In this document: positions 1 through 64,000 of the stretch, one piece after another
Numbering within the stretch: position 1 is the first letter of the stretch
How the letters are laid out: each line of letters opens with the position of its first letter
From: Spirochaetales bacterium
Lineage (GTDB): Bacteria > Spirochaetota > Spirochaetia > Treponematales > UBA12059
Direction of reading: 5' to 3'
Assembly (NCBI GenBank): GCA_016928955.1
Contig: JAFGJV010000033.1
Span: 1 to 64,000 of the forward strand
DNA length: 64,000 nt
The notes under the pieces: model-generated
Told to the model about the DNA's origin: nothing
The model's input: the letters and a program-made list of their open reading frames with translations, nothing else
Databases searched by the model: none
Made by a program: the position numbers and the translations under genes

Positions 1-1808
1 CGCCGGGGAACTATGGCCAGGGACTGGGGTCTGCTTGGCTGCGGCGCTGCCGGTGCCTGCGCGACGCCAGCAGTTCGGGCGCCCGGTTCTTCCCGAGCCG
101 GCTCGGGCCGCGCTTGGGCCGGCCGCCGGTAGGCCGTCCCTGGTCCCTCGCCGGCCCCCGCAGCCCCCAGCTTGAAGAACGATATGGCGTCCATCAGCCG
201 CCGCGACTGCTCGGCAAGGCTCCCCGCCGTAGCAGCCACGTTCTCCGCCTGCCCGGCTATCTCCTCGCTCGTCGCGCTGAACTCCTCGGACAGCGACGCA
301 TTGTGCTGGATCACCGTGTCCAGCTGAGCTATGGCCTTGTTGATCTGCTGGGCGCCAGAATCCTGCTCGCGCGACGCCACGCTGATCTCCTGCACCAGCT
401 CAGCCGTTTTCTGGATGTCCGGCGCCATGCCCTCGAGCATCGCCCCGGCCTTCTCCGCTATGTCCACGCTCCGCGCCGACAGTTCCGATATCTCCCCGGC
501 CGCCACCTTGGAGCGCTCGGCCAACTTGCCCACCTCGCTGGCCACCACCGCAAAGCCCTTGCCGTGCTCCCCGGCCCGCGCCGCCTCTATGCTGGCGTTC
601 AATGACAGCATGTTGGTCTGCCTGGCTATCTCCTCGATGATCGCTATCTTCTCAGCGATCTGCCGCATGGCCTCCACGGTCTGCCGCACCGCGTCCATGC
701 CGGCTCTCGCGTCCGTGGCCGCCTTGCTGGATATGCGTTCGGTCTGCCCGGAGTTGTCCGCGTTCTGCCTGATATTGGCCGTCATCTGCTCCATGCTGGC
801 GGACACCTCTTCGGCGCTGGCCGCCTGCTCGGTGGCGCCCTGAGACAGCTGCTGGCTGGACGTGGATATGCCCTGAATGCCGGTGGTCATCTGGTCCGCG
901 GCCACTGACAAGTCTTCCGAACCTTCGGACACAACGCGGCTTGTCTTCTGCACGTCCGAAAGCACGTCCCGGAGTTTGGACAGCGTGGTCTCTATGGCCG
1001 TGATCAGCACGCCGGCCTCGTCCTTCCTGGACAGGTACCTGGAATCAAGCTCTCCGGTCAGGTCCCCGCCCGACATGCGGCGCATGCGTTCGGCCGCGTA
1101 CACGATGGGCCGCGCTATCCGGCCGCCTATCACTGCGGCTACCACCACCATGACCGCGGCCAGAAGGATGGCCACGGGCACGATGACAGAAAGAACCCGC
1201 ACGCGGATTACTCGGGCTTCTTCCGCCTTCTCTAGTACCACGGCGTGGATGTCGTCAAAGTAGTTGCCGGTTCCCACCACCCAGTCAAAGCCCTTGGCGT
1301 GAAGGCTGTAGCCGCGCTTTGGCAGAGGTTCGGTCTGGCCGGCCCTGGGGAACCAGTACTCCGTGTAGCCACCGCCCGCAAGACCTGCCTTGATAATGGC
1401 CTTAACCAGTTCAAAGCCTTTGGCGTCTTTCAGCTCGTACCGGTTCGTTCCTTCCGTGGCACTGCCGTACAAAACCTGGTTGTCGCCGGTGGGAGTGTCC
1501 GCCCAGAAATAACCGTCTTTGCCAAAACGCATGTCCCGGAGAAGGTTCCTGGCCAGTTCGGTTGCGTTTTCAGGCGCCACCAATCCCGCGTCCCTCTGCC
1601 GTGCAAGCGATTCCAGCATGGATACCGCGGTCTCAATCTGGGTCTTGATCAGGGTGTCAAAATCCTTGTTGAGCAGTTCCTCAAGCGAGTCCAGCTGGTC
1701 GTTGGACGACACCAGGAGGCCATAGGTAAAGGCCGCGGCCACTACCAGGGCCACCACAACGGCGGCGGTGCCCGCCAACAGAGCAATCTTGAGCCGTATC
1801 GATCTCAC
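1..1808 (-). CDS. methyl-accepting chemotaxis protein with Cache sensor domain (partial, runs off left edge)
   Basis: Membrane chemoreceptor that signals to CheA/CheW. I translated it from a GTG at 1808, preceded by GGGGAGG at good spacing; the frame stays open to base 1 (602 codons visible), so the C-terminus is missing. Order: membrane segment about residues 7-31; a periplasmic sCache-type domain (about 35-195) with the hallmark strings KDGYFWADT and [14 protein letters not shown]; second membrane segment about 203-228; HAMP; then the cytoplasmic coiled coil, whose hairpin tip [18 protein letters not shown] starts near residue 401. The visible tail after about residue 545 is rich in Pro, Ala and Arg, as in receptors with a flexible tether. 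It lies 63 bp downstream of a second receptor gene and is probably co-transcribed with it. The ligand cannot be told; sCache domains often bind small organic acids. Confidence 0.93.
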
Positions 1809-1871
1809 GCATGCCTCCCCATACCCGGCGGGCGTCGCCCAGAGCTCCGCCAACCGGTCCCGTGCCAAAAA

Positions 1872-3434
1872 TTAGAAACCCGACGCCACGTCTTCCGGTA
1901 TGGCGCTAGCCACCGGCAAGCGCTCATTGTCGTCTAGACGGAAAAATGAAACCGTCTCGCGCAGGCGCGACGCGTGCCCCGCCAGCTCGGCGGCCGTTCC
2001 CGCAACCAAAGCCGACTGCCCGGCTATCTCTTCGCTGGTCGCACCGAACTCCTCCGACAGCGACGCGTTGTGCTGGATCACCGAGTCCAGCTGGGTGATC
2101 GCCTTGGATATCTGTGCCGTGCCTGTGTCCTGCTCCCTGCTGGCTGTGCTGATCTCCTGGACAAGCTCCGCCGTCCTCCCTATATCGGGGACCATCAGTT
2201 CGAGCATGGCGCCCGCCTTGTCCGCCACGGCAAGGCTCTGGGCGGTCATTTCCGATATTTCACCGGCGGCTTTCTTTGAGCGCTCGGCCAGCTTGCCCAC
2301 CTCGCTGGCAACCACGGCAAAACCCTTGCCGTGCTCGCCGGCCCGCGCGGCCTCTATGCTGGCATTTAGGGAGAGCATGTTGGTCTGCCTGGCTATCTCC
2401 TCGATGATCGCTATGCGCTCGGCTATGCTCTTCATGGCGGACAGGCTCTGCTTGACCGCTACCGCGCCGTCGCGGGCGTCCTTGGCCGCCTTGGCCGCGA
2501 TTTTTTCCGTCTGCTGGGCGTTGTCCGCGTTCTGTTTTATGTTGGCGCTCATCTGCTCGATGCTAGCCGACACCTGCTCGGCGCTGGCCGCCTGTTCGGT
2601 GGCGCCCTGGGATAGCTGCTGGCTGGAACTGGCCACGCCCTGAATGCCGGCCGTCATCTGCCTGGCCGTTTTGGACAATTCCGACGAACTAACCGCCACG
2701 CCGTCGCTGGCCTCTTTCACGCCCATGACCACCTCCCGGAGCCTGTCCGTCATCTCGTCCATCGAGCGAGACAGTACACCGAGCTCGTCCCTCTTAAAGC
2801 TACGCCGTCCGTCTCGCGACAGGTCCCCGTCGTGGAGGCGACGGACCTTGGCCAAAGCCAGGCTGACCGGGCGGTTCACCTGGGCTTCTAGCAGCACCGA
2901 TACCAGCAAGCCGAGCAGCACAAGAAGTATCAGTCCCTCAAACAGGCTCCTGGACGCCAGCTCGCCCACGCTGGCCCGCACCTCGTGGTCGTCGTACATA
3001 AGCACAAGGCTGGCAACGGCTTCAGAGTCCCGGGTCACGTCCTTGTTGATGAGATATTGGCCGGGACCCGGCTCAGGCACATCCATACTATCCGGAGGCG
3101 CCAGACCGTCCTTGCCGCGCGCCAGGGCCACAAACAGGGATCCGTCCTTCTTGTCGAACACGTAGCTGGCCTGGATAGCCGCGTCCTCCATCTCGGTGGT
3201 CAAGATGGTTCTTCCGTATTCAGCGTCAAAGCGCCAGAAGGGATTTTCCATATTGATGGCAATCCTCGTGGACGTACGATCCATCCTTCCTGAAAGCCCC
3301 TCTATCATGTCCGACGACAGCCATTGATAGCGCAGGAGCCCTGATGCCAGGAGGGCCACAGCCATTAGTGGAATGGATACTGCCAAAAAAGCAGTCCTGA
3401 GCTTCCCAAACCCGTTGAGAGACGAGCGTTCCAT
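1872..3434 (-). CDS. methyl-accepting chemotaxis protein
   Basis: Second chemoreceptor, 520 residues. I start it at the ATG at 3434, which has GGAGG six to seven bases upstream; an in-frame TTG 15 bases further up lacks such a site. Membrane segment about residues 14-35, a short periplasmic domain of about 125 residues without obvious Cache strings, second membrane segment about 163-186, HAMP, and a complete signalling domain with hairpin tip near residues 353-385. It ends in EDVASGF rather than a CheR/CheB tether pentapeptide. The signalling region is nearly identical in protein and very close in DNA sequence to the neighbouring receptor, whereas the sensor halves differ completely, so the pair arose by duplication with sensor replacement or is kept alike by gene conversion. 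Ligand unknown. Confidence 0.93.
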
Positions 3435-3593
3435 ACAGGCCTCCGGCAACTTTTAGATACGAAAGTATTTAAACCTTCGGCAGTAGAGTTCCTCATGAAT
3501 CGCAGTTTTCAACTGTAGTCCATGTGGTATCCGTGCGCAAATTGCGGGGAGCGGTAAAAGGAGGGCGACGCTAGACGTTCGGAGGTCGTACAG

Positions 3594-5327
3594 TCAGGCT
3601 GTTTCCAGGGCGGGCAAAACAACGGAAAATACGGTGCGGCCGGGACGGGACGTGAAGGATATGTTCCCTCCGTGCGACTCGACGATACGCCGGCACAGCT
3701 CGAGGCCGAGGCCCATGCCCCCACCCTCGGTCTTGGTAGTAAAAAACGGGTCGAACACACGGCTTTGTATATCTTCGGGTATGCCCGGCCCGGAATCGGC
3801 CACCGTGACCGACACCCTGCCGGCTTCCGTGCTTGTAGCCAGCTCCAAGGTGCCGGCCCCGTCCATGGCCTGCGTGGCGTTCATGATCAGATTGAGCCAC
3901 ACCTGCCCCAGGCGATCAGGCGAACCGCGCACCTTGGCTCCAGAACGCGTACGCTCCAGGGTTACACCCCGCTTGATCCGGTTCTCGGCCAGCACCAGCA
4001 CCACGTCCAGCGTGGCGTCCACGTCAACCACGGCGTCCAGGTCCTGGGAGCCGGAGTGCACGTGGCTTCTCAGGGCTCCAACCACCGTGCCGGCCTTGCC
4101 CGCGGCCACATTGACCAACTCTGCCATGCGGCGGGCTTCTGCCACAGCCCGTACCAGGTCAAAAATTTCACCTGCCTGCGGCAACTGGAAATAGGGGGCC
4201 CAGTCGTCCAGCCGGCCGTCAAGGCCAAACTCAACCAGAAATTCGCCAATCTGGTTGGAGTCCGTTACCCCCAGGCCGGCAAGGCGCGCGGCTACGGCAT
4301 GCCGGCGGGCGCGGTCCAGCCGGCCGGATTCCATGGCCGCAGCCCGTTCCACGGCAGCCCGGGCCATGTCCTCAAAGGCATGGCGGCCGTCCTGATCCAA
4401 AGCTGCATACTGCCCAAACACGTGGTCGGGAAGACTGCCCACATAGTCGCGCAGGGCCGATCCGGCCGACACGATTGCGCCAAGGGGCGTGTTCAGCTCG
4501 TGGGCAATGCCTGCGGCCAGTTGGCCAAGCGTCGCCATTTTTTCTATGGCTACCAAACGGTCCTGGGTCTGGGTCAACTGAGCGAAGGTCCTGCTCAGGG
4601 TTTCGCTACGCTCGAGTACCCGGGCCTCAAGGCCATGGTTCAGGGCCTCCAGCTCGTTGTTCTTGGACACGATCTTGGCCGCCATCCCGTTAACGGCTTC
4701 TATCAGCCTGTCCATGTCCGCGTAGCCACACAGGGCCACGTTTTGGCCATACTGGCCTGAGGCTATCCGGTCCAGGTCGGACATGATGCGGCCAAAGGCG
4801 TCGGTCACCCTCCGCAGGGCTATGGTGCGGGCCACAAGGAAACTCAGGCCAATGACCACGATAAGCACGCCTATGGACGAAAACAGGTGCCGGGTACGTA
4901 TGCGTCCCAGCTCCCCGCTCCCGAACTGGATGGCCACGGTGCCGAGTGGAAGGCCTTCGCGGCTCACGTTGCGCTCGAGCTCTACAAGAATGCCGGTTTC
5001 CGGGCCGGCCGCGACGGCCTGCACGGCGCCCAGGTCAGCGGAGTCTATCTTGATACCGACAATGCCACCCGTTGATAGGAGCGCGTTGCCTATGCGCGTT
5101 GCCTGGTCCAGGTCCAGGGTATAGAGAGGCTCGGCTATTATGGCGGCGATGCCGTCCGCGGTATTGTTGGCGGTATCGACCAGCTGGCGCCGGGTCAGCT
5201 CGAGCGACAGGGTCAAGGACAGAATCTCAGCCACGGCGATGACGACAACTGCGCTCAGGGTGGTAAGTATTTGAAGCTCGGAAAACAGGCCGCGTCTTCG
5301 CGGCTTGCTACCTACGGTGGTGGTCAT
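3594..5327 (-). CDS. orphan sensor histidine kinase with long insertion in the dimerisation region
   Basis: Membrane-bound two-component sensor, 577 residues from the ATG at 5327 (AAGGAAG nine bases upstream; a TTG three codons earlier sits directly on that site). Membrane segments about residues 20-42 and 150-168 flank a roughly 105-residue periplasmic domain; a HAMP-like segment and coiled coil follow. The H-box is GIAHELNTPLGAI with His276. The ATP-binding domain is complete: N-box LIMNATQAMDGAG, G1 ADSGPGIPED, F-box FDPFFTTK, G2 GGGMGLGLELC. About 200 residues separate His276 from the N-box, roughly twice the usual distance, with an extra segment near residues 295-420. No response-regulator gene is adjacent. 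The two chemoreceptor genes downstream suggest, but do not show, a link to taxis. Confidence 0.9.
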   Translation of the reverse strand: MTTTVGSKPRRRGLFSELQILTTLSAVVVIAVAEILSLTLSLELTRRQLVDTANNTADGIAAIIAEPLYTLDLDQATRIGNALLSTGGIVGIKIDSADLGAVQAVAAGPETGILVELERNVSREGLPLGTVAIQFGSGELGRIRTRHLFSSIGVLIVVIGLSFLVARTIALRRVTDAFGRIMSDLDRIASGQYGQNVALCGYADMDRLIEAVNGMAAKIVSKNNELEALNHGLEARVLERSETLSRTFAQLTQTQDRLVAIEKMATLGQLAAGIAHELNTPLGAIVSAGSALRDYVGSLPDHVFGQYAALDQDGRHAFEDMARAAVERAAAMESGRLDRARRHAVAARLAGLGVTDSNQIGEFLVEFGLDGRLDDWAPYFQLPQAGEIFDLVRAVAEARRMAELVNVAAGKAGTVVGALRSHVHSGSQDLDAVVDVDATLDVVLVLAENRIKRGVTLERTRSGAKVRGSPDRLGQVWLNLIMNATQAMDGAGTLELATSTEAGRVSVTVADSGPGIPEDIQSRVFDPFFTTKTEGGGMGLGLELCRRIVESHGGNISFTSRPGRTVFSVVLPALETA

Positions 5328-5467
5328 GCGCCGCAACTTCCTTATGAATTACCGCTGGCTTCCGCTCCGGGGCGACGCGGGTCACGCGCCGACTCCGAGG
5401 TGACTAAACTATAATCCACATAGACGAACGCACAAGCTCTTTTCCATGCCCCCGAGCGCGTTGCGCT

Positions 5468-5764
5468 TCAAGTGGTCGGCCCGAGCAGGTTGCCCACCAG
5501 GAAAAAAAGCAAGAACAATAAGGGTGATGCCGATACTACCGCCGCGATCCAGGTAATGGCCGAACGCGGTTGCTTGACAGTGCCCCAAACGGATAAGACC
5601 GTGGCTACCACCGAGACAAGCCCTATGAGCCACGCTTCCGCCAAACCCGCCCTCGGCAGGAACCAGCTCTGCAGAATCCCTAACAGTGTTAAGCCCACCA
5701 CCACCCCGAGGATCAAGGCAACCCAGCTCACCGTGGGGATGCGTCGCGAATTTCGCCCGTCCAT
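5468..5764 (-). CDS. small three-helix membrane protein, function unknown
   Basis: Protein of 98 residues starting at the ATG at 5764, which has a near-perfect AAGGAGGT five bases upstream; this decides the start over an in-frame codon 33 bases earlier. After a basic N-terminus (MDGRNSRR) it has three hydrophobic segments, about residues 11-30, 39-58 and 68-90, separated by short loops, and ends LLGPTT. I do not recognise a family. It lies downstream of the nfeD-floA operon, separated from it by a strong hairpin, so it probably has its own promoter. Confidence 0.75.
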   Translation of the reverse strand: MDGRNSRRIPTVSWVALILGVVVGLTLLGILQSWFLPRAGLAEAWLIGLVSVVATVLSVWGTVKQPRSAITWIAAVVSASPLLFLLFFLVGNLLGPTT

Positions 5765-5800
5765 AGGTACCTCCTTAGGAATCAAACCATGGTTCATTCC

Positions 5801-5844
5801 AGAAAAGAATGGCGGCCACCGCGACGCTTCTCGCGGTGGCCGCC
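5801..5844 (-). terminator. hairpin terminator downstream of the nfeD-floA operon
   Basis: A perfect 14-bp stem (GGCGGCCACCGCGA at 5811-5824 with its complement at 5831-5844) has a 6-base loop. On the minus strand it is followed by ATTCTTTTC. It sits 11 bases after the stop of the last gene of the operon, so a rho-independent terminator is likely. Confidence 0.75.
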
Positions 5845-5854
5845 TATGTCTGGC

Positions 5855-6331
5855 TCAGAAAGACCGGTCGTTAGCTCCCGCTGGCAAAGACTTGGGGGGC
5901 CCGAGCAGTTCGGCCATGGCCACCGCTCGTTTAAGCGCTGGTAGCCTATCCAGTTTTTTTATGCCTGGCGAGCCTGTCGCCTTGGCAGGGCGGGCGGCCG
6001 CATGAAGAGGCTGCGCCACCTGGAGCTCGGGTTCGGACGGCTGGGTTTCCGTGTACACCGGAGCGGGCGTAATGTCGTACCGGCGCGGCTGGGTCTCGGG
6101 CGCCTTGCGCTCCTGGGGTCGGGGTACCTGCCGTGCCGGGCTTTCTTCCCAGTGCCCGCGCGCGGCTGGCTTGCCGAACAAAGATGCCAGAATCTCATCC
6201 TTGCTGGCTGGGGCGGCCCGGGTCGTGCCACGAGCGTCGGCCTTTTTCTTGACCACGGCGGCGAACACACGCGCGAATAAAATGAGCGCCACCGGCACGA
6301 GAACGAAAATGTTCTCGAACAGCTCGTCCAC
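5855..6331 (-). CDS. membrane-anchored proline-rich protein, third gene of the nfeD-floA operon
   Basis: Protein of 158 residues with a GTG start at 6331 that is coupled to the stop codon of floA. A single N-terminal membrane segment (about residues 7-27, VLVPVALILFARVFAAVV) is followed by KKK and a cytoplasmic, Pro/Ala/Glu/Gln-rich, probably disordered region; only the last 35 residues (KKLDRLPALKRAVAMAELLG) look helical. No known domain is apparent. In Bacillus the nfeD-floA pair is followed by the small gene yqfB; this protein takes that position but is longer and I see no clear similarity. Tight coupling suggests it works with flotillin, perhaps as a membrane partner; that is an inference from context. 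Confidence 0.8.
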   Translation of the reverse strand: MDELFENIFVLVPVALILFARVFAAVVKKKADARGTTRAAPASKDEILASLFGKPAARGHWEESPARQVPRPQERKAPETQPRRYDITPAPVYTETQPSEPELQVAQPLHAAARPAKATGSPGIKKLDRLPALKRAVAMAELLGPPKSLPAGANDRSF

Positions 6332-6332
6332 G

Positions 6333-7313
6333 TCAGCTGCCTTCCTGGCCGATGGACTTTCTCATCTGCGTGTCGGCCTGTATGTTGTTCAGGCGGTAAT
6401 AGTCCATGACGCCCAGCTTGCCCGTCCGGAACGCCTCGGCCATGGCCAGGGGAATTTCCGCCTCGGCCAGCACCACCTTGGCGCGGTTTTCCTGGACCAG
6501 GGCGATCATTTCCTGTTCCTTGGCCTGGGCGGCCGCCCTGCGCTTCTCGGCCTCCGCCTGGAAGCGGCGCTTGTCCGCCTCGGCCTGATCCGCCTGCAGC
6601 TTGGCTCCCACGTTGGCGCCCACGTCGATGTCGGCAATGTCTATGGACAGGATCTCGAACGCGGTACCTGCGTCCAGGCCCTTGCCCAAAACCCGCTTGG
6701 AAATCTGGTCAGGGTTTTCCAGCACGGCCTTGTACGACTCCGACGAGCCTATGGTCGTGACAATGCCCTCGCCCACGCGGGCTATGATGGTCTCCTCGGT
6801 GGCGCCGCCGACCAGGCGCTCGATATTGGCGCGAACGGTGACGCGGGCCTTGACCTGCAGCTGGATGCCGTCCTTGGCCACGGCGTCTATGGTCTGCTTA
6901 CCCTTGCTGGGATCCGGGCAGTCGATCACCTTGGGATTCACGCTGGTGCGCACGGCTTCCAGCACATCGCGTCCGGCCAGATCTATGGCGGCGGCGCGCT
7001 GGAAGGGCAGGGGGATGCTGGCCTTGTTGGCTGCGACCAGGGCCTGGCTGACCTTGGCCACGTTGCCTCCCGCCAGGAAGTGCGTTTCAAGCATGTCGGT
7101 AGCCACATCAATGCCGGCCTTGGTCAGCATGATGCGCGCGTCCACGATAACGGCCGGGCGCACGTGCCTGAGCCACATGCCTATCAGCTTGCCCATGCCA
7201 ACGGCCGCCCCGGACAGCAGGGCCCGGAACCACAGCCCGAAGAATTTCAGGAACAGGAAGAGCAGGCCCAGGGCGACTATCCCCGCCGCCGCGTACAAAG
7301 CTACATAACCCAT
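6333..7313 (-). CDS. floA: flotillin-like protein FloA
   Basis: Scaffold protein of bacterial membrane microdomains, 326 residues, the usual length for the FloA/YqfA family. AAGGAGG sits five bases before the ATG. A hydrophobic hairpin (about residues 4-47) anchors it to the membrane; the SPFH-like domain follows (about 50-220), then the Ala/Glu/Lys-rich coiled coil (about 230-300, with [15 protein letters not shown] and [17 protein letters not shown]). The family strings [19 protein letters not shown] and [16 protein letters not shown] are present. It is downstream of nfeD (98-bp gap) and overlaps the next start codon, the classic nfeD-flotillin arrangement. Confidence 0.95.
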
Positions 7314-7411
7314 GTAATCCTCCTTGGTATAGTGAACAGGCCGGGCTTTTTATGGCGCGCGGCTCGTTGTCCCTTGTCTATACGGCCGGCAGTGCCGACC
7401 CCCTCATACGC

Positions 7412-8923
7412 TCAGCTTGCCTGCACGGGCCGCACGACCACCTGGCCGTTTCTCAGCGCGGCCACCTCAACCGTCTCGCCAGCGTCCACAAAGATTCCCT
7501 CCGTCTCAACCACAAAAACCGTGCCCCCAAATTCAGCGCGGCCAACCGGCCGGAGCACGGTCAGCGCCGTACCCCTGGCGCCAGGAACCGGCATGTCCGG
7601 AAGTCCTTGGTCGCCATCGTCGTCATGATCCATGTCCAGGGCCGGCCGTCCGGTGGCGGTGGCCGTTATGGCCGTCTTGAGCGTCAGCCGGTCAAAGAGC
7701 CGCAGTTTGGGGCCAAAGGCTATGAGCAGGCCTATGCCCAGGATGGCCAGCAGGAGGCCCGCTCCCACCGTGGCGGCGTTGCGCGCAAAAACGTCCCACT
7801 GCCAGTCGGACTGCGGAAGGATAAAGTCCTGCATGGACAGGACCAGGGCCGCCCCAATCAGGACCAGGCCGCCCACTCCGGCAACGCCAAAGCCAGGAAG
7901 GAGGAATATCTCCACGGCCAGCAACGCCAGGCCCAGGATGAACAGGACCAGCTCCAGCGAACCCACGGTGCCGACCAGCATGTTGGAGCCGAACAGCATG
8001 ATGAAGGCTATGATGGCTATCGTGCCAGGCACGCCGAAACCCGGGGAGTTTATTTCCACGAACAGCGCCACCAAGCCTATGAGTATCAGGATGGCCTGCA
8101 CCGCCTGCGATGTCAGGAAGGTGACCACGGAATCCGACAGCGACGGCTCGAGCACGGCCATGCCGCCGGGAAAGCCAAGGGCCAGCGCCAGGGCGTCCAG
8201 GCCGTCAATGGTGCCCGACGACAATCCGTAGCGCTCAGCGTCTCCAGCGGTTAGCGACAGGAGCTTGCCCGCAGCGTCTATGGTCCGTATGACGGACACG
8301 CCGTCCGGGTTGCCCGCCTGAAGCGCCAGGGCCTCGTCGGCTGTCACAGCCAGGGTCCGCCCGTCCATATCAAGCTCGACCAGTTCCACGTCAGCGTCGA
8401 CCATGGCCAGGGCTATACCCACCGGGTGGCCGTTCTTCTCGGCCAGGGCGGCCATCTGCGCCCTGACGGCGCTGACCGTCTTCTCGCCGGCCGCTTCCAT
8501 CTGCCCGTCGGCCGACGCGGTTACCGGCGCCGCTGCCCCGATGGACGTCCCGGGAGCCATATATATTTCCGAACAGGCCAACGCGATCAGGGCGCCGGCT
8601 GACCAGCTCACACCCATGCCCTCCTGGCCCCCGCCCACATAGGCCACGGTCCGGACATTTTTCAAGGAGCCTATGAACGACGCTATACGGAGGGCCGAAT
8701 CGACGCGGCCGCCGAACGTGTCTATGGTAAAGACCAGGGCGCCCGCACCGTCGGCCATGGCGGCCTCGGCGCGGCGTTTGACAAAGACGGCCGTTGACGG
8801 CTCTATGTCGCCGCTGATGGGTATGGCTACGACGGTAAGCACAGGGGCGGTGTCCTGGGCCCACGCAGGAGCCACCGACACGCACAGGGCCGTTAACACT
8901 ACGGCAGTAATGAGTCGTTTCAT
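7412..8923 (-). CDS. nfeD: NfeD-type membrane serine protease (ClpP-class)
   Basis: Long-form NfeD protein, 503 residues. Signal peptide 1-22 (cleavage after PAWA), an extracytoplasmic ClpP-like protease domain (about 28-225), four or five membrane segments (about 228-400), and a C-terminal OB-fold NfeD domain (about 430-500). In GVSWSAGALIAL, Ser108 is the likely nucleophile; Lys148 lies 40 residues later, matching the Ser-Lys spacing of the archaeal homologue PH1510, so the protease should be active. It heads the operon with floA. There is no convincing Shine-Dalgarno site; a -10-like TACTAT ends six bases before the ATG, so a leaderless or near-leaderless message is possible. Confidence 0.92.
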   Translation of the reverse strand: MKRLITAVVLTALCVSVAPAWAQDTAPVLTVVAIPISGDIEPSTAVFVKRRAEAAMADGAGALVFTIDTFGGRVDSALRIASFIGSLKNVRTVAYVGGGQEGMGVSWSAGALIALACSEIYMAPGTSIGAAAPVTASADGQMEAAGEKTVSAVRAQMAALAEKNGHPVGIALAMVDADVELVELDMDGRTLAVTADEALALQAGNPDGVSVIRTIDAAGKLLSLTAGDAERYGLSSGTIDGLDALALALGFPGGMAVLEPSLSDSVVTFLTSQAVQAILILIGLVALFVEINSPGFGVPGTIAIIAFIMLFGSNMLVGTVGSLELVLFILGLALLAVEIFLLPGFGVAGVGGLVLIGAALVLSMQDFILPQSDWQWDVFARNAATVGAGLLLAILGIGLLIAFGPKLRLFDRLTLKTAITATATGRPALDMDHDDDGDQGLPDMPVPGARGTALTVLRPVGRAEFGGTVFVVETEGIFVDAGETVEVAALRNGQVVVRPVQAS

Positions 8924-8977
8924 ACTTCTATAGTACGCTATTTACTCTCGGCGGTATAGAGAATGGGTGAATTACGT

Positions 8978-9949
8978 TCAGCGGCCGGTCAGGCCACGTT
9001 CACACAGCCAGTCGCAGAAAAAGCACATATCGCGGGTCTTGCCGGGGAAACGGGCACCCTGGCCTTCCAGCCTGGCCCGGTACGCCCCCAGCCCTTCCAC
9101 ATAACAGGCGCGCACATGGGCGTTGGCATCCGCGGCCGCAAGTAGCGCCGGCACGCCGCCATCCACCTTGCCGACTATCAGCTCCGGCCGTTCGTTGGCA
9201 AAACCACAGCACACCGCCACCGAGCCGTCGGGATGGACATACAGGACATTGCCGGGGCCGGCGCAGTAATCATCCTGGAACCAGGAGGCCGCGCCCCAGG
9301 CGTCCTCACCGGCGGCGGCCGAGCGCGGCGACCTCAGCACCGGAATCACAAGGCCCGATCCGTCGTCGGGCGTCGCCGCGTCTCGAGTAAGATACGCGTC
9401 GTCCACCAGGCGGACCGGCTCGCCGTCGTCGCTGTCCACGCGCCCGCCCAGGGCGGAAGCCACCAAGGCAAGATCCGCAAGAAAACGGGCGTCATCCGAA
9501 GAGCGCACAGACAGGATTTCGGCCATGTCCCGGCGACCCCATACCTCGAAAGCCGTTTTCAGGAAAACGGCCACCGTGGACGCGTCCTGGCCATGGTACG
9601 CGTCGTAGCTCAGGCCAAGCACCCCGTCAAAGCCGGCGTCATACACCGCACGCAGCTCGTTCCGCAAGCGCCCCTCGTCCGCCCACCACGCGCCGTTGGT
9701 CATCAGGCGGTCGAACATCAGCCCCTTTTCCACCGCCGCCTGTATCACGGGCGCCAAGAAATCGGGCCGCAGGAAAGGTTCTCCGCCGGAGAAGCCCACG
9801 CGCTCTATGCCAGCCTCGGCGCACGACTCAAGGAATCCAAGAGCCCTGTCCACGGACAGCTCCGCCGCGCCCCGGCTGACCCTACAGTGCGCGCAGTGGA
9901 GATTGCAGCGGCCCGTTGGTGCGAAGATAACTTCATCGGGTGAGAACAT
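8978..9949 (-). CDS. radical SAM protein with SPASM-like C-terminal cysteines
   Basis: Radical S-adenosylmethionine enzyme, 323 residues. The N-terminal CxxxCxxC motif is RCNLHCAHC (Cys15, 19, 22), followed by the glycine-rich GFSGGEPFLRPDF typical of the fold. The C-terminal third carries more cysteines (229, 247, 248, 282, 309, 312, 316) in strings such as DYCAGPGNVLYVHPDGSV and CFFCDWLC, resembling SPASM or twitch domains that hold an auxiliary [4Fe-4S] cluster. Such enzymes often modify peptides or mature other enzymes. No small precursor-peptide gene or cognate sulfatase is nearby, so the substrate is unknown. It starts 27 bases after the alpha-amylase gene and is probably its operon partner; the ribosome-binding site is weak. 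Confidence 0.85.
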   Translation of the reverse strand: MFSPDEVIFAPTGRCNLHCAHCRVSRGAAELSVDRALGFLESCAEAGIERVGFSGGEPFLRPDFLAPVIQAAVEKGLMFDRLMTNGAWWADEGRLRNELRAVYDAGFDGVLGLSYDAYHGQDASTVAVFLKTAFEVWGRRDMAEILSVRSSDDARFLADLALVASALGGRVDSDDGEPVRLVDDAYLTRDAATPDDGSGLVIPVLRSPRSAAAGEDAWGAASWFQDDYCAGPGNVLYVHPDGSVAVCCGFANERPELIVGKVDGGVPALLAAADANAHVRACYVEGLGAYRARLEGQGARFPGKTRDMCFFCDWLCERGLTGR

Positions 9950-9976
9950 GTCATGAGCCTACGCGTCCAGGACGGC

Positions 9977-11794
9977 TTACTCAAGCCCCAGGACGGCCAG
10001 CGCGCCCGGGTCCAGGTCACGGTCGAACGTCTGGTCGCCAAGGAGCTCCACGATGGAGGAGGCCGATGGCAAGCAGGCTTTCCACTCGGCCGCCGGCACC
10101 GGCACAATCCCCCTATTCGCCATCACGACCAGAGACCGACCTCCCAGCGTCGCCCCAAGAGCCACAAAACCGGGATACGCGTCCAGTCCCGTTCCGATCC
10201 GGGTGCCCCGGGCCAGCAGTTCCGAATGCCGCAGGCGCACGCGTATCAGCGCGGACAGCATTTGCCTGAAAGCCTGCTCTCCCTGGTCCGGATCCCAAAC
10301 CATGCAACGCCGGCAGTCCGGATCGTGACCGCCCTCCATTGCGTACTCGGTGCCGTAATACACGCAGGGAGAGCCGCGCAGGGAGAACAGCAGGGCCAGG
10401 GCCATGAAAGCCTGCCCTCGGCCGCCAAAACGCGTGGCGATCCGGTCGGTATCGTGCGAGTCCAGCAGGTTGAAGGCCGCGCGGAGAACGGGCTCGGGGT
10501 ACATGAACTCGATGGCGGCCAGGCGCCGCGCCAGGTCCGTACCGCTTGCCATCCATGGCCGCCCGAGCATGAAATCGCTGATGGCCGTGCCCACGGGATA
10601 GTTCATCACGGCGTCGTACTGGTCGCCCCGAAGCCAGGGCATGGCGTCATGCCATATCTCGCCGACGATATAGGCGTCCGGATTGGCGGCCTTGACGCGC
10701 GCGCGGAACAGCCGCCAGAAATCGTGGTCCACCTCGTTGGACACGTCCAGGCGCCAGCCCGATATGCCGTAGTCTCGGACATAGCGCTCGGCGGCGTCCA
10801 GGAGATAGGCGCGGACATCGGGATTGGCCGTGTTCAGTTTGGGCATGCCCGTGGTAAAGGCAAAGGTCTCGAACGACGCGTCCCGGGAGTCGCCCGTGTC
10901 GTGGCCTTTGTGGAACAAGGGGAACGACGCTATGTGGAACCAGTCCCGGTAGGGCGACGACTCGCCGTTTTTCAGTACGTCCCGCCAGGGCCCGAACTCG
11001 CGGCCGCAGTGGTTGAACACGGCGTCCAGGATCAGGCGTATGCCCCTGTCCGAACAGGCTTTGACCAGCTCCGCAAGCTCGGCCTCGGTCCCAAAGGCGG
11101 GATCCAGGCCCAGGTAGTCCGCGGTGTCGTATTTGTGCACTGACGGGGAACGGAATATCGGCGTCAGGTATATGCCGTTGCAGCCGAGCGAGGCCACGTG
11201 GTCCAGGCCGTCTATGATTCCCCGCAGGTCGCCGCCGTAAAACTCGTGGTTGGTGACCGGTCCCCGGTGCCAGTCCTTGGTGCCAGCCGGATCGTTGGCC
11301 GCGTCCCCGTTCCTGAAGCGTTCCGGGAAAATCTGGTACCATACCGTGCCCTCAACCCAGGACGGCGCACGGAACACGTCCACGGCGTTGATATAAGGAA
11401 AGACAAAGGCGTTCCAGTAGTCGCCCGCGGGCTCCTGGTCGGCAGGCCCCGCGCCCTGGGCTATGATGCCCTTCTCGCCATAGTCCCACAGCGATCCGTC
11501 AGACGCCGTCAATCTGAAAAAATACCGGGCACGTTTATACGGTGGCATCCATTCAATTTGCCAGAAATCATGAATTCCGTCTGAACCGGTTTTGTGCGCG
11601 GCATGGGGATGACAGCGCCACGCATAGCCCCCGGCATGGCCCGGAGCGTCCATCCAGTCATGCGGATCACCCGCCATGACAATTACCGACGAAATGTCGT
11701 CAGCCGCTGTACTCAGGCGGATGACAAGATGCCTCCCGTCGGGGGAGTAGCACATGGAATCGGAGGCGCGGTGGAAAACCGCCGCTTTGTTCAT
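9977..11794 (-). CDS. GH13 neopullulanase/cyclomaltodextrinase-type alpha-glucan hydrolase
   Basis: Cytoplasmic glycoside hydrolase of 605 residues, with no signal peptide. An N-terminal beta-sandwich (about 1-125, CBM34-like) precedes the GH13 barrel. Catalytic regions are intact: DAVFNH (region I), GWRLDVSNE with nucleophile Asp350, GEIWHD with acid/base Glu379, and LLDSHDTDR with Asp448. VWYQIFPERFRNGD and EFYGGDLRGI are typical of the maltogenic amylase/neopullulanase subfamily (GH13_20), which opens cyclodextrins and cuts imported maltodextrins. AGGAG precedes the ATG. Its promoter (TTTACT-18-TAAAAT) overlaps the LacI-type operator that also faces malE, so the two transcription units should be co-regulated. 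The exact subfamily needs alignment. Confidence 0.92.
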   Translation of the reverse strand: MNKAAVFHRASDSMCYSPDGRHLVIRLSTAADDISSVIVMAGDPHDWMDAPGHAGGYAWRCHPHAAHKTGSDGIHDFWQIEWMPPYKRARYFFRLTASDGSLWDYGEKGIIAQGAGPADQEPAGDYWNAFVFPYINAVDVFRAPSWVEGTVWYQIFPERFRNGDAANDPAGTKDWHRGPVTNHEFYGGDLRGIIDGLDHVASLGCNGIYLTPIFRSPSVHKYDTADYLGLDPAFGTEAELAELVKACSDRGIRLILDAVFNHCGREFGPWRDVLKNGESSPYRDWFHIASFPLFHKGHDTGDSRDASFETFAFTTGMPKLNTANPDVRAYLLDAAERYVRDYGISGWRLDVSNEVDHDFWRLFRARVKAANPDAYIVGEIWHDAMPWLRGDQYDAVMNYPVGTAISDFMLGRPWMASGTDLARRLAAIEFMYPEPVLRAAFNLLDSHDTDRIATRFGGRGQAFMALALLFSLRGSPCVYYGTEYAMEGGHDPDCRRCMVWDPDQGEQAFRQMLSALIRVRLRHSELLARGTRIGTGLDAYPGFVALGATLGGRSLVVMANRGIVPVPAAEWKACLPSASSIVELLGDQTFDRDLDPGALAVLGLE

Positions 11795-11831
11795 ATTCGA
11801 GCTCCTAACACGCCCTTCAGGTTATTCCCTC

Positions 11832-11860
11832 TTGACCGCGGGCATTTTACACTCTAAGCT
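11832..11860 (+). promoter_or_regulatory. malE promoter
   Basis: TTGACC (11832-11837), a 17-base spacer, and TAAGCT (11855-11860). The predicted start near 11867 puts the operator palindrome at about +3 to +14, a typical repressor position. Confidence 0.6.
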
Positions 11861-11873
11861 ACCATCTAGTAAA
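11844..11873 (-). promoter_or_regulatory. promoter of the neopullulanase-type gene
   Basis: On the minus strand TTTACT (11868-11873) and TAAAAT (11844-11849, five of six consensus bases) are separated by 18 bases. The -35 hexamer overlaps the operator-like palindrome at 11870-11881. Confidence 0.6.
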
Positions 11874-11881
11874 CCGTTTTA
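11870..11881. promoter_or_regulatory. LacI-family-type operator between the amylase and malE genes
   Basis: TAAACCGTTTTA is a 12-bp palindrome with one mismatched pair and a central CG, the form of LacI-family operators. A perfect version, TAAACCGGTTTA, lies in the pfkB-pullulanase promoter at 22540-22551. The site overlaps the -35 of the minus promoter and the start of the plus promoter. No LacI-type regulator gene is in the window. Confidence 0.6.
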
Positions 11882-11901
11882 CCTATCCCGTGGGAGGTTG
11901 T

Positions 11902-13281
11902 ATGAAACACAAGAACGTGTTGACAGCAGTGATCCTGCTGGTCATCGGCGTCGTCATGGTGGCGACGTCCTGCGCCAAACCTCTGACCGTCGGCGACGGC
12001 CAGATCGTGTGGAACAAGAAAGCCAAGCAGTACCTGCTGGAACCTGAAGCCAAGCTCCGCGTGGGCGTGGACAACGACCAGTGGGGCGCCGCCATCGTCG
12101 CCCTGTGGGACGCCACCCACCCAGACGCGGTCGGCATGGTCGAGTACGTGAACTTCGGCTCCGCCGGCGGCGCCGACCAGATCACCACCCTGCAGGGCGA
12201 AGCCCCGGACGTGGTACTCCTGATCGACGGCGAGGTCAGCCGCAACGACCAGTCGCTCCTTGCCCTTGACAAGGTCATCACTGACGCCGCCGCGAACTTT
12301 GCGCAGGAGCCGTTCTACAGCGGCGCCAACTCTGGCACGCCCAAGTTCATCCCGGTGGCCTACGACGGCATGGCCTTTGCCTGGAACAGCGACATGCTTG
12401 AAGCCCTGGGCATCGACACCAAAACCCGCAATGATGACGGCCTTCCCGTTGCCTTTGACACCTGGGAAGAAATCTTTGCCATAGCCAGGAGCTGGCAGGC
12501 CAATCGCCCGGTATACAAGGACAAATCCGTCAATATCGTGTACCCCATGTCCCTGGACGAGGTGTGGTCCGGCTTCTCCAGCCTGACCGCCGCCGGCTGG
12601 CGCCTGTTCTCCGAGGGCGACGCCGCCAACCCGGGCTTTGACAAGACCGAGTTCGCCGGTGGCCTGGAGTTCATCAAGGCCGCCTCCGACGCCAAGATCA
12701 GCGTTGAGGCCAACGGCATCCTGACCCCCGGCGCTTCCATGACCTGGCGCTGGGACGACGCCCTCAACCTCGAGACCGCTCCCTTCTTCCTGGTGGGCAC
12801 CTGGATGGACGTCAAGGGCGCCGAGACCAAGGGCGGCTATGATGTCGAGTTCGGACCCATGCCCACCTGGAAGGGCAACCGCCTGTCACCGCTCGTGAAG
12901 ACCAAGGGCTGGGCCATCAACGGCTTTACCGCGTACCCCTCGGCCGCCCATGAGCTGTTCCGCATGCTGTTCGACACGGCCGGGCTCCAGTCCATGGTGG
13001 ACAACTCGTCCTACATCCCGGCCCTGAAACCCAAGAGCCCGAACACCCCGAACTACGCCGACCCGAACAAGGCCCAGATGTCCTCCGCCTTTGCCTTCAA
13101 CTATCCCGAGCCGACCATCGTGCTCCCCGTAAACACGGCCAAAAAGGCCATGGACGGATACTACGGCATTGGCCTGAATCTCGAGCTCAGGGCCGTCTGG
13201 GACGGAGCCAAGACCCCGGCACAGGCCCAGGCCGACCTGGTACGCCTGTACAACGAGTGGTTCGCGACCAATAATCAGTAA
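11902..13281 (+). CDS. malE: maltodextrin ABC transporter substrate-binding lipoprotein
   Basis: Solute-binding protein that captures maltodextrins for the MalFG permease. I start it at the ATG at 11902 (GGGAGG four bases upstream) rather than an in-frame GTG 12 bases earlier. It has 459 residues; the signal peptide ends in a relaxed lipobox, VATS-Cys24, giving an inner-membrane-anchored lipoprotein. Features of extracellular binding protein family 1 are visible: EAPDVVLLIDGE, FIPVAYDGMAFAWNSDML, GWAINGFTAYPSAAHELF. It lies upstream of malF and malG with an intrinsic terminator between, an arrangement that usually gives excess binding protein. Sugar specificity is inferred from the flanking amylases and the Bacillus-like gene order. 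No ATPase (MalK) gene is present, so a shared MsmX/MalK-type ATPase encoded elsewhere is expected. Confidence 0.88.
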   Translation: MKHKNVLTAVILLVIGVVMVATSCAKPLTVGDGQIVWNKKAKQYLLEPEAKLRVGVDNDQWGAAIVALWDATHPDAVGMVEYVNFGSAGGADQITTLQGEAPDVVLLIDGEVSRNDQSLLALDKVITDAAANFAQEPFYSGANSGTPKFIPVAYDGMAFAWNSDMLEALGIDTKTRNDDGLPVAFDTWEEIFAIARSWQANRPVYKDKSVNIVYPMSLDEVWSGFSSLTAAGWRLFSEGDAANPGFDKTEFAGGLEFIKAASDAKISVEANGILTPGASMTWRWDDALNLETAPFFLVGTWMDVKGAETKGGYDVEFGPMPTWKGNRLSPLVKTKGWAINGFTAYPSAAHELFRMLFDTAGLQSMVDNSSYIPALKPKSPNTPNYADPNKAQMSSAFAFNYPEPTIVLPVNTAKKAMDGYYGIGLNLELRAVWDGAKTPAQAQADLVRLYNEWFATNNQ

Positions 13282-13364
13282 GTGGACGCCTGAGGGCCGC
13301 CGCCAGCCATAGGCTGTCAGGCGGTCCGGCGGGGGCGGGGTTTCAGGCTCCGCCCCTCCGTGCG

Positions 13365-13397
13365 AAAAGGGAGTCCCTTGAGGGGCTCCCTTTTTTT
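13365..13397 (+). terminator. intrinsic terminator between malE and malF
   Basis: GGGAGTCCC (13369-13377) pairs with GGGGCTCCC (13382-13390) around a 4-base loop, followed by seven T; upstream A residues extend the stem. A second GC-rich hairpin lies just upstream at about 13331-13356. Partial read-through would give more MalE than permease. Confidence 0.8.
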
Positions 13398-13441
13398 GTG
13401 AAATCGATTCTACAATCGTAGCTATCACGAGGAGGGAACGC

Positions 13442-15214
13442 ATGGCGTCAATCCCCAGCTCGCCCGCGGCGGATCAGGGACGCGTACGCAAGGGGCCCGC
13501 GATAGGGGCCGCGCTTGCGTCCCTCTTGCTACCCGGTACGGGCCAGTTCATCAACGGCCAGAAACGCAAGGGCGCGCTCTGGCTGGCCCTGCCCGTACTC
13601 TTGCTGGTCGGCGAGTTTGTCACGTCCAACTGGGGCAATTACCTGCTCCTGAAATCAGGCAAGGTTCCGCCCCAAGCCTTGGCCTCCATGGCCGACGAGG
13701 TCACCTTGGGCGCGGCCCAGTCAGGTGGGCCGCAGGCGGTGGATCTTGGCGCCCTGTTCGGCGCAATGGCCGAGGAAGAATCCGGACCTGCTGAGGACCT
13801 GTTCGGAGGCGACCTTTTTGGCGGAGAGGACTCGGAAGCCCAATTCTTCACCCCTGGCTCGTTCACCTACCCCGACTACTCCAAGGCCGATAAAGCCTAC
13901 GTTGTCCGCGACTTTGGCGGCTTTTTTACCCGGGGCGTTTGGGGCCTGTTCACGCTCGGCCGCCTGCCGATAGACGCGGAATACGCGGGCGCACGGATAG
14001 AGCTGTACGACCGCGCCAGCCCCTGGATGAGCGCAGACAACTCCGTGGTATTGCTGGGCAACGGCCTCATAGCCATGGCCATCCTGCTGGTTGTCGCCCT
14101 TCTGTGGGCCTTCGGGGTGTCGGACGCCTACCGGACAGCGGTCAAGAAGCAGCTCACGGGAACCGTGGAAGGCTTTAAGGCCTTCTGGCTGCGGATATGG
14201 GACAGCCTGTACGTGTACATCACGTCAGCGCCGGCCTTCCTCCTCATCCTGATGTTCACGGTCATACCCATCGTCTACCAGTTTTTGCTCGCGTTCACCA
14301 ACTACACCTACCGAATCAAGCTGGGAGCCAAGCTGATCGAGTGGGTCGGCCTGGACACGTTCAGGTTCCTGGCCCTTGATCCCGGCTGGCTGTCCATCTT
14401 TGGGCAGATATTCCTCTGGACCGTGGTGTGGGCGTTCATGTCCTCGTTTACTGTGTACGCCCTGGGCTTCCTCAACGCCATGGTCGTGGAATCGCCCCTG
14501 GTCAAGGGCAAAAAGCTATGGCGCACCATCATGATCCTGCCCTGGGCCGTGCCGTCCCTCGTAAGCCTCATGGTGTTCAGGAACGCCTTTGACAAGGACG
14601 GTCTTGTGAACCAGTTCCTGTTCGCGTCCGGGCTGATGGAACCGGTTTCCAATTTCCTGCACGACATAGGGCTGGCGGGCCAGGCAGACTCGCCCATCTT
14701 CTGGTTCCAGCCGATATACAACGGCAAACTTGCCCGCTTTGTCGTTGTGCTGGTCAACCTGTGGCTCGGCGCGCCCTACCACATGATGATGATCATAGGC
14801 GTGTTGTCCACCTTGCCCAGGGAGCTGTACGAGGCGGCGGAAATAGACGGCGCCACGGGCTTCCAGCGCTTCAGGTATATCACCTTGCCCATGGTGCTGG
14901 CGGCCACCGTGCCGGCCCTGATCATGACCTTCAGTTTCAATTTCAATAACTTCGGAGCCGTGTATTTCCTCACGGGCGGAGGACCGTCCTGGGACCCGTC
15001 CTTGGTGCCAGACAGCATGCGCATCATAGGGTCGGCCATGCCCGGACAGACGGACATCCTGATATCCTGGATATACAAGTTGTCATTCACCAAGGACTTT
15101 GAACAGTACAACACGGCCGCCGTGTACTCCATCGTCGTGTTCATGCTGATAGGCGGTTTCGCGGTGTTCAGCATGCTCAGGTCCAAGTCGTTCAAAGAGG
15201 AGGCCGGGGAATGA
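13442..15214 (+). CDS. malF: maltodextrin ABC transporter permease MalF with long N-terminal extension
   Basis: Inner-membrane permease, 590 residues, preceded by GAGGAGGG. The first part differs from simple MalF proteins: residues about 15-62 form two membrane segments around LPGTGQFINGQKRKGALW, a string resembling TM2/DUF5683-type helical hairpins. It is followed by a roughly 120-residue acidic, probably extracytoplasmic region and another membrane segment near 200-222. The binding-protein-dependent transport domain begins near 255; its EAA loop is YEAAEIDGATGFQRFRYITL, which contacts the ATPase. The stop codon overlaps the malG start (ATGA), so translation is coupled. Known MalF proteins also carry a large periplasmic loop, but this N-terminal hairpin plus acidic region is unusual. 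Confidence 0.9.
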   Translation: MASIPSSPAADQGRVRKGPAIGAALASLLLPGTGQFINGQKRKGALWLALPVLLLVGEFVTSNWGNYLLLKSGKVPPQALASMADEVTLGAAQSGGPQAVDLGALFGAMAEEESGPAEDLFGGDLFGGEDSEAQFFTPGSFTYPDYSKADKAYVVRDFGGFFTRGVWGLFTLGRLPIDAEYAGARIELYDRASPWMSADNSVVLLGNGLIAMAILLVVALLWAFGVSDAYRTAVKKQLTGTVEGFKAFWLRIWDSLYVYITSAPAFLLILMFTVIPIVYQFLLAFTNYTYRIKLGAKLIEWVGLDTFRFLALDPGWLSIFGQIFLWTVVWAFMSSFTVYALGFLNAMVVESPLVKGKKLWRTIMILPWAVPSLVSLMVFRNAFDKDGLVNQFLFASGLMEPVSNFLHDIGLAGQADSPIFWFQPIYNGKLARFVVVLVNLWLGAPYHMMMIIGVLSTLPRELYEAAEIDGATGFQRFRYITLPMVLAATVPALIMTFSFNFNNFGAVYFLTGGGPSWDPSLVPDSMRIIGSAMPGQTDILISWIYKLSFTKDFEQYNTAAVYSIVVFMLIGGFAVFSMLRSKSFKEEAGE

Positions 15215-16098
15215 GCAAGAACGCCATCGGAGGGCCCAAGCTCAAGAAAACCCTCCTTACGATACTGCATTACGGGTGGCTGACCTTTGTGTGCGCCATC
15301 GTGATCATACCGCTGGCGTGGATGGTCGTGGCGTCCCTCACCAAGGGCAAACTGCTGGCCGGCGTGCCCCTTTTGCCGAAATTCTCCGACTTCACGCTGG
15401 AGCACTACCAGTACCTGTTCACCTACAAAAGCCAGACGGGCGCGGTGCTGCCGGATTTCGTGGCGGCATTCCTGCGCTCCCTGTCTGTGGCCGTGCTCAA
15501 CACCGTGGTCGTGGCCCTCATCACCACCATGACCGGCTACGTGTTCAGCCGCTTCCGCTTCAAGGGCAGGAAGCCCATCCTGACCACCTTCCTGATCCTG
15601 CAGGTCTTCCCTTCGCTGATGAGCATGATAGCCATCTTCATGATCTTCAGGACTTTTGGCTGGCTCAACAAACCCATCTACCTGGTGTTCATCTACGCGG
15701 CCGGCGCCATACCCTACAACACCTTCCTGATACGCGGGTACCTGCGGTCCATACCCCTGGCCATAGACGAGGCGGCGACCATAGACGGGGCGTCCAAGTC
15801 GGCGGTCTTCTTCAAGATCATCCTGCCGCTGGCAACGCCCATCATAGGCTTTGTGGCCGTCAACGCCTTCATGGCGCCCTGGATGGACTACATGCTGCCG
15901 TTCCAGCTCCTCAACATGCAAAACCAGACGGTGGCCATTTTCCTGTACCGCCTGACCGACCCGCTAATCACCGTCTACTACAATCCGCTGAATTTCATGG
16001 CGGGCGCGCTGGTGCTGGCCCTGCCCATTACCCTGGTGCAGTTCTACATGCAGCGGTTCATCGTGTACGGCATGGCTTCCGGCGCAGAGAAGGGCTAG
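15211..16098 (+). CDS. malG: maltodextrin ABC transporter permease MalG
   Basis: Second permease subunit, 295 residues, normal for MalG. Six membrane segments start near residue 20; the EAA loop is IDEAATIDGASKSAVFFKII, and the C-terminus (FIVYGMASGAEKG) matches the MalG tail that reaches into the ATPase. Its ATG overlaps the malF stop by four bases. Confidence 0.94.
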   Translation: MSKNAIGGPKLKKTLLTILHYGWLTFVCAIVIIPLAWMVVASLTKGKLLAGVPLLPKFSDFTLEHYQYLFTYKSQTGAVLPDFVAAFLRSLSVAVLNTVVVALITTMTGYVFSRFRFKGRKPILTTFLILQVFPSLMSMIAIFMIFRTFGWLNKPIYLVFIYAAGAIPYNTFLIRGYLRSIPLAIDEAATIDGASKSAVFFKIILPLATPIIGFVAVNAFMAPWMDYMLPFQLLNMQNQTVAIFLYRLTDPLITVYYNPLNFMAGALVLALPITLVQFYMQRFIVYGMASGAEKG

Positions 16099-16101
16099 GG
16101 G

Positions 16102-16983
16102 ATGGACGACGACGACAAGGCGGCGCGCGGGCGGCCCGCCCTGGCCACGGCCGCCGCTTCCTGGGTGTCCAACAAGGCGGCCGAGCGTACCGGCCGCCTG
16201 TCCTGGCCGCTGGCGGCTGCCTTTTTCCTGGCGTCAGCGGCGGCGGCGGCCCTTCCCTTTGCGGCGGGCCGCTGGCGGGAATCGGCGTTCCTAGCGGACA
16301 TCCGGAACTACGACGGCCTGGGCGCCGCCTTCATGGCCATGGCCGAACACGGAAATTCCTGGTCGGTGGCCGGCGGCGCCCTGAGCACCAAAGGCTCAGG
16401 CCCTGCCGTGTTCGAGGCTGGCGCGTGGGCAACCGTGGTGGGACAGGCTGGAAGCCCCGCGCCGGATTCGGGCAAGGTATTGTGGTTCGGCTCGGACCGC
16501 CTGGTCATCAGCAACCCTGAGTCCGGCGCGGCCATAGCGTCGTCCTGGGAACCCTTCGATGGCCTGTCGTCGGATACGGTGGCCACGGCCGCTTCCGACT
16601 ACCGGGACATGGCCGACCTGATAGGCGGCATTATCCACACGGCCGTGTACGCCGGCCTGCCGTCAGCCGTGCTGACGCTGACCCTGCTGATGCTGGTCCA
16701 AAACCTGTTTTTTGTGGCCATCATGGGAGTGTTCCTGTCCCTGGCCGAGCTGAGAAGGCGGCCGAGATTTTCTGAAACCAAGGCCAAGCCTGCGCCGCTG
16801 GCCGGCATCAAAACCAGCGTATTCCTATGCGCCGGGCCGGCCTTTCTGGCGGGGCTCGTCGGGCTGGCCGTCCCTGCCGTTCCCGCGCCCATGGCCTGGC
16901 TGGCCTACTCACTCCTGGCCGGCCTTCGCGTTGTTCTGCTCTACATGTCCCGGTACCGCCAGGCGGCGTCCCAGGTTTTGTAA
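16102..16983 (+). CDS. DUF1189-like membrane protein, last gene of the mal operon
   Basis: Protein of 293 residues starting three bases after the malG stop codon. It has a basic N-terminal stretch, a membrane segment (about 34-57), an extracytoplasmic domain of about 130 residues (60-190), and four further membrane segments (about 190-285). In Bacillus maltodextrin operons the permease genes are followed by yvdJ, a DUF1189-type protein of unknown function; the position, length and topology agree, so I call it DUF1189-like with moderate confidence. Overlap-level spacing argues for a role with the transporter. It converges on the alpha-amylase gene with only four bases between the stops. Confidence 0.7.
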   Translation: MDDDDKAARGRPALATAAASWVSNKAAERTGRLSWPLAAAFFLASAAAAALPFAAGRWRESAFLADIRNYDGLGAAFMAMAEHGNSWSVAGGALSTKGSGPAVFEAGAWATVVGQAGSPAPDSGKVLWFGSDRLVISNPESGAAIASSWEPFDGLSSDTVATAASDYRDMADLIGGIIHTAVYAGLPSAVLTLTLLMLVQNLFFVAIMGVFLSLAELRRRPRFSETKAKPAPLAGIKTSVFLCAGPAFLAGLVGLAVPAVPAPMAWLAYSLLAGLRVVLLYMSRYRQAASQVL

Positions 16984-16987
16984 GGCG

Positions 16988-18730
16988 TCAGGGCTGGCCA
17001 ACCTCGAACACGGCTGAGTCCCAGGGCTGGACGGACACGCTCTGCCCCGGCACGAGCGGCGCCCGGCCGAATACCATGCCAGCGCCCGCAGTCCACAGCG
17101 GTAGAAGGCTCACTCCCTCGGGCACCGGCGCCCTGAATTTGTCCGCCCCCAGATTGTGCACCACGAGCACGCGTTGGTCCTCAGCCGAACGCAACCAGGC
17201 CACGGATGACTGGCTTTCAAAACCCTGCCAGGGCACGGCCTGAAACGCTCCGGTCCTGACGGCCGGGCTTGCCGCCCTCAGGGCCGATAGGCTCCGGTAC
17301 AGCGACAGGATGCTGTCTGGATCCGCCGCCTGCTCGGCGGCTCCCGTGGTACCCTGGTTCTGGCCTCTCTCCAGCTTATTGCTCGATCGCGTCCAGGTGA
17401 CCGTGGGCGCCGAGCGGGCGTCGTTCCAGACAAAAGCGTCCCTGCGGGCCACGTCGTCGTTGGCGTAGCGCCTTCCGACCATGCCCAGCTCCTCGCCGTA
17501 GTACACAAAGGGCAGGCCGGGCAGGGTGTGGGCCACGGACGCGGCCAGCTTGGCCCGAGCCACGGTCAGCGATCTCAGGGCTGTAACGGAAGAAGCCTCG
17601 CCCGGCCGGCCGTTGATACCGCTCGCCGCGTCTAGACCCGCCCGGGCCAGAAGGACGCTCATCGCGCGGTCCTGGTCGTGGTTGGTGAGAAGCGGCGCGG
17701 GCTGGAAGCCCGGCATTTGGTCGTACCGAGCTGCCAGACGTCCATAAGCGGCAAGAGAACCGCTGACCGACCCGCCGCCCGCCAGGTCCAGGGTCTGCGC
17801 AGCCCCGGGAAAGTCGAACAGGGAATCGAACACGGAGGCATAGGCTGCAACCTCCGTGAGATTTTCCGACAGGACCTCGCCAATGAAGAACACGTCCGGC
17901 TTTATGGCCCGGGCAGACGCCCGCAGGTCCTCCCAAAAAGCCTTGGTGCTCGCCATGGTAGGCATTCCCTTGGGAAGCTCGTTGGGATCGAACGCGTGCT
18001 TGGCAGCGTCAAAGCGGAAACCGTCCACGCCGCGCTCAAGCCAGAAAGCCAGCACAGATTCCAGCTCGTCCACCACCTTGGGATTGGCCAGGTTGAGGTC
18101 GGGCATGCCGTCCCAGAATGCGGAGAAATATCTGAACACGCTCCCGTCAGGCCTGCGCGCGTCGTAGAAGCGGCCCATGCCGCCGGTGCCATAGTCGCTC
18201 TTGCCGTCATGCTCCACGTAGAACGACGCGTGCTCGCTCCGGGAATTTTTCAGGGCTTCCAGGAACCAGGGATGCTGGCGGGATGTATGGTTGAACACCA
18301 TGTCCAGGATGACCTTGACGCCCCGCTCGTGGGCGGCCGCCACAAAGGCGTCAAAGTCGTCCAGGGTGCCCAGCCGAGGATGCACGGCCTTGTAGTTGAG
18401 GACATCGTAACCGTGGTACGAGGCGGACGGATGTATGGGCGACAGCCAGAGGGCTGACACGCCAAGGTCCGTGGCCGTTGCCGGGTCGCCGTCGTTCAGG
18501 TAGTCAAGCGACGCCGTGAGTCCTGCCAGGTCTCCCCAGCCGTCTCCGTCGGCGTCCGCGAACGAATACACCAGCACCTGGTACGCGGGGCCGTCTGCGT
18601 TCTCCCACCACCGGGTTCCGGGCACGGCCGCCTGAGCGGTACCGGCCTCATTTTCGGGCGCCGGGTTTTGGCAAGACAGCAAGAGTACCGCGGCCAGAAA
18701 AGCCAAAAACATTACACGTCTGGTCTTCAT
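16988..18730 (-). CDS. GH13 alpha-amylase-family lipoprotein
   Basis: Extracytoplasmic alpha-glucan hydrolase of 580 residues. The signal peptide ends LLLS-Cys20, a lipoprotein cleavage site. The barrel begins with YQVLVYSFADADGDGWGDL, including the DADGDGWGD calcium-site string seen in oligo-1,6-glucosidase-like members. Catalytic regions: DMVFNH, GFRFDAAKH with nucleophile Asp241, FIGEVLSEN with Glu285, and LLTNHDQDR with Asp352. Subfamily and exact product cannot be settled by eye. It is the last gene of the pfkB-pullulanase-amylase operon, eight bases after pullulanase, and would shorten starch fragments outside the cytoplasm for uptake by MalEFG. Confidence 0.91.
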   Translation of the reverse strand: MKTRRVMFLAFLAAVLLLSCQNPAPENEAGTAQAAVPGTRWWENADGPAYQVLVYSFADADGDGWGDLAGLTASLDYLNDGDPATATDLGVSALWLSPIHPSASYHGYDVLNYKAVHPRLGTLDDFDAFVAAAHERGVKVILDMVFNHTSRQHPWFLEALKNSRSEHASFYVEHDGKSDYGTGGMGRFYDARRPDGSVFRYFSAFWDGMPDLNLANPKVVDELESVLAFWLERGVDGFRFDAAKHAFDPNELPKGMPTMASTKAFWEDLRASARAIKPDVFFIGEVLSENLTEVAAYASVFDSLFDFPGAAQTLDLAGGGSVSGSLAAYGRLAARYDQMPGFQPAPLLTNHDQDRAMSVLLARAGLDAASGINGRPGEASSVTALRSLTVARAKLAASVAHTLPGLPFVYYGEELGMVGRRYANDDVARRDAFVWNDARSAPTVTWTRSSNKLERGQNQGTTGAAEQAADPDSILSLYRSLSALRAASPAVRTGAFQAVPWQGFESQSSVAWLRSAEDQRVLVVHNLGADKFRAPVPEGVSLLPLWTAGAGMVFGRAPLVPGQSVSVQPWDSAVFEVGQP

Positions 18731-18737
18731 GCCCGCC

Positions 18738-21527
18738 TCACAGTTTCAGCATGACGGCGGCCAGGGGCTCTACCGTGACCGTGGTACCCTGCACCGTGGT
18801 TTTTCCCTGGGCGCTCACGCCGCCCGCCGCCGCGTCGACACCGTTGGCAAGTATGGCCGCCCCGGACAGGTCCATGCCGGTCTCAAAGGTAACGGCCTTG
18901 TCCGACCGCGCGTTGACCAGCATGACCAGGGTGACCCCGCCGTGCCGTACTACCCAGCCCATGGAGCGCTGGTCGTCATGGGTCAGCTGGGTCATGGCGC
19001 CCGACACCGCGCCTGCGTCGCCCAGACGGAGGGACGGCTCGGCCTTGCGTATGGCTATGAGGCCGCGGACCCAGCGGGCCAGGCTCTCGAACTCGGGCTG
19101 GACCTTCCAGGGAAACTGGTTGATGTCGTCCGAGGCGTCATAGCTGTTGTGCACATAGTCGCCCGTCACCTCGCTGGTCGCCTTGAGCCTGGGCTTGGTA
19201 CGGCCACGTTCGTCGCCCCCGTGCAGGAAGGGTATGGGCTGGCCGGTCAGCACCAGGAAATAGGCCAGCTTGGCTCGCGCGGCTATCTCGGCGCGCCCTG
19301 CGGCGCTGGCTCGGGACAGGCCTATGTTGAAGGCTATGTTGTCAGCCAGGGTCAGGTTGTCGTGGGCGGACACATAGTTCATGGAATCGCCCGGCTGGTC
19401 CGCGCTGTAGTTGAGCATGGGCCGGCCGGCCAGGTTGTTGAAGATCATCTCGGTGTTGACCGGCTTGTCCGTGATAAAGCCCTTTGCGCGGTCGTTGAGT
19501 CCGCCGGCCTTGAGGATGTCGCGGAACTCGTCGTTGAACACGGACACCAGGTTGGTCTTGCCCATGTAGTTCTGGTCCAGCACGGCCAGGGCGGGCCCCT
19601 GGTACATTTTCCAGCCTTCTCCCTGGAACAGGATGTTGGTTTTACCGGGCAAGGCCGCCACGGCCTGTCTGGCCTTGAGTATGGTGTCTGCGTCTATCAG
19701 TCCCATCAGGTCAAAGCGGAAACCGTCGACTTTGTACTCGCTGACCCAGTGATAGATGGAATCACGGATCAGGCGGCTGGCCATGGTCCTCTCGCTTGCC
19801 ACGTCGTTGCCGCAGCCCGACTGGCTGGTCAGGGCTCCCGTGGCGTCGCGCCGGTAGTAGTAACCGGGCACCACGTCGTCCAGCACGGACACGTTGGCCG
19901 TGTGGTTGTACACCACGTCCAGGATGACGCCCATGCCAGCCCTGTGGATTTCCCTGATCAGGGTCTTGAGCTCGACGATGCGCTTGTAGGGATCCCGGGG
20001 ATCGCTGGCGTACCAGCCTTCCGGCGTGAAGTAACTGTGGGGATCGTAACCCCAGTTGTAGTTGTTGTCGTGGGCGCGGGCGTTGGCCTCAAAACCGGTC
20101 CTAAGCTCGTCCGTGTAGTAGAAATTGAGCACGGGCATGAGCTGGACATGGGTAACGCCAAGGTCGCGGAGGTAGGGCAGCTTTTCTATAAAGGCCAGAT
20201 ACGAGCCCGGGCGAGCCCGGACCCCGGCTTCCGGGGCAATGGTAAAGTCGCGGACGGACAGCTCGTAGATGACCGCGTCCTCCCGCCTGCCCAGGTCGAC
20301 GCTTTCAAGGCCTTCCCATCCGCCAGGCGGAAGGGTCCTGGCCGGATTGATGATGGCGCCTCGCCCCGGGCCGCTGCCGGTGAAGACGTCCATGCCCACG
20401 GCATAGGGATCCAGGGCTACGCGTACCGACGAGCCCGAGAACACCGAGTATTCGTAGAAAAGGCCGTCCGGATCCACGGCGTCAAAGCTCCCCGACCAAA
20501 CACCGGTGGCTGGGTCCCTGGACAGGTCCAGCTCAAAATCGGGAACGGCCGCCTGGTTTTTGCGGTACAGCCTGACGGCCACGCGGCTGGCGAACGGAGA
20601 CCACAGGCGGAATTCCACGCGCCTTTCAACCTGGTCGTAGATGGCGCCCAGGCGGTAGCCCTCCGGCGGCACCAGGGTGTCAGCCCGTTCCGCCGCGTAG
20701 GCCGCGGTGTTGACGGGCGCGGGCGCCAGGAACGAAGGATGCTCGGCCACCAGCGGCAGGTCCAACGGGGCGTCCTCTTTCAGGGTCACGAGCACGCGCC
20801 TGGCGTAATTGTTGTCCGCGTGCCCCGGGTCGGCGTTGTTGGCGCTTCCGGCCACGGCGAATTCCCTGGAGCCGTCCGCCGACCGCACCGCAAAGCCCGA
20901 CGGGCCGCCGTCTGTGTCAAGGCCGTAGCGCCCGGACAGATCCAGCACGATGTCCCGTGGGCCGACCAGCCTGGCTCCGTCTATGGTTGGCGTGTAGGGA
21001 CCGTAGGGGTAGGTCTTCTGGTCCTTCTCGAACACCACCCACTCGTTGGACACCGATGCGTCCAGCACGCGGTCCTTGTCCCCATCCTTGTCCCAGGAAG
21101 CATCCTTCCTGGGTATCAGGCCGAACTGGCCGTCAGGACCCACGGTTTTCATGCCCAAGGTATACCCGTCCTTTCTGAATTTCAGGTACGCCACGCCCTC
21201 AACAACGGAGAGCTTCTGGGTCTGGTTCCACGCGGCAGCGCCGTCCCCTCCAGGCAAAGCCCACAGCCAGAAACCCCAGGGCTCGTAATTCTTGTCCGCG
21301 CGTACGTAGTACACGACGACCTCGTCAGCCGTGGGTTTCAGGACCTCGTGGGCAGGCACGACGCTTGCCATCAGCGGATGCCCCAGTTGCTCCACGGTTC
21401 CGGGCGCCACGGTCTCATATTTTGCGGCGCCCGAGCCGGATGGCGTCGGAGGCCGGCCGCAGCCCGCGATAAACATGAGCCACACCAGCGCGGCGGCGGT
21501 CCTCACTATGCGTGTCCGGTGATTCAT
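18738..21527 (-). CDS. pulA: type I pullulanase lipoprotein
   Basis: Cell-surface or periplasmic debranching enzyme that hydrolyses alpha-1,6 links of pullulan and starch dextrins. The ATG at 21527 has GGGAG six bases upstream. Lipobox FIAG-Cys23. Domains in order: CBM41/PUD-type starch-binding domain (about 65-170, VVYYVRADKNYEPWGFWLW); a second beta-sandwich (about 190-290); CBM48 (about 300-390, VEFRLWSPFASRVAVRLYR); GH13_14 catalytic domain with the pullulanase signature YNWGYDPHSYFTPEGWY, DVVYNH, GFRFDLMGLID (Asp606), GEGW (Glu637) and SAHDNLTL (Asp723); and a C-terminal beta domain. 929 residues is normal for the family. Its start overlaps the end of the pfkB gene. Confidence 0.95.
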   Translation of the reverse strand: MNHRTRIVRTAAALVWLMFIAGCGRPPTPSGSGAAKYETVAPGTVEQLGHPLMASVVPAHEVLKPTADEVVVYYVRADKNYEPWGFWLWALPGGDGAAAWNQTQKLSVVEGVAYLKFRKDGYTLGMKTVGPDGQFGLIPRKDASWDKDGDKDRVLDASVSNEWVVFEKDQKTYPYGPYTPTIDGARLVGPRDIVLDLSGRYGLDTDGGPSGFAVRSADGSREFAVAGSANNADPGHADNNYARRVLVTLKEDAPLDLPLVAEHPSFLAPAPVNTAAYAAERADTLVPPEGYRLGAIYDQVERRVEFRLWSPFASRVAVRLYRKNQAAVPDFELDLSRDPATGVWSGSFDAVDPDGLFYEYSVFSGSSVRVALDPYAVGMDVFTGSGPGRGAIINPARTLPPGGWEGLESVDLGRREDAVIYELSVRDFTIAPEAGVRARPGSYLAFIEKLPYLRDLGVTHVQLMPVLNFYYTDELRTGFEANARAHDNNYNWGYDPHSYFTPEGWYASDPRDPYKRIVELKTLIREIHRAGMGVILDVVYNHTANVSVLDDVVPGYYYRRDATGALTSQSGCGNDVASERTMASRLIRDSIYHWVSEYKVDGFRFDLMGLIDADTILKARQAVAALPGKTNILFQGEGWKMYQGPALAVLDQNYMGKTNLVSVFNDEFRDILKAGGLNDRAKGFITDKPVNTEMIFNNLAGRPMLNYSADQPGDSMNYVSAHDNLTLADNIAFNIGLSRASAAGRAEIAARAKLAYFLVLTGQPIPFLHGGDERGRTKPRLKATSEVTGDYVHNSYDASDDINQFPWKVQPEFESLARWVRGLIAIRKAEPSLRLGDAGAVSGAMTQLTHDDQRSMGWVVRHGGVTLVMLVNARSDKAVTFETGMDLSGAAILANGVDAAAGGVSAQGKTTVQGTTVTVEPLAAVMLKL

Positions 21528-21538
21528 AACGTCTCCCT

Positions 21539-22459
21539 TCAAGCTCGTCCGCGGTCGGGGGCTTGTTGCCCCCTGCAGAGTGTGTCGAGCGACTGCGCGT
21601 CAAGGAAGCCGCAGGCCGCTCCCGCTTCGCCTATTTTCCATCCAGCAAACATCACGGCCCTGCGTAGGGCATCCGCGGGCTTCAAGCCGGCCAACATGCC
21701 GTGCGCGAACGACGCCATCAGCGCATCTCCGGCCCCTATGGTGGACACCACGGGCCGTGGATGGGCCGCGGGCACCCAGACGGATGGCTGGCCCCGCTCG
21801 CACAGGAGCGCGCCCTCGGCTCCGAGCCCTATCACCACGATGCGGCAATCGTATAGGTCAGCCAATTGCCTGGCCGCTTCATCCGGGGGCGACCATAGCC
21901 CCTCGTCGGACAGGAACAGCACGTCCGCGGCCGCCATGAAATCGCGGTTGTACTCATCCCGGGGATCGGACAGGACATGCACGTCCGTGAATACGGGGAT
22001 GTCCAGCTTGGCGGCCGCCGGAAGCAGTTCCCGGTTGAAATTGACATTGCACACCACGACCGCGTCGGCGTGATCGACGGCCGACCGGAACAGGCCCGCC
22101 GGGTAACGCCGGTCCTGCACGTCCTTCAGGTCAACGTGTATCTGCCTGCGGCCATCGTCATCGTACAAAATGACGGACTGGGGAGTGGCGGGCAGGTTTC
22201 TCAGTATCCGGTCGGTGGCCACGCCGAGCTTGGCTATCTCTGACATGGCCACCGCTCCTGGAGTGTCGTTCCCAAGAAAGGTGAGGAACTCGACGTCGTG
22301 CCCGAGCGTTTGCAGGGCCAAGGCCAAGTTGAAGCCCACCCCGGAAACCGTCGAGCCCACGCCGTTGAAAGGATAGAGCACAGGGCTGTAGTCCAAAGGG
22401 AAGCAGGGAATTTTCAGCGTGGTTTCTATGTTCACCAAGCCCGATACCAGAACTTTCAT
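21539..22459 (-). CDS. PfkB-family carbohydrate kinase, first gene of the pullulanase operon
   Basis: Cytoplasmic ribokinase-fold sugar kinase, 306 residues. N-terminal GVGSTVSGVGFNLALAL corresponds to PfkB signature 1 (glycine-rich sugar-binding lid region), and TIGAGDALMASFAHGML to signature 2 with catalytic Asp in GAGD. The substrate cannot be read from the sequence; the family includes fructokinases, ribokinases, and glucose or nucleoside kinases. Leading an operon with pullulanase and amylase lipoproteins, it most plausibly phosphorylates a sugar released from maltodextrins, perhaps glucose; that is an inference. The promoter at 22536-22564 contains a perfect LacI-type operator. Confidence 0.88.
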   Translation of the reverse strand: MKVLVSGLVNIETTLKIPCFPLDYSPVLYPFNGVGSTVSGVGFNLALALQTLGHDVEFLTFLGNDTPGAVAMSEIAKLGVATDRILRNLPATPQSVILYDDDGRRQIHVDLKDVQDRRYPAGLFRSAVDHADAVVVCNVNFNRELLPAAAKLDIPVFTDVHVLSDPRDEYNRDFMAAADVLFLSDEGLWSPPDEAARQLADLYDCRIVVIGLGAEGALLCERGQPSVWVPAAHPRPVVSTIGAGDALMASFAHGMLAGLKPADALRRAVMFAGWKIGEAGAACGFLDAQSLDTLCRGQQAPDRGRA

Positions 22460-22535
22460 GCCAGAATCCCGTCCTTCATTGAGGCAGCCCGGGCGCTCCG
22501 GGCAAGAGCAACGCGTTTATGCATGCCATACGCGG

Positions 22536-22564
22536 AGTATAAACCGGTTTAGCATTTGGGTAAA
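22536..22564 (-). promoter_or_regulatory. promoter of the pfkB-pullulanase-amylase operon with embedded operator
   Basis: On the minus strand TTTACC (22559-22564), a 17-base spacer, and TATACT (22536-22541). The perfect palindrome TAAACCGGTTTA (22540-22551) occupies the spacer and touches the -10, so repressor binding would block polymerase. It is the sister of the site at 11870-11881. Confidence 0.7.
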
Positions 22565-22590
22565 CAGCCCGGGCCACCCGGCAGGTTCAT

Positions 22591-24123
22591 TCAGCTCCGT
22601 CCGCAGATAGCCTGGGCGACGCGAAGGCCGTCCGCCGCCGAGCTGACGATGCCTCCCGACCAGCCGCTTCCTTCACCGGCCAGGTACAGATTGTCGTACC
22701 CGGAGCAAAGCGTTCCGGCATCCCGCTCCGCCTGTATCGGCGCGCTTGTCTTGCTTTCCAGTCCCATGATGGTTCCGGTATCAAAGCCCCTGAGTTTTGA
22801 GCAGAACGACGATAAGCCTTCCCGCAGCGGAGCCACCAGACCGGCCGGCAGCAGTTCGGCCAGGTCGGCGGGCGCCAGCCCGTGCGCGTAACTGGTCTTC
22901 TCAAGCGGCGAGCCGGATCTGCCGTTCAAAAAATCACGCACGGTCATTGCGGGAACTTTCCAGCCGGAGGTGTCTTTGAATCGACGCTCGAGGTCCTCAA
23001 GCCAGTCCAGGGCGTCTTCCGCGCGCATGTCACGGCCGGTCAGCCGCGCCAGGTCCACCCCGGCCACCACGGCCGCGTTGGCATACAACCCGTCCCGCGC
23101 GTAATCACTCTTGCCGTTGACCACGGACGCGTCGCCATAGGCCGATGCCTGGACCACCGTGCCGCCGGGGCACATGCAAAACGTGTATACGCCAGTTTGC
23201 CCGGCCTGGGCGGTCAGGCGGTATTCCGCCGCCTTGACCCCCGGGAGAGCCGGCACGCCCCACTGCGCATGGTTGATGATTTCCTGGGCATGCTCCGCGC
23301 GGAAACCCAGGGCAAAATTCTTGACGCGGTACGGCACGCCGGAGGATATGAGCGACCGATGGGTTTCATAGGCCGAATGCCCGACAGCCAGCACAAAGGC
23401 ATGGGCGTCCAGGTCGCCGGCGTCGGTATGTATGTAGCGCACGGTACCGGAACCATACTCGGCCAGGGACAAGAAACGGGTGTCGTAGACAAGCTCGCAG
23501 CCCGCCTCCAGGAGCAGGCCGCGCAGTCTCGCGGTCATGCCAAAGAGCAGGTCGCTGCCCAGGTGGGGGTGGGTCATATAGCGGATCTCGTCCGGAGCGC
23601 CGGCCGAGATGAACGCGTCGTACACGTAATTACGCTCCGCATTTATTCCCTTGGTACGCGAGCTCAGCTTGCCGTCAGAAAACGTTCCCGCCCCGCCCTC
23701 GCCAAAGCAGTAATTGTTGGCGGCTGAAAACGCCCCACCTGCCTCAAAGGCGTCTATGGCTTCTTTCCGGGCTTCCACCCGGCCACCGCGTTCGAGCACG
23801 GTCACCTTGAACCCGGACCGCGCCAAATACAGGGCCGAGAACAAGCCGGCGGGCCCCGTACCGACGACCACGATCCGCCGCCCCCTGCCAAGCTGCCCAT
23901 GCTCGAGGCCCGGCGCCGCCGTGGGGACGGGGCCTCGCAGGGCAGGGGAACGCACGCCCACCCTGTACGTCCAGACTATTCGGCTCTTTTTCCTGGCATC
24001 CAGGCTTTTGAGGAGGATTTCGAAGGTGAACGTGTCGGTGTTTACGGCGCGACGTATGGCGGCAAGTAGTTCGTCCGGACCCGAGCCAACGGGAACGCTC
24101 AGGTCAAATTCTGCATATCCCAT
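22591..24123 (-). CDS. FAD-dependent dehydrogenase-like protein (COG2509 family)
   Basis: Flavoprotein of 510 residues. After a roughly 85-residue N-terminal domain, the FAD-binding Rossmann motif is IVVVGTGPAGLFSALYLA (about 86-103), followed by NNYCFGEGGAGTFSDGKL and GFRAEHAQEIIN, strings typical of the widely conserved COG2509 group of uncharacterised NAD(FAD)-utilising dehydrogenases. The C-terminal NLYLAGEGSGWSGGIVSSAADG closes the FAD site. The reaction is not known. No Shine-Dalgarno site is seen; TTGCCT-18-TAGCAT ends six bases before the ATG, so the mRNA may be leaderless. It lies about 160 bp from tRNA-Gly on the same strand. Confidence 0.88.
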   Translation of the reverse strand: MGYAEFDLSVPVGSGPDELLAAIRRAVNTDTFTFEILLKSLDARKKSRIVWTYRVGVRSPALRGPVPTAAPGLEHGQLGRGRRIVVVGTGPAGLFSALYLARSGFKVTVLERGGRVEARKEAIDAFEAGGAFSAANNYCFGEGGAGTFSDGKLSSRTKGINAERNYVYDAFISAGAPDEIRYMTHPHLGSDLLFGMTARLRGLLLEAGCELVYDTRFLSLAEYGSGTVRYIHTDAGDLDAHAFVLAVGHSAYETHRSLISSGVPYRVKNFALGFRAEHAQEIINHAQWGVPALPGVKAAEYRLTAQAGQTGVYTFCMCPGGTVVQASAYGDASVVNGKSDYARDGLYANAAVVAGVDLARLTGRDMRAEDALDWLEDLERRFKDTSGWKVPAMTVRDFLNGRSGSPLEKTSYAHGLAPADLAELLPAGLVAPLREGLSSFCSKLRGFDTGTIMGLESKTSAPIQAERDAGTLCSGYDNLYLAGEGSGWSGGIVSSAADGLRVAQAICGRS

Positions 24124-24187
24124 GCCTGTATGCTAGGCCAAGCCGCGCCGGCAAGGCAAGCGGCGACGACCACCCTGCGGAAAACGG

Positions 24188-24217
24188 AAAGGCGACCCGT
24201 ACATGCGGGCCGCCTTT
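24188..24217 (-). terminator. probable terminator downstream of tRNA-Gly
   Basis: AAAGGCG (24188-24194) pairs with CGCCTTT (24211-24217); inner CCCG/CGGG extends the stem around a 6-base loop. The minus-strand tail TTTCCGTTTTCC is only moderately T-rich. Confidence 0.5.
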
Positions 24218-24283
24218 CACGCGTACAGTGAAATCAGGGGGTATTAAAGGATCCCATTGGTCTATCCAACATCAGGATCCGAG

Positions 24284-24355
24284 AGCGGGAAACGGGAGTC
24301 GGACCCGCGACATCCACCTTGGCAAGGTGGCGCTCTACCACTGAGCTATTCCCGC
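24284..24355 (-). tRNA. tRNA-Gly(GCC)
   Basis: A full cloverleaf folds on the minus strand: acceptor GCGGGAA/TTCCCGC, D arm GCTC-AGTGGTA-GAGC, anticodon stem CCACC/GGTGG with loop TTGCCAA (anticodon GCC), T stem GCGGG/CCCGT, and discriminator T as usual for glycine tRNAs. CCA is not encoded. The T loop reads TCCGACT, so position 55 is C instead of the nearly invariant U. Confidence 0.95.
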
Positions 24356-24367
24356 GCGACGAGCGGC

Positions 24368-24397
24368 AGAATGCCCTGAAGGGCGTCCATGTGTCAA
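24368..24397 (-). promoter_or_regulatory. tRNA-Gly promoter
   Basis: Minus-strand TTGACA (24392-24397), an 18-base spacer, and CATTCT (24368-24373), ending 12 bases before the 5' end of the tRNA. Confidence 0.6.
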
Positions 24398-24478
24398 GCG
24401 GACCAGCATTACCCGGGAGCGGGAGCCCGGCAAAGGACGCGGTTCCGGATACAAACCGGGGCATCAGCCGCAGCTTGG

Positions 24479-25498
24479 TCAGAAGTACAGGATGCGGTAT
24501 TCCCTGACCCATATCTCCTTGGCAAAATCGCCGTTGGCGTACATGGTGGATTCGCACGTGCGGCGTACCACGTTCCCCCATTCGTCGTATTCATTCACGT
24601 ACTGTTTCTCCTCCCATTCGCCGTATTGAGGGTACTCGCTCCTCATATAGATGATCGTGTCATGGCCATCGTACTCATGGAGTACGGTTCTAGTTATATT
24701 CCCAGCATTGTCGAAGGCCGTCACTAAAAACGTGCGGCGTCGCGGATCTCGGGTATATTCCAGGGCAAAGGACGGAGATCCATCAACACCGTAGCGCTCC
24801 AGCCTTTCAGGTAGCCCATTCTTGCCGTATCGGTATTTCTCGACCACCACGCGCTTGCCCCCGCGGCAGGACACCACCTCGTCGAGCTTACCGAAATCGT
24901 TCAGCCTATATTCATGCCAGTCCTCGGATTCAACACCGTCCTCGTCCAGGGAACGTTCCTCAATCACCCCCTCGCGGAACAGAAAAACCCGCCCGAAGAA
25001 AAATTCTCCGTTCCGTCTCGTTACCTGGGTGAAAAGAGCGTGCGCGTCGTCGTAGACTATCGCGGTCGTTTCCGATTCGTTCCCGCTTATCTCCCGCACC
25101 ACGCTTACCAGGCGGCCACGCTCGTCGTAGGCATAGTCGCTGTTAACGCTGGTATATAGAATGGTCTCATACCGCTCGTCTCTCACTATGGCGCCATCCT
25201 CGCCGTAAAAAACGTGCCGACGTTCCTCCAACACCCTGGACTCATAGTCCTGTTCATACCTTTTGATGGAATACAGATTGTCCTCGATGCGCTGTATCTT
25301 ACCCCGCGTGTTCAGTTCCGGGGGCACGGCGTCTTGCATCAACTTCTGTATATACGCGTAGTCCACTACCGTATCCCACACGTCCTTGGTATCCGAAAGT
25401 TGATCCTCTCCCGCCTTGCCGTTCGACAGGCAGGAAGCCAGGGCCAAAAGGACGATACTCATGGCGATTGCTACGGAGCTCTTTCTCGTTGCATTCAC
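24479..25498 (-). CDS. lipoprotein with YD-like repeats, function unknown
   Basis: Predicted lipoprotein of 339 residues. The start is a GTG at 25498 with AAGAGG six bases upstream; the signal peptide then ends LALAS-Cys23. The mature protein shows imperfect repeats of the form YDERGRLVSVV, YRLNDFGKLDEVV, YRYGKNGLPERLERYG and YNEYDEWGNVVRRT-like, spaced about 20-40 residues, resembling YD/RHS-type or MORN-like beta repeats. Such proteins often sit on the cell surface or bind carbohydrate, but no function can be assigned. It starts 54 bases downstream of the DUF2269-like gene and may share its mRNA. The longer upstream open frame is not used, because it would run through that neighbour and lose the signal peptide. 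Confidence 0.78.
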   Translation of the reverse strand: MNATRKSSVAIAMSIVLLALASCLSNGKAGEDQLSDTKDVWDTVVDYAYIQKLMQDAVPPELNTRGKIQRIEDNLYSIKRYEQDYESRVLEERRHVFYGEDGAIVRDERYETILYTSVNSDYAYDERGRLVSVVREISGNESETTAIVYDDAHALFTQVTRRNGEFFFGRVFLFREGVIEERSLDEDGVESEDWHEYRLNDFGKLDEVVSCRGGKRVVVEKYRYGKNGLPERLERYGVDGSPSFALEYTRDPRRRTFLVTAFDNAGNITRTVLHEYDGHDTIIYMRSEYPQYGEWEEKQYVNEYDEWGNVVRRTCESTMYANGDFAKEIWVREYRILYF

Positions 25499-25551
25499 GT
25501 TCAGCCTCTTTTCCGGCCAGAATCGGTTTATGGTCGCTTGGCGATCCCGCG

Positions 25552-26151
25552 TCATCTGAACCAGGTCGCTACCGCCGGCAGGGCGGGCTTGTATACCATC
25601 AGGGCAAAGACGACCACCAAGGGAGCGACGCCGGCCAGGCTGATCCACCAGCGCAGTCTCAAAAGCCGCGTCAGTTCGTCGGGCAGGTCGGGATCTGCTG
25701 GATCCAGGGGGGCCATCAGCCTTTTGACCTTGTACTGCGTGGGAATGTCGCTCAAGATCCAGAACAAGCCAGAAAATACGAAGAGGATAAAGCTCACGGA
25801 CAGCCAGCCTATCTGCCACAGGTCTCCCGCGATGGCGCTAAGCATGAGCCCTGACACGAGCGACAGGATGATGAGGGGCGACGACAAGCGCGCGTCCAGC
25901 CAGGCCACCGTTGCATAGGTATGCAGGATCACGTCCTTGCGCCCTGACACAAGGCTACGCCGCTCCCAGAGCATGCCCACCGCGGCGTTGGCAAAGAACA
26001 GCGTGGCCGCGACCACGTGGGCAAACAGGGCATGTCCGTACAATTCCGGGCGGCGCAGAAAGGCCAGAAACTCGTCGCGGAACAAGATACCGGCGGCAAC
26101 AAGCACGCCCATAAGGGCAATGAACATGAACAGTACGCTCTTGGTCTTCAT
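25552..26151 (-). CDS. DUF2269-like integral membrane protein
   Basis: Membrane protein of 199 residues with five hydrophobic segments (about 5-24, 40-60, 92-110, 115-135, 168-188). HVVAATLFFANAAVGMLWE and the spaced aromatic and histidine residues in the first helices fit the DUF2269 group of predicted integral membrane proteins, whose function is not known. I see no Shine-Dalgarno site before the ATG (GGT ends directly before it). It is divergent from the SDR gene. Confidence 0.7.
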   Translation of the reverse strand: MKTKSVLFMFIALMGVLVAAGILFRDEFLAFLRRPELYGHALFAHVVAATLFFANAAVGMLWERRSLVSGRKDVILHTYATVAWLDARLSSPLIILSLVSGLMLSAIAGDLWQIGWLSVSFILFVFSGLFWILSDIPTQYKVKRLMAPLDPADPDLPDELTRLLRLRWWISLAGVAPLVVVFALMVYKPALPAVATWFR

Positions 26152-26233
26152 ACCTATGTAGTGGAACGCATTTGGCCCCGCTTTTCAACAGTAGGCTGTT
26201 TGAGCGCCTGAGGCGGACCTTGTCGCTTTTTTA

Positions 26234-26262
26234 TTGTCCGGAGCCTGGTTCGCAATTACAAT
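26234..26262 (+). promoter_or_regulatory. promoter of the SDR-flavoprotein operon
   Basis: TTGTCC (26234-26239), a 17-base spacer, and TACAAT (26257-26262, five of six consensus bases), about 20 bases before the GAGGAG ribosome-binding site. Confidence 0.65.
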
Positions 26263-26289
26263 TACAGGGCACCTTGCGAGGAGAACCGC

Positions 26290-27255
26290 ATGCCAAACCC
26301 TATGATCAGCCGGTATTGGCCGCAGTACAAGTGGTCCAACGTACTATCCATGATCAAGAACATGAAAGTGCAGCCAAAGCGCTGCGAAGCGTCCTTCCAA
26401 AACCGCCTGGCCGTAATCACAGGCGCCACGTCCGGGGTGGGCTACCATACGGCGCGAAAGTTCGCCTCCATGGGCGCCCGGATCATCATGATCAACAGGA
26501 ATGCGGAGAAATCAGAGCTCGTCCGCAAGGAGCTCTCTGAGGCCTTTGGGACCAGCGTGGAGTACATCACCGCAGACCTGTCCGTCCTTGCTGACATGCA
26601 ACGGGCCGGGCGGGAGCTTGCCGCCCTCGAGAGGCCCATAGACGCACTCATCCACAACGCGGGCATTCATCTGGCCAAACGCAGGCTTACTTCCGACGGG
26701 TTTGAGGAAAACTTCGCCCTGCATTACCTAGCGCCGCTCGTCATCAACGCTCTGCTGACTGAAAAATTCAAGCACGACAAAGCTGGCCGGATTATCTTCG
26801 TCTCCTCAGAGGCCTATCGGTTCGCCGTGTGGGGACTCCGCCTGGACGACCTCCAGTGGGAGCGCCGGCGGTATTCGGGCATCAAAGGCTACGGATCCGG
26901 CAAGGTAGCCCAGCTTCTGTCCATGCACCTGCTGGCCCGGGACTTGGAACCCTACGGCGTCACGGTCAATGCCATGCATCCGGGCATGGTGCGTACGGAT
27001 TCCGGAAAGGACAACGGCAAGTTCTATAAGTGGTACAAAAGGAATGTCATAGACAAATACTCGGCGTCGCCCGAGCTGTCCGCCGAGGCCCTGTACTATC
27101 TGAGCGCCGCCAGCGAGTTGTCCAGGACGAGCGGAGTCTTTTTCCACCTGACAACCGAGGAGGAGCTGGCGCCTCCGGCAAGGGATATAGCCGCCGCCGA
27201 GGCATTGCGGGACAAGACGGCCGAGCTTCTGAAAGAGAAAGGAGTGACGCTGTGA
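26290..27255 (+). CDS. short-chain dehydrogenase/reductase
   Basis: NAD(P)-dependent oxidoreductase of 321 residues with GAGGAG before the ATG. A 38-residue N-terminal extension precedes the Rossmann fold: TGATSGVGYHTA (TGxxxGxG motif, about 44-55), HNAG (122-125), and active-site Tyr201/Lys205 in YGSGK. Overall style (ADLSVLADM, HLAKRRLTSDGFEENFALHYL) is that of retinol-dehydrogenase/WWOX-like SDRs acting on lipids or other hydrophobic alcohols; the substrate is unknown. Its stop overlaps the GTG of the following flavoprotein, so the two are co-translated and probably act on the same pathway. Confidence 0.9.
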   Translation: MPNPMISRYWPQYKWSNVLSMIKNMKVQPKRCEASFQNRLAVITGATSGVGYHTARKFASMGARIIMINRNAEKSELVRKELSEAFGTSVEYITADLSVLADMQRAGRELAALERPIDALIHNAGIHLAKRRLTSDGFEENFALHYLAPLVINALLTEKFKHDKAGRIIFVSSEAYRFAVWGLRLDDLQWERRRYSGIKGYGSGKVAQLLSMHLLARDLEPYGVTVNAMHPGMVRTDSGKDNGKFYKWYKRNVIDKYSASPELSAEALYYLSAASELSRTSGVFFHLTTEEELAPPARDIAAAEALRDKTAELLKEKGVTL

Positions 27256-28841
27256 CGGAGCACGACGTCATCGTGGTAGGCGGGGGCATCGCCGGGCTGA
27301 CCGCGGCCCTGACGCTGGCCCACAAGGGTCGGAAGGTGCTCCTTGTGGAGAAGAACGCGACCTGCGGCGGCCTCATGAACTCGTTTACCCACCAGGGTTT
27401 CCGTTTTGAGGGCGGGGCGCGGGCCCTGGTCAACGCGGGGCTGGTAAAACCCCTCATTAAGGAATTCGGCATCGACATCGACGTGTTGCCCAATCCCATC
27501 ACCCTGGGCATCGAGGACAAGCTACTTCGTATAGAGGGCGAAAGCAGCCTTGAGGCCTACGGTAGCGCCCTCAAGGACCTGTATCCCGGCAGCGAGGCCG
27601 ATGTTGACAGGATCGTCCAGGCCATCCGTTCCATCATCTCAGATATGAAAGTGCTCTACGGTGTGGACAATCCGCTCTTCTCGAAGAAGAAAAAAAGCGT
27701 GCTTGCGATTGCGCCATCGCTCGCGGCCTGGATGCTGAAATTTTTCAGGACTATGTACCGCATATCCAAAATGGACACGCCGTTCGAGGACTACTTGGAC
27801 ACCCTCTCGCCAAACCAGTCGCTGAAAGATATCATTGGCCAGCATTTTTTCCGTAAAACGCCCGTGTTTTTCGCCCTGAGCTATTTTGCCCTCTATGGCG
27901 ACTATATCTACCCCAGGGGCGGTGTAGGCGCGTTCATCGACACCCTGGCCGACGCCATACGGAAACGAGGGGGCGGCATACTAACCGATACCACCATCGT
28001 CGCCGTTGACGCCGGCGCCAAGAGCATAACCGACGTCTCAGGCAACGAGTACCGGTACAACAAACTGATATGGACGGGAGACCTCAAAGCACTATACGCC
28101 CTGAGTTCGGTGACTGGCCTGAGCGGCAGGGATCAGGCTTTGTTCGAGCGACGCAAGGTGGCGATCCTTTCGCACCGCGGCGCTGAATCCGTGTATTCCG
28201 TGTTCGCCGGCGTGGACCTGCCGCCTGAGACCTTTGGCCAAGCAGCAAGCGGTCATGTCTTCTACACGCCCGACCGGCGCGGGCTCGGGAACATCCACAC
28301 CGGCAAGCTCGAGGACCTGTTACGTCATTGGGACACGGCATCCAAGGACGAGGTGTACGCGTGGCTGAGGGGGTTCTGCCGCTACAACACCTTTGAGATT
28401 TCGATACCAGCCCTGAGGGAACCGGCCGCCGCCCCGGCGGGCCAGACAGGCATCATCATCAGCGCCCTGTTCGACTACCAGCTGACCGAAAATATCCGTG
28501 CCGCCGGCTGGTACGACGAATTCAAGCGGCATGTGGAAACCGAGTTCGTTGACACCCTATCGTCGAGCCTGTACCCCGGCCTGAAGGACAAGGTTCTGTT
28601 CACCCTTTCAGCCTCACCGGTATCGATCTACAAGCGTGTGGGTAGCTCGGAAGGGTCGATCGTGGGCTGGTCCTTTGAGTCCGACATACCCACGGTCAGT
28701 AGCATGTTCCGCATGGGGGATTCCGTAAAGACGGCGTTGCCCGATGTATATGCCGCCGGAAAGTGGGTATACAGCCCGGCAGGCGGCCCGACCGCCATCA
28801 TGACAGGCAGGATAGCCGCCAAGCGCTGCCTAAAAGGCTAG
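27252..28841 (+). CDS. CrtI/phytoene-desaturase-like FAD-dependent oxidoreductase
   Basis: Flavoprotein of 529 residues. The GTG at 27252 overlaps the upstream stop (GTGA) and has AAGGAG eight bases before it. The FAD-binding motif is VVGGGIAGLTAALTLAHKG near the N-terminus, followed by EKNATCGGLMNSF and FEGGARAL as in the COG1233 (phytoene dehydrogenase-related) family, with C-terminal AAGKWVYSPAGGPTAIMTG. The family includes carotenoid desaturases, isomerases and many unassigned lipid-modifying enzymes. No crtB or other carotenoid gene is in the window, so carotenoid synthesis is not supported; action on a lipid together with the SDR is a reasonable guess only. Confidence 0.86.
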   Translation: MTEHDVIVVGGGIAGLTAALTLAHKGRKVLLVEKNATCGGLMNSFTHQGFRFEGGARALVNAGLVKPLIKEFGIDIDVLPNPITLGIEDKLLRIEGESSLEAYGSALKDLYPGSEADVDRIVQAIRSIISDMKVLYGVDNPLFSKKKKSVLAIAPSLAAWMLKFFRTMYRISKMDTPFEDYLDTLSPNQSLKDIIGQHFFRKTPVFFALSYFALYGDYIYPRGGVGAFIDTLADAIRKRGGGILTDTTIVAVDAGAKSITDVSGNEYRYNKLIWTGDLKALYALSSVTGLSGRDQALFERRKVAILSHRGAESVYSVFAGVDLPPETFGQAASGHVFYTPDRRGLGNIHTGKLEDLLRHWDTASKDEVYAWLRGFCRYNTFEISIPALREPAAAPAGQTGIIISALFDYQLTENIRAAGWYDEFKRHVETEFVDTLSSSLYPGLKDKVLFTLSASPVSIYKRVGSSEGSIVGWSFESDIPTVSSMFRMGDSVKTALPDVYAAGKWVYSPAGGPTAIMTGRIAAKRCLKG

Positions 28842-29136
28842 CGCCCGGTACCACCCCTCCGGGGCGGCGCCTCGGGGAAGCGATCACCATGCCCGCCACG
28901 GGCGGGCGGCGGCACAAGTCCAGCAGGGCATCCATGTGAGAGCCCCGCTATGCGGGGCTCCTGGACTTGCCTTCCGGGCTCGTACTTCCTGTACTCGCCC
29001 TCCAGCCCGCCTCCGCACGCTTACGCGGCCATCCATAGCCGCTCCTCCTCGCTTTGCTCGGCGCGTGCTTCGGTTCAAGTCCAGCAGGGCTCTATATAAA
29101 AAGCCGTCCTGCCCTTATGGGCGGGACGGCTTTTTA
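28842..29136. repeat. structured intergenic region built of tRNA 3'-end copies and small hairpins
   Basis: No gene is supported here. CAAGTCCAGCAGGGC, the 3' part of the neighbouring tRNA-Ile2, occurs at 28915-28929 and again at 29076-29090 in direct orientation. Between them are small palindromes: GAGCCCCG/CGGGGCTC (28940-28960), enclosed by CAAGTCCAG/CTGGACTTG (28915-28969), and GCGGC/GCCGC (about 29023-29040). A GCCCGCC/GGCGGGC hairpin lies at 28891-28907. An open frame across it that reads LDLNQRPTDYESAALTN is merely the tRNA read in the wrong sense. Confidence 0.7.
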
Positions 29137-29158
29137 TGGGCCCTGCTGGACTTGAACC
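29072..29158. repeat. 87-bp nested palindrome with one arm inside the tRNA gene
   Basis: GGTTCAAGTCCAGCAGGGC (29072-29090) is repeated exactly in inverted orientation at 29140-29158, which is the T arm and 3' acceptor strand of the tRNA. The tRNA terminator hairpin lies between the arms, almost concentric with them. Confidence 0.85.
29098..29135 (-). terminator. bidirectional terminator next to tRNA-Ile2
   Basis: AAAAAGCCGTCC (29098-29109) pairs with GGACGGCTTTTT (29124-29135), with an inner GCCC/GGGC stem and TTAT loop. T runs exist on both strands, so it can end the tRNA transcript (minus) and read-through from the plus-strand operon. Confidence 0.85.
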
Positions 29159-29210
29159 AGCGACCTACGGATTATGAGTCCGCAGCTCTAACCAACTGAG
29201 CTAAGGGCCC
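29137..29210 (-). tRNA. tRNA with CAT anticodon, probably tRNA-Ile2 (lysidine)
   Basis: A complete cloverleaf on the minus strand: acceptor GGGCCCT/AGGGCCC, D loop AGTTGGTTA, anticodon loop CTCATAA (CAT) on stem GCGGA/TCCGT, variable loop AGGTC, T arm GCTGG-TTCAAGT-CCAGC, discriminator A; CCA not encoded. CAT can be initiator Met, elongator Met or Ile2. The first three acceptor pairs exclude an initiator, and the D arm, variable loop and T arm closely match E. coli tRNA-Ile2, so an isoleucine tRNA needing lysidine modification is most likely; elongator Met is the alternative. Confidence 0.85.
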
Positions 29211-29221
29211 TCGCAGGCGGT

Positions 29222-29250
29222 TATTTTCCATAAATCCACCAAAATGTCAA
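29222..29250 (-). promoter_or_regulatory. tRNA-Ile2 promoter
   Basis: Minus-strand TTGACA (29245-29250), a 17-base spacer, and a poor -10 AAAATA (29222-29227), 11 bases before the tRNA 5' end. Confidence 0.5.
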
Positions 29251-29287
29251 CTATGGGCCCGAAGTGGAAAATCGGGCCGGAGAGGGC

Positions 29288-29316
29288 TTTAGAAACGGGC
29301 TTATATGCGTTAGAAT
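29288..29316 (+). promoter_or_regulatory. promoter of the receiver/HATPase/cNMP fusion gene
   Basis: TTTAGA (29288-29293), a 17-base spacer, and TAGAAT (29311-29316). A GGCCCGA/TCGGGCC hairpin (29256-29278) lies upstream, between this and the divergent tRNA promoter. Confidence 0.5.
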
Positions 29317-29392
29317 ACTGGCCGATTCTACAGATAGGAAAGAAACGTTGCCTATGAATGAAACATTCGTAGATGCCAGGAGAGGTTTCCGC

Positions 29393-30715
29393 ATGCGTAA
29401 GATTCCCGTCATCAGCAGCGATATGCGCCTGAACGAGTTCATCCGGGCCCAGTGCGAGAGTTTTGGCAGCGAGTTTGTGCCCGTTTTCATGACCGGCCGG
29501 GACGAGGTTACGGCGTTCCTCAAATACGACCTGCCCGAGATCAAGATCGTCAACTTTTCCGACACCTCTGTGGACTCCATCGGGCTCTTGGACGAGATCC
29601 GCAAGGACCCTTGGCTGTACTACGGCGGGATCATAGCCATCCATGACAACATGGAGGACAAAGAGCTTCAGGAGGCCATGCGCGACCAAAACGTGATCGC
29701 CGTGATCAAGAAGCGCGACGTGGAGCGCGGCTTTCTCCGCCTGCTGAAAATCCTCCGCCAGAACAAGCAAATCCTCTTCCAGCGCGGCATCCAGCAGCAT
29801 CTGATCAAGAACATCGCCGGGTCTTTCGTCATTGACAACGACCCGCTGGACATCACCACATACTCGAACCTGGTCACCAACTACCTGTTCAACGCCAACC
29901 TGATCAACAAAGACACCCGGGAGAAGCTGCACGTTGCCCTCCTGGAACTCCTCATCAACGCTATAGAGCACGGCAACTGCCGCATCAGCTACGAGGAAAA
30001 AACCAGGTGGCTCGAGCGCAACGGCGACATCATGGACCTGATCCGGGAGAAGAACAAAGCGGCCGACATACGGGCCCGCAAGGTGTATTTTACCTACACC
30101 ATCACGCCGGACTGGAGCCGTTTCATCATACGCGACGAAGGCACCGGCTTTGACTGGCGGGCGCGCCTTGCCGCCAAACGCGACCAACCCGAGCTGCATG
30201 GCATGGGCATGAAGATGGCCCAACTGTACGTGAGCAAGCTCAGCTACAACGACTCGGGCAACGAGGTGTCTTTCGAGGTCGAGCACCAGCGCAACGAGTC
30301 CAACACCATCCCGGCAATCTTTGACCTGTCCCGCGAGATGACCTTCCAAGACGGCCAGTACATCTGCTCAGAAGGGGAAGAATCCGACTACCTCTACTAT
30401 ATCGTGTCCGGCACCCTGTACGTGTATTCAAAGGGCAAGCTGATGTCCGCGCTCACCCCGGACGACATGTTCATGGGCGAGATGAGCTTTCTCCTGTCAA
30501 ACCGCCGTTCCGCCACGGTCATATCCAAGGGCAAAAGCGTCCTCATACGAATATCCAAGCAGGATTTCGTCAATCTGATCCGGGACAACCCGCATTACGG
30601 CATATTCCTTGCCCGGCTCCTGGCCCAGCGCCTGGCCCGGCTGAACCTCAGGATGTCCAGATTAAACACGGAGTACCTCAAAGTAAAGGGCGAACTGGAC
30701 GAGCTACGGGGTTGA
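29393..30715 (+). CDS. pseudo-receiver / anti-sigma-type HATPase / cyclic-nucleotide-binding fusion protein
   Basis: Soluble three-domain regulator of 440 residues. I prefer the ATG at 29393 (AGGAGAGG seven bases upstream); an ATG at 29354 would add 13 residues. Residues 1-118 resemble a CheY-type receiver, but at the phosphorylation position the strand reads KIVNFSD with Asn54, so it is probably not phosphorylated. Residues about 150-295 form an RsbW-like HATPase_c_2 domain: LLELLINAIEHGN (Asn189), RDEGTGFDW, HGMGMKMAQLYV. Residues about 308-425 form a cNMP-binding domain with the phosphate-cassette string MGEMSFLLSNRRSATV. It reads as a serine kinase or anti-sigma module whose activity could be set by a cyclic nucleotide. 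No anti-anti-sigma or phosphatase gene is adjacent. Confidence 0.88.
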   Translation: MRKIPVISSDMRLNEFIRAQCESFGSEFVPVFMTGRDEVTAFLKYDLPEIKIVNFSDTSVDSIGLLDEIRKDPWLYYGGIIAIHDNMEDKELQEAMRDQNVIAVIKKRDVERGFLRLLKILRQNKQILFQRGIQQHLIKNIAGSFVIDNDPLDITTYSNLVTNYLFNANLINKDTREKLHVALLELLINAIEHGNCRISYEEKTRWLERNGDIMDLIREKNKAADIRARKVYFTYTITPDWSRFIIRDEGTGFDWRARLAAKRDQPELHGMGMKMAQLYVSKLSYNDSGNEVSFEVEHQRNESNTIPAIFDLSREMTFQDGQYICSEGEESDYLYYIVSGTLYVYSKGKLMSALTPDDMFMGEMSFLLSNRRSATVISKGKSVLIRISKQDFVNLIRDNPHYGIFLARLLAQRLARLNLRMSRLNTEYLKVKGELDELRG

Positions 30716-30741
30716 CCTCCGTTTGCCCGGCGCATACGAGC

Positions 30742-30771
30742 GGACCGCCCCCGTAGGGCGGTCCATTTTTT
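30742..30771 (+). terminator. terminator of the signalling-fusion gene
   Basis: GGACCGCCC (30742-30750) pairs with GGGCGGTCC (30756-30764) around a 5-base loop, followed by ATTTTTT. It sits just beyond the plus-strand stop and next to the stop of the convergent DinB gene. Confidence 0.85.
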
Positions 30772-31261
30772 AAGCGACGCGGTGGAACGCGGCCAAGTTT
30801 CTTTCAATATAGGCCAGATGCACGCCCGCGTGGTCGCGGTACAGCGCCAAGATATCCTCCAGCCCCATCCGGCCCCGCTCGGGATGCTGCAGCCAGTACC
30901 CGGACCAGTCGCCAACGGCAAGGGCCCTGAGCGCCGTGGCCATTACCGCGCGCACCGACTCGGCCAGCGTCAGGCAGGTCAGGCCGCCCAGGGACGAATA
31001 GGCCAGGCGCCGCTGCCAGGCATCCTGGTCCCACACCGGCACCTCGATACCGGGCTCGGCCACAGCCACCCTGACGCGGTACCAGAGCATCATGTCCGCG
31101 TCCAGAAGATGGACCAGATGGTCGTTGATGGACCATGCGTCAGCTGGCTCCTTGGGTACGAAGGCCAGTTCATCAGGACCCACGTCCAGCAGGGCCTCCT
31201 TGACCGGGCCGTACGCCCTCGCAAACGCGTCTATCAATTCAATGTGTTTTGTACCGTCCAT
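30770..31261 (-). CDS. DinB-family metal-binding four-helix protein
   Basis: Protein of 163 residues with GGGAG seven bases before the ATG. The helical layout and spaced histidines WSINDHLVHLLDAD (about 43-56) and YRDHAGVHLAYI (near 140-150) match the DinB/YfiT superfamily, in which three His residues bind a divalent metal, often in thiol-dependent transferases. The substrate is unknown. It starts 15 bases after the mgtC-like gene and probably shares its operon. Confidence 0.82.
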   Translation of the reverse strand: MDGTKHIELIDAFARAYGPVKEALLDVGPDELAFVPKEPADAWSINDHLVHLLDADMMLWYRVRVAVAEPGIEVPVWDQDAWQRRLAYSSLGGLTCLTLAESVRAVMATALRALAVGDWSGYWLQHPERGRMGLEDILALYRDHAGVHLAYIERNLAAFHRVA

Positions 31262-31276
31262 GGCGACTCCCCCATC

Positions 31277-31981
31277 CTAATAGTTCTCGTGCAGTCGGAC
31301 CTTTGCCACCTTGCCCGTTTTCTGCAACGCGCCGAACAATCCGTCCAGGTCTATGGCCACCGGCACCTTGACCAGGGCGGACAGCCTGGTTTCCTTTTTG
31401 CGCACCGACAAGGACGCGTCCATGGTCTGGATCTTAATTCCAAATCCTCCCAGCACCGCGTGCACGGCCTGCCGGTCCAGGGAACCGCCCTCATACCAGA
31501 TTTGCAGGAGCTTGAGCCTCTCCGACGGGAACCAGCGCTTCTCCACGGGATCCAGCAGGATCAGCACCAAGAGGCCTATGATCAGGGCCGCCCCCGCGGG
31601 TATCCACATGCCCGCGCCTATGGCCAGTCCCAGCCCGGCCACGAACCAAATGGTGGCGGCCGTGGTCAGCCCCTTCATATTGTTCCCGACCTTGATGAAG
31701 GCCCCCGCCCCCAAAAAACCTATGCCGGACACTACCTGGGCAGCGATCCGCCCCGGGTCGCCTTCCCCGCCGCTGATAGTCTGCGGCAGCCAGATGGACA
31801 GTATCATGAGCAGGGTGGCTCCCAGCCCGATTATGATGTGCGTCCTCCAGCCGGCGGTCTGACGCCGCATTTCTCGTTCCAGGCCGACCAGTCCGCAGGC
31901 CAGTAGGCTTGCCACGAGCCGGGCAAACGCCGTTCCAAAATCTATGTCCGGCCCTTCAAGGACTGCGGCCAACCATTCCAT
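31277..31981 (-). CDS. MgtC/SapB-family membrane protein
   Basis: Protein of 234 residues from the ATG at 31981. The N-terminal part has four or five membrane helices with the family strings ACGLVGLEREMRRQTAGWRT, GLGATLLMILSIW and VSGIGFLGAGAFIK; the C-terminal 85 residues form an ACT-like cytoplasmic domain as in MgtC/SapB proteins. Members of the family affect magnesium homeostasis or ATP synthase, but most, like this one outside a virulence setting, have unknown roles. It is divergent from tldD. Confidence 0.9.
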   Translation of the reverse strand: MEWLAAVLEGPDIDFGTAFARLVASLLACGLVGLEREMRRQTAGWRTHIIIGLGATLLMILSIWLPQTISGGEGDPGRIAAQVVSGIGFLGAGAFIKVGNNMKGLTTAATIWFVAGLGLAIGAGMWIPAGAALIIGLLVLILLDPVEKRWFPSERLKLLQIWYEGGSLDRQAVHAVLGGFGIKIQTMDASLSVRKKETRLSALVKVPVAIDLDGLFGALQKTGKVAKVRLHENY

Positions 31982-32102
31982 GCATACCGACCTTTCGCGC
32001 CCCGGCAAGCGCCCACCCTGGAACCGCGCCAGCTCCCTAGCATTGTATATCCCTGAACCGCATCCGTCGAGCGTGTCATTTTGAGTATAAGGGAAATCGC
32101 CC

Positions 32103-32131
32103 TTGCGACCGCGGCCTGCTCGGGCTATCCT
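32103..32131 (+). promoter_or_regulatory. promoter of the tldD-pmbA operon
   Basis: TTGCGA (32103-32108), a 17-base spacer, and TATCCT (32126-32131), about 40 bases upstream of tldD. Confidence 0.5.
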
Positions 32132-32172
32132 GAAACACCGCCCGGGGCTTCCGGGCAAAAAAAGGAGCATGC

Positions 32173-33585
32173 ATGCATACCTGTCCGCCAAGCGACTTCC
32201 TCAGGGGCGCCGCGCCCCGGCTCAAGGAGGCCGTTGACGCGCTGTCCAAGCGCTATGACTACATATCGGTGCTCGGCACCGACTCGTTCGGCGCCAATTA
32301 CGCCGCCACGCCGGGGGAATTGCGCGCGGGGGACTCCAACTGGGTCGAACGTGGCTTTGTGTTCCGGGCCCAAAAAGACGGAGTCGTCGCCGAGCACGCC
32401 TTCAACGAGCTGCCGGACGGCGACCTTTCGGAAACCGTACGCCGAGCACTGGATCCGATACTCGCTGCCGCCGCATCCGCACGCCGCTACCCCCCGCTTC
32501 CGGACGAGCCTGCCAGACAGTCGTGGTTCGGATCTATTGCCCGGGATCCGTTTACCGCAAGGCCAGAAGACATCCTGGAGCTTTTGTCCAAGGCCAGGAA
32601 CGCCCTTTCCGGCTCGTCTGCGGAGATCGTGTACTCGGGCGCCCGAGCGGAGTTCATGCGCGTTGCCAAGCTCTTCCTGTCCCCCAACCGGGAACTTGAA
32701 CAGGCCTTCATGTGGGCCCAAGCCTACGTCGTGGCCGTAGGCAAACGTGGGGATGCGACAAAAGAAGACTACCGCTCGTTCTCCGGCCTCAAGGGACTCG
32801 AGCTTTTGGATGAGGTGGTGGAAGCAGTTCCCGACCTGGCCACCGAGCTCGTGGACATGCTCGGGGCGGTTCCCATGGAACCGGGTGAATACGACGTCAT
32901 CATGGATCCAGACGTAACCGGCACCCTGGCCCATGAGGCGTTCGGCCACGGCGTGGAAACCGACATGTTCGTCAAAGGCCGGGCCAAAGCCCCTGAATAC
33001 CTGGGAAAACCGGTGGCCAGCCCCATCGTCCAGATGTGGGACGGCGCGGCGGGGGTGGAGCATTGCGGCTCGTTCCTGTTCGACGACGAGGGACGCCTGG
33101 CCACAAAGACGCGCATCATAGAAAACGGCATCCTGAAATCCGGCATATCGGACCTGGGGTCCGCGCTGACCCTTGGCGTCCCGCCGAGCGGTAACGGCAG
33201 GCGCCAGGCCTTTGACCACAAAGCCTACGCCCGCATGACCAACACCTACATAGATCCCGGTTCGTCCACCTTTGAGGATATGCTTGCGAGCATAGACCAC
33301 GGCTGGCTGCTCCAAAAGATGAACTCGGGCATGGAGGATCCAAAAAACTGGGGCATACAGTTGGTCGTCATGATCGGTAGGGAAATCCGCGCGGGCAAAC
33401 TGACCGGTAAGATAGCGTCGCCCGTGGTGTGTTCCGGCTACGTGCCCGACGTCCTGTCCGCGATCACCATGATATCGAAGGACTTTGAGTTGTCTGGCTC
33501 GGGATACTGCGGCAAGGGCTACAAGGAATTCGTCAAGGTGTCCTCCGGCGGACCCTACGTTAAAACCAGAATGAGGTTGGGATAA
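32173..33585 (+). CDS. tldD: TldD metalloprotease subunit
   Basis: Zinc-dependent peptidase subunit of the TldD/TldE heterodimer, 470 residues, with AAAGGAG upstream. The catalytic motif HEAFGHGVETD is present with His254, Glu255 and His259 (HExxxH), placing this member as the active partner. Other family strings are YDVIMDPDVTGTLAHEAFGH and NGILKSGISDLGSALTLGVP. In E. coli the complex trims unfolded peptides and matures microcin B17 and CcdA. Its stop overlaps the ATG of the partner gene (TAATG). Confidence 0.94.
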   Translation: MHTCPPSDFLRGAAPRLKEAVDALSKRYDYISVLGTDSFGANYAATPGELRAGDSNWVERGFVFRAQKDGVVAEHAFNELPDGDLSETVRRALDPILAAAASARRYPPLPDEPARQSWFGSIARDPFTARPEDILELLSKARNALSGSSAEIVYSGARAEFMRVAKLFLSPNRELEQAFMWAQAYVVAVGKRGDATKEDYRSFSGLKGLELLDEVVEAVPDLATELVDMLGAVPMEPGEYDVIMDPDVTGTLAHEAFGHGVETDMFVKGRAKAPEYLGKPVASPIVQMWDGAAGVEHCGSFLFDDEGRLATKTRIIENGILKSGISDLGSALTLGVPPSGNGRRQAFDHKAYARMTNTYIDPGSSTFEDMLASIDHGWLLQKMNSGMEDPKNWGIQLVVMIGREIRAGKLTGKIASPVVCSGYVPDVLSAITMISKDFELSGSGYCGKGYKEFVKVSSGGPYVKTRMRLG

Positions 33586-34895
33586 TGCTGAACGTCATAC
33601 AAGCCGCCCTGAGGGCGGACAAGAGGATACACGACTGGCGCTTGACTGAAACGCGCAAGCGCGGCGTGGAGTGGTACTTTTCCGGATCCGTCCTGGACAC
33701 GGCCCGGTCGGTGGATACGCTTTCATATTCAATAGCCGTGTACGTGGACGCCGGGGAAGGCGACGCTCGGACCCGGGGCGCTTTTTCCGTTAGCGTTCAT
33801 CCCACGGCCACCCATGCCGAACTCAAAGCCGCCATCGACCGGGCGGTCACCGCGGCCGCGGGCATGCGCAACCCCTGGTATCCCATACCCGAACCTTCGG
33901 GCGCCCCGGTCCATGCTCAGGTAGCCAGCGGCTTTTCCGGGATGCCGCTGGAATCGTCAATGGAAGGACTCCGCTCTGCCCTGTACGGCGCGTCCACCGT
34001 AGACGGCGCGTCCATCAACTCGCTGGAACTCTTCTTGGCCTCGCATGACGTCCGCATCGTCAATTCCCGCGGCCTGGACGTGCAAAAAAGGTCATACCGC
34101 GGTTTTACCGAGTTCATAGTCAACGCGTCCGCGCCCGGCAAGGATGAAATCGAGCTGTACGGCGATCTGGAATTCTCCGAACCGGATGACAAACGTCTGA
34201 GGGCGGCCATGATCGACAAGCTGACGCAGGCAAAAGACCGCCTGGTGGCCATACCGACCCCGGCCTGCGACGGTCTGCCCGTGCTGTTCAAAGGCCCGCT
34301 GGCCGCAGACATATACGAATACTGGTTCATGGCCACCCAGGCCCAATTCGCCTATGACAAAACCGCGCCGTTCAAGCTCGGCGACCTAGTCGGTACGGAC
34401 GGCGGCCGGGGCGACGCCATACGCCTCAAGGCCGTGCCCGTGGTGGCCGGATCTCCCCGCTCCACGCCCTTTGACCCTGAAGGCACCGCGCTGGGTACCG
34501 TTCCCTGCATCACGGATGGCCGGCTGGAACACCTGGTCGGGCCGCTGAAGTACACCCACTACCTGGGCTTGCCCGCGACCGGCGACCATCCTGTCTTCGA
34601 GCTTGACGCCGGCCGGGACAGCCTGGAACGCCTGGCATCCGAGCCCCACGTCGAGGCCGCCGCCTTCTCGGATTTCTTTGTCGATCCTACCACAGGGGAC
34701 TTTGGCGGCGAGCTGCGCCTGGGCTACAGGGTAGAGGGCGGCAAACGAGTCCCCATAAGCGGCGGGTCGATCACCGGATCCATGGCCGACAACCGAGGTG
34801 AAATACGGTTGTCCAAGGAACTGGACACCTTCCCGGGTTGCCGGGCACCGGTAGCCTGCCTGATACCCAAGGCAAGAATAGCGTCCGTGGGCTGA
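33585..34895 (+). CDS. pmbA: PmbA/TldE partner subunit
   Basis: Non-catalytic partner of TldD, 436 residues. It shares the overall fold and C-terminal GSITGSMADNRGEIRLSKEL but lacks the HExxxH metal motif, as expected for TldE/PmbA. Translational overlap with tldD fits equal synthesis of heterodimer subunits. No RiPP-type precursor gene adjoins the pair. Confidence 0.9.
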   Translation: MLNVIQAALRADKRIHDWRLTETRKRGVEWYFSGSVLDTARSVDTLSYSIAVYVDAGEGDARTRGAFSVSVHPTATHAELKAAIDRAVTAAAGMRNPWYPIPEPSGAPVHAQVASGFSGMPLESSMEGLRSALYGASTVDGASINSLELFLASHDVRIVNSRGLDVQKRSYRGFTEFIVNASAPGKDEIELYGDLEFSEPDDKRLRAAMIDKLTQAKDRLVAIPTPACDGLPVLFKGPLAADIYEYWFMATQAQFAYDKTAPFKLGDLVGTDGGRGDAIRLKAVPVVAGSPRSTPFDPEGTALGTVPCITDGRLEHLVGPLKYTHYLGLPATGDHPVFELDAGRDSLERLASEPHVEAAAFSDFFVDPTTGDFGGELRLGYRVEGGKRVPISGGSITGSMADNRGEIRLSKELDTFPGCRAPVACLIPKARIASVG

Positions 34896-34921
34896 TTCCC
34901 GTTATCGTCACGAGAATTTTA

Positions 34922-34955
34922 AACGGCCTTCCCCGCAGGGAAGGCCGTTGTTTTT
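34922..34955 (+). terminator. bidirectional terminator between pmbA and the sigma factor gene
   Basis: AACGGCCTTCCC (34922-34933) pairs with GGGAAGGCCGTT (34938-34949) around CGCA, followed by GTTTTT. It lies between two convergent genes. Confidence 0.88.
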
Positions 34956-34968
34956 CGTAAGTGCCAGA

Positions 34969-35841
34969 TTACGCCACGTAGCCGACCAGGGCTTCGGAAC
35001 GGGTGGGCTCTGACAGCCTCTTGAGCGCGTTCTTCTCGATCTGGCGTATGCGTTCCTTGGTCAGCTTGAAACGGTCGCCGATTTCCTTGAGGCTCATGGC
35101 GCGGCGCCCGTTGAGGCCGAAACGGTACTGCACCACCTCGCGCTCCTTTTCGGTCAGCGTGAGCAGGACGGCGTTGATGTCGTCCTTGAGGCCCCGCTCG
35201 ATGACGTTTTCGTCCGGCGTCCCATAGGCGTCGTTTTCTATAAAGTCGCCCAGCACGCTGGAATCGCGTTCGTCAAACACGGGCGTGTCCAGGGACACCA
35301 GGTCGCGCGACACGTTGACCAGGTCCGCCACATGGGCGGGGTCCATGTCCAGCATCCTGGCGATCTCGCCTATCTCCCCGTCTTCGGACAGTCCGGCGTT
35401 GACGTACTTGCGGGCCTTCTCGATTTGGACCAGTTCGTTGGCCCTGTTCAGGGGCAGGCGTATCATGCGGCTTTTCTCGCACACGGCCTTCAGGATGGCC
35501 TGGCGTATCCACCACACCGCGTAGCTGATGAAATGGTAGCCCTTGTCCACGTCGTAACGCTCTATCGCGTTGATCAGTCCAATGTTGCCCTCGCTGATCA
35601 GGTCCGCAAGGGGAAGCCCCTGGTTCTGGTATTTTTTGGCCACATTGACCACAAAGCGCAGGTTGCCCTTGACCAGCATGTCCTTTGCCGCCTGGTCGCC
35701 CTGGGCGGCCAATCTGGCATAGCGATCCTCTTCCTCACGGCTGAGGAGCGGCACGCGGTTGATTTCCTTGAGATATATGGAAAGCACGTTGGCGTCCAGG
35801 CTTGAGTCATTTATGGGAGCGCTTGCCTTTTTCGTCTTCAT
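34969..35841 (-). CDS. group 2 RNA polymerase sigma-70 factor
   Basis: Sigma-70 family protein of 290 residues from the ATG at 35841 (AGGAGG six bases upstream). Region 1.2 is LSIYLKEINRVPLLSREEE; region 2 has NLRFVVNVAKKYQNQGLPL, DLISEGNIGLINAIERYD and the -10-recognition stretch SYAVWWIRQAIL; region 3 is complete; region 4.2 is SLKEIGDRFKLTKERIRQIE. It lacks the long region 1.1 and non-conserved insert of a primary RpoD, so it is a group 2 (RpoS-like or SigA-like alternative) factor. Targets are unknown. Confidence 0.9.
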   Translation of the reverse strand: MKTKKASAPINDSSLDANVLSIYLKEINRVPLLSREEEDRYARLAAQGDQAAKDMLVKGNLRFVVNVAKKYQNQGLPLADLISEGNIGLINAIERYDVDKGYHFISYAVWWIRQAILKAVCEKSRMIRLPLNRANELVQIEKARKYVNAGLSEDGEIGEIARMLDMDPAHVADLVNVSRDLVSLDTPVFDERDSSVLGDFIENDAYGTPDENVIERGLKDDINAVLLTLTEKEREVVQYRFGLNGRRAMSLKEIGDRFKLTKERIRQIEKNALKRLSEPTRSEALVGYVA

Positions 35842-36158
35842 GCAGATCCTCCTGCATATTCTTAAGCAGGAAGCGTGCCAATCACGATCTCGAAGGCAGA
35901 AAAAGAACCGGATTTTAAGCGATTGCGCACAGACAGAATAAGTGCTTATTCCAGAACAACTTACCCACAAGGCTTGGTCCTGCCAGCACGAAAAGCCCGG
36001 CTATCCATGATATGCCGAACACTTTTTTAGCTCCGGGCGGCGGAAAAGACGCCTAAAGATGTGGAATTTCTATCCGTTTGCCTTCCGAGCGGCAAAAAAG
36101 TGTTTCAATTCAACACAAGCCCGGATAGAAGTGTAAAAACCGTGTCGAATGGAACCAC
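35842..36158. other. 317-bp intergenic region upstream of the sigma factor gene
   Basis: No gene supported. It holds the sigma-gene Shine-Dalgarno site, an inverted repeat AATAAGTGCTTATT (35937-35950) that may be an operator or part of a promoter, and a weak CGGC/GCCG hairpin near 35993-36015 that could end the upstream SEC-C gene. I could not pick a convincing promoter. Confidence 0.4.
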
Positions 36159-36836
36159 TCAGAGTTCGTACGGCAACGGCACCCGGTTACAACAGCGTGA
36201 AGCGGGCAAACCAGAGCCGCAGGGACAGCGCCCGTTTGTGGGTATGAGCGACGCAGCGCTGAAGTCACCCGCCAGGATTTTTGAGCGATCCGACACCCAG
36301 GTTTCCCCGCCAAGGACCGGAAACTGTATCCGTACCCTGCGGAACGCCTTGAGCTTGTCCTCGCACTCGGAATACCGCGCCACGATGCCCGGACCGACGC
36401 GCGTCCATGCATCCGCGATGACGGTCATCACGGTTTCCATCTCGGCCTGGTCGGTAAACCGTCCGCCCGGAACCGTTGTCAGGTACCTGCGTGCGTGTAC
36501 GGAGAAAAACGCCCGGTAGTCGTCATGTTCCTGGCAGGAGGAACGGGGCATACCGTATTCGTTTGACGCGCGGCAGAACAGTAACCGGGCGGGGCTTCTG
36601 GGGGCCACTCGTTGGGCGCTGGCCAGAGCTTTAAGGGCAAGACCATCCTTGCCGAGGCGCTTGAGAGCTATCGCGAGCCAATACAGCCTGCGCGCCAAGT
36701 CCCCGCGCCGTTCCGGATGGGTAGCGTCCACGGCAGTGCGAAGGAGGGGCAGGGCTGACGCCGGATCGTGCCGCGCAAGGGCCCGCATGCCGGCGGAGTA
36801 CGACCATTCGGGCGTATGACCGCGTCTCGTTCTCAT
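36159..36836 (-). CDS. SEC-C motif protein with TPR-like helices, function unknown
   Basis: Protein of 225 residues. Residues about 10-85 look like TPR-type helices (ALARHDPASALPLLRTAV, ALKALASAQRVAPRSPAR). The C-terminus carries a zinc-binding SEC-C-like motif, RCPCGSGLPASRCC, also seen at the end of SecA and in many small proteins. I choose the ATG at 36836: TTGCTT-17-TAATTT ends seven bases before it and there is no Shine-Dalgarno site, so the mRNA is probably leaderless. The in-frame TTG at 36872 coincides with that -35 and is unlikely to be a start codon. Function unknown. Confidence 0.72.
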   Translation of the reverse strand: MRTRRGHTPEWSYSAGMRALARHDPASALPLLRTAVDATHPERRGDLARRLYWLAIALKRLGKDGLALKALASAQRVAPRSPARLLFCRASNEYGMPRSSCQEHDDYRAFFSVHARRYLTTVPGGRFTDQAEMETVMTVIADAWTRVGPGIVARYSECEDKLKAFRRVRIQFPVLGGETWVSDRSKILAGDFSAASLIPTNGRCPCGSGLPASRCCNRVPLPYEL

Positions 36837-36843
36837 GTTAGTT

Positions 36844-36872
36844 AAATTACTTAAATCTCCAATGCCAAGCAA
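36844..36872 (-). promoter_or_regulatory. promoter abutting the SEC-C gene start
   Basis: Minus-strand TTGCTT (36867-36872), a 17-base spacer, and TAATTT (36844-36849); only seven bases separate it from the ATG. Confidence 0.5.
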
Positions 36873-36919
36873 GCGACGAGAACGTTGTTTTCCAGTCTGG
36901 CGCCAGCCATGCGCGCCGC

Positions 36920-39070
36920 TCAGGCACCGCAGGATGCCAGCAAGACCATGCTTCGCGCCCGGACCAGGTACCGACCGTCGCAGGCTCCCGGCGCTCCGTC
37001 AGGCACAAGGTCGTCCGGCGCGGCCAGGGCGGTATCCAGTACGCGCCGCCATACGCGGCCCAGCGGGGGTCGAGCCACAGAAAACTCCACATCGTTAGCC
37101 GATGCGTTGAACATGACAAAGAAGTCGCAGTCGTCCCTGTCTGCGACAATATCCGCCCGTGAGCCGTCAATGCGGGCGGCCACCGTCTTGTCTGCCCTGG
37201 CCCAATCCGGAGGCGCCCCGTCCGGCGTGAACCATGCTATATCCGGCAAAGCGTTGAAGTTCGCGTCGCCGCCGGTGAAAAATTCCGGACGCCTGAACGC
37301 CGGATGTTCCTTGCGGAAGGCTATCAGCTTGGCGCTGAACTCTAGAAGACCAGCGTGTCCGGCTGCCGCCTCCCAGTCATACCAGCTGATATCGTTGTTC
37401 TGGCAGTAGGCGTTGTTATTACCGTGCTGGGTGCGCCCGAATTCGTCGCCCCCGAGCATCATAGGCGTGCCTATGGACAAAAGCAGGGTGGCCAGATAGT
37501 TGCGGCACATGCGGTCCCGCACTCCCTCAATGGCCGGATCGGTGCTTGGTCCCTCAAACCCGAAGTTGAAGCTGAAATTGCTGTTGTGTCCATCCCCGTT
37601 GCCCTCGCCATTGGCGTCGTTGTGTTTGCCGTTGTAGCTGACCAGGTCTCGGAGGGTGAAACCGTCATGGCTGGTCACGTAATTGATGGAATGGAAGGGT
37701 TTGCGGCCGTCCCGCAGGTACAGGTCGCTTGAGCCGGTCAGCCTGGTGGCCAGGGCGGCTACCGTCCGTTCGTCGCCCCGCCAGAAACGCCGGACATCGT
37801 CGCGGTAGCGGTCGTTCCACTCGGCCCAGCGGCCACCGGGGAACCCGCCAACCTGGTATGCGCCCCCGGCGTCCCAGGCCTCCGCGATGATTTTGGTATG
37901 CCGCAGTATGGGATCCTCGGCTATCTGCTCTATCACCGGAGGGTTCTCGAGCATGCGCCCGCGCTGGTCGCGGCCAAGGATCGAGCCCAGGTCAAAACGG
38001 AAACCGTCCACGTGCATGTCCACCACCCAGTAATGCAGGCAGTCCAGGATGAAATTCCTGACCACCGGGTGGTTGCAGTTGAGCGTGTTGCCGCAGCCGG
38101 AAAAATTCTTGTAATGGCGCGGGCTGTCGTCCAGCATGTACCAGATGGCGTTGTCCAGGCCCCGGAAAGACACCGTTGGCCCGAACTCTCCCCCTTCGCC
38201 CGAGTGGTTGAACACCACGTCAAGGATCACCTCGATGCCGGCCGCGTGCAGTTCCCGGACCATGGTCTTGAATTCGTCCACCTGGCTGCCGTCGGCGCGG
38301 CTTGAGGCGTACCGGCCCTTGGGCGCGAAAAAGGCCAGGGTGCTGTACCCCCAGTACTGGGCCAGGCGCTCGCCCGTAAAGGGATTCCGCAGCTCGTTCT
38401 CGAACTCGTCGAATTCCTGCACGGGCAGAAGCTCCAGGCTGGTTATTCCCAGTTTTTTGAGGTACGGGATTTTCTCAACCACGCCTAGGTAGGTCCCTGG
38501 ATGCTCGACCCCGGCGCCCCGGCCCATGGTCAGGCCGCGCACATGGGCTTCATAGATGACGCAGTGGCGCAGGGGCAGATTGAGCGGCCGGTCGCCCTTC
38601 CAGTCAAAGCGCTCGTCGTCCAACACGATGCACTTAGGCATGACGGCGGCGTCATCCACCAGGGAAAACGACAGGTCGCCCCGTGGATCGGCCGGGTCGT
38701 ACGCCCGGGCGGCGGCCACATCCCATATAAAGTCGCCGGTCAGGGCTTTTGCGTAGGGATCTATCAAGAGCTTGTTCGGGTTGAAGCGGTAGCCCAGCTC
38801 GGGCAGATAGGGGCCGTCAGCGCGCCACGCGTAGAGGGAGCCGCTTCCGATTCCGGCCACGTGGGCGTGCCAGATGTCGCCGGTACGGTTCTGAACGGGA
38901 TCCAGGCGGAAATCCAGCACTGGCGCGCCGTCCTCGGGACGCTCGAAGACGCACAGCCGGATGGAGGTCGCGTTACGGGAAAACACCGCAAAGTTTACAC
39001 CGTCCTGCGTGATCGACGCGCCAAACGGCCTCGGGCTTCCCGGGCTGACGTGGTAGCTACCGCGCGACAT
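36920..39070 (-). CDS. glgX: glycogen debranching enzyme GlgX / isoamylase
   Basis: Cytoplasmic alpha-1,6-glucosidase that removes short branches from glycogen, 716 residues from the ATG at 39070 (GGAGG five bases upstream). N-terminal CBM48 (about 10-120), then a GH13_11 barrel with VIYEAHVRGLTMGRGAGVE, DVVFNHSGEGGEFGP, GFRFDLGSILGRD (Asp360), IAEAWDAGG (Glu397) and YVTSHDGFTLRDLVSYNGKH (Asp469), all diagnostic of GlgX/TreX. No glgA, glgB, glgC or glgP is adjacent. I find no copy of the maltodextrin operator upstream. Confidence 0.95.
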   Translation of the reverse strand: MSRGSYHVSPGSPRPFGASITQDGVNFAVFSRNATSIRLCVFERPEDGAPVLDFRLDPVQNRTGDIWHAHVAGIGSGSLYAWRADGPYLPELGYRFNPNKLLIDPYAKALTGDFIWDVAAARAYDPADPRGDLSFSLVDDAAVMPKCIVLDDERFDWKGDRPLNLPLRHCVIYEAHVRGLTMGRGAGVEHPGTYLGVVEKIPYLKKLGITSLELLPVQEFDEFENELRNPFTGERLAQYWGYSTLAFFAPKGRYASSRADGSQVDEFKTMVRELHAAGIEVILDVVFNHSGEGGEFGPTVSFRGLDNAIWYMLDDSPRHYKNFSGCGNTLNCNHPVVRNFILDCLHYWVVDMHVDGFRFDLGSILGRDQRGRMLENPPVIEQIAEDPILRHTKIIAEAWDAGGAYQVGGFPGGRWAEWNDRYRDDVRRFWRGDERTVAALATRLTGSSDLYLRDGRKPFHSINYVTSHDGFTLRDLVSYNGKHNDANGEGNGDGHNSNFSFNFGFEGPSTDPAIEGVRDRMCRNYLATLLLSIGTPMMLGGDEFGRTQHGNNNAYCQNNDISWYDWEAAAGHAGLLEFSAKLIAFRKEHPAFRRPEFFTGGDANFNALPDIAWFTPDGAPPDWARADKTVAARIDGSRADIVADRDDCDFFVMFNASANDVEFSVARPPLGRVWRRVLDTALAAPDDLVPDGAPGACDGRYLVRARSMVLLASCGA

Positions 39071-39185
39071 GACAACCTCCAAGGCGCGGATACGCCTTAA
39101 ACAGATACCTTAGTCCAAAACAGGGTTCAGGTGCAAAGCGCGTACGCCGGTGGCCCGGTTGCACCACGGCGACTACAGAGCCTTC

Positions 39186-39215
39186 AAAAAACGCGGCCGC
39201 CCTTCCGGCGGCCGC
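39186..39215 (-). terminator. terminator downstream of fabF
   Basis: GCGGCCGCC and GGCGGCCGC (39193-39201 and 39207-39215) form a perfect 9-bp stem; on the minus strand the stem is followed by GTTTTTTG. It lies about 33 bases beyond the fabF stop codon. Confidence 0.85.
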
Positions 39216-39247
39216 ATGGTTTCTCTATAAAGCCGGATGCCGGCCTG

Positions 39248-40486
39248 TTAGATTTTCTTAAAGACGATGACGGCGTTTTGCCCGCCAAAGCCCATGGAGT
39301 TTTTCACCACGGCGCGCACGGGCCCGTTGCGGCCAACGTTGGGAACGTAATCCAGGTCGCATTCAGGATCGGGGTGCTCCAGGTTGATGGTGGGCGGGTA
39401 GTACTGGTCGCGGATGGACAGGACGGAAGCCACGGATTCGATGCCGCCAGCGCCGCCTATGCAGTGCCCGGTCATGGATTTGATGGACGACACGGCCAGC
39501 TTGTAGGCATGCTGGCCGAAGGCGTGCTTGATGGCCTTGGTCTCGATGGGATCGTTGAGCGGGGTCGAGGTACCGTGAGCGCTGATGTGATCAACATCCT
39601 CCGGCTTGAGCCCGGCGTCGGCCAGGGCCAGGGTAATGGCGCGGGCCACGCCCATGCCCTCTGGATCGGGAGCCGTTAGGTGGTGGGCGTCACAGGTGGT
39701 GCCAAAGCCTGCCAGCTCGCAGTATATTCGGGCTCCGCGCTTCTCGGCATGGTCCCAGTCCTCAAGCACCAGAACGCCCGCGCCCTCGGCCATGACAAAG
39801 CCGTCCCTGTCCTTGTCAAAGGGCCTGGACGCCTTGGACGGGTCGTCGTTGCGCGTGGACAGGGCCTGGATCATGCTGAACGCGCCCAGACCCAGCTTGG
39901 TTATGCACGCCTCCGAACCGCCGGCGAATACCACGTCGGCATGGCCGTCGCGGATCCAGCGGAGGCCGGTGCCTATGGCGTCCGTGCCCGCGGCGCACGC
40001 GGTGACGATGCACTGGCAGGGGCCGCGCGCGCCCACGTTGAGCGCTATGTTGGCCGCGCCGAAATTGGCCAGGCTCTTGACCACGGTCATGGGCGGGATG
40101 CGACCGGGGCCCCGGTCGCACATGCGGACAAAAGCCTCCTCAATGCTGGTGGAGCCGCCCTGGCCGGTTCCAAGGCACACGCCGGTCAGGTAGGTATCCA
40201 GATCGTCCTTGGCCAGGCCTGCGTCCTCCATGGCTTCCATGGCCGCGTAGATGGCGAACTGGCTAAACCGGTCCATCTTCCGCGCTTCCTTGGCGTCCAT
40301 GCGTTTGGAAGGGTCGAAGTCTTTTACTTCGCCGGCGATCTTGGACGCCACCTCGCTGGCGTCCACGCACGTCACCGGTCCTATTCCGCTCTTTCCGGCT
40401 TTGACGGCTTCCCAAAATGTGGGCACGTCATTGCCGATCGGACTGACGACGCCGAGGCCCGTTACGGCCACCCTTCTCTTTTCCAT
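39248..40486 (-). CDS. fabF: beta-ketoacyl-ACP synthase II
   Basis: Condensing enzyme of fatty acid elongation, 412 residues. The catalytic triad is visible: Cys164 in VTACAAGTDAIG, His304 in SAHGTSTPLND and His341 in SMTGHCIGGAGG. The ATG at 40486 overlaps the fabG stop (TGATG), so translation is coupled. Last gene of the fabD-fabG-fabF operon, which lacks acpP between fabG and fabF where many bacteria have it. Confidence 0.96.
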   Translation of the reverse strand: MEKRRVAVTGLGVVSPIGNDVPTFWEAVKAGKSGIGPVTCVDASEVASKIAGEVKDFDPSKRMDAKEARKMDRFSQFAIYAAMEAMEDAGLAKDDLDTYLTGVCLGTGQGGSTSIEEAFVRMCDRGPGRIPPMTVVKSLANFGAANIALNVGARGPCQCIVTACAAGTDAIGTGLRWIRDGHADVVFAGGSEACITKLGLGAFSMIQALSTRNDDPSKASRPFDKDRDGFVMAEGAGVLVLEDWDHAEKRGARIYCELAGFGTTCDAHHLTAPDPEGMGVARAITLALADAGLKPEDVDHISAHGTSTPLNDPIETKAIKHAFGQHAYKLAVSSIKSMTGHCIGGAGGIESVASVLSIRDQYYPPTINLEHPDPECDLDYVPNVGRNGPVRAVVKNSMGFGGQNAVIVFKKI

Positions 40487-41235
40487 CACATCCCCATTCC
40501 GCCGTCTATCTTGACGACCTCTCCGGTAATATATGAAGCCATATCCGAGGCCAGGAACACCACCACGGAAGCTATCTCCTCGGGTCGGGCGGTCCTGCCC
40601 AGCGGGATCTGGGCCTTCAGTTTCTCCTTGGCTTCTTCCGGTAGCTTGTCCGTCATGGCCGTGTCCACAAAGCCGGGCGCCACGGCGTTGACTCGCACGC
40701 CACGGGTTGCGACCTCTCGGGCCAGGCTTTTGGTAAAGCCGATAAGCCCCGCCTTGCTGGCCGCGTAGTTGGTCTGTCCGCCGTTGCCTATGATGCCCAC
40801 AACGCTGGACACGTTGACGATGCTACCGGAACGGCGCTTGATCATGTGCCTGGCCGCCGCCCTGCATACCAGGAAGGCGCTCGTAAGATTGGTGTCGATG
40901 ACGGCTTTCCAGTCGTCCAGCTGCATGCGGAACACCAGTCCGTCGCGCGTGACGCCGGCGTTGTTCACCACCACGTCTATGGGGCCGCGGGCAGCAGTAG
41001 CCTCAACGGCGGCGTCCACGGCCTTCTCGTCCGCCACGTCGCAGGCCACCCAGGCCACGGTAGCTCCATGCTCAGCCGCCAAGGTTTCCAGGGAACCGTG
41101 TTCCTCGGATTTGCTCCGGCTGAAATACTCAACGCTGGCGCCTTCAGCAAGGAACGCCTTGACCACGGCAAGGCCTATGCCCTTGGAGCCGCCGGTCACT
41201 ATGCACTGTTTGCCCTTCAAGAGCTGGTCGCTCAT
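40486..41235 (-). CDS. fabG: 3-oxoacyl-ACP reductase
   Basis: NADPH-dependent SDR of fatty acid synthesis, 249 residues from the ATG at 41235 (GGAGG five bases upstream; an in-frame codon 12 bases earlier is rejected). TGGSKGIGLAVV cofactor motif, NNAG at 91-94, catalytic Ser143/144, Tyr157 and Lys161 in NYAASKAG, and C-terminal DMASYITGEVVKIDGGMGM typical of FabG. Middle gene of the fab operon. Confidence 0.96.
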   Translation of the reverse strand: MSDQLLKGKQCIVTGGSKGIGLAVVKAFLAEGASVEYFSRSKSEEHGSLETLAAEHGATVAWVACDVADEKAVDAAVEATAARGPIDVVVNNAGVTRDGLVFRMQLDDWKAVIDTNLTSAFLVCRAAARHMIKRRSGSIVNVSSVVGIIGNGGQTNYAASKAGLIGFTKSLAREVATRGVRVNAVAPGFVDTAMTDKLPEEAKEKLKAQIPLGRTARPEEIASVVVFLASDMASYITGEVVKIDGGMGM

Positions 41236-41305
41236 TGTGTCCTCCACGTCATGGCACCCGTTCCGATCTCCGCGATCCAGGGTGCCGGTACGGGCCTGCC
41301 CGCGC

Positions 41306-42226
41306 CTACAAGGATATGCTGGCTATCTGGTCAACGGTGGAACAAGGCCTGCACGGCACATCGGTGTCCACCGACTTCCACAGGCCGGCAAGCACAGTTC
41401 CCGGACCCGCTTCCAGGCACTGGGTGAACCCGGCCGAGAGTATGGACGCTTCCTCGTCCATCCAGCGTACTGAACTGATGATCTGCTCGGCGGCCAGGCG
41501 TTTGAGCTCGGCGCCGTCGCTTTCCTTTTTGCCGGTCACGTTCGAGAAGAAGTCCAGCTTGGGGTCCGCAAAGGACTCGTCGGCTATGAATTCGCGGAAA
41601 CCGTCGTAGGCGTACTTCATGATGGGCGAGTGGAAGGCGCCGGATACTTTCAGCCGGATCACGCGTTTGGCCCCGGCTTCCTTGATGGCTGCCTCGGCCT
41701 TGTCCATGCCGCTCTCCGTGCCCGATATGACCGACTGGGCTGGCGAGTTGTAGTTAGCCACCCATACATCGTCTATGCCCGCCGCCTTGAGCGCGGCTTC
41801 TATGGCCTTTGGTTCCAGGTTCAAAACGGCGGCCATGGTCGATCCGCCGGAACGCTTGCCCGCCTCGTCCATCAAGCGGCCGCGCTCGGCCACCAGTCGG
41901 ATCATGCGCCCGAAGGGCAGCACGCCAGCCTCTACCAGCGCCGGCCATTCGCCCAGGCTAAAGCCCGCCGCTCCCTCCGGGCGGATACCATGCTCGTGCA
42001 GGCAGGTAGACGCGGCGCATTCCACCAGGGCTAGGGCCACCTGGGTGTTGCGCGTTTGCTTGAGTTCGTCCTCGGTGCCTTCAAAAATCAAGGCCTTGAG
42101 GTTGATCTTGGATGCGTCCGACGCTTCCTCGAACAGAGCCCGCACGGCGGTGCTCGTCTCGTAAAAATCCTTGCCCATGCCGATGCTTTGGGCTCCCTGG
42201 CCTGGAAACAACACGCACGTTTTCAA
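41306..42226 (-). CDS. fabD: malonyl-CoA:ACP transacylase
   Basis: Loads malonate onto acyl carrier protein, 306 residues. FPGQGAQSIGMG N-terminus, nucleophile Ser90 in AAGFSLGEWPAL (Phe where most members have His in GHSLGE), and catalytic His199 in VSGAFHS. The start is a TTG at 42226 with AGGGGG about eight bases upstream; translation directly from this point gives the expected N-terminus. First gene of the fab operon, divergent from the alkyltransferase-like gene. Confidence 0.94.
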   Translation of the reverse strand: MKTCVLFPGQGAQSIGMGKDFYETSTAVRALFEEASDASKINLKALIFEGTEDELKQTRNTQVALALVECAASTCLHEHGIRPEGAAGFSLGEWPALVEAGVLPFGRMIRLVAERGRLMDEAGKRSGGSTMAAVLNLEPKAIEAALKAAGIDDVWVANYNSPAQSVISGTESGMDKAEAAIKEAGAKRVIRLKVSGAFHSPIMKYAYDGFREFIADESFADPKLDFFSNVTGKKESDGAELKRLAAEQIISSVRWMDEEASILSAGFTQCLEAGPGTVLAGLWKSVDTDVPCRPCSTVDQIASISL

Positions 42227-42305
42227 AAAAAGCCCCCTGTCGCTTGCCGCGCCCGGTGGGACGCGACTCCCCGGACACGCGCGTTGGATTCCTGCCTGAC
42301 CGCGA

Positions 42306-42335
42306 ACGCTAGCACGCTGCGAAAAACGCTGTCAA
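42306..42335 (-). promoter_or_regulatory. fab operon promoter
   Basis: Minus-strand TTGACA (42330-42335), an 18-base spacer, and TAGCGT (42306-42311). The -35 overlaps that of the divergent alkyltransferase-like gene. Confidence 0.5.
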
Positions 42336-42357
42336 GCTTGGCGTTCGAGGGTAGAAT
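42329..42357 (+). promoter_or_regulatory. promoter abutting the alkyltransferase-like gene
   Basis: CTGTCA (42329-42334), a 17-base spacer, and TAGAAT (42352-42357); the ATG begins seven bases after the -10, so the transcript may be leaderless. Confidence 0.5.
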
Positions 42358-42363
42358 TATACC

Positions 42364-42690
42364 ATGAACCAGATAAGCGAGCGGATTATCTCGGTTATAG
42401 CGTCCATTCCGGCCGGGTCCGTGGCGTCGTACGGAGCGGTGGCTGCCGCGGCCGGCCTGCCTAACGGCGCCCGGCAGGTAGCCAGGCTGCTCCACAGCGC
42501 GTCCGCAGAACACAATCTGCCGTGGTGGCGCGTGGTGCGTTCGGACGGGAAAATCGCGCTTGCTCCCGGTTATGGGTTTGAGGAACAAGCCGCCAGGCTG
42601 CGGGAGGAAGGCGTCCGCGTCCTGCCGGACGGCAGGGTGGAAGGTTTTCAGTCGGGCGTTGCCATGGCCCGTACGCCAAAGCGCCGGTAA
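42364..42690 (+). CDS. alkyltransferase-like protein (MGMT family without the catalytic cysteine)
   Basis: Protein of 108 residues with the O6-alkylguanine-DNA alkyltransferase C-terminal fold: helix-turn-helix IPAGSVASYGAVAAAAGLP and arginine-finger region NGARQVARLL. The active-site PCHRV is replaced by PWWRV (Trp54, Trp55), so it cannot accept alkyl groups. Alkyltransferase-like (ATL) proteins instead bind O6-alkylguanine and recruit nucleotide excision repair. Known ATLs usually have PWHRV; the second Trp here is a further change. The last 43 bases overlap the 3' end of the convergent GNAT gene. Confidence 0.88.
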   Translation: MNQISERIISVIASIPAGSVASYGAVAAAAGLPNGARQVARLLHSASAEHNLPWWRVVRSDGKIALAPGYGFEEQAARLREEGVRVLPDGRVEGFQSGVAMARTPKRR

Positions 42691-43541
42691 CCGACAGACG
42701 ACAGCGACGCTCCAAACCATTCGGGGGCAAAAGGCAAATCCACCAGATATCGACGTATGCCTTCCCGGCCGACAAGCCGGCCAACCATGTCGACCAGCCG
42801 CCGCCCTATGCCCAGACGCCGGTGCCCCTCATCCACAAATACCAGAGCCAGCCTGGCCAAAGCGCTGTCCGCCGCCCGCACGATCATAGCCACCGCTATG
42901 CCGACCGGGGCGCCCCCGGAAGCCTCGGCCAGGTACACCACGGTGTCGTTCCCGTACAGCGCGCGCTCAAGCGACTCGAATTCCAGGCTTACCAGGGTTT
43001 CCGGAAACGTATCCAGGGCCGACGCCCGGGCTTTGTCCATAAACACCCCGAGCAAATCGGCATCCCCAGGGCCGGCCTCGCGGAATCCAAAAACCTCGTC
43101 CACCAGATCGTCGGTATCCTCGGGTTCCGGTCCGAGCCGTTCAAGTCCGTCCAGCGCGGCCACATCCCGGTACCACTCGTCCACCCTCCGCTTCATGGCC
43201 GCGTCCTTGTGCGCGTGCCAGCGTTTTTCCACGTCCGGAAAGAGGGCCAGGGCGTCCTTGTAGGCGCGGAACACACCCCTGCCGCGATTAAGCGCGGCCG
43301 ACAGGGCTGCGTGGGCTTCTGGATTGGCCACACCCCGGGCAAAACTCTCCATCAGCTTGAAGCCGTCCTCGCTGGCCCACGAAGGAAGGTCGACAAGGTC
43401 CCGGCCCGTCTCCAAAACAGCGTTGTCCGGGTCATCCATGGGGTACAAAAGGCCGCTTCCCTTGTCCACCCCATACCGGGCTTTCTGGTTTTCCATGGCA
43501 AAGATAATCGCCGCCTTGATTTCGTCGTTGAGCTCGAACAT
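42648..43541 (-). CDS. UPF0158-GNAT fusion protein
   Basis: Protein of 297 residues from the ATG at 43541. Residues about 1-145 resemble the UPF0158 family: MENQKARYGVDKGSGLLY and LNRGRGVFRAYKDALALFP with KRWHAHKD, close to the family's GRGAFRRFKD core. Residues about 150-290 form a GNAT acetyltransferase: VVYLAEASGGAPVGIAVAM, then the acetyl-CoA loop EGHRRLGIGRRLVDMVGRL. Neither substrate nor partner is known. UPF0158 proteins are usually stand-alone, so the fusion hints that this domain marks or binds the acetylation target. Confidence 0.8.
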   Translation of the reverse strand: MFELNDEIKAAIIFAMENQKARYGVDKGSGLLYPMDDPDNAVLETGRDLVDLPSWASEDGFKLMESFARGVANPEAHAALSAALNRGRGVFRAYKDALALFPDVEKRWHAHKDAAMKRRVDEWYRDVAALDGLERLGPEPEDTDDLVDEVFGFREAGPGDADLLGVFMDKARASALDTFPETLVSLEFESLERALYGNDTVVYLAEASGGAPVGIAVAMIVRAADSALARLALVFVDEGHRRLGIGRRLVDMVGRLVGREGIRRYLVDLPFAPEWFGASLSSVGYRRFGVRAMATPD

Positions 43542-43651
43542 GCCTAACCCCCGCCCCATTCATCGGCGCCCGGCGCCCGCGCGCCCATCATGCCCCGGGC
43601 GACGCCCGTCTGTCCAACTGTTTCTTCCTTGCTTTGCCCCGGTGCTCGGGC

Positions 43652-43657
43652 TATGCT
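43652..43657 (+). promoter_or_regulatory. -10 element abutting the PHP gene start
   Basis: TATGCT, with TTGCTT at 43629-43634 and a 17-base spacer. It ends eight bases before the ATG at 43666; no Shine-Dalgarno site is seen. Confidence 0.5.
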
Positions 43658-43665
43658 GGCCTGGC

Positions 43666-44556
43666 ATGAAAGCCGACCTGCATTTCCACTCCCGCTACTC
43701 CGATGGCTGTCTCTGGCCGTCGGAACTGGCAGAACGCGCCGCCAGAGCGGGGCTGGAAGCCGCCGCGCTGACCGACCATGACACATTCGGCGGCTGGCCG
43801 GAATTCCGCCAGGCGGCTGAGCGCCGTGGCCTGGCTACCTGGCCGGCCGTGGAAATCGATTGCGTGGACAAGGACCTGGACTATAAAAGCGAGATCCTGG
43901 CCTACTTTCCCAGCGGATCGTACGGTCGCACCGACGCCTTGCTTGCCGAGGTGAGAATCAGGCGACGCGCCTACCTCATGGAGCTTTTTTCCAAGGCCGC
44001 CGCCGCGTTTGGCCGCGCCGCGCCGAGTTTTTCAAGCTGGGAACGCGAGCGAATGGACGGCCGTTTGTCCGCGGACGTTGATCCTACCCAGCTTCGTTTT
44101 GGCAAACCGGACCTGTTCCGGGCCCTGGTCGCCGCGGGCGCGCTTTCCCAACCGGCCACCTATCGCCAGTTCAAACGCGCCTACCTGGACACGGGTATCA
44201 TCAAGGCGGCAAAACCCAAAAAACCGAGCGTACGCGACGTATGCGCGGCTGTGCTGGAAGACGGTGGCATGCTGTCCATACCCCACATCGCGCATGAGTT
44301 CAAGGACGACCCCGCGCGGATGGAAAGACAACGGGACCGGCTGGCCAGGCTGCTCGCCAGGTTTCACGACTACGGCGTGGCCTCTGTGGAGCTATACGCG
44401 TACGGTCCGGAGCAGGACAGGCTCAACAGCCTGGTCGCGGATGTTGCCAGGACCTATGGCTTCCAATTTACCTACGGTTCGGATTACCATGACCGCCGTT
44501 CGGCGTCGGGCGACTTTGGGTCGTTCCATGGCGACTTTGCCGGCTTCCCGGCGTGA
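43666..44556 (+). CDS. PHP-domain phosphoesterase
   Basis: Metal-dependent phosphoesterase of 296 residues, taken from the ATG at 43666 because the PHP fold begins at once: MKADLHFHSRYSDGCLWP (motif I, DxHxH), ALTDHDTFGGW (motif II), WPAVEIDC (motif III), SIPHIAHEF and FTYGSDYHDR near the C-terminus. The family includes the YciV/RNase AM-type 3',5'-nucleoside bisphosphate phosphatases and 5'-exonucleases; that is the closest guess. It is followed 15 bases later by thyX, suggesting a nucleotide-metabolism operon. Confidence 0.88.
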   Translation: MKADLHFHSRYSDGCLWPSELAERAARAGLEAAALTDHDTFGGWPEFRQAAERRGLATWPAVEIDCVDKDLDYKSEILAYFPSGSYGRTDALLAEVRIRRRAYLMELFSKAAAAFGRAAPSFSSWERERMDGRLSADVDPTQLRFGKPDLFRALVAAGALSQPATYRQFKRAYLDTGIIKAAKPKKPSVRDVCAAVLEDGGMLSIPHIAHEFKDDPARMERQRDRLARLLARFHDYGVASVELYAYGPEQDRLNSLVADVARTYGFQFTYGSDYHDRRSASGDFGSFHGDFAGFPA

Positions 44557-44571
44557 TGCGGAAGGAACATC

Positions 44572-45405
44572 ATGGCACATTGCGTCGTTCAAACTGCTGA
44601 AGACATTTTAGACAAGGAATTCTCCGTCCACACCAAAGGTTTTGTCCGTCTGGTCGACTACATGGGCGGCGACCAGCGCATCGTCCAGGCGGCTCGCGTG
44701 TCGTATGGCGCTGGCACCAAAACCCTGCGGGAGGACGCCAAGCTGATCGACTATCTCCTGCGGAACGAGCATACGTCCCCGTTCGAGCAGGTGATTCTTA
44801 CCTTCCATATCAAGATGCCGATTTTTGTCGCACGGCAATGGATACGGCACCGCACGGCCCGCCTCAACGAGATTTCCGGCCGGTATTCGGTCATGCGTGA
44901 CGAATTCTGGCTACCCGAACCATCCGTCCTTGCCAAGCAGAGCCAGGACAACAAGCAAGGACGCCAAGCCGAGCCCCTGCCGCCCAACGAGGCCGCTGCG
45001 GTCATCCAGGAATTAGCCTCGGGTCAAAAAGATGCCTACGCCGCGTACACGCGGCTTCTGGACAGGGGCCTTGCAAGGGAGCTCGCACGCGTGAACCTTC
45101 CGCTCTCACTCTACACCGAGTGGTATTGGCAGATGGACCTGCACAACCTGTTCCGCTTCCTGGCGCTCAGGCTGGATCCGCACGCCCAGCGCGAGATCAG
45201 GGACTACGCCAAGATCATCCTCATGATTACAGAAGCCGTGGCACCCCTCGCCTGCGAGAGCTTCCGGGCTCACATGCTGGGCGGCCTGCGCCTGAGCGCT
45301 GACGAGGCGGCCGCCGTCAGGCGCCTGGCGGCGGGGCAGGATCCAGGGCTGGAAGGATCAGAGCTTGCCCGCTTCCGCGACAAGCTCGGGTTGGAGGCAG
45401 AGTAG
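44572..45405 (+). CDS. thyX: flavin-dependent thymidylate synthase
   Basis: Makes dTMP from dUMP with FAD, NADPH and methylenetetrahydrofolate; 277 residues. The ThyX signature RHRx7S is RHRTARLNEIS (92-102), followed by GRYS; LPLSLYTEWYWQMDLHNLFRF carries the C-terminal substrate-binding residues. GGAAGGA precedes the ATG. It follows the PHP gene closely. Confidence 0.96.
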   Translation: MAHCVVQTAEDILDKEFSVHTKGFVRLVDYMGGDQRIVQAARVSYGAGTKTLREDAKLIDYLLRNEHTSPFEQVILTFHIKMPIFVARQWIRHRTARLNEISGRYSVMRDEFWLPEPSVLAKQSQDNKQGRQAEPLPPNEAAAVIQELASGQKDAYAAYTRLLDRGLARELARVNLPLSLYTEWYWQMDLHNLFRFLALRLDPHAQREIRDYAKIILMITEAVAPLACESFRAHMLGGLRLSADEAAAVRRLAAGQDPGLEGSELARFRDKLGLEAE

Positions 45406-45432
45406 GCGACGACCGGCCTTCGTCCGTCGGCC

Positions 45433-46518
45433 TCATACGCGGATGAATTTTTTCTCGCCCATGCCGTAGAGGGACGAGGCGTCGATTTTTTCTGAGCCGT
45501 CCGGAGAGCGTATGGTTCCCTCAAAACGCCCAAAAGGACCGTGGTAGTCCACCGCCAGTATCAGGGCGTTCACGTGTATGTCGTTGGGTTTTTCGGGCTT
45601 GAACATCAGGTCCACCAGGCCTTCCGTGTCCTGGATGTGCCACTCGCCCTCATAGCCGTACGGACGCGTTACTTTTACAGGCGGCAGGGGATAGGCTTTT
45701 GCGTTGATCCAGAGCACGTTCTCGTTGTAATTCACCTGGTCGCGTACCTGGTTGTCCGTCAGGTTGAAACCGACCCGCCGTCCGCGGCCGTCCACCCCAA
45801 ACCCCGACACCCAGTCGTAACGCATGCGGTACGGGTAATAGCCCTTGTGGTCGTCCAGAACGCCCATGGCGTCAGCGGCCGCGAATTCGTAGCGTTCGTC
45901 ATCCGCCTCAAACCAGCCTTCCATGGGCATCAGCACCTTGGTCGAATAAATGGCCCGGTTCAGGCTGAGGGGCAGGCACACCGATATGGGGCAGCTCGTC
46001 TTGGGCCCGTAGGCAAAGGTAAACTCGCCACAGAAACCGGGACGTCCTCCGCGTTCGGCTGCGCTTGCCTCCACCCTGATTTCTCCCTTGGACGGCATGG
46101 TGGCAATCCGCAGTGCGCAGTCCGGGCTTTTGTAGCTGATGTCCGCCCCGTCCAGTCGCTCCCCGATGCCAAAACGGCCGAGCGGGATCATGCGCTGGAA
46201 TTCCCGGGCCACGGATTGTTCCTTGTCCCATGCCACAAAAATGACCAAGCCCATGGCCTTGGCTTCGTACAGGGAGGCCAGGAAATAATAGCGGGAATCC
46301 CCGAACTGCAGAGCCCGCCATTCTTTGCACCTGAAGTCCTTGACCCAGCGCGGCACGCGGTAATGGTAAGGCCTGTCCACGTCCAGCATGTTGATTCTGG
46401 CCGGGGGAGCGTTGAAACACCCGAAATTAAAGCGGCCCCCGCTCACCACGCTGTCCGGAGGATCCAAAAACGGCCGCTCGTACAGCGGCTGCTCGCTTGC
46501 CGTTGTATCGGCGGCCAT
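45433..46518 (-). CDS. DUF2804 family protein
   Basis: Protein of 361 residues of the DUF2804 family, recognised by the long beta-rich body with KEWRALQFGDSRYYF, DWVSGFGVDGRGRRVGFNL and FEGTIRSPDGSEKID. The function of DUF2804 is unknown; its lipocalin/AttH-like appearance suggests binding of a hydrophobic ligand, which is an inference. No signal peptide. The ATG overlaps the stop of the upstream dehydrogenase (TGATG), so the two are translationally coupled. Confidence 0.8.
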   Translation of the reverse strand: MAADTTASEQPLYERPFLDPPDSVVSGGRFNFGCFNAPPARINMLDVDRPYHYRVPRWVKDFRCKEWRALQFGDSRYYFLASLYEAKAMGLVIFVAWDKEQSVAREFQRMIPLGRFGIGERLDGADISYKSPDCALRIATMPSKGEIRVEASAAERGGRPGFCGEFTFAYGPKTSCPISVCLPLSLNRAIYSTKVLMPMEGWFEADDERYEFAAADAMGVLDDHKGYYPYRMRYDWVSGFGVDGRGRRVGFNLTDNQVRDQVNYNENVLWINAKAYPLPPVKVTRPYGYEGEWHIQDTEGLVDLMFKPEKPNDIHVNALILAVDYHGPFGRFEGTIRSPDGSEKIDASSLYGMGEKKFIRV

Positions 46519-47402
46519 CACACCAACCCGCGGCGGTACAGCTCGTACAAGGCCTGGGTTCCCTTGCCGTCATAACCTTCCGCGCTCATTTTGGCGAACA
46601 GGGACTCCGCCAGGGCCAAAAGGGGCAGGTTTAACTGCATGGTTTTGGCCGCGTTCAGGGCTATGCGCAAATCCTTAAGGAAGTGCTTGGAATAGAAGCC
46701 CGGCTCAAAATTGCCGTCCAGCATGCGGGGGACCATGTTCACTAGCTGCCAGCTCTGGGCCGAGCCGCCGCCTATGCTTTCCAGGACACGCCGGGGATCC
46801 AGCCCCGCTCCTTGGGCATAGGTAACTGCCTCCACGGAGCCGGCCAGCGTGCCCGCTATGGCTATCTGATTGGCCATTTTTGTGTGTTGCCCGGCGCCCG
46901 GACCGCCCTGCCGTATGACCGTTTTGCCCAAAACGTCAAAGAATGGCTTCACCGCCTGGAAGGCGGCCTCGTCGCCACCCACCATGATGGTCAACGTGGC
47001 ATTGCGCGCTCCGAGATCCCCGCCAGACACGGGCGCGTCCAGAGCAACCAGGCCCTTGTCACTGGCAGCCCGGGCTATCCTGGCAGCCAGGGCGGGATCG
47101 CTGGTGGTATGGTCTACCAATATGGTTCCGGGCGCAGAAGCCGCCACCAGGCCTTGCGGTCCCAGATACACGTCTTCTACATCCTTGGGGTAGCCAACTA
47201 TGGTAAACACAACGGCCTTGCCTTTGGCGGCCTCGGCAGGGCTATCCGCCCATGCGGCCCCGGCGGCAAGAAGTCCGTCGGCCTTGGCTTTGGTCCTGTT
47301 GTACACGGTCAGCTTGGCTCCCGCCTTGAGCAGGTGTCCCGCCATGCTGGCTCCCATGACCCCGGTTCCGATAAAGGCTATTTCTGCTCCCTGTATGTTC
47401 AT
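46518..47402 (-). CDS. beta-hydroxyacid dehydrogenase (3-hydroxyisobutyrate/glyoxylate-reductase type)
   Basis: NAD(P)-dependent dehydrogenase of 294 residues from the ATG at 47402 (GAGG six bases upstream). Motifs of the family in order: IAFIGTGVMGASMAGHLLKAG (cofactor), VDHTTSDP, DAPVSGGDLGARNATLTIM (substrate), GGPGAGQHTKMANQI with catalytic Lys, and FYSKHFLKDLRIAL. The substrate may be 3-hydroxyisobutyrate, tartronate semialdehyde or succinic semialdehyde; it cannot be told apart here. Middle gene of a three-gene operon. Confidence 0.9.
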   Translation of the reverse strand: MNIQGAEIAFIGTGVMGASMAGHLLKAGAKLTVYNRTKAKADGLLAAGAAWADSPAEAAKGKAVVFTIVGYPKDVEDVYLGPQGLVAASAPGTILVDHTTSDPALAARIARAASDKGLVALDAPVSGGDLGARNATLTIMVGGDEAAFQAVKPFFDVLGKTVIRQGGPGAGQHTKMANQIAIAGTLAGSVEAVTYAQGAGLDPRRVLESIGGGSAQSWQLVNMVPRMLDGNFEPGFYSKHFLKDLRIALNAAKTMQLNLPLLALAESLFAKMSAEGYDGKGTQALYELYRRGLV

Positions 47403-47413
47403 AGCAACCTCGC

Positions 47414-47908
47414 CTAACTGAATTTGTAGCCAAAACGGCGGAGCATTCCCGCCCGCTCTGCCTTGTCCGCCGGTCCCTCGACGCCTTTCGGGGCATAGCC
47501 GTCTATCACGCCCAGAATGCCGGCGCCCTGGTCGCTTACGGCAACGACCACCTGTACCGGATTGGCCGTGGCACAAAACACGTGGCACACTTCCTGGCAT
47601 GCCTTGATCCTGTCCAGAACGTTAATGGGAAACACCCCGCTGCCGAGCACCAGATAAAAGGTATGCCCGGCACGGGTAGCCTGGGCGCAGGCCACGGCGT
47701 CCGAAACCAACCCGTCGTCGTTTCCCGCCGTGCGGACAAGGCACGGACCGGACGCCTCGTTGAAGGCCAGGCCGTACCGCGCGCCGGGGACGGATGAAGC
47801 CATGATTTCCGCCAGGTCTTCCACCGTTTTGATGAAGTGCGACTGGCCAATGATGATGTTGGCCCCCTCAGTCCACTTGAGAGCGACGGCTTCCGTTTTT
47901 ACGTCCAT
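47414..47908 (-). CDS. COG1839 adenosine-specific kinase-like protein
   Basis: Protein of 164 residues, from the ATG at 47908 with GGAGG six bases upstream. The conserved strings NIIIGQSHFIKTVEDL, YGLAFNEASGPCLVR, GHTFYLVLGSGVFPINVL and FCATANPVQVVVA identify the COG1839/DUF355 group, labelled adenosine-specific kinase from structural work on archaeal members. The physiological reaction remains unclear. First gene of an operon with the dehydrogenase and the DUF2804 gene. Confidence 0.85.
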   Translation of the reverse strand: MDVKTEAVALKWTEGANIIIGQSHFIKTVEDLAEIMASSVPGARYGLAFNEASGPCLVRTAGNDDGLVSDAVACAQATRAGHTFYLVLGSGVFPINVLDRIKACQEVCHVFCATANPVQVVVAVSDQGAGILGVIDGYAPKGVEGPADKAERAGMLRRFGYKFS

Positions 47909-48048
47909 ACCGATCCTCCGGACCCAGTCTATCCGCGATTCAGGCTCAAGGCAAGAACGACCGGTTTGACGGATGTGTGTCCAGATCTGCCCGTCCAGCG
48001 TAAGCGCGACGCCCAAACCCGAATTTTCCGATTTTTCTTAACAGAACC

Positions 48049-48077
48049 TTGATTCATTTATGTGCTTAGGGCATATT
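48049..48077 (+). promoter_or_regulatory. promoter of the TetR-efflux operon
   Basis: TTGATT (48049-48054), a 17-base spacer, and CATATT (48072-48077). Confidence 0.55.
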
Positions 48078-48093
48078 ACACACCGAGAGTGTA
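48077..48093. promoter_or_regulatory. candidate TetR operator
   Basis: Inverted repeat TACAC-N7-GTGTA overlaps the end of the -10 and the predicted transcription start, 22 bases before the tetR start codon; suited to autoregulation. Confidence 0.45.
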
Positions 48094-48114
48094 TTTTGTA
48101 AACCGGAGTTGCCC

Positions 48115-48729
48115 ATGCCCGATGCCACCAAAGAACGAATCTTGAGCGCCGCGTTTGAGCTTATACGCCAAAACGGTCCCGCTGGCCTGACCATGGAGGG
48201 CGCGGCCGACCTTGCCGGCGTCAGCCGCAAGACCGTCTACAACCATTTCACCACGCGCTACAGCCTGATGGACGAAGCCATAGCCGCGCGGCTGGACCGC
48301 TGCCTGGCTGACCTTGAAGCCATCATCGCGGACCGGGAGTCGGGGTTCACCAAAAAGCTCAACCTTGTGCTGGAACGGGGCTTTTCCGAGCTCAGGAGCT
48401 GCGGCAGGCTCATATCGTATCCTCGCCTGTCCGCCACGGGCTCGGAAAGCCAGCCGGTGCACAAGGAGCTCAACCTCAGGCTGAGCGGTTTCATCACCAA
48501 CCTGGTACAGGAAGCGCTGGAATCTGGCGTTTTGAAACCCGTGTTCCAGCCCGAGCGTCTGACCTGGGTGCTTATCAACATCGTGGACGGCCTTTTGTTC
48601 CTGGACGAACTGGTCGACCAGGCGGTATCCAAAGCCGACATCCTGAAAGACTCACTCAAAGCCATCCTCATCGGAATTCTGACGGAGGAAGGCAACGCGG
48701 CCCTGCAGAACTCTCCCGTATTTGACTGA
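48115..48729 (+). CDS. TetR-family transcriptional regulator
   Basis: DNA-binding repressor of 204 residues. The ATG at 48115 has GGAG seven bases upstream. The N-terminal helix-turn-helix is typical of the family: RILSAAFELIRQNGPAGLTM, then DLAGVSRKTVYNHFTTRYSL with the TVYxHF recognition helix. The C-terminal ligand domain (about 60-204) shows no recognisable subfamily. It precedes the RND efflux genes by 44 bases on the same strand and most likely controls them and itself. Confidence 0.92.
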   Translation: MPDATKERILSAAFELIRQNGPAGLTMEGAADLAGVSRKTVYNHFTTRYSLMDEAIAARLDRCLADLEAIIADRESGFTKKLNLVLERGFSELRSCGRLISYPRLSATGSESQPVHKELNLRLSGFITNLVQEALESGVLKPVFQPERLTWVLINIVDGLLFLDELVDQAVSKADILKDSLKAILIGILTEEGNAALQNSPVFD

Positions 48730-48773
48730 ATAACCATGGGGTTATTAGAGGTTCCCTGAAAGCGAGGACGACG

Positions 48774-49838
48774 ATGTCAGACAGAAAGAAACTCGGAGGA
48801 GCCCTTCGGTGGATCCTACCCCTAGCCGTTGTCCTGGCCGCTGTTGCGTTCAAGGCACTCGCCTCTGGCGGGGACAAGCAGGAGGCGGACGCGATACCCA
48901 TACCCGTCAGGACCGTGAAACCCACGCGGGCGGATCTCGTGAAGACGCTTGAGCTGAACGCCCATATCGAATCTGACAGCATGGTCACCGTTCTGCCCAT
49001 GGTATCGGGCATACTCCAGGAACTGTCCGTGGACGTGGGGCAGGCGGTCAAAAAGGACCAGGTCATTGCCCGGATCGACGCGGCCCGCTACGAGCTCCAG
49101 CTGCAGCAGGCTGAAGCCGCCTGGACATCGGCCAAGTCCAGCTACGACCGCGTCGCCCAGCTATACAAGTCGGGAGCCACCACCCAGCAGAACTACGACC
49201 AGGCCAAGGCCCAATACGACGCCTACGCGTCCCAGTACGAACTGGCCAGGCTCCAACTCGGCTACGCCACCGTGCGCAGCCCCGTGGACGGCGTGGTCCT
49301 CCTCACCCACCTGACCGTGGGATCCATAGCCTCGCCCGAACGGCCGCTCCTCACCATCGGCAACCTAGACGAGCTGATCGTCCGTGCGAGGATTCCCGAA
49401 CGCTATTACCGCGCCTTTTCGGAAGGACAGGAAACCATGCCCGTCCAACTCGTCGGACCGGACGGGTACGCGGTGCCAGGCACCATACGCAACATCAGCC
49501 CCTTCGTATCTGCGGAGACCAAGAATTTCGAAACCGTGGTGGCCCTTGCAGGCGACACCAGCGCCTTCCGGCCGGGCATGTTCGTGTCGGTCGTCTTTGA
49601 GCTCCACCACTGGGACAACGTGCCGGTCCTGCCGTTCGAGGCCCTTTCTGGCTCCGGTTCGCTGTGGTATGTGGAGGACGGCGTAGCCAAGGCCGCTCCC
49701 TTCATACCCGACCGCGCGTCCGACACGGCCTTTGCCGTTCCGGACGAATGGCTCGGGCGCGACGTCATCGTGGAAGGACACTATTTCACGCGCGAGGGCT
49801 CTCCCGTGACCGTGGTATCTGGCGGAGGGCTCAAATGA
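48774..49838 (+). CDS. RND efflux periplasmic adaptor (membrane fusion protein)
   Basis: Adaptor linking the inner-membrane pump to the outer-membrane channel; 354 residues. N-terminal membrane anchor (about 12-30) without a lipobox Cys; the split lipoyl domain around VLPMVSGILQELSVDVGQAV and LGYATVRSPVDGVVLLTHL flanks a short coiled coil (about 102-150), followed by beta-barrel and membrane-proximal domains. The stop overlaps the pump start (ATGA). Confidence 0.92.
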   Translation: MSDRKKLGGALRWILPLAVVLAAVAFKALASGGDKQEADAIPIPVRTVKPTRADLVKTLELNAHIESDSMVTVLPMVSGILQELSVDVGQAVKKDQVIARIDAARYELQLQQAEAAWTSAKSSYDRVAQLYKSGATTQQNYDQAKAQYDAYASQYELARLQLGYATVRSPVDGVVLLTHLTVGSIASPERPLLTIGNLDELIVRARIPERYYRAFSEGQETMPVQLVGPDGYAVPGTIRNISPFVSAETKNFETVVALAGDTSAFRPGMFVSVVFELHHWDNVPVLPFEALSGSGSLWYVEDGVAKAAPFIPDRASDTAFAVPDEWLGRDVIVEGHYFTREGSPVTVVSGGGLK

Positions 49839-52800
49839 GCCTTTCGGACTTCGCGGTCAAGCATCCGGCCATCATCGGCATTCTCCTTATCATGCTGGCC
49901 GTGTTCGGAGTCATAGCGGGCATGTCCATGAATTCGGAGATGATACCGCCGGTCAGCCTACCTGCCGCCAGCATCGTGACCATCTATCCCGGCGCATCGG
50001 CTCGGGATGTCGAACGGGACATATCCCGGCTGATAGAAAACCAGATGTCCACCCTGGCCGGGGTATCCGAGCTTTCGTCGTCCAGCTCCGACTCGTATTC
50101 GGTGGTAAGCCTCGAATTCCGCGACGGCGTCAACGTGCACGAAAAGCTTCCGCAGATACGAGAACTCTTGAACGCTGTCGAGGACGAACTCCCGGACGGC
50201 ATAGACGGCTCGCCGGTCATATACATCACGGAAGCCAGCGCGTTCCTGCCAATTTTTTCCGTCAGGATAGCGTCGGACATGAACGTTGAGGCTTTGACCA
50301 GCTACCTGGAAGACCGCGTGGTACCCGCCATAGCGCGGGTGTCCGGCGTATCGCGCATAAGCCTGGTGGGCGGCGCCCGCCTGGAAGCCCGCGTCGTCCT
50401 CAAAACCGAGGAGCTCGAAGCCCGGGGCATATCCGCGCTGAACGTATACGAAGCTCTCCGCTACAACAACCTGAACGTGCCCGCCGGAACGGCCATGTAC
50501 CGCACCCAGCAGATGTCCTTTACCACGGCCGGTGCCTTTTCCGACTTTGAGGAGCTGGGAAACCTGACCGTGGGTTTTGGGGACGGATCGTACATCTACC
50601 TCAAGGACATAGCGGACATAGGACCCGAACCCGAACCGCGATCCGTCCGCGTGCGCTCGGGCGGCAAGGATTACGTGATGCTGGACGTCCTCAAGCGCGA
50701 TGAGGGCGACACGCTGGCCATAGTCGCCGAGGCGCGGCAAGCCCTGGACGACATGGTGCTGGAAACGCGGGGCGCGGTGGACTGGGCCGTGGTCAGCGAC
50801 CAAAGCGAGACGACCCAGCGCTCCCTGAACACCGTTTTTTCCGCCGCGCTCACCGGGCTGGCCCTGACCATATTGGTCATCCTGCTAGTCCTGCACGACC
50901 TACGGGCAACGTTCATCATTTCCTTGTCCATTCCCCTGTCCATCCTGTTCGCTCTCATGGGCCTGTACCTGACGGGCCGCTCCCTCAACCTGTTGTCCCT
51001 GTCCGGCATGACGGTGGCCATAGGCATGATCGTGGACAACTCCATCGTCGTGCTGGAAAACACTTACCGGCATTTCAAGCTCAGTGGCAATCGCAGACTG
51101 GCGGCGCTGAAAGGCGCCAGCGAGGTCGGCGGTGCGGTGCTCGCGTCCACGACCACGTCCATATGCGTGTTTGCGCCCCTGTTGTTCCTCACGGGCATCA
51201 TCGGCGTGATCATGAACGACCTGTCCCTGGCCATTGTCTTCTCGCTGGCCGCCTCGGCGTTGGTAGCCGTCATCCTGGTGCCCTGGCTCGCGTCGATCCT
51301 TCTCAAGCCGGACGCGGAGGTCAGAAAACCCGCGCTTCTGCGTAAGATCGAAGGGGCCATAGACCGAGCCCTTGACGCCATTGAGCGCTTTTACAGGCGC
51401 CTTTTGGACAAAGCCCTCAGAAACAAGCGCTTCACCGTGGCCTTGTCCGTGTCGTTCCTGGTGTCCAGCGTCCTGCTCCTGTCCATCCTGAAAGTCAGTT
51501 TTCTGCCGCCCACGGACACCGGCGAGTTTGAAATCGGGGTGGGAACGCCGTCCGGATATTCACTGGAACAAACCCTGGCCAAGGTAGACGAGCTGGACAC
51601 CGAACTGGCGCGCCTGGTGCCGGAAATAGAAACGGCTGTGTTCTACGTGGGTTCGTCGTCGGCCATTACCATAACCAATTCGTCCAACCGCGCGTACGGC
51701 AGGATACGCCTGGTACCCAGCCGGGCCCGGGAACGAACCATCCAGGAAATCATCCCCGCCGTGCAGGCCGCCCTGTCATCCACCATACCGGACTGCGACG
51801 TGACGGTTCTCAACGGCGGCTTTGACGCCCTGCTTGCCCTCGGCACCGGAGGCCAGGGCTACCAGATGGAGGTGTACGGAAGCGACCTAGACGACGTGGC
51901 CCAGACAGCCAGGATGGCCAGGGAAATACTCGCCAGGGATCCTGACGTTTTCAAAACGGAATTGTCAGTCCGTTCGGACGACCAACAGCTCTACGCCGAC
52001 CTCAGCCAGGCATACATGGGCGCGCTCGGCGTCACTCCGTACGAGGCCGGCGTGACCGGACGCATCCTGTTCGGCGGCATGTCGGCGGGAACGCTCAGGG
52101 AAGAAGAAGAAGATTACCCCATCAGGGTCACCTCTGACATAGCCGACACCCGCGTTGACGACGATCTTCTGAATCGTGTGATCATCCGCACCCAGGACGG
52201 CCGGCGCGTGAGCTTTGCCGCCTTCTCCACCATGGAATCCCGCCCGGCGCTGTCCCGTATCGACCGCAAAAACCGCAACTTTTCCATTGAGGTACGCGCC
52301 TACCTCAAGACCGAGGACCAATCGGGCGTGTCCTCTCGCACGGACGCGGCCATGGGCGCGCTGGCCATACCCTCTGGCGTCAAATACCGGACCGCCGGCA
52401 CGAGCGAGCTGATAGGCGACTCGTTGTCCAGCCTCCTTTTCATGCTCGGCATAGCCGTCTTCCTTGTGTACGCCGTCATGGTCATCCAGTTCGAGCGTTT
52501 CATGCAGCCCCTGATCATCATGGCGTCCATACCCTTCTGCCTGATCGGCGTGGTGCTGGGCCTGTACCTCTTCGGCTCGGCCCTGTCGATCATATCCATG
52601 CTGGCCATCATCACCCTGGGCGGCACGGTGGTAAACAACGCCATCGTACTGGTCGACTATACCAACACGCTGCGCCGCGACCTCGGCATGGAGCGACGGG
52701 ACGCCATCCTGGAAGCGGCAGGCAACCGTATGCGGCCCATCCTGATGACCGCGCTTACCACCCTGTTCGGCGTCCTTCCCATGGCCCTGGCCCACGGAGA

Positions 52801-52972
52801 CGGCTCGGAAGTGTACGCCCCGCTCGGCCAGGCCATCTTCGGAGGCCTGCTCACGTCCACGGTCATAACCTTGATCATCATTCCTCTCTTGTACGACGCG
52901 CTTGAACGTCGCGTCGCCTATATACCGGCGCCGCTGAAAAACGGCGCGGAGGAGGCCCATACCTATGAATAG
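49835..52972 (+). CDS. RND-family efflux transporter
   Basis: Proton-driven inner-membrane pump, 1045 residues, standard RND length. The ATG at 49835 overlaps the adaptor stop and has GGAGGG upstream. Twelve membrane segments with two large periplasmic loops. TM4 carries AIGMIVDNSIVVLENTYRHF, and the second half TLGGTVVNNAIVLVDYTNTL. The VDNSIVVLEN form (Asp-Asn rather than Asp-Asp) is common in the HAE/SwrC-like branch found in spirochaetes and Firmicutes. The substrate is unknown. The gene overlaps the next by eight bases. Confidence 0.95.
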   Translation: MSLSDFAVKHPAIIGILLIMLAVFGVIAGMSMNSEMIPPVSLPAASIVTIYPGASARDVERDISRLIENQMSTLAGVSELSSSSSDSYSVVSLEFRDGVNVHEKLPQIRELLNAVEDELPDGIDGSPVIYITEASAFLPIFSVRIASDMNVEALTSYLEDRVVPAIARVSGVSRISLVGGARLEARVVLKTEELEARGISALNVYEALRYNNLNVPAGTAMYRTQQMSFTTAGAFSDFEELGNLTVGFGDGSYIYLKDIADIGPEPEPRSVRVRSGGKDYVMLDVLKRDEGDTLAIVAEARQALDDMVLETRGAVDWAVVSDQSETTQRSLNTVFSAALTGLALTILVILLVLHDLRATFIISLSIPLSILFALMGLYLTGRSLNLLSLSGMTVAIGMIVDNSIVVLENTYRHFKLSGNRRLAALKGASEVGGAVLASTTTSICVFAPLLFLTGIIGVIMNDLSLAIVFSLAASALVAVILVPWLASILLKPDAEVRKPALLRKIEGAIDRALDAIERFYRRLLDKALRNKRFTVALSVSFLVSSVLLLSILKVSFLPPTDTGEFEIGVGTPSGYSLEQTLAKVDELDTELARLVPEIETAVFYVGSSSAITITNSSNRAYGRIRLVPSRARERTIQEIIPAVQAALSSTIPDCDVTVLNGGFDALLALGTGGQGYQMEVYGSDLDDVAQTARMAREILARDPDVFKTELSVRSDDQQLYADLSQAYMGALGVTPYEAGVTGRILFGGMSAGTLREEEEDYPIRVTSDIADTRVDDDLLNRVIIRTQDGRRVSFAAFSTMESRPALSRIDRKNRNFSIEVRAYLKTEDQSGVSSRTDAAMGALAIPSGVKYRTAGTSELIGDSLSSLLFMLGIAVFLVYAVMVIQFERFMQPLIIMASIPFCLIGVVLGLYLFGSALSIISMLAIITLGGTVVNNAIVLVDYTNTLRRDLGMERRDAILEAAGNRMRPILMTALTTLFGVLPMALAHGDGSEVYAPLGQAIFGGLLTSTVITLIIIPLLYDALERRVAYIPAPLKNGAEEAHTYE

Positions 52973-54299
52973 ACGAACAAGCTTTGTGCCCGCGGGCGCC
53001 GTTGTCTTGGCCCTGCTCTTGGCCGCCGCGCCGCTGACCGCCTGCTCGTCGGTGTTCACCGCGTCCATCCAGGGCACCCTGATAGACACCGAGGCCTACG
53101 ACGACGGCCAGACGCTGGGCATAGCCGACGCAATCGTGTACCTGTACACGGACGAGGATGCCTGGAACGGCGACTACGCCGCCTTTGTTGAGCGGAACGA
53201 GGCTACCCTGCCCGACGCCCCCGGCAAGGCGTCGTACCGCTATTTCCAGAGCACGCAGTCTGGCTCGGACGGCAGTTACCAGTTCACCGGTTTTATCTGG
53301 GAAAGCATGGCGCCCGAGTACGGCAAAACCGCCGACCGCCGCCAGATTTTCATCCTGGCGTACCATCCAGACTACGGCCTCTGGAAAAACGCCACGCCCA
53401 TCTATGTGGTGTCCGACGTCACGGCCAGGTTGCCTCCCATCAAGATGACGGACCTGTGGCACGAAGGTCGCCTGTCTGGCAACGTGGCGGACTGGAAAGA
53501 CGGCCAGGAATTCACCGGGGCCGGCGTTCGCATATACGTGGCCGAGTCCTGGGAATACGACGCAGGTGGCAACCCGGTATCCATTCTGTGGCCTGAGTCG
53601 CCGTCAGCCACGGACACCGTCAATGACGGTTACTGGACCGCCGACGTCAGCTTTCCGGTCATGCCAAGCAGGGCGGCCGATCTCCGCAAGGCGCCCGTGC
53701 GCGTGGTGTACGCGCTGTCCGGCTACCGCGCCAACGACCCCGTTGACGGCACCGACCTGGACAGCGTCAACGACACCAGCCTTGGAGCCGGCGTCCTGAT
53801 TCGCGACCAGGACCTTGACCGCGACGGGCGCACGCCCACCGACCCCTCAAGCCCAGATTATGACGACGCGTTCGTGGAAGCGCTCGTGTTCTCGTCGGAA
53901 GACCAGCCGCTGACCAGCCTCCCGGGTACGGTATCGCTCCAGCGTTGGCAGTTCAGCGCCACCGTCCAGGGTCGCGTCTCAGACGGCCTTACCCCAAAAA
54001 CCTACCTGGACGGCGTGGAAGTCAGCCTGGCCGTTCCCGGTAGCGCCGAGCCGGAATTGACGACCACGGCCACACGCACCAGCGGCGAGGTATCCTACCC
54101 TGGCTCTTTCAGCTTTGGGACCGTGTCCTGGGAACTCGGCGACATAACCGTGGATCTGAACAGCTCGGGCGGCATCGTTGACGAACAGCAATCCGGTCGC
54201 GTGGACATGGTTCTCTTGCTGGATGGCGCGCCTCCAGCCCAAGGCGACAGAAACAACCTGTCCCCCGACGTGACGTTCAATCTGGAGCTGGTACAATGA
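52965..54299 (+). CDS. lipoprotein encoded between the RND pump and TolC-like genes, function unknown
   Basis: Predicted lipoprotein of 444 residues, signal peptide ending PLTA-Cys27. The mature part is beta-rich and seems to hold repeated sandwich domains of the carboxypeptidase-regulatory/Ig type: each begins with a string like ASIQGTLIDTEAYDD, RLSGNVADWKDGQEFTGAGV or SATVQGRVSDGLTPKTYLDG, followed by GVRIYV or GVEVSL. Acidic stretches (RDQDLDRDGRTPTDPSSPDYD) resemble calcium-binding loops. The gene overlaps the pump gene by eight bases and the TolC-like gene by four, so it belongs firmly to the efflux operon; a fourth, perhaps structural or cargo-binding, component is inferred. I know of no standard RND part like it. 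Confidence 0.82.
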   Translation: MNRRTSFVPAGAVVLALLLAAAPLTACSSVFTASIQGTLIDTEAYDDGQTLGIADAIVYLYTDEDAWNGDYAAFVERNEATLPDAPGKASYRYFQSTQSGSDGSYQFTGFIWESMAPEYGKTADRRQIFILAYHPDYGLWKNATPIYVVSDVTARLPPIKMTDLWHEGRLSGNVADWKDGQEFTGAGVRIYVAESWEYDAGGNPVSILWPESPSATDTVNDGYWTADVSFPVMPSRAADLRKAPVRVVYALSGYRANDPVDGTDLDSVNDTSLGAGVLIRDQDLDRDGRTPTDPSSPDYDDAFVEALVFSSEDQPLTSLPGTVSLQRWQFSATVQGRVSDGLTPKTYLDGVEVSLAVPGSAEPELTTTATRTSGEVSYPGSFSFGTVSWELGDITVDLNSSGGIVDEQQSGRVDMVLLLDGAPPAQGDRNNLSPDVTFNLELVQ

Positions 54300-55810
54300 C
54301 CTTGCCCGTTCGATGTCGAGCTCACGCTAGCATGCGAGCGCTAGCCGCGGCGGGAGTGCTGCTTGCTGGCTCACTCGCCTTTGGCCAGAACGCGTCCAGC
54401 GCCGCGTATGCCGCCGAATATGCCGCGGTCGTGGCCGAATTCCGCCAGGTCTCGGTGTTTTCTCCCGCGCTGGCGCCTACGCCGCCCCTGGGAAGCGGTA
54501 GCTCCGGCGACCTGGAAACGCCATGGACCCTGGACGACCTGTTGGTTTTGGCTTCCTTCAACAATCCCGAACTGGGCCAGGCCGCCAGCGCCCTGGACGC
54601 CGCCCTGGCCGACCTCAGGGGCGCCAGAGCCAGACGTTATCCCTCGCTGGACCTGGAAACGTCCGGGTCGTTCATCGGAAACCCTCTGGGTCCGATCAGC
54701 ATTACCGCAGACCAGTTCGGGCCGAGCGTTCCCCCTGAAGACGTGCTGTTGTACAAGGGCATGGAAAACACCCTGTACGACTTCAGCCTGATAGGCCAGG
54801 TGCCCCTGTTCACCTGGGGAAAGCTAAAACTTGGCGTGTCCCTGGCCGAACTCGGCGTGGATGCGGCCAGAATCAGCATGGACAAAGCCAGGACCGAGCT
54901 TGGCATACGCATACGCGGTTTGTATGACGCCTTGTCCTACCTGCGTGGCGCGGAAAAAATACTGGAGCTGCAATCTAGGATAGGCCAACGCTTGACCGTG
55001 CTGGCGGAGGAAAGCGCAAAGGCGGGATTCCTGACCGCGGCCGACCTTGCCAATGCCAAAATCAAGGTTAAAGAAGTCGATCTCGCACGTGTTCGCCTCA
55101 GCGAGCAACGTGACAGCCTTTTGTCCCAACTGGCCCGGGAGACAGGCACGGAATCCATCAGCCTGAACATGCTGGCCGTGCAACCCGCCAAAGCGGGCTC
55201 GCCGCGCTGGTCCGAAGCCGAGCTCTTGTCCGTGATGGAAAGCGGCAGCTGGGATCTGACCCTGTTGGCCCTTCAGGAGGAGGCGACCGCTGGCATGGCC
55301 CGCCTAGCGACCCTACAGTCCAAAGGACTGCCCGACCTTGGCCTGCGCGTAGAGCTGTCGTACGGCGGGTCGCGTTTCCCGTTCCTGGAAACCGACTGGT
55401 ACCGGCAGGACGACTATCAGCTCACCATCAGCCTGGGCACCACCGGTCCCCTTATCGGGAGCGCGGTGAAAGCCGGCGACGCGGCCAGAGCCACGGCCGA
55501 GGCTGAGAAGGCCGCCATGCAGAGCGCAGACGGACTCCGTGCTCTGCGCGCATACGCCCGTGAAACGTTTCTGACCTTGGAACTCAGCAAGGCAAGGATT
55601 GAGTACGCCATACTCAAGCAGGAAGGCTGGGCCGCGGATCTGGACAAACGGCTGGTCGAGCTCAGGGTCGGAGCCGGGTCGGAAACCGAGTACCTGTCGG
55701 CCATGATAGAGGCCTTGGCCAACTTGGCAGAGGCGTATGGAACCCTGGGCGAATACCGGCAAGGACTACTGACCCTGGAAGCCCTTGCCGGTTCTGCCGC
55801 GGCCGACTGA
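54296..55810 (+). CDS. TolC-like outer-membrane efflux protein
   Basis: Outer-membrane channel, 504 residues, signal peptide to about residue 31 (AGSLAFG). Two outer-membrane-efflux repeats are visible, each with long helices of the tunnel (LDDLLVLASFNNPELGQAAS ... and TAEAEKAAMQSADGLRALRA ...), and the typical RIRGLYDALSYLRGAEKILE and VGAGSETEYLSAMIEALANL near the ends. The ATG overlaps the lipoprotein stop. Completes the envelope-spanning complex with the adaptor and pump. Confidence 0.88.
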   Translation: MTLPVRCRAHASMRALAAAGVLLAGSLAFGQNASSAAYAAEYAAVVAEFRQVSVFSPALAPTPPLGSGSSGDLETPWTLDDLLVLASFNNPELGQAASALDAALADLRGARARRYPSLDLETSGSFIGNPLGPISITADQFGPSVPPEDVLLYKGMENTLYDFSLIGQVPLFTWGKLKLGVSLAELGVDAARISMDKARTELGIRIRGLYDALSYLRGAEKILELQSRIGQRLTVLAEESAKAGFLTAADLANAKIKVKEVDLARVRLSEQRDSLLSQLARETGTESISLNMLAVQPAKAGSPRWSEAELLSVMESGSWDLTLLALQEEATAGMARLATLQSKGLPDLGLRVELSYGGSRFPFLETDWYRQDDYQLTISLGTTGPLIGSAVKAGDAARATAEAEKAAMQSADGLRALRAYARETFLTLELSKARIEYAILKQEGWAADLDKRLVELRVGAGSETEYLSAMIEALANLAEAYGTLGEYRQGLLTLEALAGSAAAD

Positions 55811-55823
55811 CCCGCGACCGAGG

Positions 55824-57314
55824 CTACTTGAACATGCGCGCCACTGCCACGGCCTTGTCCCAGCGCTCAAGCAGCCGCTGCCTGGTTTCGTCTGCCAGCT
55901 CGGGCTGGAACTCGCGTTTGCGCCTCCAGTTGCGTTCCACGTCGTCCAGCCCGGACCAGTACCCGGTCCTGAGGCCGGCCAGGTAGGCAGCGCCCAGGGC
56001 GGTAACCTCACCCGTTTCAGGCAGTATCACGGGCCGGTCAAACACGTCGGCCTGGAACTGCATCAGGAAATTGTTGGCGCTGGCGCCGCCGTCTGCTTTG
56101 ATAAAGGGCACGGCGGTCCCATAGTCGTTTTCCATGGCCTTCAGAAGATCCCTGGACTGGTAGGCAACCGCCTCGAGCGCCGCCCGCACCAGGTGTGCCT
56201 TGGAAGTACCCCTGGTCACGCCCAGCACGGCTCCGCGGGCGTCCGGATCCCAGTACGGCGCGCCCATACCGACAAAAGCGGGGACCAGGACCACGCCGCC
56301 GGAATCTGGAACCGATCTGGCCAGGCGCTCGCTCTCGGCAGCGTCGGCCAGCACTTTCAACTCATCCCTCAGCCACTGTATGACCGCCCCGGCTATGAAC
56401 ACCGATCCTTCCAGGGCATAGGTATACCCCTTGCCCAAATCCCAGGCTATGGTCGTAAGAAGATTGTGTTTAGACGCCACGGCGTCCTTGCCCGTATTCA
56501 TCAGGGCAAAGCAGCCCGTGCCGTAGGTGTTTTTGCAGGCGCCGGGCTGGAAACACGCGTGCCCGAACAAGGCCGCCTGCTGGTCGCCAGCGCACCCGGT
56601 CACCGGTATTTCCGCGCCGAACAGGTCCTTGCGTGCATATCCGTAATCCGCCGAACTTGGAAGGACAGACGGCAGGATGGCCGCGGGTATGTTCATCATG
56701 CGGAGCAGCTCCTGGTCCCAGCTGCCCTCGTGGATGTTGAACAAGAGCGTTCGGGACGCGTTGGTAGCGTCCGTGGCGTGGCGTCCGGTCAGGCGGTATA
56801 TCAGCCATGAGTCCACCGTGCCGAACATCAGGTCGCCGCGCTCGGCCTTGGCCCGAAGGCCGGGAACCTGGTCGAACAGCCACATCAGCTTGGTGCCGGA
56901 AAAATACGGATCCAGCACCAGGCCTGTGCGCGTGCGGATTTCATCCTCGTAGCCAAGGGCCTTGAGTTCCTGGCAAATGCCAGCGGAGCGTCGGCACTGC
57001 CAGACAACGGCGTTGTGCACGGCCTTGCCCGTGGTCCGGTCCCACAGCAAGGTGGTCTCCCGCTGGTTGGTTATGCCTATAGCCGCTATCTGCGTGGGCA
57101 GGATCTGGGCGTCCTCTATAGCGTCGAGAGCGACCTCGTACTGGGTCCTCCAGATCTCTTCCGGATCGTGTTCCACCCAGCCTGGTTGGGGGTAGATCTG
57201 ATTGAACGGCAGCTGTTTCATGCCAATGACGATGCCGGACTGGTTGAACACGATGGCCCTGGACGAGGTGGTACCTTGGTCCAGGGCCAGGATGTAGCGT
57301 TCCTGCGTGGGCAT
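55824..57314 (-). CDS. glpK: glycerol kinase
   Basis: FGGY-family kinase making glycerol 3-phosphate, 496 residues, the standard length. The ATG at 57314 follows the racemase stop with a one-base gap. LALDQGTTSSRAIVFNQ, GITNQRETTLLWDRTTGK, VWQCRRSAG, GTVDSWLIYRLTG, CAGDQQAALFGHACFQPG, GTGCFALMNTG and ADGGASANNFLMQFQAD are all characteristic of GlpK. No glpF, glpD or glpO is adjacent. The pairing with a racemase-like gene is unusual. Confidence 0.97.
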   Translation of the reverse strand: MPTQERYILALDQGTTSSRAIVFNQSGIVIGMKQLPFNQIYPQPGWVEHDPEEIWRTQYEVALDAIEDAQILPTQIAAIGITNQRETTLLWDRTTGKAVHNAVVWQCRRSAGICQELKALGYEDEIRTRTGLVLDPYFSGTKLMWLFDQVPGLRAKAERGDLMFGTVDSWLIYRLTGRHATDATNASRTLLFNIHEGSWDQELLRMMNIPAAILPSVLPSSADYGYARKDLFGAEIPVTGCAGDQQAALFGHACFQPGACKNTYGTGCFALMNTGKDAVASKHNLLTTIAWDLGKGYTYALEGSVFIAGAVIQWLRDELKVLADAAESERLARSVPDSGGVVLVPAFVGMGAPYWDPDARGAVLGVTRGTSKAHLVRAALEAVAYQSRDLLKAMENDYGTAVPFIKADGGASANNFLMQFQADVFDRPVILPETGEVTALGAAYLAGLRTGYWSGLDDVERNWRRKREFQPELADETRQRLLERWDKAVAVARMFK

Positions 57315-57315
57315 G

Positions 57316-58032
57316 TCAGGCGGCCTGTATCCTGGCAACCAAGCGGTCCACCAGGCACTGCATGGGGTCCACCAGGGGCACGGACACGTCAGCCTGGCCG
57401 AGCACCAGGCTCATTTCCGCGCACGCCACCACGACCAGGTCGGCCCCCCGGGCTATGAGCCTTGCGGCAGCCTGCTTGAGGAGACGGCGCGGTTCGTCGC
57501 CCACATTGCCCGCCTTGATGCCCTGCGGGCCATAAATGGCCTCCATGACAAAACGCTCCTGGGCTTCGGCGTCGGAGTAATGGACCCTGAGCTCAGGCAC
57601 ATGGCGCTCGAACAGCTCTGCCTTGATGGCGCCCGTGGTGGCAAGCACGCCGATGCGCTTGACCGCGGGATATTTGGCGGACAGATGGTCCTTGAGCGCG
57701 TCAAAAGCAGACATAAACTCGCAGTGGACGGCTGCGCGCAAGCCGTCCAGATACGCGTGCGCCGTGACGGACGCAACAACGCAGAGCGTGGCGCCCGCTT
57801 GCGTGAGGCGCCGCGCTGACGCCATCAGGGCCGGCAGGGGGTCTGGCCCCGTTCCGAGGATGTGTTCGGTCCTGTCCGGAATTGAAGGATCGGAATCCAC
57901 GATGACGCGGGGATGGCCGGAGTCGCCCGGAGCCCTCACAGCCAAGGTCAGCTTCTTGAACAACTCGGCCGTTGCCAGAGGCCCCATGCCCCCAATGATG
58001 CCAATAACCGGTGCCGTGCCGCGTTCCGCCAT
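57316..58032 (-). CDS. Asp/Glu racemase-superfamily protein lacking the first catalytic cysteine
   Basis: Protein of 238 residues from the ATG at 58032 (GGGAGG five bases upstream). GIIGGMGPLATAELFKKL is the N-terminal signature of the aspartate/glutamate racemase family. The second catalytic Cys is present (Cys204, VVACAEMSLVL), but the first, normally in a CNTAH string, is replaced by Ser88 in ASVTAHAYLDG. The E. coli homologue YgeA also has a non-Cys residue (Thr) at this place and works on L-substrates, so a one-sided racemase, epimerase or unrelated activity is possible. Translationally linked to glpK. Confidence 0.85.
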   Translation of the reverse strand: MAERGTAPVIGIIGGMGPLATAELFKKLTLAVRAPGDSGHPRVIVDSDPSIPDRTEHILGTGPDPLPALMASARRLTQAGATLCVVASVTAHAYLDGLRAAVHCEFMSAFDALKDHLSAKYPAVKRIGVLATTGAIKAELFERHVPELRVHYSDAEAQERFVMEAIYGPQGIKAGNVGDEPRRLLKQAAARLIARGADLVVVACAEMSLVLGQADVSVPLVDPMQCLVDRLVARIQAA

Positions 58033-58119
58033 ACGTCCTCCCTCTTGCTTGTGGCGCGCTGGTCCCGGGACGGGTCGCCATACCGGTACCCGGCAGTGCC
58101 GCCGCGCCCCATTACGTCC

Positions 58120-58149
58120 AGTATAAGCGGACAGACAAAGCCATCGCAA
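58120..58149 (-). promoter_or_regulatory. promoter of the racemase-glpK operon
   Basis: Minus-strand TTGCGA (58144-58149), an 18-base spacer, and TATACT (58120-58125, five of six consensus bases). Confidence 0.6.
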
Positions 58150-58178
58150 TGATAAACCCTCACATGGCGGCGGAGGGC

Positions 58179-58207
58179 TTGCCCAAGAAGGCTTTTTTTC
58201 CGATACT
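58179..58207 (+). promoter_or_regulatory. metK promoter
   Basis: TTGCCC (58179-58184), a 17-base spacer, and GATACT (58202-58207). If used, it gives a leader of about 208 nt before metK. Confidence 0.5.
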
Positions 58208-58421
58208 GGGTAGGTGCCCTGGCTCACCAGCCTGGACACGCCGCCGATTTATACCGAATTGCGGGCGGGTTGCGCGGGCTTATGCCCGACGCAAGGAAAC
58301 CAGCTAAAAGGGAGGGCGCCCTGGCTCCTCGCGGCGTCTCGCTCATCCTCCCGACAGCATGTTCCACGCTCCCCGTTGTCCAGTCGTGCGGAACTATATC
58401 CACGCATCACGGGAGGATAGT
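58208..58421 (+). promoter_or_regulatory. structured metK leader, class unknown
   Basis: The stretch between the likely promoter and metK has no gene. It contains a hairpin TTGCG..GGGC-TTAT-GCCC..CGCAA (about 58271-58295), followed by GGAAACCAGC and a GGGCGCCC palindrome. The strings GCCCTGGCTC occur twice (near 58217 and 58318). I see no SAM-I core (GATGAAACCC, GGCAACC) and no other known SAM riboswitch, and no terminator with a T run before the ribosome-binding site. Control by SAM is expected for metK but not shown. Confidence 0.35.
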
Positions 58422-59588
58422 ATGAAAGACCAACGGTATCTGTTCACCTCGGAATCCGTCGGGGAGGGACATCCGGACAAGCTGTGCGACCAGGTATCTG
58501 ACGCGGTGTTGGACGCCTGCCTTGCCGAGGATCCGGAGAGCCACGTAGCCTGCGAAACCTTCGCCACAACGGGCATGGTCCTGGTCGGCGGCGAAATCAC
58601 CACCAATACCTACGTGGACATTCAAACGCTCGTCCGCGACGTCGTCAGGGACATCGGCTACACCAACCCGGACTACGGCCTGGATTTCGAGTCCATGGCC
58701 ATACTCAACACCATCCACTCCCAGTCGCCGGACATCAACCAGGGCGTGGTCGGCCAGGGGCTCAAGGAGTACACGGGCCAGCAAGGCGCAGGCGACCAGG
58801 GCATGATGTTCGGCTTTGCCTGCACGGAGACGCCCGAATTGATGCCGGCGCCCATCCATTACGCCCACGCCCTTTTGCTCAGGGCCACCGAGCTCCGCAA
58901 GGGCAAGGTGCTTCCCTGGCTCCGCCCCGACGCCAAAAGCCAGGTAACGCTGGAATACGAGGGGCACAAGCCGGTGCGGGCTGACGCGGTGGTCGTGTCG
59001 CACCAGCACGACCCTGACGTGCCGTATGAACGCATCAAGGAAGCGGTCATAGAGGAAATCATCCGCCCGGTGCTGGAGCCCACGGGCCTTCTGACGGCAG
59101 ACACCAAGTATTTTGTCAATCCGACCGGCCGCTTTGTCATAGGCGGCCCCATGGGCGACACGGGGCTCACCGGACGAAAAATAATCGTCGACACCTACGG
59201 TGGCATGGGCCGCCACGGCGGCGGTGCGTTCTCGGGCAAGGATCCGTCCAAGGTCGACAGGTCCGCAGCCTACATGGCGCGCTATGTTGCCAAGAACGTG
59301 GTAGCCGCGGGTCTTGCCGAACGCTGTGAGGTGGAGCTTGCTTACGCAATTGGCGTGCCATTCCCGGTGTCCATCATGGTTGACACGTTTGATACGGGCA
59401 AGGAACCGGAGCATCGCATCATAGAAGCCATCCGGAAGGTATTTGACCTGAGCCCCGCGGGCATCGTCCGCACGCTCAGACTCAAGGCTCCCATTTACCG
59501 CAAAACCGCCGCGTACGGTCACTTTGGCCGGGACGGCTTCTCGTGGGAAGCGACCGACAAGGCTAAGGAACTGATGGCCGCTATCTAA
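58422..59588 (+). CDS. metK: S-adenosylmethionine synthetase
   Basis: Makes SAM from ATP and methionine; 388 residues. GGGAGG precedes the [23 protein letters not shown], the signature [36 protein letters not shown] and [19 protein letters not shown] are all present, with the final [20 protein letters not shown]. Single-gene unit bounded by its own promoter and terminator. Confidence 0.98.
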
Positions 59589-59617
59589 GCAGGAGCTGAT
59601 CCACCGTACAACACTCG

Positions 59618-59647
59618 GGCGGCCGGAAGATTCCGGCCGCCTTTTTT
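59618..59647 (+). terminator. metK terminator
   Basis: GGCGGCCGGAA (59618-59628) pairs with TTCCGGCCGCC (59631-59641) around a two-base turn, followed by six T. Confidence 0.9.
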
Positions 59648-59809
59648 ATCGCCGACAGGCTCTTGCACAAGATCATGGGCAGAGGGATACTGCGGACCAT
59701 ATCTGGCGCGCCATAATTGACGCCCACTAATTTTACACTATTAGGCCTTGTGTCATATTAAAGACATGCGGTTACATAATCGTGCGCGGGCATGTGAGGT
59801 ACTTCTTTC

Positions 59810-61027
59810 ATGGAATCCATCAGGGATCTGTTCAGAATCGGCCACGGACCGTCCTCCAGCCACACCATGGGACCACGCTCTGCCGCCGAGCGCTTTTATG
59901 CCGACCATCCGGACGCGGCAGCATTCCGGGCCACCTTGTACGGCAGTCTGGCCGCGACCGGAAGAGGCCATTTTACCGACCGGGCGATCATGGATGCATT
60001 CGGTGTAAAACCCGTGGATATCGTGTGGAAACCGGAGGAGAGCCTTCCCTATCATCCTAATGCCTTGAAGCTTGAGGCTATTTCTCCCACAGGCATCATT
60101 CAGGCGGAAGAAACCATATACAGTGTCGGAGGCGGCAAGGTTGTTCGGGAAGGACAGTACCTCATGCAAGCCGCGGATACCTATGCGTTGTCTTCCCTGA
60201 GCGACATCCTTGCGTACGTTGACATGCATGGCCAGATGTTCTGGGAATATGTTCAGGACTGCGAGGGACCGGATATCTGGGACTTCCTCAGTGAAATATG
60301 GAAGACGATGAAGACATCTGTGGAGCGCGGCATAGAAACCGAGGGTGTCCTGCCTGGCGATCTTCGACTCCAGAGAAAAGCATCCTCCTACCATGTTCGG
60401 GCCAATGGGTTTCGAGGATCGCTGAAACGACGCTCGCTGCTGTACGCATACGCACTGGCAGTGGCGGAAGAAAACGCGGCCGGGAACGTCATCGTCACCG
60501 CGCCGACCTGCGGCTCATGCGGGGTATTGCCGGGCGTCTTGTACAACCTGGCGGCAAACTACGGCTTTGCGGACACAAAGATTCTGCGCGCCCTTGCCAC
60601 CGCCGGTCTTATCGGTACCTTGGTCAAGCACAACGCGTCCATATCCGGAGCACAGGTTGGCTGTCAGGGCGAGATTGGCACGGCGTGTTCCATGGCTGCA
60701 GCGGCTGCAGCCCAGTTGTTTGGCGGTTCTCCGGCTCAGATAGAATACGCGGCCGAGATGGGGCTTGAACATCACCTGGGACTTACCTGCGATCCTATCG
60801 GCGGTTATGTGCAGATTCCTTGCATCGAGAGGAACGCCTTTGCCGCGTCTAGAGCGTTGGACGCCAACACCTACGCGCTGCTTTCTGACGGGAGACATCG
60901 CATCAGCTTTGACTTCATTGTGGACACGATGAACAAGACCGGCAAAGATCTTCCCCGTATTTACAAAGAAACATCTCTTGGTGGCCTGGCTCTCGCATCT
61001 GGGGCTCAGCGGTATCGACCTCATTAA
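59810..61027 (+). CDS. sdaA: L-serine ammonia-lyase, iron-sulfur type, single chain
   Basis: Deaminates L-serine to pyruvate with a [4Fe-4S] cluster; 405 residues. The N-terminal beta domain (about 1-150, RIGHGPSSSHTMGPRSAAERF) is fused to the alpha domain, as in E. coli SdaA, but is shorter. PTCGSCGVLPG, VGCQGEIGTACSMAAAAAAQ and CDPIGGYVQIPCIERNAF are diagnostic. Cys285, Cys327 and Cys338 are spaced 42 and 11 apart, the spacing I recall for the cluster ligands of the Legionella enzyme. The 160-base upstream gap includes GTGAGG 12 bases before the ATG. Confidence 0.94.
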   Translation: MESIRDLFRIGHGPSSSHTMGPRSAAERFYADHPDAAAFRATLYGSLAATGRGHFTDRAIMDAFGVKPVDIVWKPEESLPYHPNALKLEAISPTGIIQAEETIYSVGGGKVVREGQYLMQAADTYALSSLSDILAYVDMHGQMFWEYVQDCEGPDIWDFLSEIWKTMKTSVERGIETEGVLPGDLRLQRKASSYHVRANGFRGSLKRRSLLYAYALAVAEENAAGNVIVTAPTCGSCGVLPGVLYNLAANYGFADTKILRALATAGLIGTLVKHNASISGAQVGCQGEIGTACSMAAAAAAQLFGGSPAQIEYAAEMGLEHHLGLTCDPIGGYVQIPCIERNAFAASRALDANTYALLSDGRHRISFDFIVDTMNKTGKDLPRIYKETSLGGLALASGAQRYRPH

Positions 61028-61328
61028 GCGCCGCCCGTTTCACGTGAAACATTCTGTCACCCGCCTTGGGACCAACGTATCTACCCATTGTTCTTTGCTG
61101 TGTTCCTATCCCGCCATCCATAGTGTTTTCCACACAATCAACGAACACTCTTCATAAGCTTGCACATGCCAGCAGGCTGTTTAAAAGCATCTGTAGTTGA
61201 ATAAGAGGCTTAAACATCTTCAGGTTTATAAGCCCACTAGATGTCTCTGGTCGAAAGGACTGGTATGCCATACACTTGGGCTGCGCGCTCGTAGTGGAAG
61301 CGCATCAGCGTAAAGGAGGAAGAAACTC
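61028..61328. other. 301-bp intergenic region with parS, between sdaA and a lipoprotein gene
   Basis: No gene supported. It holds the parS-like site at 61036-61051, one DnaA-box-like TTTTCCACA (61126-61134, one mismatch to TTATCCACA), an imperfect inverted repeat GGCTTAAAC/GTTTATAAGCC (61207-61234), and the AAGGAGG of the next gene. A single DnaA-like box is not evidence of an origin. Confidence 0.5.
61036..61051. promoter_or_regulatory. parS centromere-like site (15 of 16 bases)
   Basis: CGTTTCACGTGAAACA differs only at the first base from the broadly conserved bacterial parS sequence TGTTTCACGTGAAACA, the ParB-binding site. Confidence 0.85.
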
Positions 61329-61652
61329 ATGCATAGATCTCGTGGATTGGTGATCAGGGCTACCGCTGTTGTCTGCCTAATACTCGGCATGGCCTTGGGT
61401 GCGTGCTCCCTGTTTGAGGGAACCAGTCTTGAACGCCAGATAGAGCGGCTTCAACGGGACGCGGCGGATATCGTAAAGAAATTAAAGACAGAAGACGATC
61501 CAAGGGCAAAAGCTCGGCTGGAGAAAGACCTGAAAAAAATCCAGGAAAACCTGTCCGAGGCCATGGAAAAGGCAGCTAAAGAACTCAAAAAGGTGGATTT
61601 TGAAGGGATGTTCGAAGACATAGGAGAAGGTATCAAGTCACTCGGTGACTGA
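61329..61652 (+). CDS. small coiled-coil lipoprotein, function unknown
   Basis: Protein of 107 residues with AAGGAGG upstream. The signal peptide ends MALGA-Cys26. The mature 82 residues are almost wholly charged and helical (LERQIERLQRDAADIVKKLK, LEKDLKKIQENLSEAMEKAA), predicted to form a coiled coil, ending in GEGIKSLGD. In layout it resembles Lpp-like or small murein-associated lipoproteins, but no family is recognised. It lies between the two parS sites and converges on gyrA. Confidence 0.82.
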   Translation: MHRSRGLVIRATAVVCLILGMALGACSLFEGTSLERQIERLQRDAADIVKKLKTEDDPRAKARLEKDLKKIQENLSEAMEKAAKELKKVDFEGMFEDIGEGIKSLGD

Positions 61653-61720
61653 GGCTTCCGGGGAACCGGTTTCCCGCATACGCTGACCACGAACCATACC
61701 GTTTGAGCTTTCTGACAAAA

Positions 61721-61762
61721 ACAAAGGGCCGGATGTTTCACGTGAAACATCCGGCCCTTTGT
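61721..61762. terminator. 42-bp perfect palindrome with parS at its centre
   Basis: The two 21-base halves are exact reverse complements (arms begin ACAAAGGGCC and end GGCCCTTTGT). It lies between the stop codons of two convergent genes, so it may act as a bidirectional terminator, although only three consecutive T follow the GC stem. The central 16 bases are a perfect parS site. Confidence 0.7.
61734..61749. promoter_or_regulatory. parS centromere site (perfect)
   Basis: TGTTTCACGTGAAACA matches the bacterial parS consensus at all 16 positions and shares its centre (61741/61742) with the larger palindrome. Confidence 0.93.
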
Positions 61763-61786
61763 ATGCGTTCACTCGTTAATTGTGCG

Positions 61787-64000
61787 TTACTCTTCGGTAT
61801 CGCTCGGAGCTGCGCTGGTTTGTTCCTCGGTACCTGCCTCCGTCCCAGTAGCGTCGCGCAAATTCGGCTCAGCCTCTAGGCTTGCTCCCGCCGGACTGTC
61901 GCCCTCTTCCTCCCGGGCTATACGATCCATGCCAACCACAAAATCGGGCGCGTCTATGTTGACTATCCGGACTCCCTTGGCCGTTTTACCGCACAGCCGG
62001 ACACCTTCGGCCTTGATCTTCAGGGTTTTGCCCAGGCTGGTCATGATCACCACATCGTCGCTTTCACGTATGGATATGGCGCATACCAGGTCGCCGTTCT
62101 CTGGATCGTAGATGCGCTGTCCGCCGGTACCACGCCCGTGTTCGGAGAAGTTGTCGTAGTCAGTGCGCTTGCCATAGCCCGTTTCGCTGATCAACAGCAT
62201 CTGTTCGTTCTCGGCTACTCGGAGCATGGCGCACAGTTCGTCCTCGGCTACCTTCAGGCTGATACCCCTGACGCCTCGGCTTCCCCTGCCCATAACCCGT
62301 ACGGCTTCTTCTTTGATGCGAAGGGCCTGGCCGCGCTTGGTGATCAAGACCACCTCGTTCGAACCGCTGGTCTTGCACGCCGATACCAGCCGGTCGTTTT
62401 CATCCAGATGGATGGCTATGATGCCCCTGGCCTTGGCGTTGACAAATTCCTTGGTCGCCACCTTTTTCACAACACCGCGCAAGGTACCAAGCATCAGGAA
62501 GACGTCGTCGGTAAAGCCCTTGATGTCAACGATGGTGGTGATTTCCTCGTCCGGGCCAATGGCCAGAAGGCTCTTGATATGGGCACCGCGCGCGGCCTTG
62601 CTGGCCTCCGGGATTTCATGCACCTTTTGCCAGTACGCCTTGCCTGCGCTGGTGATGAACATCAGGTAGTCATGGGTATTGGCGATGAATATCTGCTCTA
62701 TGAAATCATCCTCGAGCAAGGCCGCCGAATTGGATCCCTTGCCTCCCCTGCCCTGGTTCTTGTAGGCGCTGGTGGCAACGCGTTTGATGAAGCCCTTGTT
62801 CGATATGAGGATGACCATTTCCTCGCGCTTGATCAAATCCTCTATATTGATAGCCTCAACCTCGTCATGGACGATTTCCGTCCGCCTGGGATCGCCGTAT
62901 TTATCGGCGATGACCCTGGTCTCTTCCTTTATCAATGCCAGGATCTTGGGCGGGTTGGCCAGCAGATCCTTGTAGTAGGCGATCTTGGCGCGGATTTCTT
63001 CCAACTCTGCGCGAAGCTTCTCTATTTCAAGGCTGGTAAGGCGACCCAGACGCATGTCGACGATGGCCTGAGCCTGTATCTCGCTCAGGGCAAAACGCTC
63101 CATTAGGGCTATCTTGGCGGCGTCCACGTTGGCCGACGCCTTGATAATGCGCACTACCTCGTCGATATTCTCGATGGCTATGACCAAGCCTTCCAAGATG
63201 TGGGCGCGTTCCTCCGCCTTGCGAAGCTCGAAGCGCGTCCTCCTTGTGACCACATCCACCCGGTGGTCGACAAAGCACTTGATCAGGTCTTTCAGGGACA
63301 GGAGCTTGGGCCGGCCCCCTACCAGGGCCAGGTTGATGACGCCGAAGGTAGACTGGAGCGGCGTGTGCGCGAACAGGCGGTTGAGGACCAGCTTGGCCAC
63401 GGCGCCGCGCTTCAGTTCGATCACCACGCGCATGCCCTCGCGGTCTGACTCGTCGCGTACGTCCGAGGCCCCGTCCACCACCTTGTCGCGCATCAGCTCG
63501 GCTATCTTGACGATCAGGTTGGCCTTGTTGACGGTATAGGGAATCTCCGTAAAGACGATCTGTTCCCTGCCGCCTTTCAGCGTCTCTATGCTGAACTTGC
63601 CGCGGACGGTCAGCTTGCCTTTTCCGTTTATATACGCTTCCCGTATGCCCCGTTTGCCAAAAATAATGCCGCCGGTCGGGAAATCCGGACCGATCACATA
63701 CTTCATCAGTCCGTCTATGCTGATGTCCGGGTTGTCAATGTAGGCCGCAATGGCATCCGTCACCTCGCCAAGATTATGGGGAGCCATGTTGGTGGCCATG
63801 CCCACGGCGATGCCCGACGACCCATTGACCAGGAGATTCGGGAAGGACGCAGGCAGCACGACGGGTTCCCGCAGGCTCTCGTCGTAGTTGGGCACAAAGT
63901 CCACGGTTTCCTTGTCCAAGTCCGCGAGCATTTCGTCGCCCAGCTTGGACAGCTTGGCTTCCGTATAGCGGCTGGCGGCTGGCGGGTCACCATCCACCGA
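61787..64000 (-). CDS. gyrA: DNA gyrase subunit A (partial, N-terminus beyond right edge)
   Basis: Type II topoisomerase subunit; about 737 codons are visible and the frame is open at base 64000. The first visible residues [17 protein letters not shown] are the active-site region with catalytic Tyr in SRYTE, so roughly the first 110 residues are missing. [15 protein letters not shown] and [17 protein letters not shown] follow. The C-terminal beta-pinwheel starts with the GyrA box QGRGGKG, which separates gyrase from ParC. The tail after about 690 visible codons is acidic and disordered ([12 protein letters not shown] ... PSDTEE). Confidence 0.96.

Follow-up and report, generated by a model that had tools for sequence, protein, structure and literature searches.

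Two parS sites near the likely origin of a spirochaete chromosome, one of them forming the core of a predicted gyrA terminator

ParABS is a well known partition system, and in chromosomal versions the parA and parB genes usually lie beside parS and oriC, although this is not obligatory. In Bacillus subtilis, Caulobacter and Pseudomonas it comprises a 16-bp parS consensus present at more than one site near oriC, a canonical ParA, a ParB with an N domain, an HTH and a C-terminal dimerisation domain, and SMC. Among spirochaetes, the parAZBS system of Borrelia burgdorferi has an oriC-proximal parS at which ParB loads and recruits SMC; parA and parB are located near parS in head-to-head orientation, and ParA is controlled by ParZ, whose gene has been reported in Borreliaceae only (PMC9712426). 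The locus described here shares the parS consensus, the origin-proximal sites, the canonical ParA and ParB and SMC with the first group, and with Borrelia it shares a spirochaete host and an oriC-proximal parS (PMC9712426). In contrast to the first group, parAB is found away from parS and the origin, and there are two parS sites only, one of them built into a predicted intrinsic terminator; unlike the head-to-head genes near parS in Borrelia, parAB here is an ordinary operon elsewhere (PMC9712426). The locus is, in all probability, an ordinary chromosomal centromere, and what is uncommon, a modest new twist, is a parS doubling as predicted gyrA terminator together with the location of parAB elsewhere.

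The window, that is the whole stretch of DNA analysed, consists of bases 1-64000 of contig C46 (74,412 bp). According to the first-pass annotation, matches of 15/16 and 16/16 to the parS consensus lie 698 bp apart next to gyrA; both were confirmed (Table 1), with 698 bp from the start of parS1 to the start of parS2, 8 bp from the sdaA stop to parS1 and 39 bp from the gyrA stop codon to the start of the parS2 core. They were the only matches in the window with up to three mismatches, and shuffled windows held 0.06 such matches on average, none of 100 shuffles reaching two, which agrees with the earlier statement that a random perfect match is improbable in one window. When parS was mapped in the whole draft genome (2,866,226 bases in 59 contigs, 99.5% complete), the matches were not dispersed: the same two sites, both 5-6 kb from dnaA, were the sole ones with up to two mismatches to the 16-mer. 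The 14-mer core, also with up to two mismatches, gave one extra match genome-wide, non-palindromic and unrelated, and its reversed control pattern gave 10. parS1 and parS2 are almost certainly the sole centromere-like ParB docking sites in this genome.

Table 1. Features of the parS locus and of the distant parAB operon. Plain coordinates are window positions; gene names come from family searches where these were run and otherwise from reading the proteins.
Feature	Coordinates	Strand	Remarks
metK, S-adenosylmethionine synthase	58359-59588	+	Named by reading the protein only; neighbour conserved in relatives
sdaA, L-serine ammonia-lyase	59810-61027	+	TIGR00720 above cut-off
parS1	61036-61051 (core 61037-61050)	.	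CGTTTCACGTGAAACA; 15/16, perfect 14-bp core
Lipoprotein-like ORF, 107 aa	61329-61652	+	Lipobox LGAC; between parS1 and parS2
Perfect 42-bp palindrome, predicted gyrA intrinsic terminator	61721-61762	-	ACAAAGGGCCGGATGTTTCACGTGAAACATCCGGCCCTTTGT, with parS2 at its centre; next on the minus strand comes TTTTGTCAGA
parS2	61734-61749	.	TGTTTCACGTGAAACA; 16/16
gyrA	61787-64000, on to contig position 64330	-	TIGR01063 above cut-off
parA, 251 aa	L087:9121-9876, contig C52		PF13614, PF01656
parB, 295 aa	L087:9869-10756, contig C52		ParB_N, HTH_ParB, ParB_C (PF02195, PF17762, PF23552); directly behind parA

The order of elements on C46 is metK+, sdaA+, parS1, lipoprotein ORF+, parS2, gyrA-, gyrB-, a 482-bp gap, dnaA+, dnaN+ and recF+, and the parS cluster lies between the convergent units gyrBA and metK/sdaA/lipoprotein. 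The gap between gyrB and dnaA, whose start is at contig position 66722, is AT-rich (45% GC) and contains two exact DnaA boxes and one with 1 mismatch, and the GC skew, computed on sampled stretches of C46, is mostly negative to ~70 kb and positive beyond, changing sign just past dnaA. Because of this gene order, the DnaA boxes and the skew switch, the window's right-hand end is taken to lie close to the origin, as had been proposed from the usual clustering of parS near oriC and the frequent closeness of gyrA to dnaA and gyrB, and parS clusters near the replication origin in this genome. On the other side of the balance, in the Treponema-like genus g11 (G023, G026, G066) parS is located 250-340 kb from dnaA. 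At the coarse sampling used there, the skew of G066, where parS is found at 251 kb and dnaA at 0.7 kb, changed sign at ~322-330 kb; that of G023, with its parS at 2.506 Mb and its dnaA at 0.4 kb, did so at ~2.53-2.57 Mb. Both switches are nearer parS than dnaA (L174, L175, L224-L263).

The lack of a parB gene would have spoken against a centromere, and the genome does encode one, with all three ParB domains, directly behind a parA gene with canonical domains, as expected of a ParABS operon; SMC is encoded as well. This ParB aligns with solved Spo0J/ParB structures and passes the cut-off of the general ParB model, and it scores 230 bits with the Noc model TIGR04285, below the cut-off of 315; no ParB paralogue above that cut-off was found. 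A second ParB-like ORF, of 148 aa on contig C1 (L088:7745-8191, minus strand), was rejected as the chromosomal ParB since it has the N domain only and is below the TIGR00180 cut-off. It adjoins a penicillin-binding-protein-like gene, and similar short ParB-like matches occur in relatives.

The first-pass annotation had also stressed that the two sites flank a lipoprotein gene. The ORF does lie between them; the emphasis did not hold, and the ORF appears incidental, as a similar one was found at the locus in three relatives only, in two of which it is not between the sites. It matched no family in Pfam or NCBIfam, and on these grounds (poor conservation at the locus, variable position with respect to parS, no family match) it was discarded as a part of the parS system. 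A minus-strand ORF at 61451-61750, antisense to the lipoprotein ORF and with its MFHVKH start within parS2, was judged spurious. ORFs starting with MFHVKH that run straight through parS (ATGTTTCACGTGAAACAT) were seen both here and at L174:5374-6681, where, in G066, this reading begins a long methyltransferase-like ORF. Additionally, an Rfam search over the window returned two tRNAs and nothing else, and the closest relatives of the window GyrA are from Spirochaetota.

The gyrA-side site differs from its partner in the DNA around it. A perfect palindrome with arms of 21 is centred on parS2 and is predicted to give a hairpin with a 19-bp stem, 10 GC pairs, a 4-nt loop and a T-tail (RNA fold of -35.8 kcal/mol, z -7.5); at parS1 a long hairpin is absent, and a hairpin there was rejected (fold z-scores +1.2 and +1.5). 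Since a palindrome centred on parS2, with a T-run behind it on the gyrA strand, closely follows the gyrA stop codon, this site is predicted to form the top of the gyrA terminator. As in bacterial intrinsic (rho-independent) terminators, a GC-containing stem and a 4-nt loop are directly followed by a T-run near a stop codon; unlike in these, the apical stem and loop are a full predicted ParB-binding site. Searches of open-access literature yielded nothing on parS inside terminators or beside gyrA.

Extended palindromes around parS are also over-represented in the order. Among 131 distinct sites, whose stems differ and whose counts are uncorrected for kinship, 17 have arms of at least 12 bp, against 2.05 expected when right flanks were swapped between sites, and eight are perfect palindromes with arms of at least 16 bp, against 0.07 expected and a maximum of 2 in 2000 swaps. 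Terminators centred on parS were found at five distinct sites, with unrelated stems: in the window, G010 (L007), Treponema parvum (L013), G022 (L123) and G109 (L170). Three of these hairpins (window, T. parvum, L170) begin roughly 20-30 nt beyond gyrA and have their T-tail on its strand; in L007 and L123 the tail is on the convergent strand. Terminators not centred on parS but within 3 nt of it accompany 11.6% of sites versus 3.3% of random nearby positions, which is only a moderate excess, due in part to both elements occupying short intergenic gaps. Long palindromes without a T-run also surround parS in L134, L173, L146 and L130 and, outside the order, in L195 and L209, so terminator selection cannot account for all of them. 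At L188:4586-4639, the same site as L134 in G068, a 54-bp perfect palindrome is centred on parS and a T-run is absent.

The position of the sites behind gyrA extends well beyond this genome. The perfect 14-bp core was found in 17 of the 23 genomes of the family, in one or two copies that lie, in those examined, just downstream of gyrA; G004, G005 and G016 carry near matches, GTTCCACGTGAAAC and GTTCCACGTGGAAC among them. In two genomes of genus g3 (L106/L107, from G004 and G005) the perfect core has been lost and these variants stand at the same spot behind gyrA. In the order, 89 of 119 genomes have the perfect core. The site is within 300 bp of the gyrA stop in 35 of 45 gyrA+parS loci, within 1.1 kb in 42 and within 2.6 kb in all 45; these loci are the stretches of the order with gyrA in reach and the counts are not genome-wide, because the other stretches end before gyrA or have it farther off. 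No parS was found in the flanks examined of 54 non-spirochaete gyrA loci (L031-L045, L047-L085). Judged from these sequences, the order as a whole has kept a parS cluster close behind gyrA.

The location of parAB differs from that in the known systems. In the source genome it is not near parS and oriC but on a separate contig, and the positions of the contig ends imply a distance to parS of no less than about 69 kb. Among complete genomes of the order, the seven in which ParB was searched for (a set without G026) have parB and parS about 86 kb (G030), 282 kb (G031), 303 kb (G023), 392 kb (G066), 791 kb (G053), 1.44 Mb (G033) and 1.45 Mb (G119) apart. In most genomes examined from the phylum's other orders and classes, with G163, G165 and G139 as exceptions, parS lies inside parB or within ~5 kb of it, and the split therefore looks specific to the Treponema-containing order. 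In G138, G147, G157 and G166, which are spirochaetes outside the order, a parS is within the parB gene or overlaps it.

We consider it highly probable that parS1 and parS2 are the chromosomal ParB-loading centromere and that the site nearer gyrA doubles as the core of the terminator of that gene. That the two sites are chance matches to a short palindrome has nothing in its favour beyond the shortness of the motif, and its probability is practically nil: the sites are unique in the genome and clustered, and their conserved position across the order refutes it. They could also be regulatory or occlusion sites of ParB/Noc type, with gyrA or the lipoprotein gene as their target, and not a centromere, since ParB bound to parS can influence adjoining promoters in some bacteria (PMC7022226). 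This is very improbable, because the genome has no parS other than these two, which adjoin the origin, the ParB is over the general ParB cut-off and under that of Noc, a scan for the sigma-70 consensus only found no promoter-like site in 60900-62000, and the lipoprotein ORF is poorly conserved.

A stronger competitor concerns the palindrome at parS2, which may have been produced when template switching corrected an imperfect palindrome that parS had seeded, and not by selection as a terminator; any termination would then be a by-product. Such a mutational origin is a live rival because of the other long palindromes without T-tails, as long perfect parS palindromes lacking T-runs occur in several spirochaetes, among them that of G068 (L134/L188). 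It seems unlikely on balance, given that the outer stems are unrelated between the window, T. parvum and L170 and that in all three the T-tail follows the stem at once on the gyrA strand, as a gyrA terminator predicts.

In the centromere-plus-terminator reading, and by analogy with the known ParABS mechanism, ParB made from the distant parAB operon would load at both parS sites as a CTP-dependent clamp and slide outward, ParA would move the ParB complex and thereby separate sister origins, and ParB would recruit SMC. Forming the 16 bp at the apex of the gyrA terminator, parS2 would bind ParB as DNA and end transcription as an RNA hairpin. A likely reason for the overlap is that parS by itself provides the core of a hairpin, which few changes would make into a terminator, and that termination at parS2 would keep RNA polymerase off the ParB-loading site.

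For a spirochaete represented by a draft genome, these results place the centromere and the likely origin, and they reveal a conserved gyrA-parS layout in the order that includes Treponema. That parAB and parS lie apart in this order indicates that tight linkage between these genes and the centromere is dispensable. More tentatively, and with somewhat less than even confidence, we propose that the order has repeatedly fused parS to terminators, chiefly that of gyrA, one palindrome serving ParB loading and termination, with transcription kept off the loading site and parAB gone from the origin; if this is true, a single element would both set the 3' end of the gyrase mRNA and protect the centromere from transcription. 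If the overlap is functional, it would tie transcription termination to ParB loading in a simple way, and would bear on how partition complexes are shielded from RNA polymerase.
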